From Faecalibacillus intestinalis (GTDB lineage Bacteria > Bacillota_I > Bacilli_A > Erysipelotrichales > Coprobacillaceae), in the NCBI RefSeq assembly GCF_003024685.1, contig NZ_PYLQ01000005.1:1-64000 (forward strand): DNA of 64,000 bases. The letters run 5' to 3'. The notes beneath the pieces were generated by a model that was not told the DNA's origin, ran no database searches, and saw nothing but the letters and a program-made list of their open reading frames with translations. Shown piece after piece: positions 1 to 64,000 of this stretch. The position numbers and the translations under genes were made by a program. Every line of letters starts with the position of its first letter. Within the stretch, counting starts at the first letter, position 1.

Positions 1-1
1 T

Positions 2-130
2 ATGTCCAATTTTCAACGTGCAAGAAACAGAATCCTATATTCTCAAAATAAATATGAAACTTACACAATGAATGAACATACAGACAGAATAAAACGTATA
101 GGAAATCCTAGAGGAACCTACAAAAAATAA
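2..130 (+). CDS. possible C-terminal end of an unidentified gene, or a 42-residue ORF
   Basis: An open frame runs from an ATG at base 2 to a TAA at 128-130. It gives a basic peptide that ends in NPRGTYKK. The frame is open at the window edge, so this may be the tail of a longer protein. No family is recognisable and no ribosome site can be seen because the upstream DNA is missing. Confidence 0.25.
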   Translation: MSNFQRARNRILYSQNKYETYTMNEHTDRIKRIGNPRGTYKK

Positions 131-197
131 AATAAAAATAGAAAACAAATAAAAGGAGGAACACCAGGACCAGACATCATCCTAATTTTCCTCTTAA

Positions 198-300
198 AAA
201 AGCACTGAATATTTTAGAGGGGATACTGATTTCACATCAATATCCCCCTTAATAATTTAGAGCGAATTTCGCTAAAGCACTCGATTATTTAGAGCGCCAT
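198..300. repeat. imperfect short repeats with a hairpin between the left-edge ORF and the DUF2812 gene
   Basis: Two related segments, AAAGCACTGAATATTTTAGAG (198-219, approximate) and AAAGCACTCGATTATTTAGAG (274-294), flank a third TTTAGAGCG copy near 256-264. A 12-bp stem with one mismatch (219-230 with 236-247) and a small dyad AGCGAA-T-TTCGCT (261-273) lie inside. This could be a terminator or a decayed mobile-element end. Bases 1-302 otherwise hold only the possible ORF at 2-130. Confidence 0.3.
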
Positions 301-302
301 TC

Positions 303-1448
303 TTAGACCTTTAATCGTTGATAATATTTAATATATTTAGAAAGCGGTAATCCTTCTTTGTTATTGATGTAAAAAACTTCTTGACCCTTTAATACAACAT
401 ATTTTTGTTTATATTTAAAACATAAATCACTATCTTTTTGAGTTATCAGAGGATATTGCTGAATAATTTTTTTATAAGCCATTTTATTTTTAAAAATATT
501 TTCTACTTGATATTCAAAAATACCTTTTGAAATAGCTGCCGTAAATCCTTTATAATAGCCTTCCATTATTCCATGATCCCCTTCAATAGAATATCCTTGA
601 TATAACATTCCACCATCTTCATAGCTATAAGGTTGTTGTAAGCTTTGGACAGGTTCAATAGCGCTATAAGGATCGTCATCTGCTGGATGGTCATACAAAC
701 TTAAAGCAATTGTAGCAATAACACAAAGATAAACAATCGCATTAGATTTTTGATGTTTTTCTTTATAAAGATGTCCAAGATAACCAATTAACCAAGAAAC
801 AAGTAAAATCAGAAATGATTTGAAACCATTTTGTTTTAATAAATCTAATAAAATCAAAATAATCCCAACATAAAAATTTATTTTAGATAAAGTATTAAAA
901 ATATTTTCTAAATAAAAGGGCTTATTTTTCATTACTTTTTTTAAATGTGATAGATTACATAAGCCAAAAAAGAACAAAGAGAGGCTTATAAGACTTACAG
1001 CAGTATAAAATAAATAAGTACCAAAATAAAAAGTCAAATAAGGTAAACTTGGCAACCCATGTATTTTAAAAGGTTGATAAGCAATTAATAAAACAATGGC
1101 CATGATCATTAAAAAATAATGAGTTGTAAAATTATAAATCGTTGATAAGATTTCTTTTTTATCACCTACATCTTGTTTTAAAGGTTGAGCAAAAAGATCT
1201 TCAACTTCTACTACTTGTAACCCAAAATAATTAACAATAATACGGCATCCTGCTTCCTTTATATCTTTATTTATTTGTTTATAATATATTTTATAATGCT
1301 TTCTTTGTGGTGTTCTTTTTTCAAATGTTAAAAAATTTAGACTTATATTTCTTAAAAACCAACCTTCTAAAGCTTTATTTTCTAATAATTCAATAAATTG
1401 ATCTTCATTTACTAAATAATCTTTTGTAGATATTCTTTTATATTTCAT
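303..1448 (-). CDS. DUF2812-type multi-pass membrane protein
   Basis: This 381-residue protein begins with the soluble segment typical of DUF2812 proteins (about residues 1-105, with the ALEGW motif). About five hydrophobic helices follow between residues 110 and 255, then a polar C-terminal region. ATG at 1448 is preferred because GGGTG sits six bases upstream; longer starts would overlap that site. DUF2812 proteins often accompany PadR-type regulators, but none is seen here. The function is unknown. Confidence 0.7.
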   Translation of the reverse strand: MKYKRISTKDYLVNEDQFIELLENKALEGWFLRNISLNFLTFEKRTPQRKHYKIYYKQINKDIKEAGCRIIVNYFGLQVVEVEDLFAQPLKQDVGDKKEILSTIYNFTTHYFLMIMAIVLLIAYQPFKIHGLPSLPYLTFYFGTYLFYTAVSLISLSLFFFGLCNLSHLKKVMKNKPFYLENIFNTLSKINFYVGIILILLDLLKQNGFKSFLILLVSWLIGYLGHLYKEKHQKSNAIVYLCVIATIALSLYDHPADDDPYSAIEPVQSLQQPYSYEDGGMLYQGYSIEGDHGIMEGYYKGFTAAISKGIFEYQVENIFKNKMAYKKIIQQYPLITQKDSDLCFKYKQKYVVLKGQEVFYINNKEGLPLSKYIKYYQRLKV

Positions 1449-1543
1449 AAACATCACCCATCTTTATTATATCAATATATTATATTTATTCAATAAATAT
1501 TATTTTTATTATAAGGTATATAAAAAGTTGCCTAAGCAACTTT

Positions 1544-2464
1544 CTATGGTAGTGGTTTTTCATTTGCAAGATAGAGATCATACCATTCTTGTCTTGTAAG
1601 CGTAAAATCACATGCTTTAATTGTTTCTTTTAAATGTTGAGAGGATGTTGTTCCTACGATTGGTTGCATATGTGCAGGATGACGAAGTAACCAAGCAATC
1701 GCTATTGCTGGTTTAGTTACTTGATATTTATGAGCTAATTGTTGCATAACATCATTTAATTTTTGATAATTTGGATGATCAATAAAAGTTCCTTCCGCCC
1801 AAGAAGCTTGGATTGAACTCCATGGTTGGATCGTAATATCATTTAAACGACAATAATCTAAAACACCACCATCTTTATCTTGTGCAAATGCTTCTTTCAT
1901 ATTCATATTTAATCCTGAATCAATCATTACTGAATGAACGATTGATAATTGTAATTGATTAATAATAATTGGATATTTTAAATATTTCTTTAATAATTCT
2001 ATTTGTAAAGGTGTGTGGTTAGAAACACCAAAATAATGAACTTTTCCAGCTTCATATAACTCATTAAAAGTTTCAGCAACTTCTTGAGGATCACATAAAG
2101 CATCTGGTCTATGAAGCAAAAGAATATCTACATAATCTGTATGTAATCTTTCTAATGATTCATTGACACATTTTAAGATATGTTCCTTAGAAAAATCATA
2201 TCTTTTTCCAGGAATAATACCACACTTTGTTTGAATAATCATCTGTTTTCTATATTCAGGATGTCTTTTTAATGCTTCACCAAATAATTCTTCTGATTTT
2301 CCTCCACCATAAATATCTGCATGATCAAAAAAATTAATTCCTGATTCTAGAGCAGTTTTGATAAGTTCTTCCACTTCTTCAATGCTTTTATCAGCAATTC
2401 TCATACATCCTAAAGCAATCTTTGATACCTTTAAATCCGTTTGTGGTAATGTTAAATATTCCAT
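1544..2464 (-). CDS. aldo/keto reductase, YdhF-like
   Basis: A 306-residue NADPH-dependent oxidoreductase with a full TIM-barrel. The AKR catalytic tetrad is visible as D47, Y52 (in ADIYG), K80 and H118 (in LLLHRPD). Motifs such as GVSNH and the C-terminal IVGTTSSQHL cofactor-binding region fit the E. coli YdhF branch. The natural substrate cannot be told from sequence. A clear AAAGGAG lies eight bases before the ATG. The next gene upstream (PPC-domain) is 11 bases away, so the two are probably co-transcribed. Confidence 0.9.
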   Translation of the reverse strand: MEYLTLPQTDLKVSKIALGCMRIADKSIEEVEELIKTALESGINFFDHADIYGGGKSEELFGEALKRHPEYRKQMIIQTKCGIIPGKRYDFSKEHILKCVNESLERLHTDYVDILLLHRPDALCDPQEVAETFNELYEAGKVHYFGVSNHTPLQIELLKKYLKYPIIINQLQLSIVHSVMIDSGLNMNMKEAFAQDKDGGVLDYCRLNDITIQPWSSIQASWAEGTFIDHPNYQKLNDVMQQLAHKYQVTKPAIAIAWLLRHPAHMQPIVGTTSSQHLKETIKACDFTLTRQEWYDLYLANEKPLP

Positions 2465-2475
2465 AGTTAGCTCCT

Positions 2476-2895
2476 TTATAATTTTAATAAATTTAAACCA
2501 ATTTCTTCATCAAAGTAACGATCTACTTGTCCATTGATGACTTGAATAACCATTTCACATGTTGCTGAAACAATTGCTTTATTTAAATGACCACCAAAAA
2601 CTTCTCCTTGATCATTTCCAGCAGATAGATGCATATGACTATAATATTCACCATTCATTGTATTAATAGTTCCCGTAAGAGATACAATTTCATAATCACC
2701 TTTAAATTCATTAGCATAATATTTCTTTTCCTTTGTTTTAAAAACACCAACTGTAAAATCATTAATTGCACCTAAAGCTTGAATACTTGCAAGTTTGATA
2801 TTTTCTTTTAAAGCAATATTTTTAACTTGTTCAACAATATCTTCACCCTTATCAATTCTTGCGATAATTGTATTTTCAAATTTTTTATATTTCAT
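2476..2895 (-). CDS. PPC/DUF296-domain DNA-binding-like protein
   Basis: A 139-residue protein made almost entirely of one PPC (DUF296) domain, a trimeric fold also found in plant AT-hook proteins. The conserved ALGAIND, GTINTMNGEYYSHMHLS and GGHL segments are present; the histidines are the presumed metal or ligand site. The start at 2895 is chosen because AGGAGG lies just upstream; a longer reading would run into the MATE gene. The cellular role of bacterial PPC proteins is not established. Confidence 0.8.
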   Translation of the reverse strand: MKYKKFENTIIARIDKGEDIVEQVKNIALKENIKLASIQALGAINDFTVGVFKTKEKKYYANEFKGDYEIVSLTGTINTMNGEYYSHMHLSAGNDQGEVFGGHLNKAIVSATCEMVIQVINGQVDRYFDEEIGLNLLKL

Positions 2896-2906
2896 TTTCT
2901 TTCCTC

Positions 2907-4259
2907 CTATTGATAAACCCGATATTTCCATTTTCCTTTCAAAAAACGGGTTGATAATAATAAACATCTAGAAATATTATCTAAAACCATCATGATCCAA
3001 ACACTTTCAAGTCCAAATGAAAAGACATTGATCATGAGCATTGAACCAAAAATCCTTATTCCCCACATCGTAATCAAAGAAAATACAAATGGTGCTTTGG
3101 TATCCCCCATTCCATTAAAAGTTCCTTCTAAAATAATCAAGATACCATAGATTGGTTCACTAATAGAAACAATCCTTAATACCCTAGTTCCTAAAGCGAT
3201 AACTTTTTGATCAGGAGTAAAAATCGACATAATATTTTGAGCATTTATGAATAATAAAACACCAGCAATAGCCATGATACTTAAAGTAATTGCACATGTA
3301 AGATACGTCATTCTTTTAACTTTAGATTCATCTTTTTCACCAACAGCATTTCCTACAAGTGTACTTGCTGCTGATTGGAAACCATACCCCGGTGCATAAA
3401 ACGCTTGTTCTGCTTGAATTGCTATCGAATGTGTTGCCAAAGAAACAACTCCTAATTTAGCAATCAACGAAGCAAAAGTAACATGTCCTAAACAAATAAC
3501 ACTTCTTTCCATAACAACAGGAATAGAAATTTTTAAACATTCTAAACATACTGGTTTATGAAAATGAAATCCTGTATGTTTAAAATCAAAGATTTTATTT
3601 TGATAATAATGTCTAAAAATCAAAATTCCTCCAACAATATAAGAAATAGCTGAAGCTATCGCTGCTCCGGCTACGGATAAACCAGCTCCATAAACAGTTA
3701 TACCAAATATCTTTCTTGTCGGATAAATTAAAAAGAAATTTAAAACGATATTGATTATATTCATATAAACATTGATCATCATTGGTGTTTTCATATCTTT
3801 AACAGCTCTTAAAGTTGAAGAGAGAATAATAATAAATGTTCTAAATATAAATGGTGCTGATACAATTAAAAAATATAAAAAAGCATCATGCCTTATTTCT
3901 TTGGCACCATTGAGCCAACCAGGTAAAAATGGAGCAATTATGATACTAATAATAGTTGTTATCAATCCTATAATAAAAGAAATAAATAAGGCTTGTTGAC
4001 CCGCAATCTGTACTTTTTTATAATCTTTAGCGCCATCTGACTGAGCACATACGGCTAAGACACCTACTCCAAAGGCAACCGAAATACTTCCTAACAGCCA
4101 AGTAACAGTAGATGTTAAACCAACTGCTGCAGAAGCTGTTGCTCCCATAGAACCAACCATCCCTGTATCTACATAAGTTACTACCGTATTCATTGCTTCT
4201 TGAATAATAGCAGGCCATGCAAGATGACATATATTTTTTATCTCATTTCCATATTTCAT
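2907..4259 (-). CDS. MATE-family multidrug efflux transporter
   Basis: A 450-residue, twelve-helix MATE transporter of the NorM/DinF superfamily, probably a Na+ or H+ antiporter for cationic toxins or metabolites. Typical signatures are AWPAIIQEAMNTVVTYVDTG near the N-terminus and the internal pseudo-repeat beginning KISIPVVMERS. The start at 4259 has GGAGG seven bases upstream, which beats a longer ORF start ten codons earlier. The gene lies directly upstream of the PPC gene and the reductase. The substrate is unknown. Confidence 0.88.
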   Translation of the reverse strand: MKYGNEIKNICHLAWPAIIQEAMNTVVTYVDTGMVGSMGATASAAVGLTSTVTWLLGSISVAFGVGVLAVCAQSDGAKDYKKVQIAGQQALFISFIIGLITTIISIIIAPFLPGWLNGAKEIRHDAFLYFLIVSAPFIFRTFIIILSSTLRAVKDMKTPMMINVYMNIINIVLNFFLIYPTRKIFGITVYGAGLSVAGAAIASAISYIVGGILIFRHYYQNKIFDFKHTGFHFHKPVCLECLKISIPVVMERSVICLGHVTFASLIAKLGVVSLATHSIAIQAEQAFYAPGYGFQSAASTLVGNAVGEKDESKVKRMTYLTCAITLSIMAIAGVLLFINAQNIMSIFTPDQKVIALGTRVLRIVSISEPIYGILIILEGTFNGMGDTKAPFVFSLITMWGIRIFGSMLMINVFSFGLESVWIMMVLDNISRCLLLSTRFLKGKWKYRVYQ

Positions 4260-4317
4260 CCTATAACCTCCAATAATTCTATTATACATACAAAAAAAGG
4301 AATAAACAATGTTATTC

Positions 4318-4491
4318 CTATAATCCTTGATACATTCTTGTACGTTTCACATCTAAATATTTCCAATATTTTCTTTCCCTACCACCTACAGCTATTACTA
4401 AATCATCACTGTATCCAAAAACTCTGGCAATTGTTCCTTTTTTCACTTTAGAAATATGAGTTAATTTTCCATCTAATATTGCATACTTCAT
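4318..4491 (-). CDS. small basic protein, 57 residues, unknown
   Basis: A short ORF that starts MKYAILDGKLTHISKVKKG and ends YQGL, with a strong GGGGG ribosome site eight bases before the ATG. Codon use matches its neighbours. The first half reads like a beta-rich SH3-type segment (hydrophobic residues alternate, GTIARVFGYSDDLVIAVGG) and the tail is basic. No family is recognised. It stands alone between the MATE gene and the adh terminator. Confidence 0.5.
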   Translation of the reverse strand: MKYAILDGKLTHISKVKKGTIARVFGYSDDLVIAVGGRERKYWKYLDVKRTRMYQGL

Positions 4492-4596
4492 AATAGCTAC
4501 CCCCTTTATCTATCTTTATTATAGATAAATAAAAGAAATATTGTTTTCATAAGTATGTATTAAACACCTAAAAAACGTATTTATAGTATATACACA

Positions 4597-4626
4597 TAAA
4601 AAAAGAGGTCCTTTATTTAGGACCTC
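4597..4626 (-). terminator. rho-independent terminator of the alcohol dehydrogenase gene
   Basis: Perfect 8-bp stem GAGGTCCT/AGGACCTC (4605-4612 with 4619-4626), a six-base loop, and a run of seven T on the minus strand. It lies ten bases past the dehydrogenase stop codon. Confidence 0.85.
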
Positions 4627-4636
4627 ATTTATTCTA

Positions 4637-5854
4637 TTAGAAATCTACTTCTGTATCATAGTAGCAAGCTTTTAATAAAGCAACCATTTCATCATGGTTT
4701 GGAATACGTGGGTTTGATCCTGTACATGCATCAGCAATTGCATTATCAGCAATTTCATCAACACGTGCTAAGAAGATATCTTCTGGAACAAATCCAGTTT
4801 CAGCTGGCATACCATCTGCACCATATTTATTGATTCCATGAGGAATATTTAATTCATCATTCATACCTCTTAAATATTTAATTAATAAAGCAACTTTTTC
4901 ATCATCATCTGCTCCACCTAAATGCATGTAATCAGCGATGACACCATAACGTTTTTTAGCTGTTGGATCTTTTGCGTTGAAAGCAATAACTTTTGGTAAA
5001 TACATTGCATTAGCTGCACCATGAATAATATGTCCACCTTGATCAACGAAAGCAGCACCTGTTTTATGTGCCATTGAGTGAACGATACCTAATAAAGCGT
5101 TAGAGAATGATTGACCAGCTAAACATTGAGCATCATGCATTGTATCTCTTGCTGCCATATCTCCATTATATGATTTTACTAAGTTAGCTTGAATTAATTC
5201 AATTGCATGAATAGCAAGTGGATCTGTATAATTACAGTTTGCTGTAGAAACATATGCTTCAATAGCATGAGTCATTGCATCCATACCAGTATGAGCAACT
5301 AATTTAACTGGCATTGTTTCAGCTAAATCAGGATCAACGATAGCAACATCTGGTGTAATTTCAAAGTCAGCGATAGGATATTTAATTCCTTTATTATAGT
5401 CTGTAATAATTGAGAAAGCAGTAACTTCTGTTGCTGTACCACTAGTAGATGGGATAGCACAGAAATGAGCTTTTTTACGTAATTTTGGAATACCAAATAC
5501 TTTGCACATATCTTCAAATGTGATATCTGGATATTCATATTTAATCCACATAGCTTTTGCTGCATCAATTGGTGAACCTCCACCCATGGCAACAATCCAA
5601 TCTGGATTAAATTCTTCCATAACAGCTGCACCTTTCATAACAGTTTCAACTGATGGATCTGGTTCAATACCTTCAAATAATTTAACTTCCATTCCAGCTT
5701 CTTGTAAATAGTTAACAGCACGATCTAAAAAACCATTACGTTTCATTGATCCTCCACCAACACATACAATAGCTTTTTTTCCTTCTAATGTTTTAAGGGC
5801 TTCTAAAGCACCTTTTCCATGATATAAATCTCTAGGTAATGTAAATCTTTGCAT
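4637..5854 (-). CDS. iron-containing (group III) alcohol dehydrogenase
   Basis: A 405-residue NAD(P)-linked Fe-dependent dehydrogenase, probably for short-chain alcohols or aldehydes in fermentative redox balance. The nucleotide-binding GGGSPIDAAK motif (residues 91-100) is present. Metal ligands of the family appear as D192, H196, H259 and H278, and the catalytic-type H263 is in HSMAHKTG. AGGAG lies about nine bases before the ATG. The gene is monocistronic, with its own terminator, and a LysR-type gene lies directly upstream; control by that regulator is plausible but unproven. Confidence 0.92.
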   Translation of the reverse strand: MQRFTLPRDLYHGKGALEALKTLEGKKAIVCVGGGSMKRNGFLDRAVNYLQEAGMEVKLFEGIEPDPSVETVMKGAAVMEEFNPDWIVAMGGGSPIDAAKAMWIKYEYPDITFEDMCKVFGIPKLRKKAHFCAIPSTSGTATEVTAFSIITDYNKGIKYPIADFEITPDVAIVDPDLAETMPVKLVAHTGMDAMTHAIEAYVSTANCNYTDPLAIHAIELIQANLVKSYNGDMAARDTMHDAQCLAGQSFSNALLGIVHSMAHKTGAAFVDQGGHIIHGAANAMYLPKVIAFNAKDPTAKKRYGVIADYMHLGGADDDEKVALLIKYLRGMNDELNIPHGINKYGADGMPAETGFVPEDIFLARVDEIADNAIADACTGSNPRIPNHDEMVALLKACYYDTEVDF

Positions 5855-5916
5855 AACTTATTCTCCTCTTTTCCTATCTCTAATGATAGCACTTACATTT
5901 ATTTTTGGTTAGATAC

Positions 5917-5946
5917 TAAAAAGGCATAGTGATATGCCTTTTTTTA
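5917..5946 (-). terminator. terminator downstream of the LysR gene
   Basis: Stem AAAGGCATA/TATGCCTTT (5920-5928 with 5933-5941) with a GTGA loop and flanking A and T runs, so it could act in both directions. It separates the LysR transcript from the adh promoter region. Confidence 0.75.
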
Positions 5947-5985
5947 TATATCAAGTTATTTTTTTCACATTACATGTGCATTTTT

Positions 5986-6873
5986 TCACTTCACTTGTTC
6001 GATTACATTTTTCAAACATTCTATAAAATTTTGATCTTCTTTTGATAAAACATATCCTTTTCGATAAATTAAATAATCAACATATGGTATTTTCTTATCT
6101 TTACATGCTTTTAAAACAAAATCATTTTGTTTTAAAAGCTTTTTAGGCATTGGGGCAACCCACATATAAGTTTCTGGAATCTCATTTAAAAGTTCAAATT
6201 GTATTCCTCTTTCATAAATGTTCATATGCTTATGATTATGATGATCTTCTTGAATATGAATATCTCCATGTTTTAATTCAATTTGTTTCTTTAAATCTTT
6301 CATATAGATATCTTTGTCTTTAAGAGGATTATCTTTTGAAATAAGTATTTGATAATCAAAAGTAAATAGTTTTTCATAAGTCAATTCTTTTAAATTTAAA
6401 ATATTGAAATAATAATCTTGATCTCTTAAAGGAAAACGTACAATTCCTAAATTATTTTCTCCATCATAAACATTTTGAATCGTATCAAATGAATTCGTTT
6501 CTCGATAATTTAGATTCAATTCCTTTTTCATATTATTATCCATTTTTAAATATTCAATAAAAGCTTCTGAGATGTAACTTGAACGAGGGACACAAATATC
6601 TAAATTCAATTTATGAGGATCATCCTGATACATATTTTTTAAATAATCTACTTCTTGAACAATTTTTTTAGCCTGTGATAAAAATTCTCTTCCTTTAGTT
6701 GTTGGAACAACCCCTTTATTATGTCTTTCAAAGATTTTTATATTAGCTTCTTCTTCTATTTCTTTAATAATTTTAGATAAACGTGGTTGATTAATATAGA
6801 GATGCTGTGCTGCTTTAGAAATAGATTCATATTTTTCAACTTCTATTAAATATTTTAAATGTAAAAAATTCAT
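5986..6873 (-). CDS. LysR-family transcriptional regulator
   Basis: A 295-residue regulator. An N-terminal winged helix (about residues 1-60, SISKAAQHLYINQPRLSKIIKEIE) is followed by a periplasmic-binding-like effector domain. ATG at 6873 with AAGGAG upstream is preferred over a 22-residue longer ORF whose extra residues look untranslated. It sits immediately upstream of the alcohol dehydrogenase with a terminator between them, so it could sense a metabolite linked to that enzyme. Its effector is unknown. Confidence 0.88.
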   Translation of the reverse strand: MNFLHLKYLIEVEKYESISKAAQHLYINQPRLSKIIKEIEEEANIKIFERHNKGVVPTTKGREFLSQAKKIVQEVDYLKNMYQDDPHKLNLDICVPRSSYISEAFIEYLKMDNNMKKELNLNYRETNSFDTIQNVYDGENNLGIVRFPLRDQDYYFNILNLKELTYEKLFTFDYQILISKDNPLKDKDIYMKDLKKQIELKHGDIHIQEDHHNHKHMNIYERGIQFELLNEIPETYMWVAPMPKKLLKQNDFVLKACKDKKIPYVDYLIYRKGYVLSKEDQNFIECLKNVIEQVK

Positions 6874-6919
6874 CTTCAAGCTCCTTAAATATAATATAAC
6901 TATTATATCATTTCTATAA

Positions 6920-6947
6920 AAAAATTCTATGCAAAACATAGAATTTA
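6920..6947 (-). terminator. terminator overlapping the DUF5662 stop codon
   Basis: Ten-base-pair stem AAATTCTATG/CATAGAATTT (6922-6931 with 6937-6946) and a T-run on the minus strand. It overlaps the stop codon of the DUF5662 gene and ends the scpA-scpB-DUF5662 transcript. Confidence 0.7.
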
Positions 6948-7460
6948 TAAATAAGTTTCTTTAATATAATCAATTGTTTCTTCTAAATTACTTTTAGATA
7001 AATGAACTAACATATCTTTAATCATTGCATCTGTTTCTTGATGAATGACATAATAACCATGTGTCTTATTATAATAATCTAAAGGAGCCGATACATCAAA
7101 ATTTTCTCCACGGTAAACCATTGTTGCTGCTACTCGATCACAAAACATTTCCACAACATACCTTGTAGGCATTTTGGCAGGAACAACCCCTTCTCTTGAA
7201 AAATCAACCCAATATTCCCAATGATGTTTATTTCTTCCTTTATGGTGTAACCAGGCAGTAGAATAACCAATCGTTTCTCTTTCAATTGAATTAGGTGAAC
7301 GCGTCCCTACCCAATATTTAGCGCCTGTTTTTAGTTCAGTTGGCGAATATTTTGATAAATCATGTAGTAATCCTTGTTTATATAAACCACATTTAAAACA
7401 AAGCATTGTCACATAGTATTTATGTTTATTAATTGTTTTCAAATGATTAATCAGTTTCAC
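6945..7460 (-). CDS. DUF5662 family protein
   Basis: A 171-residue protein with the conserved His-rich pattern of DUF5662: LLHDLSKYSPTE near residue 31, then WLHHKGRNKHHWEYW near residue 70 and a later MFCDRVAATMVY. The HD/HH arrangement suggests a metal-binding helical fold, but no activity is established. The start is GTG, with AGGTG seven bases upstream, and it overlaps the end of scpB, which implies translational coupling. It is the last gene of the scpAB transcript. Confidence 0.75.
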   Translation of the reverse strand: MKLINHLKTINKHKYYVTMLCFKCGLYKQGLLHDLSKYSPTELKTGAKYWVGTRSPNSIERETIGYSTAWLHHKGRNKHHWEYWVDFSREGVVPAKMPTRYVVEMFCDRVAATMVYRGENFDVSAPLDYYNKTHGYYVIHQETDAMIKDMLVHLSKSNLEETIDYIKETYL

Positions 7461-8025
7461 TTAAATCACCTTCTTGATATCTTGTCGTAAATATATCTTC
7501 ATCACTTTCAGTTTCTACAATATCCCCTAATTCAGGAAGTTCATCTAAAGAAGCCAGTGAAAAAGCATCCATGAATTCATTCGTTACCCCATATAAAATA
7601 GGAAGTCCTGGACTTTCTTCTCTGCCTACTTCTTTAATAAGTGCTTTAGCAATGAGTTTTCTAATCATGCCATCACAACCAACTCCTCTAATATCTTCAA
7701 CTTTAGCACGAGTAATTGGTTGATTATAAGCAATAATAGCGAGTGTTTCTAAAGCTGCTTGAGAAAGTGTTGTTTTTGATTGTTCTACCATTTTTTGATA
7801 ATAAGGAAAATATTGAGGATTCGTTGCAAGTTTATATTTACCACCAAAATCAACAACTTGTAGGCCATCAAAGCCTCTTTTTGAATAAGCTTCTATAAAA
7901 TGATCCATAGCTTCCACAGCTTCTTTTTTAGAAATTTCTAAAATCAGTGATAATTCTTTTATATCAATACCTTCATCACCTTTTAGATAAAGGATACCTT
8001 CTATAATATTATTACAATCTTCCAT
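7447..8025 (-). CDS. scpB: segregation and condensation protein B
   Basis: A 192-residue kite subunit of the SMC-ScpAB condensin complex, which compacts and segregates the nucleoid. Paired winged helices are visible, with the typical LSQAALETLAIIAYNQPITRAKVEDIRGV stretch near residues 88-116. The ATG overlaps the scpA stop codon (TAATG), the usual coupled arrangement. The length is normal for the family. Confidence 0.95.
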   Translation of the reverse strand: MEDCNNIIEGILYLKGDEGIDIKELSLILEISKKEAVEAMDHFIEAYSKRGFDGLQVVDFGGKYKLATNPQYFPYYQKMVEQSKTTLSQAALETLAIIAYNQPITRAKVEDIRGVGCDGMIRKLIAKALIKEVGREESPGLPILYGVTNEFMDAFSLASLDELPELGDIVETESDEDIFTTRYQEGDLSETD

Positions 8026-8753
8026 TACTCTTTCCCCTCTACATAAATATCATCAAACAATCCTTCTTGGATAATTTCAACTTCTTTATCATTAGCTAAA
8101 ACTAAAATCGATAAAAATGTCACGATAAAATAATAGCGATCCCCTCTATCAAATAATTCATCTAATTTTACCCTTTTATTAACTCTTACTTTAAAATAAT
8201 TTCTAATTTGATCACTTCTTTGTTCAATGGAAATATCTTTTTTAGAAATATGTGTATCTAATGGTCGTGATAACATTTTTCTTTGATACATTTTTTGCAT
8301 AGCCTTCATTAAATCATATACTTCTAACCCCTCTGGAATCATTGTTGAAGTATCAATGACATATTCTTCCATATTATGAGAGGGTTTAATCAACATAGAT
8401 TGTCTTTTTTCATATTTTTCTTGAATCTCGTCTAAAACATCTTTATATCTTTTATATTCAATAAGTCTTCTAATGAGTGCTTCTCTTGGATCTTCTTGAT
8501 ACTCATCTTCAATTTGTACTTTTTCTTTAGGTAAAAGCATTTTACTTTTCATTTCAATAAGCTGTGCAGCCATGACTAAATATTCAGACATCACTTCAAG
8601 TTGTGATGATTCCATCATATGTATATATTGTAAATATTGATCTGTAATAACTGATAGTTCAAGTGTTTGTAGATCCATCTCTTTTTCTTTAATTAAATGT
8701 AACAATAAATCTAAAGGGCCTTGAAAATCATCTAATATAACTTGATATTCCAT
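8025..8753 (-). CDS. scpA: segregation and condensation protein A (kleisin)
   Basis: A 242-residue kleisin that bridges the SMC dimer. The N-terminal FQGPLDLLLHLIKEKEMDL motif (residues 10-28) is the hallmark. A C-terminal winged-helix region (about 170-235, VTFLSILVLA) contacts the SMC head. It is the first gene of the scpA-scpB-DUF5662 operon. It diverges from the membrane protein at 8847. Confidence 0.95.
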   Translation of the reverse strand: MEYQVILDDFQGPLDLLLHLIKEKEMDLQTLELSVITDQYLQYIHMMESSQLEVMSEYLVMAAQLIEMKSKMLLPKEKVQIEDEYQEDPREALIRRLIEYKRYKDVLDEIQEKYEKRQSMLIKPSHNMEEYVIDTSTMIPEGLEVYDLMKAMQKMYQRKMLSRPLDTHISKKDISIEQRSDQIRNYFKVRVNKRVKLDELFDRGDRYYFIVTFLSILVLANDKEVEIIQEGLFDDIYVEGKE

Positions 8754-8846
8754 TGTTTCACCTCTTAGGTATTATAACATAAATTTATATTTTGTATTTA
8801 TTATGTTGATTATTTCCTATATAATACGCCTGAAAGGGGTTATAAA

Positions 8847-9668
8847 ATGTTTTCATTATTATCTATTATTTTAGCTTTTTTTGCAGGAATTTTAGGAGCA
8901 CTAATTGGTGGAACACAAACCTTTATTTGTACAGGTTTTGTCGGTCTCCTTATATTTTTATTAGAACATGTTGGTGTTGATACCACATTTTTAAATGAAG
9001 CTTTATCAAATAATTTATTTTTACCATGTATTATCTTTAACGCTGCAGGACTTGCAACTGCCTATGCAGGAACAAAACATAACATAAGAGGTGTTGAAAC
9101 TTCTAGATCACTTGCTTTTACCAATGATCCAAAGGTTTTACTCGTAGGCGCTATCGGTGGGGTTTTAGGTTATTTGATTTTTGCCTTTGAAAATTATTTT
9201 TCATTTCCGGTAGATACCGGAGCTGTTTCGGTTATTCTTGTAGGAGTTTTAGGTAGAAGTTTATTTAATAGAGAAAATACATATAATCAAAAGAATTTAG
9301 ATTTTTTAGAAACAGCACCTAATTCTTTTTGGTTATTCCAATTACTTATAGGAATTGCAGTTTCAACTGTCATGGCTTATTTTGCAAAAGAAACAGGTCT
9401 TTATACAATTGGTTTTTCAATTAGTGCTTTAACACTTATCTTTGCTTTAAGTGATCCTGCTTTCCCTGCTACACACCATACAACTCTTGTTGTAGGTTAT
9501 GCCATGGCACAAACAGGTAATATTATCATTGCTGTTGTTTTTGGAGTCATTGCTCATTTTATTGGATTGATTTTTGGCATGGTGCTTAACACAGATTGTG
9601 GAACACATATCGATCCACCAGCTGTTGCTATTGCTACATGTAGTTTAATTATTTTTACTTTATTTTAA
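8847..9668 (+). CDS. uncharacterised multi-pass membrane protein
   Basis: A 273-residue, almost wholly hydrophobic protein with about eight predicted membrane helices. Conserved-looking polar sites are GGTQTF near the N-terminus, PATHHTTL in the middle, and TDCGTHIDPPAVAI near the C-terminus, which could form a transport or catalytic site. I do not recognise the family. AAAGGGG lies eight bases before the ATG. It is one of only a few plus-strand genes and faces the spoVA operon tail to tail. Confidence 0.6.
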   Translation: MFSLLSIILAFFAGILGALIGGTQTFICTGFVGLLIFLLEHVGVDTTFLNEALSNNLFLPCIIFNAAGLATAYAGTKHNIRGVETSRSLAFTNDPKVLLVGAIGGVLGYLIFAFENYFSFPVDTGAVSVILVGVLGRSLFNRENTYNQKNLDFLETAPNSFWLFQLLIGIAVSTVMAYFAKETGLYTIGFSISALTLIFALSDPAFPATHHTTLVVGYAMAQTGNIIIAVVFGVIAHFIGLIFGMVLNTDCGTHIDPPAVAIATCSLIIFTLF

Positions 9669-9694
9669 AACGGGAGATAACTTCTGTTTTTTTT
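9667..9694 (+). terminator. terminator of the plus-strand membrane protein gene
   Basis: A ten-pair stem (9667-9676 with 9681-9690) that includes two G-U pairs, a four-base ATAA loop and a run of eight T. It begins at the stop codon of the gene. Confidence 0.65.
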
Positions 9695-9708
9695 GTTTTA
9701 TAAAAAAT

Positions 9709-9754
9709 GTATAAATCGTACATATATTTTAAAAGATTTATGTACAATTTATAC
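9709..9754 (-). terminator. imperfect dyad, probable terminator of the spoVA operon
   Basis: Sixteen-base arms with a single mismatch (9709-9724 with 9739-9754) around a 14-base loop, placed directly after the spoVAF stop. On the minus strand it is followed by a T-rich run. The arms contain GTACATA/TATGTAC, so a protein-binding role is possible, but a terminator between convergent genes is the simpler reading. Confidence 0.5.
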
Positions 9755-9755
9755 A

Positions 9756-11027
9756 CTATTTCTTAGGTTCTCTAATAATGAATTGAAGTAAATCTTTTCC
9801 ATTAAAAGGAATTAATGGATAAAGATAGGAAAAGCCAAAAGGTTTTAATGATATTAAATACATATATAAAATAACTTGATACGCAATAAAACCTAACCAG
9901 CCAAATAACCCTGAAAATAGAATCATAAAGATTTTTACATATTTATTCGTTAGTGAGAGTTCATAATTAGGAGTTGCAAAACCACAAACATTTCCTATAG
10001 ATACAAATAACAATATCTCACCTGAAAAGAAACCCAGTTCAATCGCAAATTCACCTAATAAAACTGCAGCAATCATCCCCATCGTATTTGAAATAGAATC
10101 AGGCGTATGAATAGTCGCAATTCTTAAAAGTTCTACAGCCAGTTCTACCAAAATAATAGAAAAGAGTGTTTTAAAACTGATACTTCCTTGATTTTTAATC
10201 AGCATCCATAAAGGAACTAAATAAATAGAAAGAAAAACGGCACTAAAACGAATTAAACGAATAAAAGTTCCAATAATAGGTGTTTGGCGATGTTCTTCTA
10301 CGTGTTCTAAAATTTCAAATAGAGTTGTGGGCAACATCATAACCGAACTTGAAGTATCACAAATGATGGCAAGATAGCCATGATAAATATGTGTTGACAC
10401 AACATCTGGCCGTTCGCTATATCTTACAAGTGGAAAAGGATTATAACCTTGATCAAAGATCAGTTCTTCTAAAGCCCGATCTGTCATAATTAAATCTTCA
10501 TTTTTAATTTCTTGTAATCTTTCTTTAATACTTTTTAACATTGTTTTGTCTATTTTACTTTGCAGATAACATAAACAAATATCCAATTTATTTGTTTTTC
10601 CTACCGTTACTTTTTCCATTACTAAATCTAATGTACGAATACGTCTTCTAATTAATCCAGCACAATTTAATAAATTTTCATTAAAACCATCTTTACTTCC
10701 TCTTACTGTTTTTTCTGTATCAGGTTCTTCAATTGAACGTGTAGGAAAATGCCTTGTATCTAAAACATAATTTTTATTTTCTTGAATATCTTTAACAATA
10801 GCACATCCTGTAAGCATCGCATATTCATATTGACTTATCTCTGTTTCTTCTTTGACATCTCCATTATTTAAGCAATCTTTTAAAGTTTTTCCTTTCGCAT
10901 TCGTAATTCCTTCAACTAAATAAGCAATTAATTCATCAGAACAGAGACTTGAAACATAATTGATTTCTATTTTTCGATTATGAAAATCAAGTGTTCTAAC
11001 ATTGATATCAAATGAATTATTATTCAT
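9756..11027 (-). CDS. spoVAF: stage V sporulation protein AF, GerA-family
   Basis: A 423-residue integral membrane protein related to GerA-type germinant receptor A subunits. The soluble N-terminal half holds ENLLNCAGLIRRRIRTLDLVMEKVTVG, and four or five helices fill the C-terminal half. It is somewhat shorter than Bacillus SpoVAF (about 490 residues). In Bacillus SpoVAF works with the SpoVA dipicolinate channel as a modulator of spore germination. It is the last gene of the operon and overlaps spoVAE by a few bases. Confidence 0.9.
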   Translation of the reverse strand: MNNNSFDINVRTLDFHNRKIEINYVSSLCSDELIAYLVEGITNAKGKTLKDCLNNGDVKEETEISQYEYAMLTGCAIVKDIQENKNYVLDTRHFPTRSIEEPDTEKTVRGSKDGFNENLLNCAGLIRRRIRTLDLVMEKVTVGKTNKLDICLCYLQSKIDKTMLKSIKERLQEIKNEDLIMTDRALEELIFDQGYNPFPLVRYSERPDVVSTHIYHGYLAIICDTSSSVMMLPTTLFEILEHVEEHRQTPIIGTFIRLIRFSAVFLSIYLVPLWMLIKNQGSISFKTLFSIILVELAVELLRIATIHTPDSISNTMGMIAAVLLGEFAIELGFFSGEILLFVSIGNVCGFATPNYELSLTNKYVKIFMILFSGLFGWLGFIAYQVILYMYLISLKPFGFSYLYPLIPFNGKDLLQFIIREPKK

Positions 11028-11374
11028 GATTTTGGTTTAAAAAAGATTGCGACTAAAAAAGCAAATAAAATAGCTGAAGCAATTCCGGCTGCCGTTAAAT
11101 CAAACATTCCCATAGCCAGTCCAAAAACACCATATTCTTTTGTCATTGCCATAGCGCCATGCATTAGTGAATGTCCAAAGCTTGTAATAGGAAGCATTGC
11201 TCCTGCATGAAATATTTTAATTAAACGATCATAAATATGAAATAAATCTAATAGTGCTCCAAGGACAACAAAACTACAAGTAATATGCCCCGGTGTTAAT
11301 TTTGTATATTCGTAGATTAATTGTGCTATAACACAAACAAAACCACAAAATAAAAATGATAATAAATAATTCAT
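11024..11374 (-). CDS. spoVAE: stage V sporulation protein AE (SpoVAEb type)
   Basis: A 116-residue, four-helix membrane protein of the SpoVAC/SpoVAEb family, with LTPGHIT and the GAMLPITSFGHSLMHGA motif that parallels the GFSNAM region of SpoVAC. GGAGGG before ATG 11374 decides the start; a longer frame would overlap spoVAD further. It forms the membrane part of the channel that moves Ca-dipicolinate into the forespore and out during germination. Confidence 0.92.
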   Translation of the reverse strand: MNYLLSFLFCGFVCVIAQLIYEYTKLTPGHITCSFVVLGALLDLFHIYDRLIKIFHAGAMLPITSFGHSLMHGAMAMTKEYGVFGLAMGMFDLTAAGIASAILFAFLVAIFFKPKS

Positions 11375-12375
11375 GAAACACCCTCCAATACATAACCATG
11401 ACAAACACAAGGAATAGATAATTTTTGATTTGTCATTACTGGATTTAACAATGCTCCTGTTGCTAGAACTAATACTCTTTTATATTTACCTTTTAAAATC
11501 ATTTGATAAATATATCCAAAGCTTACTAAAGCATTACATACTGGTCCACTTCCACCTTGATAAATATTTTGGGTAACATCATATAAAAGACATCCACAAT
11601 CATCATATTCATTATATTTTTGATTTTCTTCTTTTAATAAATCTTTCATAATCTTTTTTCCATAATTAGAAAGATCTCCTGTTAAAATCAAATCATAATA
11701 AGTACCATCTCTTTTTAAATCTTTCATATGTTGTAAATACGTATCTAAGGCTGCTGGAGCCATTGCTCGTCCCATGTCATTGGCATCATATTGATCATAA
11801 TCAATCACTTTTCCTAAAGTAATAGATTCTATTTTTACTTTACTAACCTTACAAGATAAATAAACCGCACAACTTCCCGTTGCAGTAAAAGTCATGGTTT
11901 GTTTTCTTTGAATACCATATTCAATAGGATACCTAAATTGCCTTTCAGCTGTTGCATTATGAGAAACAGTGCAAGCAATCGCATTTTGAATATTATGATT
12001 TTCTATCATTATACTTGCATTAGCGATAGCAAGACCAATCGTACTACAAGCACTATATAAGCCAATAAAAGGTTTATATAAATGACTTGCATAATAATAA
12101 CAGGCTGTAATTTGATTATTTAAATCTCCACCAAAATACAAATCAATGTCTTCTTTTTTGACTTTTCCTTTTTTTAAACAAAGCAAAATAGCATCTTTCA
12201 ACATCTCTATCTCTGCCTGTTCATAACTTTTTTGATGATGATAATGATCAGGATAATGCTTATCAAAATAATGTCCTAAAGGTCCTTGATGTTCAACAAT
12301 TCCTGCAGTTGTACCAACACTTTGAATATAGACATTTTCAAAAATAAAGCTATTACCAGAAATACGTGATGACAT
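11371..12375 (-). CDS. spoVAD: stage V sporulation protein AD
   Basis: A 334-residue thiolase-fold protein that in Bacillus binds dipicolinic acid in the SpoVA complex. The thiolase-like CSTIGLAIANASIMIE (about residues 109-124) and C-terminal GVS end are typical. AGGAGG lies eight bases before the ATG. It overlaps spoVAC upstream by 23 bases and spoVAE downstream by 4, so translation is tightly coupled. Confidence 0.95.
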   Translation of the reverse strand: MSSRISGNSFIFENVYIQSVGTTAGIVEHQGPLGHYFDKHYPDHYHHQKSYEQAEIEMLKDAILLCLKKGKVKKEDIDLYFGGDLNNQITACYYYASHLYKPFIGLYSACSTIGLAIANASIMIENHNIQNAIACTVSHNATAERQFRYPIEYGIQRKQTMTFTATGSCAVYLSCKVSKVKIESITLGKVIDYDQYDANDMGRAMAPAALDTYLQHMKDLKRDGTYYDLILTGDLSNYGKKIMKDLLKEENQKYNEYDDCGCLLYDVTQNIYQGGSGPVCNALVSFGYIYQMILKGKYKRVLVLATGALLNPVMTNQKLSIPCVCHGYVLEGVS

Positions 12376-12796
12376 ATCTAAGTCCTCCTACAATAAATGA
12401 TGCAACTATTCCAAAAGTAATTACTGCACCACCTAATTTAAAAATATTAGCACCTATACCTGTTACTAAACCTTCAGTTCTTGCTTCTAAAGCACTAGAA
12501 GTCATTGCATTAGAAAACCCTGTAATAGGAATAAAAGACCCAGCTCCAGCAAAGTTTCCTAAACGATCATAAAGACCTAATCCTGTTAAAATAGCTGCAA
12601 TGAGTATAAGGGTAATAAGCATAATAGGGGTTGCTTCTTTTTCACTAAAAGAGAATAATTTTTGATAAAGGTTTAAAAAAAATTCTCCGATCATTCCAAT
12701 TATTCCTCCAACTAAAAAAGCACTTAATGTATGCTTTAATACTTGTTTTTGAGGTTTATTCTTATCTGCAATTTCATTATATCTTTTAATATTCAT
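12353..12796 (-). CDS. spoVAC: stage V sporulation protein AC
   Basis: A 147-residue membrane protein, close to the usual 150. It has a polar N-terminus (NKPQKQVLKHTLSAFLVGG) and four helices, with GAGSFIPITGFSNAMTSSALE near residue 85. In Bacillus SpoVAC can act as a mechanosensitive channel for dipicolinate release. ATG 12796 has GGAGG upstream; a 40-residue longer frame runs into the preceding terminator and is rejected. It is the first gene of the operon, so a forespore-specific promoter is expected just upstream, but I could not place one with certainty. Confidence 0.93.
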   Translation of the reverse strand: MNIKRYNEIADKNKPQKQVLKHTLSAFLVGGIIGMIGEFFLNLYQKLFSFSEKEATPIMLITLILIAAILTGLGLYDRLGNFAGAGSFIPITGFSNAMTSSALEARTEGLVTGIGANIFKLGGAVITFGIVASFIVGGLRYVITYFW

Positions 12797-12840
12797 TATT
12801 TTACCTCCATATTTTAAGGATAGACAAAAATAATGAATAT

Positions 12841-12871
12841 AAACAAAAAAAGAATCCTTACAGATTCTTTT
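12841..12871 (-). terminator. terminator of the SirTM/macrodomain operon
   Basis: Stem AAAAGAATC/GATTCTTTT (12848-12856 with 12863-12871), a six-base loop and a run of seven T on the minus strand. It overlaps the stop codon of the macrodomain gene and insulates spoVA from it. Confidence 0.75.
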
Positions 12872-13619
12872 GAAGTACTTGTTTATAGAATCTTTCATCT
12901 TCATCTTTGAATACATTAAAAATCACTTTTTCTATTGTTGAATGTTCTAAGTGTTTTTTTACTGTTTCAATAGCAATCTTAGACGCTAAATCATTAGGAA
13001 AATGAAAAACACCGGTAGAAATACAACAAAAAGCAATTGTTTTCAAACCATATTTTTCCGCTAAATTCAAACAACTTTCATAACAAGAAGCCAGTAATGT
13101 TTCTTCTTTTTTTGTCACAAATTCTCTTACAATAGGACCTACAGTATGAATAACATAACAACTAGGTAAATTATAAGCTAGTGTAATTTTAGCTTTCCCT
13201 GTCGGTTCTAATATTCCTTGTTGTTTCATTATTTGATGACATTTTTCTCTTAGCTGAATACCTGCATAGGTATGAATGGCATTATCAATACAATGATGTC
13301 CAGGAACAAAACATCCTTCCATTTGATTATTTGCTGCATTAACAATCGCATCTACTTTTAAACGGGTAATATCCCCTTTCCATAAAATAATTTTATTATT
13401 ATCATTTTCAAAAGAAACAATCCCTTTTTTTCGATTTTCTTCTTGTAACATTTCATCTTGAATTTCTAAGAATTTTTTAGAAACAGGTTTTGCTTCACGA
13501 ATGTTGACAAGTTTTCGATAAGTTGTAAAGAGATCTTCACCAAAAAATAAATCTTTATCTAAATGAAGATCTTCTAATAAATAATTAATGAGATAGTTTA
13601 ATCTTTCATTTTGATTCAT
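12858..13619 (-). CDS. zinc-type macrodomain, protein-ADP-ribose hydrolase
   Basis: A 253-residue protein with a helical N-terminal extension (about 1-75) and a macrodomain (about 76-250). Ligand-binding signatures are KGDITRLKVDAIVNAANNQM (residues 81-100) and the CISTGVFHFP loop near 195. The segment GCFVPGHHC (102-110) carries the Cys/His set expected for zinc-containing macrodomains linked to SirTM sirtuins. Such enzymes remove the ADP-ribose that SirTM adds. The gene starts one base after the sirtuin stop codon, so the pair is coupled. Confidence 0.88.
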   Translation of the reverse strand: MNQNERLNYLINYLLEDLHLDKDLFFGEDLFTTYRKLVNIREAKPVSKKFLEIQDEMLQEENRKKGIVSFENDNNKIILWKGDITRLKVDAIVNAANNQMEGCFVPGHHCIDNAIHTYAGIQLREKCHQIMKQQGILEPTGKAKITLAYNLPSCYVIHTVGPIVREFVTKKEETLLASCYESCLNLAEKYGLKTIAFCCISTGVFHFPNDLASKIAIETVKKHLEHSTIEKVIFNVFKDEDERFYKQVLQKNL

Positions 13620-13620
13620 C

Positions 13621-14481
13621 TTATTTTCCTTCTTTCAATAAATTATTAATGACTTGATCAATATCTCCTTTAATAAGAAGTGATCTTTTATTGATTTCAA
13701 TAGGACAAGATATATCCTCATAATTAATACAAGCATAGATTGCATTTTTATTTTGACTTGTATATTTCCAAAATGGATATTTAATAATGGCTGGGGTATT
13801 GCCACCAACGCCTAGTTCTAAATAAAGCACTTTACAATTTTCATGTCTTCTTAAAAAATCTTCATATCGATTGTAAGCTTGATACCATCCTTCATCTTGA
13901 ACAAAGGTATTATCACAACGTAAATTCATTGTAAGTGGAGCATGACAATGAGGACAACGAGGAACAAGCTCCGTAGGAACTTTCATGTCTTTTTGTTTTT
14001 CAATCATTTCTCTTACAATTTCTTCATTATCATAAGTTTCTTGATGACAAGGTACACTACATTGCCATAAACCATAATCTCCTTGTGTATAAAAAAGTCT
14101 TTTTGAATCAAAGCCTGCTCTTTGAAATTGATGATCAACATTGGTTGTTAAAACAAAATAATCTTTATCTTTAACAAGTTCAAGTAATTTTTGATACGTA
14201 TCTTTAGGAGAATTGATATAACGATTATAATAAATATGTCTTGACCAATAAGCCCAATGTTCTTCTAAGGATTCATAAGAATAAAAACCAGCTGAATACA
14301 TATCTCTTAAATGATATTTCTTTATAAAATCAGAAAAATATTTTTCAAATCTTTCTCCTGCATAAGTCAAACCTGCCGCAGTCGATAACCCAGAACCTGC
14401 ACCAATAATAATAGCATCACACTCTTCTATACACTTTGACAATTGTATTATTGATCCTTCATTATTCTTTTTTAAAAACAT
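13621..14481 (-). CDS. SirTM-type sirtuin, probable protein ADP-ribosyltransferase
   Basis: A 286-residue class M sirtuin. The NAD loop reads GAGSGLSTAAGLTYAGERF (27-45), and N114 lies in TTNVD. The position of the canonical deacetylase histidine is Q133 in YTQGDYG, matching the Gln described for Staphylococcus and Streptococcus SirTM, which ADP-ribosylate rather than deacetylate. Zinc cysteines are C141, C145, C175 and C178. In those species the target is lipoylated GcvH-L; no gcvH-L or lplA2 gene is seen here. It sits in an operon with a flavin/Fe-S protein upstream and the reversing macrodomain downstream. Confidence 0.88.
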   Translation of the reverse strand: MFLKKNNEGSIIQLSKCIEECDAIIIGAGSGLSTAAGLTYAGERFEKYFSDFIKKYHLRDMYSAGFYSYESLEEHWAYWSRHIYYNRYINSPKDTYQKLLELVKDKDYFVLTTNVDHQFQRAGFDSKRLFYTQGDYGLWQCSVPCHQETYDNEEIVREMIEKQKDMKVPTELVPRCPHCHAPLTMNLRCDNTFVQDEGWYQAYNRYEDFLRRHENCKVLYLELGVGGNTPAIIKYPFWKYTSQNKNAIYACINYEDISCPIEINKRSLLIKGDIDQVINNLLKEGK

Positions 14482-14492
14482 AACTTTACCTC

Positions 14493-15110
14493 CTAGTATC
14501 TAGAAATCACTTGTTTAGGACACACTTCTTGACATTTTCCACAATGCAAACAATGATCTTGTAAAATAACAACTGGTTTACTTGATATATCAATACATTT
14601 TTGTGGGCAAACACGATAACACATCTTACAACCAATACATCCTTCACCTACATAATATCCTGATTTTTTTAAAGATTCATTAACAACAAAACTTTGACGA
14701 TAAATCGGTTTTTGACTCAAATCAAAATATTCACCTTGGCATTTATCAATTTGAAAAACTTCTAAAACTTCTCTTGAAATCTCATCTGGATAGATTTCTT
14801 TCATATAAGGATTTTTTTCAAATATTTCATCAAGTCTTTCATGACCAATATTTTTAATCGTTCCTTGCAATGAAATAGCAACCGAAGACATTGTATCCTC
14901 TCCTTTTAAACCTGTTAAAGCAATATGACTTTGTTTCATCAAACGATCATAAAACGCTTTTCCTCTCGCTGTTAAAAAATAAAGCGATTCATCTTCTAAT
15001 AACATCATATCAATTGCACACGTATAGGGATAACCTTTTTGATCTGTTGTTGCAATAATAACTGTATGTATATCTTCTTGTAAAACTTTTAAGATTTCAT
15101 GTGTATTCAT
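14493..15110 (-). CDS. FMN-binding split-barrel protein fused to a 2x[4Fe-4S] ferredoxin domain
   Basis: This 205-residue protein has a pyridoxamine-phosphate-oxidase-like flavin barrel (about 1-130, with TTDQKGYPYTCAIDMM). A C-terminal bacterial ferredoxin module follows: C158, C161, C164, C168 and C187, C190, C193, C197. It looks like a small flavin-to-Fe-S electron carrier or sensor with no known substrate. The RibU-like gene stops four bases upstream and the sirtuin begins 11 bases downstream, so all four genes form one transcript. AAGGAG lies ahead of the ATG. Confidence 0.85.
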   Translation of the reverse strand: MNTHEILKVLQEDIHTVIIATTDQKGYPYTCAIDMMLLEDESLYFLTARGKAFYDRLMKQSHIALTGLKGEDTMSSVAISLQGTIKNIGHERLDEIFEKNPYMKEIYPDEISREVLEVFQIDKCQGEYFDLSQKPIYRQSFVVNESLKKSGYYVGEGCIGCKMCYRVCPQKCIDISSKPVVILQDHCLHCGKCQEVCPKQVISRY

Positions 15111-15114
15111 TTTC

Positions 15115-15720
15115 TTACTCCTTAAATAATATACTTAATTTCTTATAACTTAACATTGTAATCATTGATACAATACTATATTTAAATAAATTAAACGGTA
15201 AAAGTGAAAAAACAATCATCGTAAATACATCCTTTACCAGAGGATTAACTACGTGAATCATATTAATAAGATCCACCATTTTTAAATTTAACACTTTTAA
15301 ATAAAGTGGAAAGATTAAAAATAAATTAAAAATAATCGCCAATAGGCTTGTACATATTATACTTACTAATAATCCTTGAATTGCTGTTTTCTTAGTCTTT
15401 TTTTGTTGATAAATAAACGAAGCAGGTAATACAAACGAAAGTGTAAGTAATAAATTTGAAAGATCACCTACAAAAAAGGATGTTGTTCCATTCAATAAAA
15501 AATGTAATAAAATTTTCATAAAAACAATGATCCCTCCAGCAAATGGTCCTATTAAAAAACCACCAAGCATTACCGGTAAATCAGAAAAATCAAATTTAAC
15601 GAATGAAGGTGAAAAAGGAAGCTGAATCTCAAAAACCATCAATACAGCAGAAATAGCAGAAAACATTGCTATCATCGTTAAATTTTTAGTTGTTAGTACT
15701 TTTTTTGTCATTATTTCCAT
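15115..15720 (-). CDS. ECF transporter S component, RibU-like (riboflavin)
   Basis: A 201-residue, six-helix substrate-binding subunit of an energy-coupling-factor transporter. The stretch MVFEIQLPFSPSFVKFDFSDLPVMLGGFLIGPFAG resembles the RibU loop that binds riboflavin. It needs the shared EcfA/A'/T module, which is not in this window. No FMN riboswitch was seen upstream. Heading an operon whose next gene encodes an FMN-binding protein fits riboflavin uptake, but substrate identity is inference. Confidence 0.8.
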   Translation of the reverse strand: MEIMTKKVLTTKNLTMIAMFSAISAVLMVFEIQLPFSPSFVKFDFSDLPVMLGGFLIGPFAGGIIVFMKILLHFLLNGTTSFFVGDLSNLLLTLSFVLPASFIYQQKKTKKTAIQGLLVSIICTSLLAIIFNLFLIFPLYLKVLNLKMVDLINMIHVVNPLVKDVFTMIVFSLLPFNLFKYSIVSMITMLSYKKLSILFKE

Positions 15721-15737
15721 TGTCTTTCTCCTTTAAG

Positions 15738-15797
15738 TAAAAGACTCAAAGAAATCTTTGAGTCTTAAAATTGAAACTTTTGGGTTAAAATCCCAAA
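15738..15797 (-). terminator. two successive hairpins after the FMN-binding protein gene
   Basis: The first hairpin (15779-15784 with 15792-15797) is short. The second is a perfect 11-bp stem (15741-15751 with 15756-15766) followed by a short T-run on the minus strand. Together they separate the FMN-binding gene from the RibU-like gene; partial readthrough cannot be excluded. Confidence 0.6.
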
Positions 15798-15807
15798 GAA
15801 AATATAA

Positions 15808-16203
15808 TTAAAATTCGTAAGGTGCATTACCACTGAAGTCAGCAATTAAACCATGTGCATCTTCTAAATAGAACACTTCAAAAATTGGATTATCAGCTGT
15901 TTGATATTGTCCTTTAACGATAGGATTAGCAATACACATTTCTTTTACAGGCATGTTATTTTCAAAAATAGCTTTACCATGTAATCTAATCCAAGCATAT
16001 TCTGGTGATGAAACACTAATTTCAATTTCAGGATTTTCTAACATATCTTTGTAAACATCTTTTTGGTTGTTTGTACAAAACCATAATTTACCATCCATTT
16101 CTCCAGCAAACATAAATGGACGACATTTAGCTTTACCATCTCTTCCTACTGTTGCAAGATATTGCACTGGGTTAGCATTTAAAAATTCAATTACTTTATT
16201 CAT
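15808..16203 (-). CDS. pyridoxamine 5'-phosphate oxidase family (NimA-like) FMN-binding protein
   Basis: A 131-residue split-barrel flavoprotein that begins MNKVIEFLNANPVQYLATVG, with DGKAKCRPFMFAGEMDGKLWFCTNNQKDVYKD forming the flavin-phosphate site. Relatives include nitroimidazole reductases and F420- or FMN-linked redox proteins of unknown substrate. GAGGAGGAG lies ahead of the ATG. A strong promoter with two matching palindromes lies directly upstream, so it is probably under tight repression. Confidence 0.85.
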   Translation of the reverse strand: MNKVIEFLNANPVQYLATVGRDGKAKCRPFMFAGEMDGKLWFCTNNQKDVYKDMLENPEIEISVSSPEYAWIRLHGKAIFENNMPVKEMCIANPIVKGQYQTADNPIFEVFYLEDAHGLIADFSGNAPYEF

Positions 16204-16219
16204 TTCTTTCTCCTCCTCG

Positions 16220-16240
16220 ATGTAATCGTCTTTATTACAT
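16220..16240. promoter_or_regulatory. operator 1 upstream of the FMN-binding protein gene
   Basis: Perfect 7-base arms ATGTAAT and ATTACAT around a seven-base spacer. It lies between the -10 element and the start codon. The centre is at 16230, 42 bp from the centre of operator 2, which has the same arm motif and the same spacer length. Confidence 0.65.
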
Positions 16241-16244
16241 TAAT

Positions 16245-16273
16245 AATGTAGCATCCTTTTAATGTAACGTCAA
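16245..16273 (-). promoter_or_regulatory. sigma-A-type promoter of the FMN-binding protein gene
   Basis: On the minus strand TTGACG (16268-16273) and TACATT (16245-16250) are separated by exactly 17 bases. The -35 element lies inside operator 2 and operator 1 follows the -10 element, a layout suited to repression. Confidence 0.7.
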
Positions 16274-16287
16274 TGGTTACATTAAAA
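16257..16287. promoter_or_regulatory. operator 2 upstream of the FMN-binding protein gene
   Basis: Perfect 12-base arms TTTTAATGTAAC and GTTACATTAAAA around a seven-base spacer (centre 16272). It covers the -35 element. The protein that binds is not identifiable; TetR or MarR families are possible. Confidence 0.65.
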
Positions 16288-16291
16288 AATG

Positions 16292-16319
16292 TAAAAAAAG
16301 ATAGTTTTTCAACTATCTC
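16292..16319 (-). terminator. terminator of the trp operon
   Basis: Seven-base stem GATAGTT/AACTATC (16300-16306 with 16311-16317), a TTTC loop and a run of seven T on the minus strand, directly after the trpA stop codon. Confidence 0.75.
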
Positions 16320-16320
16320 C

Positions 16321-17094
16321 TTAAAGTTTTTTTGTAAGTGATTGGATATATTCTTTTAAAGGTAGATCTGCATGATTTCCATGTTCTTTAATAATATTAA
16401 CAATTGCGCTACCTACAATAACGCCATCAGCATATTGTTTAAATTCTTTTACTTGTTCTGATTTATTAATTCCAAAACCAATAGCAACTGGTGTATCTGT
16501 TACTTGATGGATATGTTCTATGATTTCTTCTAAATTACTTGCAAATGAAGTATTATCTCTTGTTCCTGTAACACCCATTGACGATACAAGATAGATAAAT
16601 CCTTTTGCTTCTTTTGCAATCATTTCAACACGATCTTTACTTGTTGGGGCAATCATTGAAATTAAAGTAACATCATAATTATAACAAACATCTTTGACTT
16701 CTTGGCTTTCTTCATAAGGTAAATCTGGAAGAATAATACCATCAATGCCAACTTCTTGACATTTTTTAAAGAATTCATCATAACCGTAATGGAAAACAAC
16801 ATTTAAATAAGTCATAAAACATAAAGGAATATCACTTTTTTCTCTTACTTTTTTAACCATTTCAAAAACATCATCTGTTGTAACTTTGTTTTTTAAAGCA
16901 CGTACATTTGCTTCTTGAATGGTTGGTCCTTCAGCAATTGGATCAGAAAAGGGAATACCAATTTCAATCAAACTAGCCCCTGCTTCTTCCATATCTAAAA
17001 TATAGTCTACTGTTTTATCTATTACAGGATCTCCTGCTGTTAAAAAACCAATGAAGGCTTTTTTATTTTCAAAAGCTTTATATATTCTATTCAT
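16321..17094 (-). CDS. trpA: tryptophan synthase alpha chain
   Basis: A 257-residue TIM-barrel subunit that cleaves indole-3-glycerol phosphate to indole and glyceraldehyde 3-phosphate. The signature [19 protein letters not shown] and LPDLPYEE with the catalytic Glu/Asp pair are present, as is GFGINKSEQ for phosphate binding. ATG 17094 lies after GGGGG and overlaps the trpB stop by eight bases. It is the last gene of trpEGDCFBA. Confidence 0.95.
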
Positions 17095-18268
17095 AGATTT
17101 CTTTCCCCCTATATCTTGCAATCGCTGCAACATCCTTATCTCCTCTACCTGAAAGACAGACAATTAAAATATCATCTTTTTTCATAGTTGGTGCTATTTT
17201 GATTGCATGTGCAATCGCATGTGCACTTTCAATGGCACAAATAATTCCTTCAGTTTTTGCAATGTATTCAAAAGCATCCACTGCTTCATCATCTGTAACT
17301 GGTACATATTGTGCACGTTTTGTATCATGTAAATAAGCATGTTCAGGTCCAATACCTGGGTAATCTAAACCGGCTGAAATAGAATAAACAGGTGCAATTT
17401 GACCGTATTTATCTTGACAGAAGTAAGATTTCATTCCATGGAAGACACCTAATGATCCTGTCGCAATTGTTGCTGCTGTTAAAGCTGTATTAACACCTTT
17501 ACCAGCGGCTTCACAACCAATAAGTTTTACATCTTTATCATTGATAAAATTATAGAACATTCCCATCGCATTACTTCCACCACCAACACAAGCCATCACA
17601 GCTGTAGGAAGTTTACCTTCATATTCAAGAATTTGTTCTCTTGCTTCTTTAGAAATCACACTTTGGAAATCTCTCACCATCATTGGAAATGGATGAGGTC
17701 CCATCACAGAACCTAAAACATACATCGTATCATCCACACGTTTTGTCCATTCTCTCATTGCTTCATTGACCGCATCTTTTAAAGTCATTGTCCCTGTAGT
17801 TACAGGATGTACTTTAGCTCCTAAAAGTTCCATACGATAAACATTTAAAGCTTGACGATCTGTATCTTCTTTTCCCATAAAAATTTCACATTCAAGTCCA
17901 AGCAAGGCTGCTGCTGTGGCTGTAGCTACACCATGTTGCCCAGCACCAGTTTCAGCAATAATTCTTGTTTTTCCCATTTTTTTAGCCATTAAAGCTTGTC
18001 CTAATACATTGTTGATTTTATGAGAACCTGTATGGTTTAAATCTTCTCTTTTTAAATAGATTTTAGCGCCACCTAAATCTTCTGTCATCTTTTTCGCATA
18101 ATATAATAAAGATGGTCTACCAGCATATTCTTTTAATAATGTATTAAGTTCATCATTAAATGCTTGATCATTTTTATAAAATTCATAAGCCTCTTCAATT
18201 TTATGAATTTCACTCATTAAAGTTTCAGGTATGTACTGTCCCCCATGTATTCCATATCTACCTTTCAT
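17087..18268 (-). CDS. trpB: tryptophan synthase beta chain
   Basis: A 393-residue PLP enzyme that condenses indole with serine. The PLP lysine is in [15 protein letters not shown] (near residue 86), with [13 protein letters not shown] and [10 protein letters not shown] for cofactor phosphate binding. The length and N-terminus ([16 protein letters not shown]) are typical of TrpB1, which pairs with TrpA. AAGGAG lies before the ATG, which overlaps the end of trpF. Confidence 0.97.
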
Positions 18269-18851
18269 TTCTAGCTCTCCTTACGATTTCCTTAATTTTT
18301 TCCCTATCTTTAAAACCATCTGTTTCAACACCACTTGAAACATCTAATCCATAAACATTCATTTTTAAAGCTTCATCAATATTAGAAAGATTGATTCCCC
18401 CTGCCAAAAATACAGGTTTATTGACTTCTTTCAACATAGACCAATCAAAACTTTCCCCAGTTCCTCCAGAACCATGATCGAAAAGATAATAATCAACGTC
18501 ATAGTCTACATTGAAAGAATCATCATTTTTAATTTGAATTGCTTTAATAATTGGAACATCTATTTTTTGTTTTAAAATCTTTATATATTCATTTGTTTCT
18601 TGACCATGCAATTGTACAAGATCAATAACATCATTTTTAACTAATTTTTCAACAAAAGAAATATCCTCATTTACAAAAACACCTACAACTTGAATCGAAG
18701 ATAAAAGATCTTTTTTTAATTCTTTTGCCTGATCATAAGTAATCTTTCTTTTTTTCCCCGCAAAAACAAAGCCAACATAATCAGGTTGATATGTATTAAC
18801 ATAATCAACATCTTCGCTTCTTTTTAAACCACAAATTTTAATCTTCTTCAT
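18258..18851 (-). CDS. trpF: phosphoribosylanthranilate isomerase
   Basis: A 197-residue single-domain TIM barrel. It starts with the family hallmark [11 protein letters not shown] (catalytic Cys) and has [22 protein letters not shown] and AGGINLSN motifs. ATG 18851 follows AAGG, and the gene overlaps trpC by 14 bases and trpB by 11. It converts PRA to CdRP in tryptophan synthesis. Confidence 0.95.
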
Positions 18852-19629
18852 CAATACCTTTTAAAACTTCTAATGTATGTCTTTTATCATGGCTTTTCAT
18901 CATAGCTTCACCAATTAAGACAGCATTTACATGATGTTTTTCTAATAATTCAATATCTTCTCTTGTTTTAATACCACTTTCAGAGACAAAGATAACATCA
19001 TCATCGACCATATCTCTTAATTTTAATGTTGTATTTAAATCAACACTGAAATCTCTTAAATCTCTGTTATTTACACCAATAATTTTAGCGCCTACACGCA
19101 ATGCTTTTTTTACTTGCATTGAACTGTGTGTTTCAACAATTGCTGACATACCTAAATTATGCGCTAAATTAACACAGCGCATTAATGTAATTTCATCTAA
19201 AACACCTGCAATTAATAAAATTGCATCTGCTCCTAAGATTTTAGATTCATAAACCATATATTCATCTACAACAAAATCTTTTCTTAAAACAGGAATTTTC
19301 ACAATACGTTTGATTTCTCTTAAAAAATCATCATCCCCTTTAAAATAATCAGGTTCAGTTACTACTGAAATAGCATCTGCTCCAATCATTTCATATTCTT
19401 TCGCAATTGCTTTAAAATCAAAAGTGGAAACAATTTGTCCTTTTGATGGTGAATGTCTTTTAACTTCTAAAATATAAGACATTCCATCTTTTTCTAAAGC
19501 TTTTTTAAAAGGAAAACTTTGGTCAATAGGCATTGCAAAGGCTTTTTCTTTTAATTCATAAATTGAATGACGTTTTTTATTTGTTTCAACACGTTCTTTT
19601 GTACTTTCAACAATATCTTCTAAAATCAT
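18838..19629 (-). CDS. trpC: indole-3-glycerol-phosphate synthase
   Basis: A 263-residue TIM-barrel enzyme that converts CdRP to indole-3-glycerol phosphate. Catalytic residues lie in EVKRHSPSKG (residues 55-64), VLRKDF and GVNNRDL; VSESGIKTRED and VLIGEAMM bind phosphate. GGAG lies before the ATG, and it follows trpD by 11 bases. Confidence 0.96.
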   Translation of the reverse strand: MILEDIVESTKERVETNKKRHSIYELKEKAFAMPIDQSFPFKKALEKDGMSYILEVKRHSPSKGQIVSTFDFKAIAKEYEMIGADAISVVTEPDYFKGDDDFLREIKRIVKIPVLRKDFVVDEYMVYESKILGADAILLIAGVLDEITLMRCVNLAHNLGMSAIVETHSSMQVKKALRVGAKIIGVNNRDLRDFSVDLNTTLKLRDMVDDDVIFVSESGIKTREDIELLEKHHVNAVLIGEAMMKSHDKRHTLEVLKGIDEED

Positions 19630-19640
19630 AATATACGCTC

Positions 19641-20648
19641 CTATTTGTTTGATTCTTTTATAAACTCTTCTAGTTTTTCATTTGCCTTTCCACTATCAAT
19701 CAACTCTGCTGCTAAATCAATTCCTGCTTGTAAAGAATCAACTTTACCACCAATATATAAACCTGCCCCCGCATTCATTAAGACAGCTGTTCTAGATCCA
19801 CCTTGTTTACCATTTAAAACATCTCGTGTAATTTGAGCGTTTTCTTTTGGAGTTCCTCCAACAAGTTCATCTTTTAAACATCTTTGTAAACCAAATTGTT
19901 CAGGTGAAATTGTATATGTTTTAAATTGATTCTCATTAATTTCACAAACAAAAGTTTCATTAGATGCTGAGATTTCATCTAAACCATCTCTTCCATAAAC
20001 CACCATAGCTCTTTTAACCCCTAAATTACTTAAAACTTGAGCAAGTGGTTCAACTAATGATTCATCATAAACTCCCATTACTTGATAAGTCGCTCCTGCT
20101 GGATTCGTAAGTGGTCCTAAAATATTAAAGACTGTACGAATACCTAGTTCTTTTCTTAACGGTGCAACATATTTCATCGCTAAATGATAGTTTTGAGCAA
20201 ATAAGAAACAAATATTAATATCGTTTAATAATTCTTTACTTCTTTTTTCATTGATTGTAATATCCACTCCAAGAGCTTCTAAACAATCTGCTGCTCCACT
20301 TTTAGAACTTGCTGCACGATTTCCATGCTTAGCAACTTTAACACCACCACTAGCAATCACAATAGATGAAGTTGTAGAAATATTGAAAGAATTTGATCCA
20401 TCTCCTCCAGTTCCTACAATTTCAAGAACATCTTGATCATTCAATAACTTCACACAATGTTCTCTCATTCCTTTAGCACTTGCAGTTATTTCATCAATTG
20501 TTTCACCTTTTAATGAAAGTGCTGTTAAATAAGCAGCCTTTTGAATATCAGAAGCTTGATCATCCATGATCTCATTCATACATTCATAAGCTTCTTGATA
20601 TGTTAAATCTTCTTTTTTTGATAATTTAATAATTGCTCCCCTAATCAT
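19641..20648 (-). CDS. trpD: anthranilate phosphoribosyltransferase
   Basis: A 335-residue enzyme that joins anthranilate to PRPP. The PRPP loop [40 protein letters not shown] and the late [10 protein letters not shown] motif are intact. The TrpG function is encoded separately, unlike in enteric TrpGD fusions. The ATG overlaps the trpG stop by eight bases. Confidence 0.96.
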
Positions 20649-21219
20649 TTTGTATCTCCTTTAAAAAATTTTCAACTATTTTTTTACCTTCTTTTGTTAA
20701 AATCGACTCCGGATGAAACTGTAACCCATAAACAGGATAGTTTTTATGACTGATTGCCATGATTTCACCATCATCGCTTTCTCCTATAATCTTCAAACAT
20801 TCTGGTAAATTTTCTTTTTTAGCAGCTAAGCTATGATATCTAGCCACTGCTGTCTTTTTCTCGATTCCCTTAAAAATTGGATTTGTAGTATCTACTTTAA
20901 TTATCGAAGACTTTCCATGCATGACGCTTTGAGCATAACTTACTGTTCCTCCAAAAGCTTCAACAATTGCTTGATGCCCTAAACAAACTCCCAAAATAGG
21001 ATATTTCGTATAACATTTTTGAACAACTTCTTCAATAATACCCGCTTCACTTGGTTTCCCTGGACCTGGTGAAATAATAATACATGATGGCTGAAGTTCT
21101 TCTATTTCTTCAACTGTCATTTCATCATTTCTTATAACCTTGATATCTTCATCGATTGAACCTATCAATTGATAAAGGTTATAAGCAAAACTATCATAAT
21201 TATCAATGAGTAGAATCAT
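20641..21219 (-). CDS. trpG: anthranilate synthase component II, glutamine amidotransferase
   Basis: A 192-residue class I amidotransferase. It starts [17 protein letters not shown], has the [11 protein letters not shown] oxyanion loop, the nucleophile Cys in GVCLGHQAI, and the His-Glu pair in [12 protein letters not shown] 21219 has GGAGG upstream and overlaps the end of trpE by 17 bases. It supplies ammonia to TrpE. It could also serve 4-amino-4-deoxychorismate synthesis, as in Bacillus, since no separate pabA is seen. Confidence 0.94.
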
Positions 21220-22675
21220 AATCAATACCTCCATCTGCCATCTTGATTGCTTCAACAACCGCACCTGCTTTATTTAAACATTCTTGATATTCATTTTCAG
21301 GAACACTGTCATAAACAATTCCTGCACCACTACAAATAGAAATTTCATTATTTCTTTTATAAGCTAAACGAATACCAATACATAGATCCATATTTCCTGT
21401 AAAATCTAAATAACCAATCGCTCCTCCATAAATACCTCTTTTATTTTGTTCTAATTGATTAATAATTTGACATGCCCTGATCTTTGGTGCTCCTGATAAA
21501 GTACCTGCAGGAAGTAAAGCATCAACTGCATCTAAAGCATCATATTTTTCTTTAATTTCACTGCTAACAATACTTGCTATATGGATAACTTTTGAAAACT
21601 TTAAGATATCCATATAAGATACCACATGTACACTATTGAATTTAGAAATTCTTCCTAAATCATTTCTTCCTAAATCAACGAGCATATTATGTTCAGCTAA
21701 TTCTTTTTCATCTTTTAATAAATCATCTATTAATTGTTGATCTTCTTGATCATCTTTTCCTCTTTTTCTCGTTCCAGCAATTGGAAAAGTTGTTAACTTT
21801 GTTCCCTCCAATTTAATTAAAGTTTCTGGAGAAGCTCCAGCTACTTCAATATTATCACTTGCAAAATAGAACATATAAGGTGATGGATTCGTTGTTCTTA
21901 AAACACGATAGCTATCAAATAATGAACCTGTTGCTTTTGCATAAAGTCTATTTGATAAAACAACTTGGAAGATATCACCTTCTTTAATATAATCAATACC
22001 TTTTTCAACCATTTGACAATATTCTTTTTTAGAGAGAACGGGTTTAAAATCTTCTAATAATTTTAATGGTTGAACAAGTGTTTTAACATGTTTTCTAATA
22101 ATATAATCTAATTCATCTAATTCTTTGATTCCTTCTTTATAATTCTTTTGTAAATCATTTGTTCCAATATTAACAATTAAAATCAACTTTTGCTTAAAAT
22201 GATCAAAACAAATAACTTTATCAAATAACATTAAATCAACATCATTGAAACCATTATCTTTTTGATTTTTAATAATTGAAGGTTCGCTATATTTAAAATA
22301 ATCAAAACTAAAATAACCAACTAAGCCTCCTGTAAAAGTAGGAAAACCCTCTAATTTTAAACTACGATGTTCATTTAAAACTTTTCTAATATATTCTTTG
22401 GGATGTGTCACTTTAAAAATCTTATCATCCACTTTCATCATCTTGTTATAACAAGTAATTTCGCTTTTAGGATCAAAACCTATAAAAGTATATCTTCCCC
22501 ATTTTGTCTTATCTTCATGACTTTCTAACATATAAACATGTTTAGAATATTGTTTTAATTTTCTCATTAATTCTATAGGTGTAATCATATCACTATAGAT
22601 TTCTTTTTTTATTGGAACTAAATCATAAGATTTTAGATCTAATTTTTCTAACATTTCTAAACTTGGATAATACAT
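21203..22675 (-). CDS. trpE: anthranilate synthase component I
   Basis: A 490-residue chorismate-using enzyme. An N-terminal regulatory half (with YMLESHEDKTKWGRYTFIG, related to the Trp feedback motif LLES) is followed by the catalytic half: SPSPYMFY-like PSPYMFYF, AGTRKRGKDD, LVDLGRNDLGR and GAGIVYDSVPENE. GGGGG precedes ATG 22675. It is the first gene behind the T-box leader. Confidence 0.95.
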   Translation of the reverse strand: MYYPSLEMLEKLDLKSYDLVPIKKEIYSDMITPIELMRKLKQYSKHVYMLESHEDKTKWGRYTFIGFDPKSEITCYNKMMKVDDKIFKVTHPKEYIRKVLNEHRSLKLEGFPTFTGGLVGYFSFDYFKYSEPSIIKNQKDNGFNDVDLMLFDKVICFDHFKQKLILIVNIGTNDLQKNYKEGIKELDELDYIIRKHVKTLVQPLKLLEDFKPVLSKKEYCQMVEKGIDYIKEGDIFQVVLSNRLYAKATGSLFDSYRVLRTTNPSPYMFYFASDNIEVAGASPETLIKLEGTKLTTFPIAGTRKRGKDDQEDQQLIDDLLKDEKELAEHNMLVDLGRNDLGRISKFNSVHVVSYMDILKFSKVIHIASIVSSEIKEKYDALDAVDALLPAGTLSGAPKIRACQIINQLEQNKRGIYGGAIGYLDFTGNMDLCIGIRLAYKRNNEISICSGAGIVYDSVPENEYQECLNKAGAVVEAIKMADGGIDYDSTH

Positions 22676-22689
22676 ATAATTCCCCCTAA

Positions 22690-22955
22690 TAATTAAAAAA
22701 ACCGTCTTGAAAGTTAAACTTTCAAGGACGGTTATATCCGCGGTGCCACCTTGATTCATGATACACTCATGCACTTTACTAGATGCTATCACATCTATGA
22801 CTACTTACGTAAGCCTTACGTCAAAGAATACTCAGCTAATGCCTTTCCTTTTGCCCTCTGTGGTCCATTTAATAGACTGCGTTCTGCTTGCTTCCACCAT
22901 CCAAACTCTCTATAAGTGCACGTTCTATTTTTATCTCCACTTCATCGGTTTCACT
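22690..22955 (-). ncRNA. T-box riboswitch, tRNA-Trp specific, controlling the trp operon
   Basis: The minus strand carries the T-box core GGTGGCACCGCGG (22738-22750), followed by a strong terminator stem (22701-22732) and a T-run before trpE. Upstream, the Stem I region has the AGAGAG and GGTGGAAGC elements. The likely specifier is TGG at 22865-22867, in TTAAATGGACCAC, the Trp codon. Uncharged tRNA-Trp would stabilise the antiterminator and switch on trpEGDCFBA. The specifier call was made by eye without a fold. Confidence 0.9.
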
Positions 22956-22965
22956 TGTTGTGTGT

Positions 22966-22995
22966 ATTATAAATCGGTTTTAAAAATAAAGTCAA
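22966..22995 (-). promoter_or_regulatory. promoter of the trp T-box leader
   Basis: TTGACT (22990-22995) and TATAAT (22966-22971) on the minus strand with an 18-base spacer. Transcription would begin about 10 bases before Stem I of the T-box. Confidence 0.75.
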
Positions 22996-23044
22996 CACGA
23001 ATAGGTAATGTTTTATTTTTTATACATTTATATAAAAAGAAAAA

Positions 23045-23292
23045 GACCGATTGGTCTTACACTTCAAGTCGATGTACAAATTTAGAATGTTGTTGTCAAA
23101 AAAATATTTAAGGAAGAAAAACCTGTCCATGACTTGTCTACGAAAACTATTATATTTTTTTATAAACAAAAATCAATTTATTAAATTAAATTCATCGAAT
23201 AAAAGCGATTACATTGTTGAAAAATTAAAAAAAGTAGCTTTTATCGTTATTTTTTAGGATATTTAAATAATAAGTATGGTATTTATCTTTTA
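23045..23292. repeat. tandem duplication of the malQ 3' flank, copy 1 (degenerate)
   Basis: This block matches 23309-23555 with about 16 bases between the copies and an offset of 263-264 bases. It includes the last codons and stop of malQ (TTATCTTTTA at the right end), a malQ-terminator-like hairpin that has decayed here, a promoter-like TTGACA-17-TACATC on the minus strand (23071-23099), and the palindrome-like AGACCGATTGGTCT at the left end. Confidence 0.8.
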
Positions 23293-23308
23293 TAAAAATA
23301 TAAAAAAA

Positions 23309-23555
23309 GACCGATTGGTCTTACCTTCAAGTCAATGTACAAATTTAGAATGTTGTTGTCAAAAAAATATTTAAGGAAGAAAAACCTGTCCATGACTTGT
23401 CTACGAAAACTATTATATTTTTTTACAAATAAAAATCAATTTATTAAATCGAATTCATCAAATAAAAACGATTACATTATTAAAAAACAGAAAAAAACCG
23501 CTTTTATCGCGGTTTTTTAGGATATATAAATAATAAGTATGGTATTTATCTTTTA
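23309..23555. repeat. tandem duplication of the malQ 3' flank, copy 2 (adjacent to malQ)
   Basis: This is the copy attached to malQ. It has the intact terminator (23492-23518), a minus-strand promoter-like pair TTGACA (23357-23362) and TACATT (23334-23339) with a 17-base spacer, and an AAGACC-N4-GGTCTT dyad (near 23307-23322) followed by a T-run. A transcript from that promoter would end after about 30 bases unless something intervenes. The whole stretch 22996-23545 holds no convincing gene. Confidence 0.8.
23492..23518 (-). terminator. terminator of malQ
   Basis: Perfect 10-bp stem AAAAAACCGC/GCGGTTTTTT with a seven-base loop, 28 bases after the malQ stop codon. Copy 1 of the duplication has lost the GC pairs. 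Confidence 0.8.
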
Positions 23556-25012
23556 GCTTTCTTTAACGTTTTTTGAATTATTTGTATTTGATTTTGATAA
23601 TCATCAAATGAAGTAAGTTTATAAGACCAGTTATGTGGACCTACTGTCCCTGGTAAATTAATACGAGCTTCTTGGCCATAGCCAAGTAGATCTTGTAAAG
23701 GAACAATAGAAATCACTGCATCACATTCAAGTGTATATGCAAGCATATCTTCCACAAGATTTTCTCCTGTATATCCTAGACCCTTCATAATTTCTTTCAT
23801 TCTTTCTTTATCATCTAATTCTTCATACCATTGTTTAAGAGTAGCATTATCATGTGTTCCTGTATAAACAACACAATGTTGAGGAATTTTATATTTAACT
23901 TTTCTTTCATCTTCACCAAAAGAAAATTGCATAACTTTCATTCCCAATAAATCATAATGATCTCTCAGTTCATGTACTTGTGGACGTAATTCTCCTAAGT
24001 CTTCAACAATCATATTAAGTTTAGGCAATTGTTTATAAACTGAATCTAAAAAATGATAACTTGGTCCTTCTATCCATTTTCCTTCTCTTGCTGTAGCACT
24101 TCCATAAGGAACTGACCAATATGTATCAAAAGCCCTAAAATGATCAACTCTTAAAATATCAAAAATTTCATTATTCCATTTTAATCTTTTGATCCAAAAA
24201 TTATATCTTGTTTTCTTTAAATAATCCCAATCATATAAAGGATGTCCCCATAGTTGGCCATCTTTTGAAAAATAATCAGGTGATGCTCCAGATAAGAATT
24301 TAGGATAAAATTTATCATCTAATTGAAAACATTTACGATACTCATAAACATCCGCAGAAGCATCACCTACATATAAAGGTAAATCTCCCATGATAGATAT
24401 TCCTTTTTGATGTGCATGTATTTTTAATAAATTAAATTGTTTAACAAAAATATATTGAAGAAATTGAATATAATCAATTTCTGCTTCTAATCCTTCATTA
24501 CTTCCTTTAATATTTTGATCTTCATCATTCCAATCTACCCAAGGTAAACCTTCGTTTGCTTTATTTAAAGCCATAAAACGCGCATATTTTTTTAACCAAA
24601 ATGTTCCTTTAACAAAAGTACGATATTCTTTCTCTAATTCTTTATCTTTTAAGAAAACTTGATAAGCTTTTCTTAAATAACGATCTTTAAATAAACGTAC
24701 GCGTTTATAATCAACTCTTTTTAAATCTTGTAAATAGTTAGGAACTTCATCTAACAAATGCCAATCTTTTAAAAGTTCTAAAGAAATATATATTTCATCA
24801 CCAGCAAAAGATGAATAAGGAGTATAGGGTGAATTCCCAGAGCTTGATGGATTTAATGGTAAAATTTGCCAAATAGAAAAACCTGCTTGAGCAGATAAGT
24901 CAACAAATTCATAAGCTTCTTTTCCTAAATCCCCTATTCCATGTTTTCCTGGTAAACTAAATAACGGTAACAAAATACCAGCTTGTCTTTGATCAAGTGC
25001 TTTTAATTTCAT
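23546..25012 (-). CDS. malQ: 4-alpha-glucanotransferase (amylomaltase)
   Basis: A 488-residue GH77 enzyme that disproportionates malto-oligosaccharides. Family motifs are GILLPLFSLPGKHGIGDLG at the N-terminus, YVGDASADV, the nucleophile Asp in ILRVDHFRAFDTYWSVP, the acid/base Glu in VEDLG and TGTHDNATLKQW. ATG 25012 follows AGGTG; a GTG three codons earlier lies inside that ribosome site. No other maltose genes are nearby. Confidence 0.95.
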   Translation of the reverse strand: MKLKALDQRQAGILLPLFSLPGKHGIGDLGKEAYEFVDLSAQAGFSIWQILPLNPSSSGNSPYTPYSSFAGDEIYISLELLKDWHLLDEVPNYLQDLKRVDYKRVRLFKDRYLRKAYQVFLKDKELEKEYRTFVKGTFWLKKYARFMALNKANEGLPWVDWNDEDQNIKGSNEGLEAEIDYIQFLQYIFVKQFNLLKIHAHQKGISIMGDLPLYVGDASADVYEYRKCFQLDDKFYPKFLSGASPDYFSKDGQLWGHPLYDWDYLKKTRYNFWIKRLKWNNEIFDILRVDHFRAFDTYWSVPYGSATAREGKWIEGPSYHFLDSVYKQLPKLNMIVEDLGELRPQVHELRDHYDLLGMKVMQFSFGEDERKVKYKIPQHCVVYTGTHDNATLKQWYEELDDKERMKEIMKGLGYTGENLVEDMLAYTLECDAVISIVPLQDLLGYGQEARINLPGTVGPHNWSYKLTSFDDYQNQIQIIQKTLKKAKR

Positions 25013-25042
25013 GATTTTCACCTCTTCTTTAAATATAACATA

Positions 25043-25080
25043 AAAAAAGCGTCTCCGCTTATGAAAACGCTATCTTTTTT
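25043..25080 (-). terminator. second hairpin between the GH84 gene and malQ
   Basis: AGCGT/ACGCT arms (25048-25052 with 25067-25071) flanked by A and T runs. It is weaker than the hairpin at 25094-25134 and may act as a back-up terminator or as part of the malQ leader. Confidence 0.4.
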
Positions 25081-25093
25081 TGATTTTAAAATG

Positions 25094-25134
25094 AAAAGGT
25101 TCTATTTTCTTAATCTTGAAAATAGAAACCTTTT
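25094..25134 (-). terminator. terminator of the GH84 gene
   Basis: A long stem of about 16 pairs with a bulge (AAAAGGTT and CTATTTTC arms) around an eight-base loop, four bases past the stop codon, with T-rich sequence after it on the minus strand. Confidence 0.8.
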
Positions 25135-25137
25135 ATT

Positions 25138-28100
25138 TTAGTCTTCTTTTGTTCTTTTTCTTAAAGATACATAAACGATTGCTGCCATTAATGCAAATGT
25201 TGCAAATGTCCATACAGATGTTGAATCACCTGTTTTCACTTTGTTATTTGTTACAACTTGAGGTTTATGAGCAGGTTCATTTGTATCTGTAGTGACTGTT
25301 GGTGCTTTTTCTAATGCATTAATAGCGTTTTGTAATTCACTTACAAGGGCATCGACTTCTTCTTGTGTCATTTCTGATGAATTTTCTAACTTCTTAGAAA
25401 TTTCAGTAACAACATCTATTAGTTTAGAATAAGATGCTTCTGTATATTTTTTACTATCTAATTGTTTAATTTGATCTAATAAACCATGGATACCATCTAA
25501 ATTACCACGTTTAACAAGTTTTTGAGCAGCTTCTTTTAAAGTATTAGTTAATGCTTGAACATCATCACTTGTGTTTTCATTTTCTAAAGCAGCTTTAACA
25601 TCATTGTAAACTTTTTCAAATTTCTTCCATGATGATGCTGTATAATCTTTTTCTTGATATTGATCCATTAATGCTTTTAATGCATTTACTTCATCATCTG
25701 TTGCTTTTAAAACTAATTGTGTTCTTGCATCTTGTAATTGTTTTAAAGCTTCATCTAATTGTTCTTTTGTTGCATCTTCTTTTTCAATTAATGTTTGTGC
25801 ATTCTTTAATGCTTCTTTAAATGAATCAGCAGTAGATGTTAAATATTTATTTGTATCTAACTTATCTAATTCATTTGATGCAATATAATCTTTTAACTCT
25901 TTTTTACTTACTGATACTTTTGTTACTAATTGAGCTTTTGCTTTTTGTAAAGCATCTACCATATCAATAACTTCTTTTTCAGTAATTGTTGCTTCATCCT
26001 TTTTAATGAATTCTTGAGCAAGTTTCACTTGATCTTGTAAAATAGCCCATGTTTCACTTGTATAATCTTTTTCTTTTAACTTGTTAATTGTATCAAGTTC
26101 ATCTTTAACACTTTGAATATCTCCACGTTTAACAAGATTTGCATAAGCAACTTCTAATTCAGCTTTTGCATTTGTAATAGCATCTAATTCACCCGCTTGT
26201 TTATCTAAAACTTTTTGAGCTTGTTTTAATGCCTTTTCAAATTCTTTATAAGAATCTGCTGTATATTTATTTTCTTTAACATCTAAAGAATTAATATATT
26301 TTTGTAAATCATTAGCTGCTGTTGAAGCATATTCATCATCATTTAACATAATAACTTCTGAAATTGTTGGAATTTTATTTTCATCCCATTCAATCTTTAA
26401 TTCATAAACGTTTCCTTCAGGCATATAGAATTCATTTAATGATTTTTTAAGAGTTCCAACTTGAACCCATTTCTTTCCATTTTCACCATCTACAAGAACA
26501 GATACTCTTGCATTTGAAATTTCACCTTTTTGAATAATATGCATTTTCTTAACATCTAAATCACTTGATAATGTATAAGTAATGCTTCCAGCTTCTTTAG
26601 AACCTGGTCTATAAGCTGTAGATAAATCTCCATCAAACATATATTGAGGAATAAATCCATTTGCTTCTACAGTTGAAGAAGTATATGTTGGATCATTTGA
26701 AACTGGTACATATTCTCCATCATTTATAACGATTTCATTGAAAACAACAGCTCTATTATTATTTGTTGCTGTCATTAAGATCTTTAAGTAACGTGCTTTA
26801 ATATTATTAGCAGTTCCTTCTACATAGACTTTATTTGGATATGTGCTTGATGCTTTATAACCTGCATCTGAATCAATACATTTAACCCCAGCATCATTTG
26901 TATTTTCATTACCATCTCCAATAGTTACAACTTTTGTCCAGTTTTCTAAATCATCTGATACTAAAATATCAGCATCTCTAATATAGTTAACTGCACTATC
27001 TTGGCAATACATTTGAATTTTAGAAATTGTTCTTTCTTGTCCTAAATCATAAATAATATATTGTCCTTTTTGTGGAAAATCACCAAATTCTGTTGTTGAA
27101 TCGATATTACCATCAAAAGCAGCACCATTATTTCTAGTATCTTCACCAACACCCCATGAAGGATTAATATTCATAGTTGCTTTATATAAATATGGTGCTG
27201 TAATTTCATTTGAATGTACTTCAAAATGATTAATTGTCAATTTAATAGCTTTGTCTGTTTTATTAATTAATCTTACATATCTTCCATCTGGAAGTTCTTT
27301 TTCTTGACCTGTTACAGTTGTCCATTCAACACCATTTTTTGAAACTTGTAAAGTTGCTCCTTGACCATTTTCATAATCAATATTGAATGTACTTAAATCT
27401 TTGATTCTTGATAAATCAACACCAACGTATTGACCTTTTTCTAAAGTAATTTCTTGATTATAGATCAATTCTGTAAGTGCTTCTTCACTTTGTGAAGCTA
27501 ATCTATAATCTGTATTTGTATAAACATTAGCATTATTGAAATCCTCATCTGGATTATATGCATTTACTGTAAATTCAGAGAAAATAACCCATACAGCTCT
27601 CTCTTCTTCATTCACTAAACGAACATAACGTGCTTTTAAACCATAGAAATTTTCATCAATTGTATCTTTTCCACTAGCTAAACCTTGATATGTTTTATAA
27701 GTAGTCCAGTCTTGGTTGTCATTAGAGTATTGTAAACTATATTTTTCCCATTTATCTCCTGCACTGCGGTCTCCACCGATAACTGCATGAATTTTACCAA
27801 TAGCTGTTTCTTTACCTAAATCCCAACCAATATAATCACCTTTTCTTGTTCTATCACCTGAGGTACTAAAATCTAATGCTGTTGAACTATCACCATCTGT
27901 TAAATTAGCTACTGTTCCTCGATAAATTCCCCATGTATCTGTATACATAAATGTTGCATTGATTTGTCCTGGATCAGCCATTTTAAATGTATTGACTTTC
28001 CACCAATATCCTGCTGTATTACTTTTTAAATTTAATTCTAAGTTTCTAATACGAACTGCTTTTGCTTTAATATTTTGACTTGATACATCTAATTCAACAG

Positions 28101-30765
28101 AAGCATCACCATTATATTCTTTTAATACTTTCCATGTTTGACCATCCGTTGTATATTCAATGACATATTTTGTTGATTTATCTGTTCCTGCATCTTGTCC
28201 AAAATAAATTGTACCTAATGTTTTTGCTTTTTTGAAAGTTAATGTAATACTTGCATCAACTGGTAAATAATCTTTAATTTCTCCACCTTTATAAGGACTT
28301 TCAGCAAAATGAGCATAAGTAGCATTACTGTCATCTAATAAATTATTTAAAGAACCACCTTTAAGTGTCAATTTATCAACAGATAATGTACCTGGATCTT
28401 CTTCAGTTACTACTTCATCTGCATTAACAGCAATATCTCTAATACCTAACCAAGTATTCGCTTTATCTTCAGTAGCAATCATGCGAATACCTTTAACCCC
28501 TTTTAAATTTAAGTCAGTTAAAGCTACATCATTTGGTAAAGTATATTCTTGATTATCTAAATCAACCCATTTTTTACCATCTGTTGTATATTGCACTTTA
28601 GCTTTAGAAAAAGTATCTTTTGAATTTGAATTTGTTCCTAATCTAAAAGTCACTCTATCAATATCAATTGCTTTTGAATAACTAACGCCTACATAAGTTC
28701 CTTTACTAATTGTATTTGGTGTTTTATAAACGATTTCTGTATTGGCTTTATTATCGAATACATTATCAATATTACCTGTTGGACTATCACTACGATTTGT
28801 AATAAATTTAGTAACTTGTTTATTTGGATTTACAATTGTAGAAGCAATATCTCCTAAATAAGAATCCATTGCTTTAATAAATGGTACGATATGTTGTACT
28901 CCTACTTCTGCATATTCTAAATGATCAACATAATTGAATCCATATGTTTTTGATTTTTCAAAAGCAGCTTGTCCAGTAGAATATAGATCCCAAATCTTAT
29001 CATTAGCTTCTTCATCTTGTACAGCTTTAACAGCTTTAAGATAATTTATTGCTGCATCTGCTGTATCATCCCAACAGTTTAACCAATATACAATTTGATC
29101 TTTTATTCTTGTATCACCTGCTTGTGCTCTATATGTAGCACTCGCATTTTTTAAGATTGTAAATTCATTGATCAAATCTTCAAATTGTTCATCACTGATT
29201 GTTGTTCCATTTGTAAGAGCTTCTTTGAAGCTTGTTAAACGATCTTTTAAATCTACTGATTCTTGTAATGCTGTTACACGACCATCCATATTTTGATTGA
29301 TCATATGTTTTGAAAGTTCTCTTAAAGCAGCTGATGCTTGAGTTTCAATAGCACTATTATGATCGACATATTTAAATGAAGCAGTCCAGCATTTTTGAGC
29401 TTCTTCTTCACTTTGCCAAATATTCCATGAGTAACATGCATTCCCAAAAATTGCAACTTTACTTGGCTCAGATTGTTGCATTGGATTTAAAACGATTCCT
29501 TGAATCTTATTTGGATCTACACCAGGGTGTAAAAATGTTGTATAGCCACCCATAATTAAGTGTTTTTTAGAGTTATCTGTACATGGCCAGTTGATCCACA
29601 TATAAGGGCCACGCCCTGCATTATTTGTAAAAGTTGTTGTGAAGTTATTTGTAACTTCTCCCCATACTCTACCACCAGTCATAACGATTTGAATATTTGC
29701 TGGGAAATTACGATAATAACTTTGTCCATTAGACATATATTCTTGTGTACAGAATGGTAATGTTAATTTTAAATCAGGATATGTTTTTTGCATTTCTTTT
29801 AACCATGCTGTCATATCAGTTAATGTTTTTGTATAGTTAGCACCACCAACATTTCCAGCATCATCTGCTAAAATAGCAATTTGACGAACACCTGCTTTAA
29901 TAACTTGTTCAAATTTAGCTTGTAATACTTTTAAGTCTGCTTGATAGTTTTCTTCACTATTATACCTGATGGCATTATACATATATGGATGTAATGCAAA
30001 TACAAAACGACATTTTGATTTATTTCCTGCTTCAGCAAGAGGTTTGATTTTTGTTTCAATTTCTTCATCTGTATAAAGTTCACGCCATTTAGAGTTATGT
30101 TTAGGATCATCTTTAGGAGCATAGAAATAAGAATTCAACTTGTAGTATCCTCCCCATTCCATTAATTTCTTACGATCCTCAGTTGACCATGGATTTCCAT
30201 AATAACCTTCAATAAATCCACGACTAGCAACATTAGCATAATCTTCTATTGTAAAATTACGGATATTTGTTCCGTCTAATTGTTTAAAGATATGATACAA
30301 ACTTGTAAGACCATAAAAAGCCGCATCTGTATCTTTACCTAATACTGTAATTGTTCCATTATCAACCTTTAATAAGTATGAATCTAATTGATCAAATAAT
30401 TGGGTTGTTTTTACTGAATAATGTTCACCAACATATTGATCAACATATTGATTTGAATCTTTAATACCTACTAAAATGTTTGTTTGGCCTTCTTTTACTT
30501 CTTCAGAAGTACTTGCTTTTATATTTTTAATAGCTAATACTTCATTCATTCTATCCTTTGTATATTCATCAATACCATCTTCATAGACAACATTGACAGT
30601 AGATGTCATATCAAATGAACCATCTTGATAATCCATCATATGAGGATTTGGATAGACTTCATAATCATTTTCCAAAGCACTGACGATTGGATAAGAGTGA
30701 ATACATCCAATTGACATTAAAAATGCAAGTGCTAGAGAAACAATTCTCTTTACCTTTTCTTTCAT
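25138..30765 (-). CDS. cell-surface GH84 beta-N-acetylglucosaminidase (hyaluronidase/NagJ family)
   Basis: This 1875-residue secreted enzyme removes terminal beta-GlcNAc from glycans such as mucin or O-GlcNAc proteins. Signal peptide about 1-30; GH20b-like N-domain about 35-178; GH84 barrel about 180-480 with catalytic D301-D302 in ILADDAGNVGG; helical region to about 640. Five or six discoidin-like (F5/8 type C, CBM32) modules follow to about 1430. Five FIVAR repeats occupy about 1440-1815. The C-terminus has VKTGD (1843-1847), a hydrophobic helix and a charged tail, a sortase-type anchor lacking LP. It is monocistronic with a RAT/terminator leader. Confidence 0.93.
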   Translation of the reverse strand: MKEKVKRIVSLALAFLMSIGCIHSYPIVSALENDYEVYPNPHMMDYQDGSFDMTSTVNVVYEDGIDEYTKDRMNEVLAIKNIKASTSEEVKEGQTNILVGIKDSNQYVDQYVGEHYSVKTTQLFDQLDSYLLKVDNGTITVLGKDTDAAFYGLTSLYHIFKQLDGTNIRNFTIEDYANVASRGFIEGYYGNPWSTEDRKKLMEWGGYYKLNSYFYAPKDDPKHNSKWRELYTDEEIETKIKPLAEAGNKSKCRFVFALHPYMYNAIRYNSEENYQADLKVLQAKFEQVIKAGVRQIAILADDAGNVGGANYTKTLTDMTAWLKEMQKTYPDLKLTLPFCTQEYMSNGQSYYRNFPANIQIVMTGGRVWGEVTNNFTTTFTNNAGRGPYMWINWPCTDNSKKHLIMGGYTTFLHPGVDPNKIQGIVLNPMQQSEPSKVAIFGNACYSWNIWQSEEEAQKCWTASFKYVDHNSAIETQASAALRELSKHMINQNMDGRVTALQESVDLKDRLTSFKEALTNGTTISDEQFEDLINEFTILKNASATYRAQAGDTRIKDQIVYWLNCWDDTADAAINYLKAVKAVQDEEANDKIWDLYSTGQAAFEKSKTYGFNYVDHLEYAEVGVQHIVPFIKAMDSYLGDIASTIVNPNKQVTKFITNRSDSPTGNIDNVFDNKANTEIVYKTPNTISKGTYVGVSYSKAIDIDRVTFRLGTNSNSKDTFSKAKVQYTTDGKKWVDLDNQEYTLPNDVALTDLNLKGVKGIRMIATEDKANTWLGIRDIAVNADEVVTEEDPGTLSVDKLTLKGGSLNNLLDDSNATYAHFAESPYKGGEIKDYLPVDASITLTFKKAKTLGTIYFGQDAGTDKSTKYVIEYTTDGQTWKVLKEYNGDASVELDVSSQNIKAKAVRIRNLELNLKSNTAGYWWKVNTFKMADPGQINATFMYTDTWGIYRGTVANLTDGDSSTALDFSTSGDRTRKGDYIGWDLGKETAIGKIHAVIGGDRSAGDKWEKYSLQYSNDNQDWTTYKTYQGLASGKDTIDENFYGLKARYVRLVNEEERAVWVIFSEFTVNAYNPDEDFNNANVYTNTDYRLASQSEEALTELIYNQEITLEKGQYVGVDLSRIKDLSTFNIDYENGQGATLQVSKNGVEWTTVTGQEKELPDGRYVRLINKTDKAIKLTINHFEVHSNEITAPYLYKATMNINPSWGVGEDTRNNGAAFDGNIDSTTEFGDFPQKGQYIIYDLGQERTISKIQMYCQDSAVNYIRDADILVSDDLENWTKVVTIGDGNENTNDAGVKCIDSDAGYKASSTYPNKVYVEGTANNIKARYLKILMTATNNNRAVVFNEIVINDGEYVPVSNDPTYTSSTVEANGFIPQYMFDGDLSTAYRPGSKEAGSITYTLSSDLDVKKMHIIQKGEISNARVSVLVDGENGKKWVQVGTLKKSLNEFYMPEGNVYELKIEWDENKIPTISEVIMLNDDEYASTAANDLQKYINSLDVKENKYTADSYKEFEKALKQAQKVLDKQAGELDAITNAKAELEVAYANLVKRGDIQSVKDELDTINKLKEKDYTSETWAILQDQVKLAQEFIKKDEATITEKEVIDMVDALQKAKAQLVTKVSVSKKELKDYIASNELDKLDTNKYLTSTADSFKEALKNAQTLIEKEDATKEQLDEALKQLQDARTQLVLKATDDEVNALKALMDQYQEKDYTASSWKKFEKVYNDVKAALENENTSDDVQALTNTLKEAAQKLVKRGNLDGIHGLLDQIKQLDSKKYTEASYSKLIDVVTEISKKLENSSEMTQEEVDALVSELQNAINALEKAPTVTTDTNEPAHKPQVVTNNKVKTGDSTSVWTFATFALMAAIVYVSLRKRTKED

Positions 30766-30847
30766 ATTCTTCTTCCTTTCTTATTTACATTACTGCTCCC
30801 TTAAATGAATAATGTAATCTTAATTTGCAAATACAAACCAAAAAATA

Positions 30848-30892
30848 AAGACCAAACAAGATACACTAAAAAAATGTAAGTTATTTGGTCTT
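30848..30892 (-). terminator. leader terminator of the GH84 gene (antitermination target)
   Basis: Nine-base arms AAGACCAAA and TTTGGTCTT (30848-30856 with 30884-30892), followed on the minus strand by a T-rich run. Its first arm shares AAGACC with the RAT hairpin, so the two structures exclude each other. Confidence 0.8.
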
Positions 30893-30913
30893 GCCTACTT
30901 AAAGTAACAATCC
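30887..30913 (-). promoter_or_regulatory. ribonucleic antiterminator (RAT) of the GH84 gene
   Basis: The 27-base minus-strand sequence begins GGATTGTTACTT and ends AGGCAAGACC. That is the BglG/SacY/LicT-type RAT pattern. It is identical to the copy before the GH20 gene. Binding by the PRD antiterminator encoded at 36036-36872 would prevent the overlapping terminator. Confidence 0.85.
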
Positions 30914-30928
30914 GTATTTACATCCTGT

Positions 30929-30957
30929 ATTGTAACATACACTCTTTGTCTGTGCAA
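30929..30957 (-). promoter_or_regulatory. promoter of the GH84 gene
   Basis: TTGCAC (30952-30957) and TACAAT (30929-30934) on the minus strand, spacer 17. Transcription would start about ten bases before the RAT. Confidence 0.75.
30946..30957. promoter_or_regulatory. partial match to the shared operator motif, over the GH84 -35
   Basis: TTGTCTGTGCAA matches 9 of 12 positions of the TTGTCTAGACAA palindrome found 27 bp upstream. It covers the -35 element. Confidence 0.4.
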
Positions 30958-30966
30958 GGGCTTACA
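30953..30966. promoter_or_regulatory. cre-like site upstream of the GH84 gene
   Basis: TGCAAGGGCTTACA resembles the CcpA site consensus with two deviations and overlaps the -35 element, as expected for catabolite repression. Confidence 0.5.
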
Positions 30967-30971
30967 ATAAA

Positions 30972-30985
30972 TTTGTCTAGACAAA
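30972..30985. promoter_or_regulatory. palindromic operator TTTGTCTAGACAAA upstream of the GH84 promoter
   Basis: A perfect 14-base palindrome. Close relatives lie over the GH20 -10 region (35989-36000) and upstream of the PTS gene (38391-38402). The form resembles GntR/HutC-family operators such as those of NagR, but no such regulator gene is present in the window. Confidence 0.6.
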
Positions 30986-31012
30986 ATAAATACCACTACT
31001 TAATAGTGGCAT
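30985..31012 (-). terminator. terminator of the GH20 gene
   Basis: Stem ACCACTA/TAGTGG(C) (30992-30998 with 31004-31010), a five-base loop and a T-rich run on the minus strand, a few bases past the GH20 stop. Confidence 0.7.
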
Positions 31013-31018
31013 CTATTT

Positions 31019-34000
31019 TTATAATTCTTCTTTTTTTACTTTTTTAATACCTAACCATGACATGAAAGCCATTAATACAAATAAAATAATATTTGTTTCA
31101 TCACCTGTTTTAGCAGTTGAAGATTGTTTTTTATCATTTTTAGTAGTAGAAGTAATTACTTGATTATCTTTAGATGAAGTATTTCCTTTTGAAGTATTAT
31201 CATCTTTAGTAGATGAATCTACTTTTTTAAGAGCATTCATAGTTTTTTCTAGATTAAAAATAGCTTCGTTGATTTCTTCTTTTGTAGCATCTTCTTTAGC
31301 AGATACTTCTTTTGCTTGAGTTAATGCTTCTACCAGTTGTTTCCATGAATCTTTTGTATAATCTTTTTCTTGAAGTTGATCAGCTTTACTAATCAAATCA
31401 GTTAATCCAGATTTATCATTAAGTGTAACAAGTCCATTATAAGCATCTAATAATTTTTGATACATATCATTGATTTCATCTTTTGTTGCATCATGATTAC
31501 TTATAACATCCTGTGCTTCTTTAAGAACAGTTTGGAATTGTTTCCATGAATCCTTTGTATAATCTTTTTGTTCAAGATTTGATAAATCATCAACGAATGA
31601 TTTTAATTGTTCATTATCAACAGATAATACAAGTTTTACCATTGCATCTGTTAATTGACGTTTCATAATTTCAATTTCATTAGCGTCAGGATTTTCTGCA
31701 TTGACTAAACCTTCAGCAGCTTTAATTGTATCCTGTAAATGATTCCATGAAGTAGATAAATATCCAATATCTTCCATAGCTTTAGCTTTATTGATAACAT
31801 CTTTTAAACCATCAACATCTGCCGGTATATCTGCACGATGTAATTTAATTTCTGCAGCACTTCCGTTATTATTAACAGCTTCTACGTAGTATAAACGAAG
31901 ATGTTTTGTTTTTACTGTATCAAATTCAATGACTTTTGTAGATGAATCACTTGATAAATTACCTTCTTTAACTGTTTTCCAATTAATACCATCATCACTT
32001 GTTTCAATACGATATTTTGTAACATTTCCATTTTTACCAGTTTGACGAGGAACATATGTTAAACCATTGACACTCATTTCTTCTTTATTTTCAAAAGCAA
32101 TCCAATGAGGTGTTGATAAATTCCAATCTGTATGCCACATTGTTGATGGATTATCATCTAATACATTTTTAGGATCTGATCCATCATGTTGATAAGATGA
32201 AGCAGTTGCTGTAAGTTTGCTGTTATCAATGTAATTTACATTAACTTGTGATTTTAATTGTAGTTTAGTAAGTGCTTTTGTAAGTTCTACTTCATATTGA
32301 TCGACTGTATCTTGCATTGATTTAGGTAATTCTCTTTGAATCATATCAATAACAAATTGTAAGTTTTTAACAGAATCTTCTGTATAAATAGATAAATCTT
32401 TTGGAATTGAATTTAAATAGTGATCTACTCTTGTATAATTTGCTTTTTTGTAATCAATTCCATTTACTAATTCTTTAATTTCATTTGTAAGTGTTAAAAT
32501 TGTTTGTTCATTTGGATCATATTCTTTTAAAATTACTTTTGCTTCTTTTATTTTTTCTTGTAATTGTTTATTTTGTGATTCATCTGCTATATAACTTGCA
32601 CTTGTTACTAAATAATCCAATTCCATTGTTGAAGCATATGTTTTTTGTGTACCTAAACGAATATCATCAACATATCCTTTAAAAGCATGTTTCTTACTTC
32701 CAATTCTTTCAAACGGTATCATCATTGTTGCTTTTAATGGTCTACCACTTACTTGTTCATCATCACCAAGAGTATCTACTAATTGACCATTTACATATAA
32801 ATCAATAACTTCTTTTCTATTTTTGAATTCTAATTCAACCCATTGGTTAACTGGTAATTCATAATTAAATGAATAATCATGATTTTCTCTACTTAATCCA
32901 ACTTTTCCTGTTTCTTTTTGAACAGCTTTAATTGATCCATAGCTACTTTCAAATAAAATTTGTTCCTCTTCACTTGAAGATTCACGTTTAACTTTTACAC
33001 GTAAATCATTATTTAAACCAACAGTACTAAATGATGTAGTAGCATAACTTTTATTTCCTAACAAACGTAATGCATCATGACTATCTAATGAAGCAAGTTC
33101 AACATTTTCGTGATTATTTAATTGATTTAATTCATCTAAATTGTAATGTGCAATTACACCATTTTCATCTTTAGCTGCTTCATAACCAAAATTTGTACCT
33201 GGTGCATCTCCTAATGTTGTTCTTAAACTATTAGCTTGATCTAATGTTTTATCTCCTTTACCCCATAATTTAGCACCAAATAATGGAATTGCATTTTGTA
33301 AACGATCATAAACATCATATTCACTAATACCATTTTCTAAATAGTCTGTCATATCGTTCCATACAGCAATAGCGCCACCTAGCATTTGTTCATCACCTGC
33401 AGGAATTGTGACACCACTAATCGAGTTGATTGCTTGATTATATAAAATATTGTTATTTAAATAATCATAGTAATATCCAGCATTAGGAACAATATAATAA
33501 TGACCATCATTACAGTTAATTAAATCATAACCTTGTTCATACATTTGATCCATATTCGCATAACCAAAGTTCCATAAATTCATTTGAACATCTTTACTTC
33601 TAACCGGAGTTTTTCCTGAACATTGAGTTAAACTTCCCCAAATACGTGCTGTTCTTCCTGAATCTTGTACATATTTCAACATATCATCTGAGAATCGACG
33701 ATAAGCTTCTTTATCTGCATTATATTCATCTGCACCAACATGGACTGTAGTTTGTTCATCGAAAACAGGATCACTTGTTTTCATATATTCATCAAATATA
33801 CTTTGTACAAATCCTAATGATTCATCATATTTATCTCTTAAAGCTAGATGATCATTTTCTCGTCCATTTGTTCCATGTCTTAAATCAGGTCTTACTTTAG
33901 TAAGTGCTAATGAATGTGCTGGTGTATCAATTTCAGGAACAATACTTACACCATAATCTCTTGAATCCTTAATAAAATCTTTAAATTCTTTTTTTGTATA

Positions 34001-35887
34001 GAATAAATCTGTACTTGTTAAATCTTGTTGATTTAAACCATTGTTTCCACCTTTTTTAACATCTGATTCTAATCTAAATGCTGAATAACCTGTCATTGGA
34101 TCAGCTAAACTTTCAATTGAAATTAAATTATCATTTAAGTGAACTTGGAAATCGTTCATTTTATACCATGACATTTGTTTAACGATTTGTTTTAAATAAT
34201 CCATTGTAAATGTTTTACGTCCAACATCTAAAATAAAACTTCTTACTTTATAAAGTGGATAATCTCTTGTTGTCCCACAAGGAACATTTCCTGATTGTTT
34301 AATACTTTGTAAAATCGTTCTGGTTGCCCAATAAGCCCCTGTTGTTGTTTCAGCTTTAATATTGATTGAATCATCAATATCCATTAAATATCCTTCATCT
34401 TGTAACCCTAATGATTTATCTTTTGTAAGAGCTAAAGTAATATCTCCTGTTTTGCTTTCACCTTTTACAACAGCAATACTTTTTCCAGTAATATCTTCAT
34501 AATCATTAGCAAGTGCTTCTGCAGTTTTTTGAAGTGAACTATCTTTATAAACAATTCTTGCCCCTTTAGAAACTGTATAGTTTCCATGTCCACCATTCCA
34601 TTCAGCTAATTCTGGTAAAACATTTGGTGCTTTATTCGCTGTTTCATCATTTTTTTGACTACCTGGAACTGTAACAGCAATTTCTTTGAATTTATAATCA
34701 TTTGTATCATTATCTGTAATCTTGAATGATACTTTAACATTTTTATCACTAATAGGTTGATAAATTGTTAAATTTTCATCAACAACTTGTTCAAAATCTG
34801 TTCCATTATATTCAACTGTATATCCTTCAACTTCTGGTAAAGTGACTTTTAACTTTTTATCTCCAGTTTTTGGTGTTTCTACTTGAATTCCATTTAAAAC
34901 ATCACTCATTGACATTTTTTCATCAGGATTTCCACCATAAACTTCTAATTCATAAATAGAAATCGTATTCCAAGCGATACCACCATCTGGATCTTCTGAA
35001 GTATGTGAATCAACATATAAACGCACATATCTTGCTTTATAAATTTGATCTAAAACAATTTTCTCATTAAGAGATTTTGGTCGTTCCTTAAATTCTTTAA
35101 CTGTTTGCCAATCACTTTCTTGTGGTGCAGACTCAGTATCAGCAATTTGAATCTTATAAGCTGTTGCTTTACGTGTTTCCCAGAATACCTTAACAGTATT
35201 AACATTCATTCTTTCACCTAAATCAACATAGATCCAATCTGGTCCGTTTCCAATATTACTTCCCCAACGAGAACTACGTGATGATGTATTTCCATCTACT
35301 GCATTTGCAGCTTTAACACTTTCTGCTTCCTGAGAACTTGCGATTGCTGTTTTCTTTAATGCAACATTTGTATTTGGATCTTGTACTTTTTCATCTGTAT
35401 TAAAAATTTTAAATTCATAACATGAAACATTAGGATACCCTTTCATTTCTGTAACTTCTAACTTAACATATCGACCACTTACTTTACTACCTAATAATTC
35501 TTCACTGACAACATTTTTATTATCTGTTCTTGAAAGTACTGGTTCACCCCAAGAATTAAGATCATTAGAAACATAAATATTATAAGCTGAGGCATAAGTC
35601 GATTCATTTTCCCAAAACATTTGAAACTTATTCATTTCATATTCTTGTCCTAAATCAATATATGCCCATTGAGTAGGTCCACTTTCTGTTGACCAACGTG
35701 TTTTTTCATTACCATCAGTTAAATTTTTTCTAGGCATTGTGCCATATTCAGCTGAAACATAAGCTGTTTTGTTTAACGCTAAATTTTGTTGAGATGTTTC
35801 TGCAAAAACTGGTACCATCGATAATACTGAACCCATTGACATCGATAATGTTAATACAGCTACAACACTTTTCTTTTTCAATTTCAT
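31019..35887 (-). CDS. cell-surface GH20 beta-N-acetylhexosaminidase with CBM32 and FIVAR modules
   Basis: This 1622-residue secreted enzyme releases terminal GlcNAc or GalNAc. Signal peptide about 1-29; two discoidin-like CBM32 modules about 35-318; linker domain; GH20b about 425-545; GH20 barrel about 546-900 with the catalytic Asp-Glu pair D720-E721 in HVGADEY. A LamG-like module lies at about 930-1120, a third CBM32 at about 1210-1340, then three FIVAR repeats. The C-terminus is AKTGDET, a hydrophobic helix and a KKVKKEEL tail. ATG 35887 has GGGAG upstream. Partner of the GH84 enzyme, with the same leader type. Confidence 0.93.
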   Translation of the reverse strand: MKLKKKSVVAVLTLSMSMGSVLSMVPVFAETSQQNLALNKTAYVSAEYGTMPRKNLTDGNEKTRWSTESGPTQWAYIDLGQEYEMNKFQMFWENESTYASAYNIYVSNDLNSWGEPVLSRTDNKNVVSEELLGSKVSGRYVKLEVTEMKGYPNVSCYEFKIFNTDEKVQDPNTNVALKKTAIASSQEAESVKAANAVDGNTSSRSSRWGSNIGNGPDWIYVDLGERMNVNTVKVFWETRKATAYKIQIADTESAPQESDWQTVKEFKERPKSLNEKIVLDQIYKARYVRLYVDSHTSEDPDGGIAWNTISIYELEVYGGNPDEKMSMSDVLNGIQVETPKTGDKKLKVTLPEVEGYTVEYNGTDFEQVVDENLTIYQPISDKNVKVSFKITDNDTNDYKFKEIAVTVPGSQKNDETANKAPNVLPELAEWNGGHGNYTVSKGARIVYKDSSLQKTAEALANDYEDITGKSIAVVKGESKTGDITLALTKDKSLGLQDEGYLMDIDDSINIKAETTTGAYWATRTILQSIKQSGNVPCGTTRDYPLYKVRSFILDVGRKTFTMDYLKQIVKQMSWYKMNDFQVHLNDNLISIESLADPMTGYSAFRLESDVKKGGNNGLNQQDLTSTDLFYTKKEFKDFIKDSRDYGVSIVPEIDTPAHSLALTKVRPDLRHGTNGRENDHLALRDKYDESLGFVQSIFDEYMKTSDPVFDEQTTVHVGADEYNADKEAYRRFSDDMLKYVQDSGRTARIWGSLTQCSGKTPVRSKDVQMNLWNFGYANMDQMYEQGYDLINCNDGHYYIVPNAGYYYDYLNNNILYNQAINSISGVTIPAGDEQMLGGAIAVWNDMTDYLENGISEYDVYDRLQNAIPLFGAKLWGKGDKTLDQANSLRTTLGDAPGTNFGYEAAKDENGVIAHYNLDELNQLNNHENVELASLDSHDALRLLGNKSYATTSFSTVGLNNDLRVKVKRESSSEEEQILFESSYGSIKAVQKETGKVGLSRENHDYSFNYELPVNQWVELEFKNRKEVIDLYVNGQLVDTLGDDEQVSGRPLKATMMIPFERIGSKKHAFKGYVDDIRLGTQKTYASTMELDYLVTSASYIADESQNKQLQEKIKEAKVILKEYDPNEQTILTLTNEIKELVNGIDYKKANYTRVDHYLNSIPKDLSIYTEDSVKNLQFVIDMIQRELPKSMQDTVDQYEVELTKALTKLQLKSQVNVNYIDNSKLTATASSYQHDGSDPKNVLDDNPSTMWHTDWNLSTPHWIAFENKEEMSVNGLTYVPRQTGKNGNVTKYRIETSDDGINWKTVKEGNLSSDSSTKVIEFDTVKTKHLRLYYVEAVNNNGSAAEIKLHRADIPADVDGLKDVINKAKAMEDIGYLSTSWNHLQDTIKAAEGLVNAENPDANEIEIMKRQLTDAMVKLVLSVDNEQLKSFVDDLSNLEQKDYTKDSWKQFQTVLKEAQDVISNHDATKDEINDMYQKLLDAYNGLVTLNDKSGLTDLISKADQLQEKDYTKDSWKQLVEALTQAKEVSAKEDATKEEINEAIFNLEKTMNALKKVDSSTKDDNTSKGNTSSKDNQVITSTTKNDKKQSSTAKTGDETNIILFVLMAFMSWLGIKKVKKEEL

Positions 35888-35914
35888 ATTTTTCTCCCTT
35901 CTCTTTAAAAAGAA

Positions 35915-35967
35915 AAGACCAAACATAAAAACAACATTTCTAAAATGCCGTCAATATATTTGGTCTT
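35915..35967 (-). terminator. leader terminator of the GH20 gene (antitermination target)
   Basis: The same AAGACCAAA/TTTGGTCTT arms as in the GH84 leader (35915-35923 with 35959-35967) with a longer loop and a T-rich run after it on the minus strand. It overlaps the RAT by AAGACC. Confidence 0.8.
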
Positions 35968-35988
35968 GCCTACTTAAAGTAACAATCC
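35962..35988 (-). promoter_or_regulatory. ribonucleic antiterminator (RAT) of the GH20 gene
   Basis: A 27-base element identical to the GH84 RAT (GGATTGTTACTT ... AGGCAAGACC on the minus strand). Sequence around it differs, so the identity points to selection. Confidence 0.85.
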
Positions 35989-36000
35989 TTGTCTATACAA
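35989..36000. promoter_or_regulatory. operator motif TTGTCTATACAA at the GH20 promoter
   Basis: It differs from the palindrome at 30973-30984 at one position and overlaps the -10 element of the GH20 promoter. Confidence 0.55.
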
Positions 36001-36026
36001 TAACAAATAGCATTACTTTTTGTCAA
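35997..36026 (-). promoter_or_regulatory. promoter of the GH20 gene
   Basis: TTGACA (36021-36026) and TATTGT (35997-36002) on the minus strand, spacer 18. It begins right after the antiterminator gene stop codon. Confidence 0.7.
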
Positions 36027-36035
36027 GCGCTTACA
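36021..36035. promoter_or_regulatory. cre-like site at the GH20 promoter
   Basis: TGTCAAGCGCTTACA has the AAGCGCTT core of CcpA sites and contains the -35 hexamer. Confidence 0.55.
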
Positions 36036-36872
36036 TTAAATGTGACAATTCTTTTTGATATGTATACATAAATATGTTTGTTCATCTGGTGTTAATGTAT
36101 AATGATATTTTTTTTGAATTAATTTTTTTATCCGATTAACACAAAGAGATAACCGAATATTTTCTTTTAACATATCTCTTATATTTTCTGTTGTATCTAT
36201 TGTATTTCCTATATCATGTCGAAAAACTCTTTCAGCTAAAAACTTAAGATGTGTAGATAATCTTGCATAATCGATAGAATCTAATTCTAATTTAATGCAC
36301 ATTGTTTTTTCAATAATATCAAAAACATCTTTTACAAAATTAACAATTTTAGAAGTATTTTGTGCGTTGTTTTTAGTAGAAAAATTAACTAAATGTAATG
36401 CAATATACCCTGCTTCTGCCTCTTCTAATTGAATATCTGTTTTTTCTTTAATCATTTTTATAATCCATAAACCCAACTGATATTCTTTTTTATAGAGAGC
36501 TTTTGTTTCAGATAAAACTACATTTGGCAAATCAATATTTTCTTTTTTTCGTTTAATAGCAAAAGCAATATGATCACTGATTGCTAGAAAGATTTCCCCA
36601 TAAAATTGGGTATTCAATTGTTCTGTTGCTTTGCTTACTAATAAACTAGTAATTTCATAATAAATAGGTTCAATATCATTGATCCCTCTACGTATACGTT
36701 TTTCACCTTTTTCTTTAAAGATATATGTTTTTTCAATCCGTGATTCATCAACTAAATCACCTATCTTTTTTTGAAAGCCGGTTCCTGATCCTGTTAAAAT
36801 AATATCCCCTAATTCATCAGATAAAGCAGCAATACTATTATTATTAAATATTTTTATAATCTTCAATTTCAT
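36036..36872 (-). CDS. BglG/LicT-family PRD transcriptional antiterminator
   Basis: A 278-residue regulator with an RNA-binding CAT domain (about 1-58, with FNNNSI) and two PTS-regulation domains. The conserved PRD histidines are H101, H160, H208 and H271, matching the four phosphorylation sites of LicT-type proteins. It follows the PTS permease gene by five bases, so the cognate EIIB probably controls it by phosphorylation. The RAT sites before GH20 and GH84 are its likely targets. No RAT is visible before its own operon. Confidence 0.92.
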   Translation of the reverse strand: MKLKIIKIFNNNSIAALSDELGDIILTGSGTGFQKKIGDLVDESRIEKTYIFKEKGEKRIRRGINDIEPIYYEITSLLVSKATEQLNTQFYGEIFLAISDHIAFAIKRKKENIDLPNVVLSETKALYKKEYQLGLWIIKMIKEKTDIQLEEAEAGYIALHLVNFSTKNNAQNTSKIVNFVKDVFDIIEKTMCIKLELDSIDYARLSTHLKFLAERVFRHDIGNTIDTTENIRDMLKENIRLSLCVNRIKKLIQKKYHYTLTPDEQTYLCIHIKKNCHI

Positions 36873-36877
36873 TTCTC

Positions 36878-38311
36878 CTACATTAGTATTTCATTTAATA
36901 TTTCAGCAATAAATTGAACTTCAGTTCCTATAATGATTTGTATTTCATGCTCACTTGCTTCAACAATATGAGAAAAATTCATCTTTGATAGAGTCTGTTT
37001 ATCTATTATTGAGATATCTTTAACTTCTACACGTAAACGCGTAATACAATGATCAACACTTATAATATTCTTTTTACCACCTAATGCTTCAAATAATTGA
37101 ATAGCAATTTCATCAAAATTATTTTCGACTTTCTCTACTTTCTTTACCTCATTTTCTTCTCTTCCAGGTGTCATAATATTATAACGTGTAATCAATACTC
37201 TAAAAACAATGTAATAAATCAATCCGCATATAATTCCTAAAGGAATTAAAAATAAAATATTATTAGCAAATGGTGATTTAAAACTTAAAACATAATCTAT
37301 AAGTCCTGCAGAAAAACCAAACCCTGCCATCCATTTAAAAGTTGCTGCAATAAAAAGCATCATCCCTGTAAGTAAAGCATGAATTAAATAAAGTGTTGGT
37401 GCTACAAACATAAAAGCAAACTCAAGTGGTTCAGTCACACCTGTAAAAAACGATGCTAAAGAAGCCGAAAATAAGATAGCACCTACTTTTTTCTTATTCT
37501 CTTTTCTAGCACAACGATACATAGCTAGAGCAGCTCCAGGAAGACCAAACATCATTACTGGGAAAAATCCCGCTTGATACATTCCTGTTACACCTTTAAC
37601 ACCACCGGAAATTGTTCCCCAGAATTTTCCAATATCATTAATACCAGTAACATCAAACCAAAATACAGAATTGAGAGCATGATGTAAACCAGTAGGAATC
37701 AATAAACGATTTAAAACACCATAGATTCCTGCACTTAGAGGTCCAAAATTAGCGATTTCTTTTCCAAACCAAATAAAAAAGTGATAACACATTGGCCAAA
37801 TATCAATAAATATTAAAGATATCAAAAGTGTAATTCCTATAGAAACAATGGAAGCAAATCTCTTTCCATCAAAAAAAGCTAAAAACTGAGGTAATCTTTT
37901 TTGATCAAACTTTTGAAAAGAAATAGCCACAATCAAACCTACCAAAATACCAATAAAAGCACTTTGCGTATTATGAAAAGCTAAATCCACAGCATATTCT
38001 GGAATTTGCAATATTAATGCGATGCATTTAGATGATAGAATTGTTGTCATCATCATATAACAAGCAAGAGCACTTAACACTATTGCTGTATCTCTTTTTT
38101 TAGACATTTCCATAGCAACAGCTATCGCAAATAAAATGGGAAGGTTATCTATAATTGCTCCACCAGCAGCAATGAGTAAAGCAGCAATTGGGTTATGTAT
38201 ACCCCATCCAGTAGGATCAATCCAATACCCAATTCCTTTAAGTAGTGCTGCTATAGGCATGATTGAAACAGGTAACATGAGTGATTTACCTAATCTTTGT
38301 AAATATTTCAT
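36878..38311 (-). CDS. PTS EIIBC permease, glucose/N-acetylglucosamine family
   Basis: A 477-residue permease: EIIC membrane domain (about 1-375, with the GLHHALNSVFWF and GMFLPVMMFGLPGAALAMY-like motifs of the Glc/GlcNAc family) and EIIB domain (about 400-477) with phosphocysteine C422 in DHCITRLR. There is no fused EIIA, so a shared one is needed. The linked hexosaminidases make GlcNAc the likely substrate, but glucose or glucosides cannot be ruled out from sequence. ATG 38311 has AAGGAG upstream; a longer frame overlaps the cre box. Confidence 0.88.
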   Translation of the reverse strand: MKYLQRLGKSLMLPVSIMPIAALLKGIGYWIDPTGWGIHNPIAALLIAAGGAIIDNLPILFAIAVAMEMSKKRDTAIVLSALACYMMMTTILSSKCIALILQIPEYAVDLAFHNTQSAFIGILVGLIVAISFQKFDQKRLPQFLAFFDGKRFASIVSIGITLLISLIFIDIWPMCYHFFIWFGKEIANFGPLSAGIYGVLNRLLIPTGLHHALNSVFWFDVTGINDIGKFWGTISGGVKGVTGMYQAGFFPVMMFGLPGAALAMYRCARKENKKKVGAILFSASLASFFTGVTEPLEFAFMFVAPTLYLIHALLTGMMLFIAATFKWMAGFGFSAGLIDYVLSFKSPFANNILFLIPLGIICGLIYYIVFRVLITRYNIMTPGREENEVKKVEKVENNFDEIAIQLFEALGGKKNIISVDHCITRLRVEVKDISIIDKQTLSKMNFSHIVEASEHEIQIIIGTEVQFIAEILNEILM

Positions 38312-38325
38312 AGCGAACTCCTTTA

Positions 38326-38337
38326 GTAAGCGCTTAC
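38326..38337. promoter_or_regulatory. cre site in the PTS operon leader
   Basis: GTAAGCGCTTAC is a perfect 12-base palindrome with the CcpA core. It lies between the promoter region and the ribosome site, so CcpA would block as a roadblock. Confidence 0.65.
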
Positions 38338-38381
38338 GTATCATGCCAAATAATGCTAAGTAGACACATACGGTAAAGATT

Positions 38382-38402
38382 ATTATACACTTGTCTAGTC
38401 AA
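38382..38402. promoter_or_regulatory. PTS operon promoter region with operator motif TTGTCTAGTCAA
   Basis: A TATAAT is present on the minus strand (38382-38387), but I find no good -35 at the right distance. TTGTCTAGTCAA (38391-38402) matches 11 of 12 positions of the palindrome before the GH84 gene. The promoter may depend on, or be blocked by, the factor that binds this site. Confidence 0.5.
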
Positions 38403-38412
38403 AATAGCTAAT

Positions 38413-38440
38413 AAAAAATACTGCAAAAGCAGTATTTTTT
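38413..38440. terminator. perfect hairpin after the MATE remnant
   Basis: Twelve-base arms AAAAAATACTGC/GCAGTATTTTTT with an AAAA loop. A and T runs allow termination in both directions. It overlaps the stop codon of the MATE pseudogene. Confidence 0.75.
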
Positions 38441-38866
38441 ACTTGAACCATTTTTCTATTTTTATACCATATACAATACCAATTGTATCCGCTAAAATCC
38501 ATCCAATAACAATTGCCCACCAAATCATTTCTAAACCAAATGAAGGCGCTAATAAGTAGGCTAGAAGAACTCTTGTTCCAAGTGAAACAATTGTTAGAAT
38601 CAATGACATTTTCATCTTTTCCTATTTTTTAGCTCCAAAATACATTGAAAATACCGCTTCCCATACATAAACCAATAATAATAGAAGTTAGAAATGTCAT
38701 TAATGCATAACTTGATCCAACAGCAGCTAATGCATTACTACCAATATATTTTCCTACAATATAAGTATCAACTATAAAATTGTTGTAATAAATTCCCTAA
38801 AATCATCGGAATAGAAAATAATAAAATAGACTTTTCTATCTTTCCTTGTGTTAAATCTCTTTCCAT
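38439..38866 (-). pseudogene. MATE transporter remnant with large internal deletion
   Basis: The 5' part reads MERDLTQGKIEKSILLFSIP, a normal MATE start, followed by a stop just after LLQQFYS. After a frame change, IVDTYIVGKYIGSNALAAVG continues the family sequence. It then stops again and jumps straight to a C-terminal segment (MIWWAIVIGWILADTIGIVYG...IEKWFK) near 38442-38615. About 330 residues of the middle are gone. The start overlaps the DNA glycosylase gene by 16 bases. Confidence 0.8.
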
Positions 38867-39330
38867 AAAATCACCTTCCATTTCTCAATTAATTTTTCAA
38901 GTGAATACATGGCATTCGCTGGTGAAGTAGAAGGTAATTGAATAACGGGTAAATTATAATCGAAATATTGATGATAATAACGATTGGCAGCTTTGCCATT
39001 AGTAATGATTTTTTCAACAGGACAATTTTTAACAATTAAATCTAAATCATTGACTTTAACATTGGTAATACTTGAATCACTTGATCCTTTAATGTCACAA
39101 CTTTCAATAACATCCCATAAAGCAAGATGATTTCTAAGTAAAAAAGTTTTCTTCTCTTCAATTGTTTGTGGAACTTCTTCTTGAAATAAAGCAGCTAAAA
39201 CTTTCCAAAAACGATTTTGAGGATGATGATAAAAAAACTTTGCTTCTCTTGATTTTACAGATGGAAAAGATCCTAGAATAAGAATCCTAGAATCTTGATT
39301 ATAAACGGGTTCTATATTATGCTTTGTCAT
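38851..39330 (-). CDS. hypoxanthine/uracil-DNA glycosylase family protein
   Basis: A 159-residue UDG-superfamily protein with ILILGSFPSVKSREAKFFYHHPQNRFWKVL at the N-terminus and LPSTSPAN near the C-terminus. These motifs match family 6 (HDG) enzymes, which excise deaminated adenine (hypoxanthine) from DNA. ATG 39330 is chosen by homology; a start six codons upstream is possible. It overlaps the HAD gene. Confidence 0.82.
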   Translation of the reverse strand: MTKHNIEPVYNQDSRILILGSFPSVKSREAKFFYHHPQNRFWKVLAALFQEEVPQTIEEKKTFLLRNHLALWDVIESCDIKGSSDSSITNVKVNDLDLIVKNCPVEKIITNGKAANRYYHQYFDYNLPVIQLPSTSPANAMYSLEKLIEKWKVILWKEI

Positions 39331-39985
39331 CTTTTTTAACAATAACATCTATTAATTGATCAAGAGAATCATAACATCCTACAGTTAAATCAAGAATATC
39401 TTTAGAATGATGAATCAAATCAGGAATACAAATAACAGGAATATTTCCTGCATGTGCTGCTAAAATTCCATTTTTACTATCTTCTAAAACAAGGGCATCT
39501 TCTTTACTTACCCCTAGCAACTCAACTGCTTTTAAAAAGATATCTGGGGCTGGCTTCCCATGTTGTATTTGGTCACCACCAATAATGGCATTAAAATAAT
39601 GATCAACTTTAATACTCTTTAAATTAGATAAAACACGTTCATAACGTGTTGAAGAAGCCACTGCCATTTTAATATTTTTCTTTTTTAAATCTTCTAATAA
39701 ATCATATAAACCTTTTTTTACTTCTAAAGGATGACTATTAAAATATTCTTTTCTTAATTGATCTCGATAATCTTTAATCTTTTGATAAGGATAATCTTCA
39801 CCAAAAACACTATGATAATAAGCTTTTGATGTCTTTTCATTTGTACCAATCAAATGATAAAACATTTCTTCAGTAATTTCATAACCAAATTTTTCATGAG
39901 ATGTTTTCACTAACATCTTTCCTACAGGTTCTGTATCAATCATCAAACCATCCATATCAAAAATAACAGCATTTAATTCTAACAT
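39317..39985 (-). CDS. HAD-superfamily IA phosphatase / phosphoglucomutase-like
   Basis: A 222-residue HAD hydrolase. Motif I FDMDGLMIDTEP (catalytic Asp 10 and 12), motif II VASST, motif III KPAPDIFL and motif IV VLEDSKNG are all intact. The cap is helical, like beta-phosphoglucomutase, but the GL(M)IDTEP form suggests a sugar-phosphate phosphatase. The substrate is unknown. It overlaps the glycosylase gene and follows the MFS gene by one base, so the three are co-transcribed. Confidence 0.88.
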   Translation of the reverse strand: MLELNAVIFDMDGLMIDTEPVGKMLVKTSHEKFGYEITEEMFYHLIGTNEKTSKAYYHSVFGEDYPYQKIKDYRDQLRKEYFNSHPLEVKKGLYDLLEDLKKKNIKMAVASSTRYERVLSNLKSIKVDHYFNAIIGGDQIQHGKPAPDIFLKAVELLGVSKEDALVLEDSKNGILAAHAGNIPVICIPDLIHHSKDILDLTVGCYDSLDQLIDVIVKKDDKA

Positions 39986-39986
39986 A

Positions 39987-41150
39987 CTACACTCTCACTT
40001 TCCTAGGCATTCTAAAGAAAAGTGTCACTACAAAAGCAATCGTAATTCCTGCAAATAAGAATAAATAGAAACCATTCATTCCTATGGAATCAATAATTCT
40101 ACCTCCAATTAATTGGAAAAGCATTGCACCTACGCCTTTACCAAGCATAGCTTGAATTCCATAGGCTGTAGAGACATATTCTTCTTTTACTAAAACCATT
40201 ACTAATCTTACAGTAATCATCGTAAAGAGTACAGTAGAAAAACCTTTAAATACAAAAACATAAATAATCATATTAACAGAAGGTAAAGTTGCATACCATG
40301 CAAAATTGATCATTGACATGATAATCGCAAACATCATGATATAACGATAAGGTATCTTTTTAATGATATAGTCTGTTGCTAGAATCATCGGAATTTCAAA
40401 TAATGTCGCAAAAAGTTGGTAGGTTCCTACTTGTGAAGCTGTTCCACCTTGAGATTTAATAAATAATGATAAATAGTTAAAGTTTGTGGAGCATGCTCCC
40501 CAAAAGAAAAATGAAATCACTAGAAAGAGCATAAATGGTATATTATGAACAAGCCCTTTCATAACAACAACTGTCGATAATTTATTTTCTTCTTTTTCGG
40601 GAACTTCTGAAAGCTTTGGATCAGAAACCATATAAATACAAATAATGGTAATTAATGTTCCTAAAATACCAGCCATGAAGTTAGCAAATGGTGAAATATA
40701 TTGATATAAAAGTCCACTGACTTGTGCCATAATGGCATAACCTACAGAACCCCATAAACGAATCTTACCAAATTGATAAGGTGAAGAAACACCAATACGA
40801 TCTGTTAAAGGAGTAACAGCATTCATAAAAGATACTGCTAAACCTGATGATAAAAGTAAAATCCAAAAATTACGACTAATTGCAAAAATAAACATACAAA
40901 GTATATTCGCAAATGATAATAAAATAGATACTTTTCTTGGTGATTGCCACTTATCTGCCAAGTATCCAAAAAATGGTTGTGTTGCAATAGATAAAAGTGG
41001 TGCAAAGGATACAATGTAAGCAATTTGTGAGGCTGACATTCCTATATCTTGACAATACATTGACAAAACAACTGTAAAGGCACCATACCCTAAATAAAAA
41101 AAACATGAAATACCTGCATGAAATAAATAATGATCTCTTAATTTACTCAT
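39987..41150 (-). CDS. MFS transporter, MFS_1_like (LacY/NupG-type)
   Basis: A 387-residue, twelve-helix permease. It has the YLGYGAFTVVLSMYCQDIGMSASQIA start and GYLADKW loop of the MFS_1_like group, which includes nucleoside and oligosaccharide:H+ symporters. The substrate cannot be assigned. It heads a three-gene unit with the HAD phosphatase and the DNA glycosylase, which hints at nucleoside or sugar uptake. Confidence 0.82.
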   Translation of the reverse strand: MSKLRDHYLFHAGISCFFYLGYGAFTVVLSMYCQDIGMSASQIAYIVSFAPLLSIATQPFFGYLADKWQSPRKVSILLSFANILCMFIFAISRNFWILLLSSGLAVSFMNAVTPLTDRIGVSSPYQFGKIRLWGSVGYAIMAQVSGLLYQYISPFANFMAGILGTLITIICIYMVSDPKLSEVPEKEENKLSTVVVMKGLVHNIPFMLFLVISFFFWGACSTNFNYLSLFIKSQGGTASQVGTYQLFATLFEIPMILATDYIIKKIPYRYIMMFAIIMSMINFAWYATLPSVNMIIYVFVFKGFSTVLFTMITVRLVMVLVKEEYVSTAYGIQAMLGKGVGAMLFQLIGGRIIDSIGMNGFYLFLFAGITIAFVVTLFFRMPRKVRV

Positions 41151-41195
41151 ATAAGCCCTCCCTCGTAAAAGACATTATATAGAATATCTTTAAAA

Positions 41196-41234
41196 GAAAA
41201 GAAGTCTTTTCATTTTTTGAAAGACTTCTTTATT
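41196..41234 (-). terminator. terminator of the MATE/cytidylate-kinase-like gene
   Basis: Eleven-base arms (41199-41209 with 41220-41230) and a T-rich run on the minus strand. The hairpin overlaps the stop codon at 41230. Confidence 0.75.
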
Positions 41235-42279
41235 TATTTAAAGATTTAACATAGTTACAAATAATATCTTTGATTGTTTCATTTCCTAATTTACAATCTA
41301 AACATAAATCATAGTTTGATTTATCACCCCATGTTTTATTAGAAATAACTTCATAATAACTTTTTCTAGAATGATCCGATTTATGAATATATCGAAGAGC
41401 ATCCTCATGACTATCATGATAAATTTCCATTACTTTATTTAGACGATATTCTAAAGGAGCATATAAGAAGATTCTTACTAATTTTTCATCTTCTTTTAAA
41501 ATATAATCTGCAGCTCTTCCAACAATAACACAATTTCCTTTCTTCGCAATTTCTTTAATAACATTTGATAAAAGAATAATTGAATTTTTATTGATGTCTA
41601 ATGATAAGAATTGACTATAAATATAATCTTCACTTTCTTTATTACTTACAAATCCATGTTTAAGAGCAAATTCTTTGATTCTTTCTTTATCATAAAATTC
41701 AATGTTTAATTCTTTAGCGACTTGTCTCGCAATTTCTTTTCCATTTGTGCCATGTTCTCTTGAAATAGCAATTACTAAATTATTTGTTATAATTTCATTT
41801 TTAATAGAACTTATTCTTTCATTATATGATTTTTTCAAGATAATAAATGAAACAATAACTGTCAACAATTCAGAAATTGGAAATGTCCACCAAACAAGTG
41901 TTGCTACATTTTCTGTTAAAGTAAAGAAGTAGGCTATTGGAAATACAAAAATAACCAAGCGAAGTAAAGCAATAATTAAAGGTCTAATGGCATAACCAAT
42001 AGATTGTAAGACACCTTGAATCGCGACAGAAATACCCATAAAAACAAATCCCAGACTTGCTATATGTAAAGCTGTACTACAAATATCAATCATTTCTTGT
42101 GTACTTCCTGATAATCCAAATAATTGTGATAATGGATGAGCAAGAAGTTCAAATAATAAAGTAATCATTAAAGAAACAATGATTGTATCAACAATACCAA
42201 ACTTAATACATTCATCTATTCTTTTTCTATCTTTCATTCCATAATTAAAAGATAAAATGGAAATAATTGTATTAGACAA
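41230..42279 (-). pseudogene. 5'-truncated fusion of MATE transporter half and cytidylate-kinase-like domain
   Basis: Residues 1 to about 160 are the C-terminal half of a MATE transporter (starting ...FFSAFGLSNTIISILSFNYG, frame open upstream to about 42300). Residues about 168-345 are a complete cytidylate-kinase-like domain (AISREHGTNGKEIARQVAKEL, CVIVGRAADYIL, RIFLYAPLEYRL, KTWGDKSNYDLCLD). The first half of the transporter is missing: the sequence joins transposase DNA at about 42285-42310. The only available start is a TTG without a clear ribosome site, so the gene is probably dead or makes just the kinase part. Confidence 0.75.
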
Positions 42280-43789
42280 TCCAAATGCTGAAAAGAAAAT
42301 GGAAAAAGAAGTCCAAAAGAAAACTGAAAAACTTATTTCCGATATTTCTCCTGAAAAATATCTTGTCTATTTCCCTCTGGCCAATATCCTTAATAACCTG
42401 GATGTTGAACAGCACTTTGGCTTCTTACAGTCCAACAGGAATTTTCAGTTCAATGTCTTTGACATTTTTTCATCACTTGTATTTGCCAGAGCTGTTGCGC
42501 CCTGTTCTAAATACAAGACTTTTCATGATGTTCTTCCTTCTTTATTTAAGGAAATGAACTATTCCTATGATCAGCTTCTTGACGCTGTAGAATTCGTTGG
42601 CAGCGAATATGAAAAGCTGGTTGAAATATTTACTGTAGCCACCAAAGAAAACTATGGTACGGATACTTCTCATTCTTTTTTTGACTGTACCAACTTCTTC
42701 TTTGAAATCGATAAGGAAAATGACTTTCAAAGACGCGGTCCATCCAAAGAGAATAAAAATGATTCTATTGTTGGTATGGGGCTCCTCCTTGATGCCAATA
42801 TAATTCCTATCGGCAAGAAGATGTATCCTGGAAACGAATCTGAAAAACCAATATTGAGAAACATCATTCAGGATATGAAAAATCAAAACAATATCTCTGG
42901 AAGAACTATTCAGATAGCCGATAAAGGGCTGAACTGCGCAAGAAATATAATACAGGCAGTCAATAACAGTGATGGATATATATTTTCAAAATCTGTAAAA
43001 CAGCTTTCTGAAAAAGAAAAGGTATGGGTACTTCTTAATAATGATTATAAAGATGTAAAGGATGAATATGGAAATACAGTATACAGATACAAGTCATGTA
43101 TTGAAGATTTTGACTATTCTTATAAAGATGATGATGGTAAGATTGTCAAAAAAACAATAAGAGAAAAAAGAGTCTGTACCTACAATCCAAAACTTGCAAG
43201 AAAAAAACTTATGGAAATCGATAAGATGGTTGAAAAAGCAAGAAATTTAAAAACATATTCCGCTAAAAAAAGTGAATATGGAGAATCTGGAAAATATATA
43301 ACTATTACATCAAACGATGGTGATCATCCTATAGTAACATTAAATGAAGAAGCAATAAAAAAAGACAGAGACCTTGCAGGATATAATATGCTTGTTACTT
43401 CTGAAATAAAAATGAAGGATGTTGAAATATATGATGCCTATCATAACTTGTGGAGAATCGAAGAGTCATTTAGAGTAATGAAAAGTGAACTTGATGCACG
43501 TCCTGTATATCTTCAAAAAGAAAACAGTATCAAGGGACATTTCTTAATATGTTATGTTACGATTTTACTTACAAGAATATTACAGTTCAAAGTTCTGGAT
43601 AATAAATACAGCACATCAAAAATATGTGAATTCTATAGAAATTTTAGGCTAGTCAAAGTAAATGATAAAAAATACATCAATATAACTCGAGCTTCTGAAT
43701 TCATAACAGAACTTGGCAAAAAACTCAATCAGCCACTTACAAATTACTATCTTGCAGATAGACAAATAAAAATGATGCATGCTCGCTAG
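42257..43789 (+). CDS. IS1634-like (IS4-group DDE) transposase, N-terminally truncated
   Basis: A 510-codon frame. The DDE catalytic residues lie in FDCTNFFFE, IADKGLN and WRIEESFRVMKSEL, as in IS1634-type transposases. Family members usually begin with a further 60-80 residues. Here the first ~14 codons (to the ATG at 42299) are antisense of the MATE gene, so the 5' end is lost at the junction. GC content and codon use are above those of the flanking host DNA on the left. Probably inactive. Confidence 0.8.
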   Translation: MEIIVLDNPNAEKKMEKEVQKKTEKLISDISPEKYLVYFPLANILNNLDVEQHFGFLQSNRNFQFNVFDIFSSLVFARAVAPCSKYKTFHDVLPSLFKEMNYSYDQLLDAVEFVGSEYEKLVEIFTVATKENYGTDTSHSFFDCTNFFFEIDKENDFQRRGPSKENKNDSIVGMGLLLDANIIPIGKKMYPGNESEKPILRNIIQDMKNQNNISGRTIQIADKGLNCARNIIQAVNNSDGYIFSKSVKQLSEKEKVWVLLNNDYKDVKDEYGNTVYRYKSCIEDFDYSYKDDDGKIVKKTIREKRVCTYNPKLARKKLMEIDKMVEKARNLKTYSAKKSEYGESGKYITITSNDGDHPIVTLNEEAIKKDRDLAGYNMLVTSEIKMKDVEIYDAYHNLWRIEESFRVMKSELDARPVYLQKENSIKGHFLICYVTILLTRILQFKVLDNKYSTSKICEFYRNFRLVKVNDKKYINITRASEFITELGKKLNQPLTNYYLADRQIKMMHAR

Positions 43790-43960
43790 GTTAACGAGTT
43801 AGCACCATTTTTTTGTCTTGAACTTCTAAAGTCAGGTAGTATATGAATTATTCGTGTAAAAATCAATGTATTTTTATCGTTTTTTTACACTAAACTACAC
43901 GAACTTTTCTTAATTTTTTACATTATTCTACACATAAGCACTTCAATGGTCTGACTTAAT
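42300..43960 (+). mobile_element. IS1634-like element, left end missing, right end undefined
   Basis: This spans the transposase and the AT-rich tail 43790-43960. The tail holds a hairpin-like GCTCGCTAGGTTAACGAGTTAGC region followed by T7, and a GTGTAAAAA/TTTTTACAC inverted repeat (about 43854-43892). I could not identify paired terminal inverted repeats or a target duplication, consistent with a truncated element. It forms the left border of the foreign block. Confidence 0.5.
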
Positions 43961-43968
43961 TGTCTTTA

Positions 43969-45131
43969 TTAAACCTCCAGCTCTGCCGGATCTACACCCT
44001 GTTTTTTCAGCTTCAAATACACAATTTCCCGGAACAATGCATATGCCACCGACACAATCGGTATAAATATCAGCATTCCAACTACTCCCATAAGGCTGCC
44101 TCCGATGCTGACCGCTGCCAGCACCCAGATGGACGGCAACCCTACAGAATTACCTACCACATGCGGATAAATCAGGTTCCCTTCTATCTGCTGAAGCACA
44201 AGAAACAACACGATGAACATAAGTGCCTTCATCGGATCGACCATGAAGATTAAAAATGCTCCCTCCGCACAGCCAAGAAATGCTCCAAAGATCGGTATCA
44301 GTGCGGTAAATGCGATAAAGATTCACACTAGCAGTGCATACGGCAGCCGGAAGATTGTCATGGCCAATACGAACATGCTTCCGAGAATCACAGCCTCCAG
44401 GCACTGTCCGGTCAGGAAGCTTGAAAATGTGCTGTAAGTAAGGGAAGAGACTTCCACCACAGCCTCCGCACGACCTCTTCGTACGAATGCAAACAGTACC
44501 TTTTTCGCCTGTATCCCAAGCTTTTTCTTCTGCAGCAAAATATAAATTGCAAATAAAAAAGCTATGACAAATGTTGAAACTCCGCTGATAATGCTTTTTG
44601 CAGCGGTGAGTGTCGAACTCAGCATATTTCCAGCACCATTATTCAGGAAATCAATCAGTGTCTCCACAATCTTGTCCCAGTCAAACTGTACACTGTTGAT
44701 CAGTTCGACAACCTCCTTGTTTCCATGAAAGACCTCTTTTCCCCCCACGCCTGTGCATGTGGGATGAACTGGGTAATACTCTGCCCCAGATTTCCAAATG
44801 TATTTACAAGCTGAGGTACAACACCAAAGATTACTACCGTCAACACGCCAACTACGATACAAAGTACACTCAACAGACTCACCGGTCTTGCAAGCTTATC
44901 TGACACTTTATTTTTTCTTACTTTTTCCATAAACAAGTGCCGCTCGATAAAGTTCATCGGTACATTCAATACAAACGCAATGGCTCCTCCAAGCAGAAAC
45001 GGAAAGATCAGATGTCCCACATATCCCAGTACCTCCAACACCTCTTCATATTTCCACAGCACCACGATCAGCAGTGCTGTGAACAAAATCAGCTTCCGGA
45101 TTTTCCGCATATTTTCCTTATTCAGTTCCAT
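43969..45131 (-). pseudogene. AI-2E/PerM-family transporter gene, frameshifted and with a nonsense codon
   Basis: Three consecutive frames rebuild one permease. The N-terminal part starts MELNKENMRKIRKLILFTALL. A frameshift follows, explained by one base missing in the G6 run at 44741-44746. The middle runs to YALLV, then an in-frame TGA (44323-44325) stands where the family has Gly, and the C-terminal part ends DPAELEV. A seven-G run would restore the first break. The DNA is clearly GC-richer than the chromosome. It lies 37 bases downstream of the P-type ATPase, perhaps under the same riboswitch. Confidence 0.85.
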
Positions 45132-45168
45132 TCAATTCCTTCCTTTATTCAATATCCTGTCAAATCCT

Positions 45169-47712
45169 CTATTTCTTTCGTGTTCTAATCCATTTCAGCA
45201 GCTGAATAACCGGCAGATTCAAAAGTGCCAGTCCATATACAGTCATCAACTGTGCCACCGTCAGTGTCTGCACTTTGAACATTTCCTGAAGTGCTGGGAT
45301 CATCAGTACTCCTGTAATCAAAAGCCAGCCAAGTACAAATGCTCCGATCAGATAAGTGTTATTCCAGAATCGTTTCGTAAAAATGATCGGTTTGTTTGCC
45401 TTACAGTTAAATCCGTGAACCAGACGGCTACTGCAAAGTGTTCCAAATGCCATCGTACTTGCCAGCACTGCATTTCCATCGCGATATCCGATCATAAATG
45501 CTGTCATGGTCATGATTCCGATACACAGACCTTCCACTCCGATGCTTGTAAGAAATGGTTTTGTCAAAATGGACTCTCCCATGGCACGCGGTTTTTCTTT
45601 CATCACTTCCGGATTGTGCGGCTCCAGTCCAAGTGCGATCGCCGGCAGGCTGTCTGTCAGAAGGTTGATGAACAGCAGATGTACCGGTGCAAATGGAACC
45701 GGCAGACTTGCAAGTGATGCGTACAAAACTGCAAGAATCGCTGCAAAATTTCCAGAAAGCAAGAACTGAATCGCATTTTTAATATTTTGAAAAATGTTTC
45801 GTCCATTTTCCACTGCCTTGACAATCGTTGCAAAGTTATCATCCGTCAGCACCATAGCTGCCGCATCTTTCGCCACTTCACTTCCCGTAATTCCCATGGC
45901 AACTCCGATATCTGACTGCTTCAGTGCCGGAGCGTCATTCACTCCGTCTCCCGTCATTGCCACGATATTTCCACGCTCCTGCCATGCCCGCACAATACGG
46001 ATCTTGTGCTCCGGTGAAACCCTCGCATAGACGGATATCTGTGGTACGAAATCCTGAAGTTCTTCATCAGTCATATCCTCAATAACCGCACCTTCACAGG
46101 CTTCCGACATATTTTCCAGAATTCCGATTCGTTTGGCAATAGCCGCTGCTGTTACTTTATGGTCTCCTGTAATCATGATCGGTTTGATTCCAGCCTTGAT
46201 GCATTCTGCGACTGCATCTTTAGACTCCACTCTCGGCGGATCCATCATGGAAATCAGTCCCAGGAATGTCAGGTTATTTTCATCATTTAATGTAAGCCCT
46301 TGCTCCTGTTCCATCGTCTTAAATGCAAATGCAAGAACTCGCAGTCCGTTTTCTGAAAAATGTTTATTCTGCACTTCAATTCTGACGCGGTCTTCTTCTG
46401 TAATCTTTCTTAGAGTATCTCCATCCTGAATGTGACTCATGCGATCAAGCAGCACATCGACCGCACCTTTTACGACCATAACGTACCGTCCGTCTATAAA
46501 ATGTTCCGTGGACATAAGTTTTCTGTCACTGTCGAACGGTACCTCGGAAAGCCTTGGGTGTTCATCACGTACTTGTGCATAATCTTCTCCCAAAAGGCTG
46601 CCAAGATTAATAAGAGCTGTCTCCGTCGGATCCCCAATCTCCTGACCATCGTGATTTGTAGAATCGTTGCAAAGCATACTGAACATCAGTAACTCTCGCT
46701 GTGCCGGATCCTTCAGATCAATCTCTTCGGAACAGACACTCTCTCCATTTACATAATAATTTTCCACAGTCATTTTATTCTGCGTCAAAGTTCCCGTCTT
46801 ATCAGAGCAGATGATTGACACACTGCCAAGTCCTTCAACCGCCTGAAGCTTACGGATGATTGCATGCTCCTTCGCCATCTTCTGTGTACCAAAGGAAAGC
46901 ACGATGGTCACGATAGAACTAAGCGCCTCTGGGATAGCTGCCACCGCCAGCGCTACCGCAAATAGAAATGCATTTACAATCGATTCTCCGCGAATCACGC
47001 TGATGGCAAATAAAATTCCGCAAAATACAAGGATTGTAATAGACAACTTCTTACCAAAATCATCCAGATTCTTTTGAAGCGGTGTCTGCTTCTCTGATGC
47101 ATTTTTCAGAAGTCGGGCAATCTTACCGACCTCCGTACTCATTCCGACTTCCGTTACTTCAAAAGATGCTCGCCCATAAGTCACGAAGCTTCCGGAAAAT
47201 ACACGATTTGTCTGATCTCCGAGTGCTGCGCCCTCCGGCACTTCATCTAAAGACTTCTCCACTGGAAGACTCTCACCTGTCAGTGCACTTTCGTCCACTT
47301 TAAGGCTTGCAACTGTAAGTAACTTTCCATCTGCCGGAATTAAATCTCCTGCCTCCACAATCACTTCATCACCGACGGTCACTTCTTTCGCCGGCACCTG
47401 CATCAACTGCCCGTCACGCACAACTTTCGCATCCGGTGCCGACAGCTGCTTCAAACTATTCAGCGACTGCTCTGCCTTCACCGTCTGCACCGTTCCAAGA
47501 ATCGCATTCATCGTAATAACTACAAAAATTACAATCGCACTCTCCACATCTCCAAGAAATCCTGAGATCACCGCGGAGATGATCAGAATAATTACAAGAA
47601 AATCCTTGAACTGTTCTAAAAATATTTGAAAGACGCTTTTTTTCTTTCCCTCTTCCAGTTCATTCGGTCCGTATTTCTTTAGATTTTCCTTCGCCTGCTC
47701 ATTTGTCAACAT
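45169..47712 (-). CDS. P-type cation ATPase (Ca2+/Mn2+ type, PMCA-like)
   Basis: A 847-residue P2-type ATPase. TGES in the actuator domain, the phosphorylation motif SDKTGTLTQNK, MTGDGVNDAPALKQSDIG and about ten membrane helices are intact, with the M4 VAAIPEAL site expected for Ca2+ or Mn2+. ATG 47712 has GGAGG upstream. The protein starts at LTNEQAKENLKKYGPNELEEGKKKS and so lacks the ~25 N-terminal residues common in the family. A Mn2+ riboswitch precedes it, favouring Mn2+ (or Ca2+) efflux. GC-rich codon use shows recent acquisition. Confidence 0.92.
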   Translation of the reverse strand: MLTNEQAKENLKKYGPNELEEGKKKSVFQIFLEQFKDFLVIILIISAVISGFLGDVESAIVIFVVITMNAILGTVQTVKAEQSLNSLKQLSAPDAKVVRDGQLMQVPAKEVTVGDEVIVEAGDLIPADGKLLTVASLKVDESALTGESLPVEKSLDEVPEGAALGDQTNRVFSGSFVTYGRASFEVTEVGMSTEVGKIARLLKNASEKQTPLQKNLDDFGKKLSITILVFCGILFAISVIRGESIVNAFLFAVALAVAAIPEALSSIVTIVLSFGTQKMAKEHAIIRKLQAVEGLGSVSIICSDKTGTLTQNKMTVENYYVNGESVCSEEIDLKDPAQRELLMFSMLCNDSTNHDGQEIGDPTETALINLGSLLGEDYAQVRDEHPRLSEVPFDSDRKLMSTEHFIDGRYVMVVKGAVDVLLDRMSHIQDGDTLRKITEEDRVRIEVQNKHFSENGLRVLAFAFKTMEQEQGLTLNDENNLTFLGLISMMDPPRVESKDAVAECIKAGIKPIMITGDHKVTAAAIAKRIGILENMSEACEGAVIEDMTDEELQDFVPQISVYARVSPEHKIRIVRAWQERGNIVAMTGDGVNDAPALKQSDIGVAMGITGSEVAKDAAAMVLTDDNFATIVKAVENGRNIFQNIKNAIQFLLSGNFAAILAVLYASLASLPVPFAPVHLLFINLLTDSLPAIALGLEPHNPEVMKEKPRAMGESILTKPFLTSIGVEGLCIGIMTMTAFMIGYRDGNAVLASTMAFGTLCSSRLVHGFNCKANKPIIFTKRFWNNTYLIGAFVLGWLLITGVLMIPALQEMFKVQTLTVAQLMTVYGLALLNLPVIQLLKWIRTRKK

Positions 47713-47749
47713 AATTTGTACCTCCTTTTTCCTATTATGGCTCATCTGG

Positions 47750-47802
47750 TGTACAAAAATAGAGACCTTTATTGCACACCAAAAATATGCAATAAAAGTC
47801 TC
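47750..47802 (-). terminator. riboswitch expression-platform terminator
   Basis: Fifteen-base arms GAGACYTTTATTGCA/TGCAATAAARGTCTC (47762-47776 with 47788-47802), with one G-U pair on the minus strand, followed by a T-run. Its first arm contains the conserved TGAGAC end of the aptamer. Confidence 0.8.
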
Positions 47803-47907
47803 ACCATTTCATTACGATACGGATGATCACTCATCGTACTGACGACATCGCAAACGCCTGATTTTCTACTTTGCAAGACTTACAGGCGCCAGTTACTCCC
47901 TTTTATT
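47795..47907 (-). ncRNA. yybP-ykoY (manganese) riboswitch
   Basis: The minus strand begins AAAAGGGAGTAACTGG, holds GTCGTCAGTACGATGAG, and closes with GTAATGAAATGGTGAGACTTT. These match the GGGAGTA and TGAGAC landmarks of the yybP-ykoY family. It is followed by a terminator and a P-type ATPase, a standard gene partner for this Mn2+-sensing class. Identification is by landmark motifs; no covariance search was run. Confidence 0.85.
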
Positions 47908-47913
47908 AAAGTT

Positions 47914-47942
47914 AATATAGTCGATTCTTTCGAATCTGTCAA
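47914..47942 (-). promoter_or_regulatory. promoter of the riboswitch/ATPase transcript
   Basis: TTGACA (47937-47942) and TATATT (47914-47919) on the minus strand, spacer 17. The spacer contains the dyad GATTC-GAAA-GAATC, a possible repressor site. Confidence 0.75.
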
Positions 47943-47950
47943 CGGGTTTT

Positions 47951-49141
47951 TTACCTTTCCATCAAATAATCTATTATATTCTGATGTATGATTCCTTCTC
48001 TTGAAAAATCAAATCTGTCCATGGAAAGTACATATTTCGGATAATGATCTTGAATATCCTTATATGCCCCAAATTCTCTTTCTATGACATCTTCCGTTGC
48101 TAGCAAATATGCGACCTGGTAATACTCTTTCCGTCTTTCACTGCTACAAAATCAATCTCACCCTTTGTCGTTTTTCCCACATATACTTCATATCCCCGAA
48201 CTAAAAACTCATTATATACAACATTTTCTATAAGACCACCTATTTCTGTCTTGAATCTGTATTTTTGATTTTTCCAAACCCTACATCTGTCAGATAATAT
48301 TTATCAAACCTGGTCAATACCCTTTTTCCTCGGATAGCATAGCGCATTGCTTTATTCATGACCGTCGCTGCAACTATCTTTTCCATATAATTATTATAGT
48401 ATCCGGTGCTACTTTTCGATTTACACTTTCAAAATACTTGGCAATCGATGTTGGAGAAAATGTCTGCGAAGAGTTCAATACAATGTATTCCAACAGTCTG
48501 TTCAGTGCATCTACATCCCTCACCTGACCTCGCCAGAAAATATCCTTCAACACAATAGAATCATACAAATCTGTCATAAACACTTTAGTTTCTTCTTCGG
48601 TTTTAAAATAAAAGCGCTGTGGCATTACGCCCCATGTAATATAGCCCATAAATTCTTTTTCAGACGCTTCTTCTTTCTTTACTCCCAACATCTCAAACAT
48701 TTCCTGAAAACGAAACGGCATCACCCGAAAATTCACGTATCTTCCGGATAACAATGTTGCTAATTCTCCCGACAACAGCCAGCTATTGGAACCCGTGATA
48801 AAAATACTTACATTTTTTGTTGCGTGAAAAGAATTTATAGCCCGTTCAAATTCTTCAACCATCTGAATCTCATCTAAGAAAATGTAATACTTTTCTTCAT
48901 CAACGATAAGTTTCTCCACATACCCATACAAATCCATCGCATTCTTTATAAATGCGTATTTCATATCTTCCAGGTTCATATATATAATATGATCATCGGT
49001 AACACCTTGATCCTCTTTCATTTCATCCATAATCTGCTTAAGCAAAATAGATTTCCCACAACGTCTTATACCCGTTACTAAAAGTGCTTTATTAGAATTT
49101 TCAAGCCATTCTCTAATAGAAATCGAACTTTTTCTATGCAT
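47951..49141 (-). pseudogene. AAA+ ATPase with DUF4143 domain, frameshifted
   Basis: The N-terminal ATPase part is intact: MHRKSSISIREWL, Walker A TGIRRCGKSILLKQI, Walker B YYIFLDEIQ, and sensor FITGSN, through NRKVAPDTI. The frame breaks near 48400; YNYMEKIVAATVMNKAMRYAIRGKRVLTRFDKYYLTDVGFGKIKNT continues in another frame. A second break near 48260 precedes the nuclease-like DUF4143 end, which can be followed to a TAA at 47951-47953. Several breaks mean it is a dead gene. It forms the right part of the foreign block. Confidence 0.82.
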
Positions 49142-49290
49142 AAAGCAACACCTCCATCTATACAATACACCAATTGTCCTGTTTTTTAATTTTAAATACA
49201 ACAAATTGCCCGTTTTGTAATTTTTGCTATAAATTTGTCAAAAATTATCAAATTTTCTTTATTAATTTGATCTTTTATTTTTGGTACAAA

Positions 49291-49319
49291 ATAAAAAGCT
49301 TTGGACAATATCCAAAACT
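49291..49319 (-). terminator. terminator of the FolT-like gene
   Basis: Six-base arms TTTGGA/TCCAAA (49300-49305 with 49311-49316) and a T-rich run on the minus strand. The stretch 49142-49290 holds nothing else I can support; host-like AT-rich sequence resumes there. Confidence 0.6.
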
Positions 49320-50123
49320 TTATCTAATAACTTTTTGAATCATTCGATTCATTGTATATACAATGATAATACCTACAGGTATCATCACACATGATTTTAA
49401 AATTCTTACAAATTGTGATGCAAAGAATGGTATTCCATACATTGTTTGTAACCAATATGGTGTTAAAAACATCGTTACTGTTAGTTCAATAGCCACAACT
49501 GATAGAATACTTAAATGAAATAAGCATAAATCTTTTTCTTTGAGTTTATTTTTATAATATCTTATAAAAATAAAGAGAATAGTAAGCATTGCTGCAATGA
49601 TGACAAAGATTGTAAATTTAATTGGTAATGTTACTTGATATGAAGATCCTGAAATATTAACTTCATTGATTTTAAAAACATAAAGACATCCTAGTAACGA
49701 AATAATGACCATTACTATTTTTACAATTCTTTCTAATAATCTTTCATTTTTTTCATTTAAATAAATCTTTAATAGACATGGTATTTCAGTTTGTAAAACC
49801 GCATTTAAAGTAAATCCTAAAAATGGAAATCCTCCAGCATTTGCTAGAACAAGACCTAGAAAATCTGTGGCAATAGAAACTATAAAACAATACCCTGGTT
49901 GTAATGTTAAACCAGCAACGATTAAAGGTAATACCTCTAATGTAATTTTTAAACTTGGAAAGCCAAGAAAAGGTACCATCACAGCTAACCTTTTTAAAAT
50001 AATAGCTAGAATGACAAATAAAGCCCCCAATGTCATTTGTCGCACATCGCTTTTCATTGGATATTTATAAAAAACAAATATCCCAATCGAAACAATAATA
50101 ACCCCTAAAATAATTTGAATCAT
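49320..50123 (-). CDS. ECF transporter S component, FolT-like (folate?) with extra helices
   Basis: This 267-residue membrane protein has an N-terminal extra helix, then an ECF S-type core (about 25-125, with LGFPSLKITLEVLPLIVAGLTLQPGYCFIVSIATDFLGLVLANAGGFPFLGFTLNAVL) that resembles FolT, then about four more helices. ATG 50123 has no good ribosome site. A TTG at 50150 has AGGA five bases upstream inside the last tandem element, so a 276-residue form starting there is equally possible. Position after folC supports folate uptake; this is inference. Confidence 0.72.
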   Translation of the reverse strand: MIQIILGVIIVSIGIFVFYKYPMKSDVRQMTLGALFVILAIILKRLAVMVPFLGFPSLKITLEVLPLIVAGLTLQPGYCFIVSIATDFLGLVLANAGGFPFLGFTLNAVLQTEIPCLLKIYLNEKNERLLERIVKIVMVIISLLGCLYVFKINEVNISGSSYQVTLPIKFTIFVIIAAMLTILFIFIRYYKNKLKEKDLCLFHLSILSVVAIELTVTMFLTPYWLQTMYGIPFFASQFVRILKSCVMIPVGIIIVYTMNRMIQKVIR

Positions 50124-50169
50124 CGTTTGATTGCTACTTAAAAAAACCAATTGTTCCTGCTTCGTCCTC

Positions 50170-50211
50170 TTATAAGTCCACAGGCGTTAATTCCGGTAAG
50201 AAACCGTACAT
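50170..50211 (-). CDS. putative mini-ORF 3 in tandem element (13 residues)
   Basis: ATG start, MYGFLPELTPVDL, TAA stop, with GGGA nine bases upstream. Third-position changes (TTT to TTC, CCC to CCT) relative to the other copies are silent, while ATA-TCG to TTA-CCG changes two residues. It ends 20 bases before the alternative TTG start of the FolT-like gene. Confidence 0.33.
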   Translation of the reverse strand: MYGFLPELTPVDL

Positions 50212-50237
50212 ATGTTTTTTCCCACTTCGTCCTCTTT

Positions 50238-50276
50238 CTAGTCCATGGGCGTTAATTCCGATATAAAACCGTACAT
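50238..50276 (-). CDS. putative mini-ORF 2 in tandem element (12 residues)
   Basis: ATG start, MYGFISELTPMD, TAG stop. GGGA lies eight bases before the ATG, supplied by the end of the first element. Confidence 0.33.
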   Translation of the reverse strand: MYGFISELTPMD

Positions 50277-50300
50277 ATGCTTTCCCGCTTCGTCCTCTTG

Positions 50301-50339
50301 CTAGTCCACGGGCGTTAATTCCGATATAAAACCGTACAC
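50301..50339 (-). CDS. putative mini-ORF 1 in tandem element (12 residues)
   Basis: GTG start, VYGFISELTPVD, TAG stop. GGAGGAG lies 17 bases upstream, after the folC stop codon. Same frame as mini-ORF 2. Listed because the peptide is kept in all three repeats; translation is not shown. Confidence 0.3.
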   Translation of the reverse strand: MYGFISELTPVD

Positions 50340-50372
50340 AATTGCTACTAAAAGTAGACTCCTCCTTCTTTA

Positions 50373-51884
50373 TTATTTGCTATGAATCTTTTGTAATAAG
50401 TATTTCCTTACTTCAGAAATAAAATACAATGATCCCGTAATCAAAAATGTTCCTTCTTGTAAATAAATATCGTCTAAAGCTTTTCTAAAGTCCGGTTCAA
50501 TTTTTACCGGATAGTCCCCTGCTAATAATTTTGCACTTTGACTACGTGGATGTTTAAATTCACAGACGGTTATATCATACGTCAAATCTAATAATCTTTC
50601 AATCATATAGTCCGTATCTTTATCTCTTAATGCTGAAAAGATGATTTTTAAATTATGTAATTTACGTGCAGAACGATAGAGTTCATCAACACCTTCTCGA
50701 TTATGGGCCCCATCTAAAATAATCAGTGGTTTTTCACTTATGATTTCAAAACGTCCTGCCCACTTAGCTTCAAATAAACCTTCAACAATTGAAGATTCAT
50801 CTAATTCAATAAAATGATGTTCCTTTAAATATAATAAGGTTTCTAATGCTAAAGCACTATTTTCAATTTGATAAAGAGCTGGTGTATTTAAAACAACATT
50901 ATAATCCTTATATGTATATTTAACATTTTCACCATCTTGTAAATCATGAATACGATCTAAACGAATCAAATGACTATGATGCTTTTCACAAGTATCTCTA
51001 AAAATATCAACACATTCTTGTTTATGTTCTCCTGTAATAAAATCAACATGCTCTTTAATAATTCCCGCTTTCGCTCTAGCAATACTTTCATAGCTATCAC
51101 CTAAATAATCCATATGATCTAAACCAATATTCGTATTGACGCAAACCATTGGTAAAATAATATTCGTTGCATCTAATTCTCCACCTAATCCAACCTCATA
51201 AATGGCATAGTCAACACCTTGATAAATAAAGTAAAGAATTGAAATAAAGACTTCTATTTCAAATAAAGAAATCTCATACTTTAACCAATTATCCACATAT
51301 CTATTAGCAACATCAACAATAAATTGTTCCTTGATCCATTCATCATTGATACGTACGACATCTAACCTAGAAATAAGTGCTGGTGAAGTAAAAGTTCCTA
51401 CAGTATATCCCTGTTTTTTTAAAACTTCTTTCATGTAATTAACAGTCGAACCTTTCCCATTTGTTCCACAAACATGGATACATTTTAAAGCATGTTGGAT
51501 ATTATAAAATTCTTGCATATATTTTTTAAAGTTATCTAAACTATAGACACGATCTTTTTGTTGATGAATAAAGTCATAGACTTCTTCATAGTGTTTAAAT
51601 TGTTTTTTTGTTTTTATTTGTATGATTTTATTTTGATAAATGATATCTTTTAGAGCTATTTTTTTAATGACTGCTATTAATTGTTGTTTAATTTCATCAG
51701 TTCCTAAACAAAGTTCTATTTCATTTTTGATAACATCAAAAATAATAACCCCATTGATATTTTGATTTTCATTGACATAAATAATCTTTTGATTTTGTTT
51801 TAAATATTCTTTTGTTATTTCTTCTTGATGGATAAATTGTATTAATTCATCCATTCTTTTTTCATTTAATAATTTGATAGACAT
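50373..51884 (-). CDS. folC: folylpolyglutamate/dihydrofolate synthase with N-terminal extension
   Basis: A 503-residue Mur-ligase-type enzyme that adds glutamate to folates. The P-loop GTNGKGST (140-147), FTSPAL, EVGLGGELDATN and ILDGAHNREG motifs are intact. The FolC fold begins near residue 96. The preceding ~90 residues (IIYVNENQNINGVIIFDVIKNEIELCLGTDE) look like part of an acetyltransferase-like fold and are not part of normal FolC. GGGTG precedes ATG 51884. It lies upstream of the tandem elements and the FolT-like gene. Confidence 0.92.
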   Translation of the reverse strand: MSIKLLNEKRMDELIQFIHQEEITKEYLKQNQKIIYVNENQNINGVIIFDVIKNEIELCLGTDEIKQQLIAVIKKIALKDIIYQNKIIQIKTKKQFKHYEEVYDFIHQQKDRVYSLDNFKKYMQEFYNIQHALKCIHVCGTNGKGSTVNYMKEVLKKQGYTVGTFTSPALISRLDVVRINDEWIKEQFIVDVANRYVDNWLKYEISLFEIEVFISILYFIYQGVDYAIYEVGLGGELDATNIILPMVCVNTNIGLDHMDYLGDSYESIARAKAGIIKEHVDFITGEHKQECVDIFRDTCEKHHSHLIRLDRIHDLQDGENVKYTYKDYNVVLNTPALYQIENSALALETLLYLKEHHFIELDESSIVEGLFEAKWAGRFEIISEKPLIILDGAHNREGVDELYRSARKLHNLKIIFSALRDKDTDYMIERLLDLTYDITVCEFKHPRSQSAKLLAGDYPVKIEPDFRKALDDIYLQEGTFLITGSLYFISEVRKYLLQKIHSK

Positions 51885-51910
51885 AATTTCACCCACAAAC
51901 ATTATAAAGG

Positions 51911-51938
51911 ATTAAAAAAAAAGGACAATGTCCTTTTT
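51911..51938 (-). terminator. terminator of darA
   Basis: Stem AAAAAGGAC/GTCCTTTTT (51918-51926 with 51930-51938) with a T-run on the minus strand, overlapping the last darA bases. Confidence 0.7.
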
Positions 51939-52265
51939 CTAAAATTTTTCAAATTGTTCAATATCTAATACAAAAACTGTTGCTCCACCAACAAGTACAT
52001 CTACCATGATTGGAGTAAAAAATTCTCCCATTTCAGTAGGTGGAACAGTAGGTTCTTTTTCTACACGTTTTTTAGAATTTTCTTTAATAATACCTACAGC
52101 ATGTTCAACTTTATCATCATTTGTTCCAATAAAGAATGTTGTATTTCCTTTCTTTAAGAATCCACCTGTTGTTGATAATTTTGTAACGAAGTATCCTTCT
52201 TCTGTAAGTGCGGCTTGTACTGATGAACTATCATCAGAATTTACGATAGCAATAATTAATTTCAT
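51939..52265 (-). CDS. darA: cyclic-di-AMP receptor DarA (PII-like)
   Basis: A 108-residue PII-like trimeric protein: KLIIAIVNSDDSSSVQAALTEEGYFVTKLSTTGGFLKKGNTTFFIG, a variable loop with PTEMGEF, and VGGATVFVLDIEQFEKF at the C-terminus. These are the ligand-binding segments of the DarA/PstA/YaaQ family, which binds c-di-AMP. Downstream targets are unknown. AGGAGG lies nine bases before the ATG. Confidence 0.94.
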   Translation of the reverse strand: MKLIIAIVNSDDSSSVQAALTEEGYFVTKLSTTGGFLKKGNTTFFIGTNDDKVEHAVGIIKENSKKRVEKEPTVPPTEMGEFFTPIMVDVLVGGATVFVLDIEQFEKF

Positions 52266-52313
52266 AAGCCATCCCTCCTGTATATTTATATTTTACACCA
52301 AATAAAATAATTA

Positions 52314-53489
52314 TTAAAGTTTTTCGCCATGAAGAATTGGTAAAAATTTTCTTTCATAATCATTTAAAACATAAGTATCTGTCATCATTGATAAATAATC
52401 AGAGACAATCAGTGGATTGGGCGTCTTTTGATAATTTTCTACCATCTTATTTTTAAACTTAACAATATTCGAATCTTGATCATTATTTTCCAATTCTTCT
52501 AAATAAACATCAAAGAGTTCTTTAACCATTCTTGAAAGTTTAGCATTTTCTTTTTCTAAAACTGGATGATGATGGACTTTTTCTCCTAAAAAGAAGAGTA
52601 GGGATGATAATGCTTCAAAGACTTCATGAGAAAAACGTAAATATGGTTTTTGATAACTATGAATCATCAAATCACCAATTAATTTATTCATAATTGATTT
52701 ATTATTATCTCCTAATACTTTTACTACATTTTCAGGAAGATCTTTCTTTTGTAAGATACCTACACTCATAGCATCTTCAATATCTTTTCCAATATAAGAA
52801 ATAACATCTGAAATACGAACCACACATCCTTCTAAAGTCATTGGTTTTAATTCAAGACTGGCATTTTCTTTATGCCAACAATCATGATACTCTTGTAAGA
52901 ATTGTTCTTTTGTTTTTTTACGGTCTGGTTCATATTTTTTAGAAAGCATTTCACCATTATGACACAAAATAGCATCTAAGACTTGTAAAGAAACATTATA
53001 GCCTTTCCCATTTCTTTCTAAATAAAGAATATTTCGTACACTATTAGCATTATGACAAAAATATCCAAAACCTTTTTCTTGTAGTTTTTCATTCAACGCT
53101 CTTTCTCCTACATGACCATAAGGAGCATGTCCTAAATCATGTCCTAAAGCAGCCGCTTCAATTAAATCTAAATTTAAATTCAAACCTTTTCCTATTTGTC
53201 TGGCAATACGTGAAACCCATTGAACATGGATTGAACGTTTAGAAATATGGGCACTTTGAAAAAATGAAAGAGCCTGTGTTTTATCTGTGTAACGTTGATA
53301 AGATTTACAATATAAAATACGATCAATATCTTCTTCAAAAGGCCAACGAATATCAAACTCTTCATGTTCACTTTCTTCTTTTCTTAATTTTTGACATTCA
53401 CTTGTTTTACAAGCATAGGGAGAAAGTGTTCGATCATATTCTTTTGTTCTCTTTATAGTATTTTTTATAATTTTTTCTTCTTCTTTCAT
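52314..53489 (-). CDS. dGTPase-like HD-domain triphosphohydrolase
   Basis: A 391-residue HD hydrolase of the deoxyguanosinetriphosphate triphosphohydrolase family, which cuts dNTPs to deoxynucleosides and triphosphate. Metal ligands are H88, H117, D118 and a later Asp in RISDVISYIGKDIED. Substrate range (dGTP versus other dNTPs) is uncertain. AGGTG six bases before ATG 53489 decides the start. Confidence 0.9.
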   Translation of the reverse strand: MKEEEKIIKNTIKRTKEYDRTLSPYACKTSECQKLRKEESEHEEFDIRWPFEEDIDRILYCKSYQRYTDKTQALSFFQSAHISKRSIHVQWVSRIARQIGKGLNLNLDLIEAAALGHDLGHAPYGHVGERALNEKLQEKGFGYFCHNANSVRNILYLERNGKGYNVSLQVLDAILCHNGEMLSKKYEPDRKKTKEQFLQEYHDCWHKENASLELKPMTLEGCVVRISDVISYIGKDIEDAMSVGILQKKDLPENVVKVLGDNNKSIMNKLIGDLMIHSYQKPYLRFSHEVFEALSSLLFFLGEKVHHHPVLEKENAKLSRMVKELFDVYLEELENNDQDSNIVKFKNKMVENYQKTPNPLIVSDYLSMMTDTYVLNDYERKFLPILHGEKL

Positions 53490-53519
53490 ACTTGTCACCT
53501 ATTTCATTATATACTTTTT

Positions 53520-54068
53520 TCAAAAGAGATGCTCCAACAATGTTTTAAAAGCAATTAAAATCAAAACAACGCCCCCAAAAATAAGTGCCTTATTTTGAAA
53601 CTTATTGTTTAAATAACGTCCAATTTGTAAAGCAAACAAACATAATAGAAAAGTAATAATTCCTATAATCAATAAAGCTTGATAAATAGCAACTTCTAAA
53701 AAAGCAAAAGTCATACCAATAGCAAAAGCATCAATACTTGTTGCAAAAGCAAGAATTGTTAAATCTAATAATTTAAAATTATAATTTGTTTCTTCTTCAC
53801 TAAAAGCATCTTTTAACATATTGATACCAACAATCATTAAAAAGATAAAAGCGATATAATGATCATAGGCTTGTATCTTTTTTGAAAATACACATCCTAA
53901 ATGATATCCTAAAAAAGGCATCAATGCCTGAAAAAAGCCAAAATAAAAAGCAATGAAGCTTTGTTTCTTGATGTTTCCTTTTGGCATAGAAATACCATAC
54001 ATCATCGAAACAGTAAAAGCATCCATCGCTAATGAAATTGAAATAACAACAAGTTCAAATAATGACAC
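53520..54068 (-). CDS. mntP: manganese efflux pump MntP
   Basis: A 182-residue, six-helix Mn2+ exporter. The two acidic intramembrane motifs are SLAMDAFTVSMMYG and ATSIDAFAIGMTFA. The start is GTG at 54068, with AAGGAG upstream; a ten-residue longer ATG frame overlaps the preceding gene and lacks family residues. It complements the riboswitch-controlled ATPase 6 kb away, though this copy has no visible yybP-ykoY element. Confidence 0.9.
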   Translation of the reverse strand: MSLFELVVISISLAMDAFTVSMMYGISMPKGNIKKQSFIAFYFGFFQALMPFLGYHLGCVFSKKIQAYDHYIAFIFLMIVGINMLKDAFSEEETNYNFKLLDLTILAFATSIDAFAIGMTFAFLEVAIYQALLIIGIITFLLCLFALQIGRYLNNKFQNKALIFGGVVLILIAFKTLLEHLF

Positions 54069-54069
54069 A

Positions 54070-55629
54070 TTATCTCTCTCCTTTGAGTAATACCTCACTA
54101 CATTTCAAACCATCAATTGCACTTGACATAATACCACCTGCATATCCTGCACCTTCACCAATTGGATAAATCCCTTTAATATTACTTTCCATATTGTCAT
54201 CACGATAAAAACGAATTGGTGCTGAACTTCTTGATTCTACTCCGAGTAATGTGGCATCACTTGTAAACCCATTAATCTTGTTATTCATTAAAAGAAGTCC
54301 TTCTTTTAAATTTATATTCAGGATTTCAGGAAGTAATGCATTGAGATTAGCATTTTTAACTCTTTTTAAACTTGTCTCTATTTTTTCTTTACTTTCTTTA
54401 TTTTCTAAATAATCTTCCACTCTTTGAACTGGAATTGAATAATCACTTCCTCCTAGTTCAAAAGCTTTTTCTTCTAATTTTCTTTGAAAATACATCCCTG
54501 CAAGCGGATGTGAACTACCAAAATCATTAGGTGTCACATTGACTAAGATAGCACTATTAGCGTATTTATTATCACGTTTATAATTAGACATCCCGTTAAC
54601 AACCAGTCTTTTTTCTTCACTGGCTGCATTCATGACATAACCACCAGGACACATACAGAAAGTATAGACTCCTCTTTTTTGACTTGTATGCACCGCCAAT
54701 TTATAATCAGCCGCTTTTAATGCAGGATGATCATAGAATTTTCCATATTGGTTTTTATTAATAAATTCTTGACTATGTTCAATACGCATTCCCACTGCAA
54801 AAGCTTTTTGAGAGATTTCTAATTGTTTTTGATAAAGCATTTCATATGTTTTTCTCGCACTATGACCAATAGCCAATACCAGTTGATCTACTTTTTCTTT
54901 ATATGTTCCTTCATTATTTTCTAAAACAACTTCTTTTAATTGATTATCTTCAATAATAATATCTACCAATTTTGTTTCAAAACGAACATCTCCACATTTT
55001 TCAATATCTTTTCTAATATTTTTAACCACATTAATTAAAACATCTGTTCCTAAATGTGGTTTATTTAAGTAAAGAATATCTTCACTTGCACCATGTTCAT
55101 AAAAAGTATTCAATACAAATTGTTTACGATAATCCTTAATACCTGTCGTCAACTTTCCATCAGAGAACGTTCCTGCTCCTCCTTCTCCAAATTGAACATT
55201 ACTTTGAGTATTTAACTTACCTGTTTCTAAATAAGTATCGATATCTTTTTTTCTTTCATCAACACATTTACCTTGTTCAATCAAAATTACCTTTTGCCCA
55301 CTACGCGCTAAATTATAGGCACAAAATAATCCTGCTGGCCCACTTCCAACAACCATAATTGTTTGATTATTTGGTGTTAACTTGTCATAATGATATTCTT
55401 TAACTTTACTTACTTGTTTACTATGTGTTTTTAATAATTGATCTTCATCGACATATTCAAAAGTAAAGCCCATATTAAAATGTACTTTATTCTTTCTTCT
55501 TGCATCGACTGCCTTTTTAGCAATCTTTACATTCTTTACTTGTGATTTTCTTATATTTAATGTATTCGCAATAACTTTAGCGTAATCTTTTTCATCTAAA
55601 GAAACTGCAATATTACTTACTTTTAACAT
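54070..55629 (-). CDS. FAD-dependent oxidoreductase (COG2509-type)
   Basis: A 519-residue flavoprotein. An N-terminal helical part (about 1-85, with KKAVDARRKNKVHFNMGF) precedes the FAD dinucleotide loop VVGSGPAGLFCAYNLARSG (near 91-109), FGEGGAGTFSDGKL, and a C-terminal YPIGEGAGYAGGIMSSAIDG. These are hallmarks of uncharacterised COG2509 dehydrogenases; substrate unknown. AGGAG precedes ATG 55629. The mntP gene begins three bases past its stop. Confidence 0.88.
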   Translation of the reverse strand: MLKVSNIAVSLDEKDYAKVIANTLNIRKSQVKNVKIAKKAVDARRKNKVHFNMGFTFEYVDEDQLLKTHSKQVSKVKEYHYDKLTPNNQTIMVVGSGPAGLFCAYNLARSGQKVILIEQGKCVDERKKDIDTYLETGKLNTQSNVQFGEGGAGTFSDGKLTTGIKDYRKQFVLNTFYEHGASEDILYLNKPHLGTDVLINVVKNIRKDIEKCGDVRFETKLVDIIIEDNQLKEVVLENNEGTYKEKVDQLVLAIGHSARKTYEMLYQKQLEISQKAFAVGMRIEHSQEFINKNQYGKFYDHPALKAADYKLAVHTSQKRGVYTFCMCPGGYVMNAASEEKRLVVNGMSNYKRDNKYANSAILVNVTPNDFGSSHPLAGMYFQRKLEEKAFELGGSDYSIPVQRVEDYLENKESKEKIETSLKRVKNANLNALLPEILNINLKEGLLLMNNKINGFTSDATLLGVESRSSAPIRFYRDDNMESNIKGIYPIGEGAGYAGGIMSSAIDGLKCSEVLLKGER

Positions 55630-55637
55630 ACCTTCTC

Positions 55638-56738
55638 CTATCTCTTTATTTTCCAATATCCTTTTTTGTTATTTCCAACTCTTTCAATAATTCCTAAATC
55701 CTTTAACTTTTTAATATTATTTGAAATACTCTTTCTACTCATTTTCATAATATTTGCAAGTTCGGTAATTGTATATCCAGGATCATCATATAGGGATTCT
55801 AGTATCTTATTCATTGTATCGTTCACCCTATTAGTCATCTTTGAAAAGTTATCAATCACCAATCTTTGAGGTGCATCAAATTCAATCATAATATCCGTAG
55901 GATTAATATAATATTTTGGCATTGGTAAATCATTTTCTATACAGGAATCAAATATTTTTTCTATACCTCTTCCCCATGACTCAATATGTCCTGCTAAATA
56001 GAAAACATGCGCAATATTAGGATTATAGGACTTAGAGCCATGTTTTTGATAAAGAGTTTCTTCTGTCCAATGATCTGGAAGCTTTCCAACATTTGTAATA
56101 TAGAGCTTATCTTTATAAACACTTATTTGTATTGGTACACCAGATTCATATTGTTTATGAACAATAGCATTTAATATAGCTTCACTTACAAAGTATTCTT
56201 CAACTCTTTGAAGTCCATCATATGAAATCTTAGCTTTCATATATTTAAAGAAAATAAGTTCTATAACTTTATCAATTTGTTCAAAAAGTGATCCTCTTAC
56301 TTCATCTTGATAAATTAAATCAGCATCTGTTTCAAAAAATCCTACTTTTATAAAAGCACCTGTAAAATATCTCTCTGGATCTTTTGAAAACAAAAGTAAG
56401 GCAGCATTTGTAAGATAACCATTATTTATCAAATGAAGTTTATCTAATAATGTTTCCGTATCTTCTTCTAAAATCGTATCATCTATTCTTTTTTTACGAA
56501 TTGCAAGTTCTTTAAACTTTTGAATAGCGTTTTGATCTAAATCTTCTATTTTTACTAATGGGTATGGAACGTTATCCCAAGTTGCTCCTCTTTTACGTAA
56601 AATAAAACTTTCTAATTCAATACCTGCCAACTTTTGTGATGTACTCCCACTTCTAAAATAATAGTTTCCTTTACAAGATATAGCTATTGGATAAGACGGA
56701 ACATCTATTTCTATATATTCCAAATTATTTTTTTTACA
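55638..56738 (-). pseudogene. C-terminal part of AlbA_2/COG2865-type ATP-binding gene, split by a cassette
   Basis: Codons CKKNNLEYIEIDVPSYPI onward, 366 residues: GNYYFRSGSTSQKLAG, an HATPase-like region (EAILNAIVHKQYESGVPIQISVY, GRGIEKIFDSC) and a C-terminal winged helix (YTITELANIMKMSRKSISNNIKKLKDLGIIERVG). The missing first 73 codons lie at 57706-57924. Removing the 959-bp insert and one copy of the 8-bp repeat joins VVDINL to CKKNNL in frame, giving a 439-residue protein. A short in-frame tail of insert-derived codons now precedes this part. Confidence 0.85.
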
Positions 56739-57713
56739 TAAATTAACTCCCTTTTTACAAAAATGTGTCTGATGCATACTAACTCATAATTATACGAAAC
56801 ACCACTCTTTTATTCATTTTCTATTCATTTCCGGCTAATGGGTATTCATTTTTACTCTAAGTTATCATGCAATTTATTAGATTGGAATTTTCAAATTAGT
56901 CTTTGCAAATAACCTTTGAATCTTCACCATCAATTACAATTCCCTGACGGTTGTTAATTGGGCATAGATTCAAATCCGAAAACTCAGTCATTATTTTCTC
57001 GGTAACTTTCTTAAATGGTGCTGTAAGATAATGCGGAAGAACATAGAAATCAATCAAATCAATCCCTGCATCATCTTCTTGTGAGTAGTCCTCCGGCTTT
57101 TCATCCATTTGCTCGATATATTGGATGCTTGGAGCGCATATAATTGCGCCTGCCGACTCGCCGATCATCAATTTTCCATTTGCCAATTCCTTTTTCAGTA
57201 GCCCATCAGCTCCCGTTTTACGGAGCTGATCCATAAGAAAGAAAGAATTTCCGCCGGTAAAATATATCACATCTGCTTCTTCAAAAACAGACTGTATCGT
57301 TGAATAAGCCTCCGTTGAAATATCAATTTCAATTACGATTGCTCCCAACTTTTTGAATAATTTTCGAGCCGAGCCGACATAACCGGTGTAGCCTTCACGC
57401 AGTGAAGCTGTTGGAATAAATGCGACTTTCTTATTTTCAATTTCTTCCTTTATCAGACTTCCCACACTTGAAAAGTGCGAACATAAAAACAGTTTCATCA
57501 ATATTCTCCTTTATAAATTTCGATTTGTATAACAGTAGTCTAACACACGTTGTTTAAAAATACTACAGCCAAGCCAATGTCTGTAATTTGCCCTAAAATT
57601 TCATTTTATGGAATTTGGACTACTTGATTTTCTAATTGCTTACGCAATTCGTGAAATGTATAATTATACTGTCTTGGTATTAGACACACAAATGTAAATA
57701 GGGACTAAATTAA
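56739..57713. mobile_element. mobile insertion cassette with terminal inverted repeats, carrying peptidase E
   Basis: An insert of 959 bp (56747-57705) is flanked by the 8-bp direct repeat TAAATTAA (56739-56746 and 57706-57713). The ends match in inverted orientation: TCCCTTTTTACA...TGTGTCTGAT and TCCCTATTTACA...TGTGTCTAAT (about 21 of 29 positions), with ATAATTATAC shared further in. Ends and repeat length are like IS256-group elements. It has no transposase gene, only a peptidase E gene. This layout is known elsewhere as a mobile insertion cassette. Confidence 0.8.
56896..57498 (-). CDS. peptidase E (S51 family), passenger gene of the cassette
   Basis: A 200-residue class-I-amidotransferase-like serine peptidase, which in known members cleaves Asp-X dipeptides. 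FTGGNSFFL (near 80), the nucleophile Ser in IGESAGAIICAP and a late His in VLPHYL and Glu/Asp region are present. ATG 57498 follows AAGGAG. Codon use is more GC-rich (GCCGGCTCGGC-like stretches) than host genes, so the passenger came from another source. It lies in the same direction as the interrupted gene. Confidence 0.88.
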   Translation of the reverse strand: MKLFLCSHFSSVGSLIKEEIENKKVAFIPTASLREGYTGYVGSARKLFKKLGAIVIEIDISTEAYSTIQSVFEEADVIYFTGGNSFFLMDQLRKTGADGLLKKELANGKLMIGESAGAIICAPSIQYIEQMDEKPEDYSQEDDAGIDLIDFYVLPHYLTAPFKKVTEKIMTEFSDLNLCPINNRQGIVIDGEDSKVICKD

Positions 57714-57924
57714 TATCTACTACGATTCCCATAGCATCTCTTATTTTACTTGGTAAGGATTCTAATAATTTTTTTGAATTTTCCACACCAATAATTTTAC
57801 CATTATCATCTATACCAATAAAAAATTTACCACCTTGTGCATTGGCAAACGCACATATACCAACTAAATATTCATCTTTCCAAACTGATTTCCATTCTAT
57901 ATTGTGCTTTTCTTGACTTTCCAT
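57706..57924 (-). pseudogene. N-terminal part of the split AlbA_2/COG2865-type gene
   Basis: Seventy-three codons: MESQEKHNIEWKSVWKDEYL, CAFANAQGGKFFIGIDDNGKIIGV and AMGIVVDINL are the AlbA_2 domain start, with AAGGAG before the ATG. The frame then runs into the insert and stops at 57664. The rest of the gene is at 55638-56738. Confidence 0.85.
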
Positions 57925-58011
57925 AGTTAGCTCCTTATTATTTGGTAAATATAATTTTTCCACTTATATATTCATTATAACATTTCTATTTACAACACAT
58001 TTATTACTCTT

Positions 58012-59082
58012 TTATTTCTTTATCGATTTTGCCACATGAACACCACTTGCAAAAGCAAAATGTAAATTGTAACCTCCACAATCACCATCAACATCCAAAG
58101 CTTCTCCACAAACATAAATGCCTGGATATTTCTTAAGTTGTAAATTTTCATCTACTTCTTTTAAAGAAACACCACCATGACAAACTTGTGCTTTTTCAAT
58201 TGACATTGTATCGATGATTTTGAATTCTAAACAACGAGGATCAATATTTTTTTCTTTAAAAATCTGAACGATTTTTTCATGAAAGAATCCTTCCAAACCA
58301 TAGTGTTGAAATTCTTCTTTTTCAATATCAGGCAATAAATTTAAAATAAGTTTTGGATTTTTTAAATGATCTAAATATCTTGATAATTGCATAATACAAA
58401 TACCTGATAGACCATAATCTGTAAACATGATTTCTCCTGTTTGTTTTTCAATCAATTGATTTTGATCATAAAGCATTGCAATTCCCTTTACTCTTTGTCC
58501 TTTTAAAACTTTAAAAACGGGGTTTGTTTTTACTTGAACAAGACTTGGTGTAAATGGAATCATGGAAATATGCATTTTTTCTAACATTTTTAAATTATTT
58601 TGTCCTGATAAATGACTGGCTGGTGATCCTGTCGCAATAACTATTTTATCCGCTTGATAATGACCATTCGTCGTAATAATTTCATAAGTTTTAGCTTTTT
58701 TTATTGCTAGAACCTCACAATTATCGATATACGATACATTATCCATATTTTTCATTAAAGCATTTTTAGCAGATAAACTTGAAAGTGAATATGGATAAAC
58801 AAGGTTCTTTTCATAACGTAGTTTTAAAGAAAGTTGTTTAAAAAAATTGACGACATCAAATTCTTTAATTAATTTTTCTATTAAAGGGTCTTGATGATTA
58901 TAGTACTTAATATCCATATTCAAATTTGAAACATTACATCTTCCATTACCGCTAGCAAGTATTTTTCTAGCTGCTTTATTAGATTGTTCCAAGACAATAA
59001 TATTATATTTATTTGTTTTTACTAATTCATTCATACATGCAAGTCCACTTGCACCTGCTCCAATAATAACAATTGTTTCCAT
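58012..59082 (-). CDS. HI0933-type NAD(P)/FAD-dependent oxidoreductase
   Basis: A 356-residue flavoprotein of the HI0933/BaiN family. IIGAGASGLACMNEL binds FAD at the N-terminus, followed by KILASGNGRCNVSN, MFTDYGLSGICIMQLSR, GGVSLKEV and the late GEALDVDGDCGGYNLHFAFASG. It is a little shorter than usual (about 400). The substrate is unknown; BaiN acts on bile acids, but most members are uncharacterised. Confidence 0.88.
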   Translation of the reverse strand: METIVIIGAGASGLACMNELVKTNKYNIIVLEQSNKAARKILASGNGRCNVSNLNMDIKYYNHQDPLIEKLIKEFDVVNFFKQLSLKLRYEKNLVYPYSLSSLSAKNALMKNMDNVSYIDNCEVLAIKKAKTYEIITTNGHYQADKIVIATGSPASHLSGQNNLKMLEKMHISMIPFTPSLVQVKTNPVFKVLKGQRVKGIAMLYDQNQLIEKQTGEIMFTDYGLSGICIMQLSRYLDHLKNPKLILNLLPDIEKEEFQHYGLEGFFHEKIVQIFKEKNIDPRCLEFKIIDTMSIEKAQVCHGGVSLKEVDENLQLKKYPGIYVCGEALDVDGDCGGYNLHFAFASGVHVAKSIKK

Positions 59083-59146
59083 CTTTATCCCTCATTTGCT
59101 TTTTCATTATACATGAACAAAACTCGTTTGTCATTTATATTAAACC

Positions 59147-59175
59147 TTGAAAAACCTCGATGTATTCGCTATAAT
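59147..59175 (+). promoter_or_regulatory. promoter of yebC
   Basis: TTGAAA (59147-59152) and TATAAT (59170-59175), spacer 17, about 40 bases before the ATG. AAGGAGG lies at 59203-59209. Confidence 0.75.
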
Positions 59176-59216
59176 AACCAAGTATTGAGATTACATACAA
59201 TTAAGGAGGCTTTTTT

Positions 59217-59948
59217 ATGGGTAGAGCACATGAAGTGCGTAAAGTTGCTATGGCAAAAACTGCTGCAGCAAAAGCAAAATTATATTCTCGTTATGGAAAA
59301 GAAATCTATTTAGCTGCTAAAGCTGGTGGTACTGATCCAGATGGTAACTTAGCATTAAGAAGAATTATTGCTAAAGCTAAAAAAGAACAAGTTCCTGCTG
59401 ACGTTATTAAACGTGCAGTTGATAAAGTAAAAAGTGGAGCTACTGAAGATTATCAAGAAAAAACATTTGAAGGATATGGTCCAAGTGGTTCAACTGTTAT
59501 TGTTAAATGCTTAACTGATAATATTAATCGTACTATTTCTCAAGTACGTCCTGCATTTACAAAATCTAAAGCTAAATTAGGAAATGAAGGTTCAGTATCT
59601 TATTTATATGATACATATTCTATTTTAACTTTTAAAGGATTAGATGAAGAACAAACTTTAGAAGCTTTAATGGAAGGTGAAGCTGATTGTCAAGAAATTG
59701 AAACTCATGAAGATGGTTCAATTGAATTAACTGGTGCACCAACTGATTTATATAAAATGAAAGATGCTATTGAAGCAGCTTGTCCTAATGCTGAATTTGA
59801 TGTAGAAGAAATCGCTACAACACCTCAAGAATATGTATCTCTTGAAGGTGAAGATATGGAATTATTTGAAAGATTAATGAATCTTTTAAATGCTTGTGAC
59901 GATGTAGATAAAATCTACCATAACGTTGAAAATTATGAAGGAGAATAA
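59217..59948 (+). CDS. YebC/PmpR (TACO1) family protein
   Basis: A 243-residue three-domain protein. It starts MGRAHEVRKVAMAKTAAAKAKLYSRYGKEIYLAAKAGG, then FEGYGPSGSTVIVKCLTDNINRT and a third domain. Members were long annotated as DNA-binding regulators; in Bacillus YebC aids translation through proline stretches. The MGRAHEVRK start (without SGHSKWHNI) marks the YeeN-type branch. It is plus-strand, monocistronic, with a strong promoter and terminator. Confidence 0.92.
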   Translation: MGRAHEVRKVAMAKTAAAKAKLYSRYGKEIYLAAKAGGTDPDGNLALRRIIAKAKKEQVPADVIKRAVDKVKSGATEDYQEKTFEGYGPSGSTVIVKCLTDNINRTISQVRPAFTKSKAKLGNEGSVSYLYDTYSILTFKGLDEEQTLEALMEGEADCQEIETHEDGSIELTGAPTDLYKMKDAIEAACPNAEFDVEEIATTPQEYVSLEGEDMELFERLMNLLNACDDVDKIYHNVENYEGE

Positions 59949-59962
59949 TTCTCCTTCTTTTT
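59937..59962 (+). terminator. terminator of yebC
   Basis: Nine-base arms GAAGGAGAA/TTCTCCTTC (59937-59945 with 59949-59957), tight loop, T-run after it. It overlaps the stop codon. Confidence 0.75.
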
Positions 59963-59972
59963 CTTTATAATG

Positions 59973-60010
59973 AAAAAATGAAAGATGTTTTGTCTCTTTC
60001 ATTTTTTTAT
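59973..60010 (-). terminator. terminator of the thiM-tenA operon
   Basis: AAATGAAAGA and TCTTTCATTT arms around a short loop with T-runs on both strands; four bases past the tenA stop. Confidence 0.65.
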
Positions 60011-60013
60011 TTA

Positions 60014-60673
60014 CTAACAACTTTTATCCCATGACATTTGCCAAAATGCAAGTTCATATCTTGAACATGCTACAAAGATATCAATAAGATGTTGAATTTG
60101 TTTTTCTGTATAATCTTTAGTAAGTTGATTCATTGTTTCTATTAAAATAATATTACCACTAGCATATTCATTAGAAGCATAGCCTTTGATCCAATCCCCA
60201 TAAAATTCATCATTGATTGAATTTGGATTATTTTCAACAATCTTTTTCGCAATAACTTCATAACTATAAGCACAAGATAATATAGCTGCCAAGATTTCTA
60301 CTTCTCCTTCTTCATAGGCAACACGTAGCATATAAGAGGTATAAGATAAATTATCAAGTGATGGTTTCATATCATCTATTTCTTCTTGGCTTACATTAAA
60401 TTTTCCCATATAACCACTATGAACATCTAATTCGCCATTCATTACAGCAATATATTTAGCAAAAAGATTCGCTGTTTCTAAAGTTTTTGCTTTAGCAACT
60501 CCAATCGCAAAAACTTTAGCGTATTCTTTTAAATAAAGATAATCTTGCATAATATAATATTTAAATTTATCTTTAGCTAATGAACCATCTTGTATTCCTT
60601 TAACAAAAGGATGTTCATTATAAGATTTCCATAGTTCTTTTGTTGCTTCTAACATCTTATCTGTTGTTTTCAT
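60014..60673 (-). CDS. tenA: aminopyrimidine aminohydrolase / thiaminase II
   Basis: A 219-residue helical enzyme that salvages aminopyrimidine from degraded thiamine. YYIMQDYLYLKEY, AKYIAVMNGELDVHSGY, SYEVIAKKIVENNP and DWIKGYASNEYASGNIILIE carry the active-site residues of the family. Co-transcribed with thiM behind the TPP leader, which supports thiamine salvage. Confidence 0.92.
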   Translation of the reverse strand: MKTTDKMLEATKELWKSYNEHPFVKGIQDGSLAKDKFKYYIMQDYLYLKEYAKVFAIGVAKAKTLETANLFAKYIAVMNGELDVHSGYMGKFNVSQEEIDDMKPSLDNLSYTSYMLRVAYEEGEVEILAAILSCAYSYEVIAKKIVENNPNSINDEFYGDWIKGYASNEYASGNIILIETMNQLTKDYTEKQIQHLIDIFVACSRYELAFWQMSWDKSC

Positions 60674-60715
60674 AATCTTCCTCTTTTCATTATTTTAGAG
60701 TAATCACATATCTAG

Positions 60716-61537
60716 TTAGATTTTTTTATATTGAGATCCTTCTTGTAATTGCTTAGGAGTCATATTATAAATAGCATCAATAATATAATTTCGATAACTT
60801 GCATTACCATCTAATGGTGTTAATCTTTCATGTGCGATTTCTCCAGCAAGACCCATGGTACATACTGCAGCAACTGTTGATTCAAGTAAATAATCAGGAT
60901 TTGCAGAAATAAACGAAGCCGTAAGTGCTGATAATTGACATCCTGTTCCTGTAATCGAAGACATCATTTCATGACCATTATAAATTGCATAAGTAATATT
61001 TTCATTGCATACTAAGTCAATAGCTCCTGTAATAGCGATAACTGCCCCTGTTTTTTTAGAAAACTCTTGAGCAAAACTGACAACTTCATGGATATTTTCT
61101 GCTGTCACTTTATCTGCAAGATTAGCATCAACACCCTTCGTTGTACCACTTCCTAAAGCTAAAGTTTTGATTTCTGAAATATTTCCACGAATAACTGAAA
61201 ACTGAATTTCTTTTAATAATTTTAAAGCTGTTTGAGTTCTTAACGTAGATGCCCCAACTCCTACAGGATCTAATACAACTGGATGATGAAGTTCGTTAGC
61301 TTTTTTCCCAGCAATGACCATTGATTCAATCGTTCGCGTATTAAGTGTTCCAATATTAATATTAAGTCCTGTACAAATCGAAGTAATTTCAGCAACTTCT
61401 TTTTGATCATCTGCCATAATTGGTGATGCTCCACATGCAAGAACGACATTAGCACAATCATTGACTGTAACATAATTTGTAATATTGTGAATGAGTGGAC
61501 TTTTTTCTCTAACATTTTTTAACATTTCTTCTAACAT
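60716..61537 (-). CDS. thiM: hydroxyethylthiazole kinase
   Basis: A 273-residue ribokinase-like enzyme that phosphorylates the thiazole moiety of thiamine. PLIHNITNYVTVNDCANVVLACGASPIMADD at the N-terminus, VLDPVGVGAS, RGNISEIKTL and the catalytic Cys in SSITGTGCQLSALTASF are present. It is the first gene behind the TPP riboswitch and the long structured leader. AAGGAG precedes the ATG. Confidence 0.94.
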   Translation of the reverse strand: MLEEMLKNVREKSPLIHNITNYVTVNDCANVVLACGASPIMADDQKEVAEITSICTGLNINIGTLNTRTIESMVIAGKKANELHHPVVLDPVGVGASTLRTQTALKLLKEIQFSVIRGNISEIKTLALGSGTTKGVDANLADKVTAENIHEVVSFAQEFSKKTGAVIAITGAIDLVCNENITYAIYNGHEMMSSITGTGCQLSALTASFISANPDYLLESTVAAVCTMGLAGEIAHERLTPLDGNASYRNYIIDAIYNMTPKQLQEGSQYKKI

Positions 61538-61757
61538 ATTTTCTCTCCTTGTTTTTTACAAGTTATTTCATAAATATGAAGATGACCAAACTTACCCATC
61601 ATCAAAAACATAAACTTCGTTTATGAAATAACTTTATGGTAGTTCGGTCGATACTTTGTGGTATCCTCTCACGCTGGAACACAGCTTCCCTTCGCTTAAT
61701 ACAAGATTCAAGGCGCTCCCCTTCAATCCGCCACATATGTGGATACTTCTTTTTAAA
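61538..61757 (-). other. structured leader segment between TPP terminator and thiM
   Basis: This 220-base segment has no gene. It holds a perfect 14-base inverted repeat AGTTATTTCATAAA/TTTATGAAATAACT (61561-61574 with 61620-61633) right before the thiM ribosome site. Further upstream on the minus strand GTGAGAG, the hairpin GATAC-CACAAA-GTATC and GACC resemble the P2-P3 half of a TPP aptamer, but the TGGATAATGCC half is absent. Confidence 0.5.
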
Positions 61758-61783
61758 TAAAAAACAGGAGACATGCTCCTGTA
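61757..61783 (-). terminator. TPP riboswitch terminator
   Basis: ACAGGAG/CTCCTGT arms (61764-61770 with 61776-61782) and a T6 run on the minus strand, downstream of the aptamer. Confidence 0.8.
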
Positions 61784-61798
61784 AAAAAATCGAAATGT

Positions 61799-61884
61799 TG
61801 ACTTCCTACGATGGCATTATCCATATCAGGTTAAAGGGTCGAAGTTTGATGACTTCCTCTCAGCCTGCCTACAAGCTCCCCTGT
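61799..61884 (-). ncRNA. TPP (thiamine pyrophosphate) riboswitch
   Basis: On the minus strand the aptamer reads CAGGGGAGC, GCTGAGAGG, a P3 arm with AAGT/ACTT, GACCCTTTAACCTGATATGG, ATAATGCCATCGTAGGAA. These are the conserved THI-box landmarks. With the terminator at 61757-61783 it should shut off thiM-tenA when thiamine is plentiful. Confidence 0.93.
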
Positions 61885-61932
61885 TTCTATTTACATATTT
61901 AATGATACTCTTTATTTTTTTAAATACAAGTT

Positions 61933-62220
61933 TTATTCAATCTCTTCAATTTCATATTTACCTAAATAAATTAAAATATTATTCATAATAATATCAATGG
62001 CCCAATAAAAGATAACAAAGACCGCAAGTCCAACAATAAATGCATATCTTAAAATTGTTACCATATATAAAGCCGGTATAAAGGCAATCACAATAGGAAT
62101 AAATCCTACTCCTGAAGGAAAATGGATTTGATAAATACTATGACATTCTTTACATTCTTGTCTACCCTTATAAGCAAAAGCAGAATCTTTTATTTCATGA
62201 CTACAATGATAACATCTCAT
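61933..62220 (-). CDS. small membrane protein with N-terminal zinc ribbon
   Basis: A 95-residue protein: zinc ribbon C3-x2-C6...C23-x2-C26 (CYHC, CKEC) followed by two membrane helices (about 38-85) and an acidic tail. ATG 62220 shares one base with the manA stop codon (TAATG), so it is translationally coupled to manA. TIGR04104-like cysteine-rich membrane proteins look similar; no function is known. Confidence 0.72.
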   Translation of the reverse strand: MRCYHCSHEIKDSAFAYKGRQECKECHSIYQIHFPSGVGFIPIVIAFIPALYMVTILRYAFIVGLAVFVIFYWAIDIIMNNILIYLGKYEIEEIE

Positions 62221-63155
62221 TATAATGTACAAATCATGACTGTCATTGTTCCATCAAAATCAACTTCTTTTTGATCCGAACATACAACAAAATGATCTCC
62301 TTTTCTCACTTCTTTTCCTTCTACTGTTCCTTGTCCTTCAATGATTGATACAAGTTGGAATGGTTTATCATTGATGACTTTATTATATCCTGTCATATCA
62401 TATTTATTTAATGTTAAATAGTTAGATGATACAAGCTCTTTTCTTGTTCCATTTTCAATTGTTTCTTCTACTTGTTTAGCTAGATCGTATGGTTTATAAG
62501 GCACTGTTGTCACATCGATGGATTGTTTTACATGAAGTTGTCTTTCATTTCCATCTTTATCTTTTCGATGATAATCATAAACACGGTATGTGATATCTGA
62601 TGATTGTTGTGCTTCATAGATCAATGAACCTTTACAGATAGCATGAATTGTTCCACTTGGAATATAGAAGAAATCTCCTTTTTTGATATCAAACTTATTT
62701 AATAAATGATCATAATCATCGTTTTCGATAGCTTTTACAAGTTCTTCTTTGGTTTTAGCATGATGTCCCATGACCATCTTTGTATCTTCTTTACAATCTA
62801 ATACATACCAGCATTCTGTCTTTCCTAATGAATTTTCATGAAGAGCTGCATATTCATCATTTGGATGGACTTGTACAGATAAATCATTACAAGCATCGAT
62901 GATCTTTACAAGCAATGGAAATTGTTTATCTTTGATATTTCCAAAAAGTTCACGATGTTTATCAAAAACTTTTGACAGTGTTTGTCCTTTGAATTCACCT
63001 TCTATGATTTTATTATCACCATTTGGATGAGCTGAAGGTGCCCAGCATTCTCCTGTTTGATCACTTGGAATAGCATAACCATACTTTTCTTTAAGTTGGT
63101 TTCCTCCCCAAATCATTTCTTTAAATACAGGTTCTACCCATAAAATATGTCCCAT
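62220..63155 (-). CDS. manA: mannose-6-phosphate isomerase, class I
   Basis: A 311-residue cupin enzyme that interconverts mannose-6-P and fructose-6-P. Zinc ligands lie in LSVQVHPNDEYA and GKTECWYVLD, and IPSGTIHAICKGSLIYEAQQSSDITYRVYDY is typical of the small bacterial class I form. GGAGG precedes the ATG. Upstream gene is the DUF523 protein, two bases away. Confidence 0.94.
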   Translation of the reverse strand: MGHILWVEPVFKEMIWGGNQLKEKYGYAIPSDQTGECWAPSAHPNGDNKIIEGEFKGQTLSKVFDKHRELFGNIKDKQFPLLVKIIDACNDLSVQVHPNDEYAALHENSLGKTECWYVLDCKEDTKMVMGHHAKTKEELVKAIENDDYDHLLNKFDIKKGDFFYIPSGTIHAICKGSLIYEAQQSSDITYRVYDYHRKDKDGNERQLHVKQSIDVTTVPYKPYDLAKQVEETIENGTRKELVSSNYLTLNKYDMTGYNKVINDKPFQLVSIIEGQGTVEGKEVRKGDHFVVCSDQKEVDFDGTMTVMICTL

Positions 63156-63157
63156 TT

Positions 63158-63604
63158 TTACTTTCCTCCATTTATTAATTTTAAAACCTCTGTTACTTCA
63201 TTTTCACTATAAACTGCAATTCCTTTTTCTTTTAACATCTGTACAAAAATACCATCACCTTCAACAAGTTGATGTGAAAATGTTCCATCATAAATATGAT
63301 TTTTTCCACAGCTTGGACTTTTAGCTTTTAAAACAGCTATTTTAATATTTTTTTCTAAACATTTATCTAAAGCAATTTTAGCACCTTGTGTATATTCTTT
63401 TGTACGATCAATTCCTTTTTGATCAATCACTTTTTCCCCAGTAACTTCACAAGATGTTCTAGGAATTGGTAAACCACCTAAGACTTCTGGACAAAGTGGT
63501 AACGCTAAACCTTGATCATAAAGTTCCTTTATTTCCTTACAAAGATTATTCTTTCCAGCATATGTACAATTTTCACCAATTAAACATCTCGATACTGCAA
63601 TCAT
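63158..63604 (-). CDS. DUF523 family protein
   Basis: A 148-residue protein with SRCLIGENCTYAG at the N-terminus, CPEVLGGLPIPRTSCEV and LKAKSPSCGKNHIYDG; four conserved cysteines suggest a metal or Fe-S site. The function is unknown. The ATG overlaps the stop codon of the HAD gene (ATGA). Confidence 0.88.
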   Translation of the reverse strand: MIAVSRCLIGENCTYAGKNNLCKEIKELYDQGLALPLCPEVLGGLPIPRTSCEVTGEKVIDQKGIDRTKEYTQGAKIALDKCLEKNIKIAVLKAKSPSCGKNHIYDGTFSHQLVEGDGIFVQMLKEKGIAVYSENEVTEVLKLINGGK

Positions 63605-64000
63605 TTTAGAATGTCCTTAATATCACTTGGTTTAGAAACAGTATAAGTTGCTCCAGCTTGAACAAGTTCTTCTTTTCCTCTAAAGCCCCATTCACACCCT
63701 ACAGATTTAATTTTAGCATTGATGGCTGTTTCAATATCTACATTACTATCACCAATCATCAATGTTTCATTTTTATTACTTTCCATTAACTGCATAGCTA
63801 GTTGTACTAAACAAGGATGTGGTTTTTTTGGTTGATAAACCGTATTTCCGAAAACATACATAAATTTATTAGGAAATAAATGATTTACAATTGTTACTGC
63901 ATTTACTTTTGGTTTATTCGTTACAACTGCTAATTTATACCCTTGATGATAAAGTTCATCAATTAATTCTTTCATTCCTTTATAAGGTTTTGTATGTTTT
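63601..64000 (-). CDS. HAD-superfamily phosphatase, phosphoglycolate-phosphatase-like, partial
   Basis: The frame stays open to the window edge (…HTKPYKG before M124-region), so the start lies to the right. What remains is the second half of the enzyme: LAVVTNKP (motif II), KKPHPCLV with KPHP (motif III), and MIGDSNVDIETA (motif IV). The length missing is about 85 residues including the DxD motif I. An internal ATG at 63975 is not the true start. Confidence 0.85.
   Translation of the reverse strand, partial: KHTKPYKGMKELIDELYHQGYKLAVVTNKPKVNAVTIVNHLFPNKFMYVFGNTVYQPKKPHPCLVQLAMQLMESNKNETLMIGDSNVDIETAINAKIKSVGCEWGFRGKEELVQAGATYTVSKPSDIKDILK

Follow-up and report, generated by a model that had tools for sequence, protein, structure and literature searches.

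A TnpB guide RNA-like core in the folT leader of Faecalibacillus intestinalis and its relatives: a putative split ribosome-binding site

Introduction

TnpB is the transposon ancestor of Cas12. RAGATH-18 (RF03064) constitutes the reRNA scaffold of the IS607 TnpB, for which the TAM was AGGAG in 18 of 22 strains (PMC11061315), and a RAGATH-18 oligonucleotide containing a k-turn has been crystallised (PMC8191799). Parts of the TnpB system have been exapted by hosts for gene control, as exemplified by TldR, nuclease-dead TnpB-derived repressors which keep the protein and a guide RNA and act in trans on DNA (PMC13418256). That a mobile element can be tolerated at the RNA level inside the transcript of a gene is known from IStrons, which splice out via a group I intron (PMC4227781). 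In T4 genes 38 and 25, a fold between the Shine-Dalgarno (SD) sequence and the AUG restores the spacing between the two, with hairpins bridging 22-27 nt (PMC3014915). Finally, leader RNAs of folate genes are known in the form of the THF-I and THF-II riboswitches.

Here we describe the leader of folT in Faecalibacillus intestinalis and its relatives. With the IS607 reRNA it has in common a core composed of P2, a junction, P3 with a k-turn, and P4. The plan of the k-turn (UGGA/NNN-GAAG) is identical to that of the crystallised one, and the flanks resemble IS607 ends, with AGGAG beside the left end and GAGTAGCA at the right end. Unlike the reRNA, the folT leader has no tnpB and a shorter P4 arm, scores below the RF03064 gathering threshold, is fixed in the leader of one gene, gives no sign of a guide and works in TnpB-free genomes. 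It is similar to the T4 genes in that structured RNA lies between SD and AUG, with a predicted effect on translation; however, the span in the folT leaders ranges from about 100 nt with one core to about 235 nt with three, and their fold is complex and conserved, comes with alternative helices and is probably of transposon ancestry. In contrast to TldR, the leader would consist of RNA alone and act in cis on the mRNA. It differs from the THF riboswitches in architecture and has no Rfam match, and it differs from IStrons in that no intron was recognised and the RNA would stay in the transcript.

Results

The window, i.e., the whole stretch of 64,000 nucleotides of F. intestinalis DNA analysed here, contains folT downstream of folC (Table 1). 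The folT product matched TIGR04518 with 130.9 bits (cut-off 60), scored on the longer, TTG-initiated ORF 49320-50150. The folC stop, at 50373, is followed closely by the SD, and the entire gap between the two genes is one structured leader on the minus strand, extending from the SD (at about 50367) to the folT ATG. The three tandem units that an earlier note had described between folC and folT are present on the minus strand, at 50281-50338, 50218-50275 and 50153-50210, with a spacing of 63 and 65 nucleotides, each core being 57 nt in length, and their 4-base arms pair and covary as had been reported (listed under P3 in Table 1). The note had also stated that no known riboswitch class was matched and that THF-I landmarks were absent. 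In agreement with this, no Rfam family was found for the stretch even at E≤10, and no THF model matched in the window or in 12 sources at E≤10. Elsewhere in the window, a TPP riboswitch is located at 61786-61892 on the minus strand (RF00059, 66.2 bits).

Table 1. Features of the folC-folT region of F. intestinalis in the order of transcription.
Feature	Position	Strand	Remarks
folC, upstream of folT, same direction	50373..51902	(-)	TIGR01499, 334 bits
Shine-Dalgarno GAAGGAGGA	50360..50368	(-)	5' of the element; includes AGGAG, the published IS607 TnpB TAM (PMC11061315)
CTAC, 5' strand of outer helix P0	50354..50357	(-)	Kept in nearly all leaders; alternative partner is the local GTAG 50345-50348
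Local GTAG, competing strand for CTAC	50345..50348	(-)	RNA folding, sequence
CAATTG, P1 5' strand, P1 enclosing all three cores	50339..50344	(-)	P1 partner-swap test
Core unit 1: P2 hairpin, GAAUUAACG junction, P3 CCCG/CGGG, k-turn, P4	50282..50338	(-)	R2 46.5 bits, E 7.4e-8
Core unit 2: P3 CCCA/TGGG	50219..50275	(-)	R2 43.5 bits, E 3.4e-7
Core unit 3: P3 CCTG/CAGG	50154..50210	(-)	R2 52.1 bits, E 4.1e-9
CAATTG, P1 3' strand	50148..50153	(-)	P1 partner-swap test, sequence
GTAG(CA), P0 3' strand	50134..50137	(-)	Similar to the right end (...GAGTAGCAG) seen in IS607 copies
folT, folate-family ECF S component	49320..50123	(-)	ATG 50121-50123, start by homology

The conserved ATG at 50123 (MIQII...) is most likely the true start of folT, rather than the TTG at 50150. 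The AGGA noted earlier in front of the TTG is therefore not the folT SD, which is located upstream of the whole element. In the window leader, the calculated free energy of the anti-SD duplex was -12.2 kcal/mol at the 5' SD versus -0.5 kcal/mol just upstream of the folT ATG. The mean at the 5' SD in the leaders of 27 genomes was -11.0 kcal/mol (in leader L026 the measuring window cut the AAAGGAG short), and no SD was present in the 17 nt preceding the folT ATG of these leaders (mean -0.4 kcal/mol, as in random sequence). For comparison, the median of the other genes in the window was -7.7. In three folT genes without the element, the SD adjoins the start (-8.9, -4.2 and -7.8). The folT leaders have the layout of a split ribosome-binding site: a strong SD beyond the normal spacing, none near the AUG, and structure between. 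Such a mechanism is, in our judgement, somewhat the likelier mode of folT initiation, and the element probably acts in cis on folT.

The outer helix P0 (CTAC/GTAG) hardly varies and is thus without covariation support. RNA folding predicted pairing of CTAC with the distant GTAG at a probability of 0.99 in the window leader, and of 0.90-0.99 when the leaders of four out of five congeners are included. In several Thomasclavelia-type leaders pairing of CTAC with the local GTAG was favoured; P0 is clearly favoured by thermodynamic folding in some leaders only, and L026 is devoid of CTAC. For L031, L162 and L163, all three of them Erysipelotrichaceae leaders, folding predicts base-pairing of the SD itself. 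One variant folT leader (L165; G629:C82) has no 5' SD. Its SD AGGAAAGG adjoins the ATG and coincides in part with the P3 3' strand, an arrangement that would resemble an SD-sequestering switch. The design with a 5' SD is therefore not universal.

To assess conservation, FolT was searched in 60 relatives and the regions upstream were then read. The core precedes folT in all 27 family genomes having a clear folT, in line with the previous description of a structured, tandem, cis-acting RNA linked to folate uptake. The folT-type element was found in none of the ten family genomes searched that have no clear folT; weak core matches in three of these turned out to be tnpB-type RNAs. Three tandem cores are present in all six Faecalibacillus species, and one core in other genera. 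Among 31 distinct cores from related genomes, the 5-bp helix P3 is paired in 100% and shows double changes at four of its five pairs; P2 covaries as well, and none of 500 shuffles reached the covariation observed for the whole structure. Pairing of P1 was stronger with native partners (mean -6.1 kcal/mol) than with partners swapped among 26 leaders (-4.2 kcal/mol; 0 of 5,000 permutations). The GGA and GAA columns are invariant in all 31 cores. With UGGA opposite a 3-nt loop and GAAR, and with a standard pair at 4b:4n that covaries (U-G, U-A, G-C), the core contains, by sequence, a consensus k-turn of the N3, RAGATH-18 type.

A covariance model built from folT leaders alone (R1) was run on genomes from the class (395), the order (316) and the phylum (392), these sets being overlapping. 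This search, akin to one that the earlier note had proposed, found folT leaders in related genomes and, in addition, RNAs at tnpB 3' ends. The inspected matches ranking below the folT leaders were mostly such tnpB 3' ends, together with some apparently tnpB-less remnants (L052, L164, L167, L170); some of the weakest matches, located inside unrelated genes, are probably due to chance. R1 scored all 15 chosen tnpB-linked RNAs, with 21.8-56.4 bits. Conversely, a model built from these tnpB-linked RNAs alone (R2) recovered all folT-leader cores of the tested sources (33 matches including those in Shimazuella, E 2e-10 to 5e-6, 175 kb). Besides folT-leader and Shimazuella cores it yielded nothing at E≤1 in these 175 kb, and it gave no match at the three element-less folT loci. 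Strong covariation of the same 13-pair structure was also seen among the tnpB-linked RNAs (0.58 versus 0.18 shuffled), a figure that leans towards this structure because the tnpB-linked alignment had been fitted to R1. Given that each of the two models finds the RNAs from which the other was made, the core is almost certainly homologous to the scaffold core of TnpB reRNA/omegaRNA. Rfam assigned one tnpB-linked RNA to RAGATH-18 (RF03064; positive control L055, 73.8 bits). The gathering score of this family (44.9 bits) was not reached by the folT leaders: the window gave no match, and the best leader (L022) scored 28 bits (E 0.25). Formal membership in RF03064, unlike homology, is thus not established.

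A similar arrangement was found in three species of Shimazuella (L123:1566-1850, L157, L161), where AAAGGAGAGCTAC, a core and GGTAGC lie upstream of a gene for a PepT-like M20 peptidase (TIGR01883, 460 bits), and the element and this gene come after a carboxylase-like gene. The layout SD-GCTAC-core-GTAGC-start is as in the folT leaders. Hence, genes other than folT can have this arrangement, and this makes a folate ligand built into the core somewhat less likely.

The genome of F. intestinalis itself contains three folT units and one other related RNA, which belongs to a tnpB gene (C45:43229-43323; L191; R2 53.5 bits). A REP-like repeat dispersed without gene association, considered in the earlier note as a possible refutation, was therefore rejected.

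Discussion

We favour, with moderate confidence, the view that the leader is an exapted reRNA core that serves as a structured split ribosome-binding site and stems from a decayed IS607-type element. Such an element would have inserted upstream of an ancestral folT, between its SD and its start codon; tnpA and tnpB would then have been lost and the folded RNA retained. The present units would represent copies of the TnpB reRNA/omegaRNA core, each with a P2 hairpin, a GGAAUUAACG junction, P3 with its RAGATH-18-type k-turn, and P4. Formation of the core or cores, together with P1 and P0 as closing helices, would bring the distant SD and the AUG near each other so that translation can start, and displacement of P0 by local hairpins, in which CTAC pairs with the nearby GTAG, would make initiation fall. 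In some Erysipelotrichaceae an AAAGGAG/CTCTTT hairpin may be the alternative that replaces P0. In Faecalibacillus, the core would have been tripled within one P1/P0 frame.

Intact IS607 copies examined here adjoin GGAG and end in GAGTAGCAG, a right end that GTAGCA preceding the folT start resembles. The left end of the folT element (AGTCTAC) differs from the intact IS607 left end examined here (ATATGTTAAG), and decay of the leaders precludes proof of an insertion event. In genome G547 (L175-L179), IS607 copies are located directly 3' of a Shine-Dalgarno-like GGAG, in keeping with an AGGAG TAM. In G018 (L173/L174), an IS110-like element interrupts an IS607 tnpB beside AGGAGAGTCTACTC, a 14-mer like the 5' flank of the folT leader; the exact occurrence of this sequence in the tnpB gene was considered as the source of that flank and is treated as coincidence.

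It is possible, though we do not expect it, that the leader represents a new class of folate-sensing riboswitch, whose core gained a folate or THF pocket, giving three sites in Faecalibacillus, and in which the ligand shifts the structure between P0/P1 and the local hairpins to turn uptake off. Within the family the element is tied exclusively to folT, its unpaired junction and k-turn are strongly conserved, and the three Faecalibacillus cores are each conserved with covariation. The overlap of SD and P3 in L165 and the SD-sequestering alternatives in L031, L162 and L163 would also fit. However, the same unpaired bases are kept in tnpB-linked RNAs, so that their conservation need not imply a ligand site, and the Shimazuella element precedes a gene that is not a folate gene. 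Metabolite sensing by the leader, in whatever form, rates as doubtful, and a shade more doubtful is a metabolite-responsive switch in which the reRNA-derived core binds folate (at up to three tandem sites) and thereby joins or separates the split ribosome-binding site. If true, a folate-binding exapted core would mean that the origin of a riboswitch class can be traced to the TnpB/Cas12 system.

Improbable, in our view, is a leader read by a protein, with an L7Ae-type k-turn binder or another regulator repressing or activating folT translation. Every core has the consensus k-turn, binding of AfL7Ae to the RAGATH-18 k-turn has been observed in vitro (PMC8191799), and tandem sites would suit cooperative binding, but the locus has no regulator gene associated with it and conservation extends past the k-turn into P2 and the junction.

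The homology of the core to tnpB-linked RNAs, and the tnpB with a similar RNA in the same genome, might suggest that the leader is a trans-acting guide RNA for TnpB or a nuclease-dead, TldR-like homologue, by which the element is regulated or protected. This is very unlikely. No tnpB adjoins folT, and matches to PF07282 and PF01385 were absent from 14 near-complete genomes that bear the element, including the single-contig genome G042; in these genomes the folT leader was the sole match of R2. The element thus works without TnpB, and an action dependent on TnpB or TldR is ruled out as a general rule. We attach just as little probability to an inert transposon remnant retained by chance or mobility alone. 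Kinship to mobile-element RNAs and the occurrence of tnpB-less remnants with RE-like hairpins elsewhere (L164, L167) would be compatible with it, but the element is found in the same place in more than 30 species and is missing from genomes without folT, P1 and P3 show compensatory changes, and the core is approximately 90% identical where FolT is approximately 41% identical (medians that include two truncated FolT translations). Leader-peptide attenuation, the other reading offered by the earlier note, can practically be discarded: mini-ORFs of 12-13 codons do exist and are open in all three window units, but they are not conserved outside the genus, where the Thomasclavelia frame stops early (ATG TAC GGT CAT TGA) and indels in the P2 loop shift the frame in other genera, while the RNA and its pairing are kept in the 31 distinct cores.

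A literature search of incomplete coverage brought up no description of the reuse of a TnpB RNA in an mRNA leader. The RNA part of the TnpB system alone seems to have been kept here, in cis in an mRNA leader and throughout a family of gut bacteria, including TnpB-free genomes. This would give an ancestry to a leader RNA, an element of a kind that usually has none, and suggests how a TnpB element targeting AGGAG, itself a Shine-Dalgarno sequence, can be tolerated within a ribosome-binding site. The folT leaders may offer a natural, conserved split ribosome-binding site in one-core and three-core versions. Apparently tnpB-less core RNAs were also seen upstream of tig, alr or an HTH gene, or in multiple copies (G129), at loci L164, L167, L170, L197 and L052; some of them have RE-like hairpins, and they are likely to be MITE-like remnants or further leaders.
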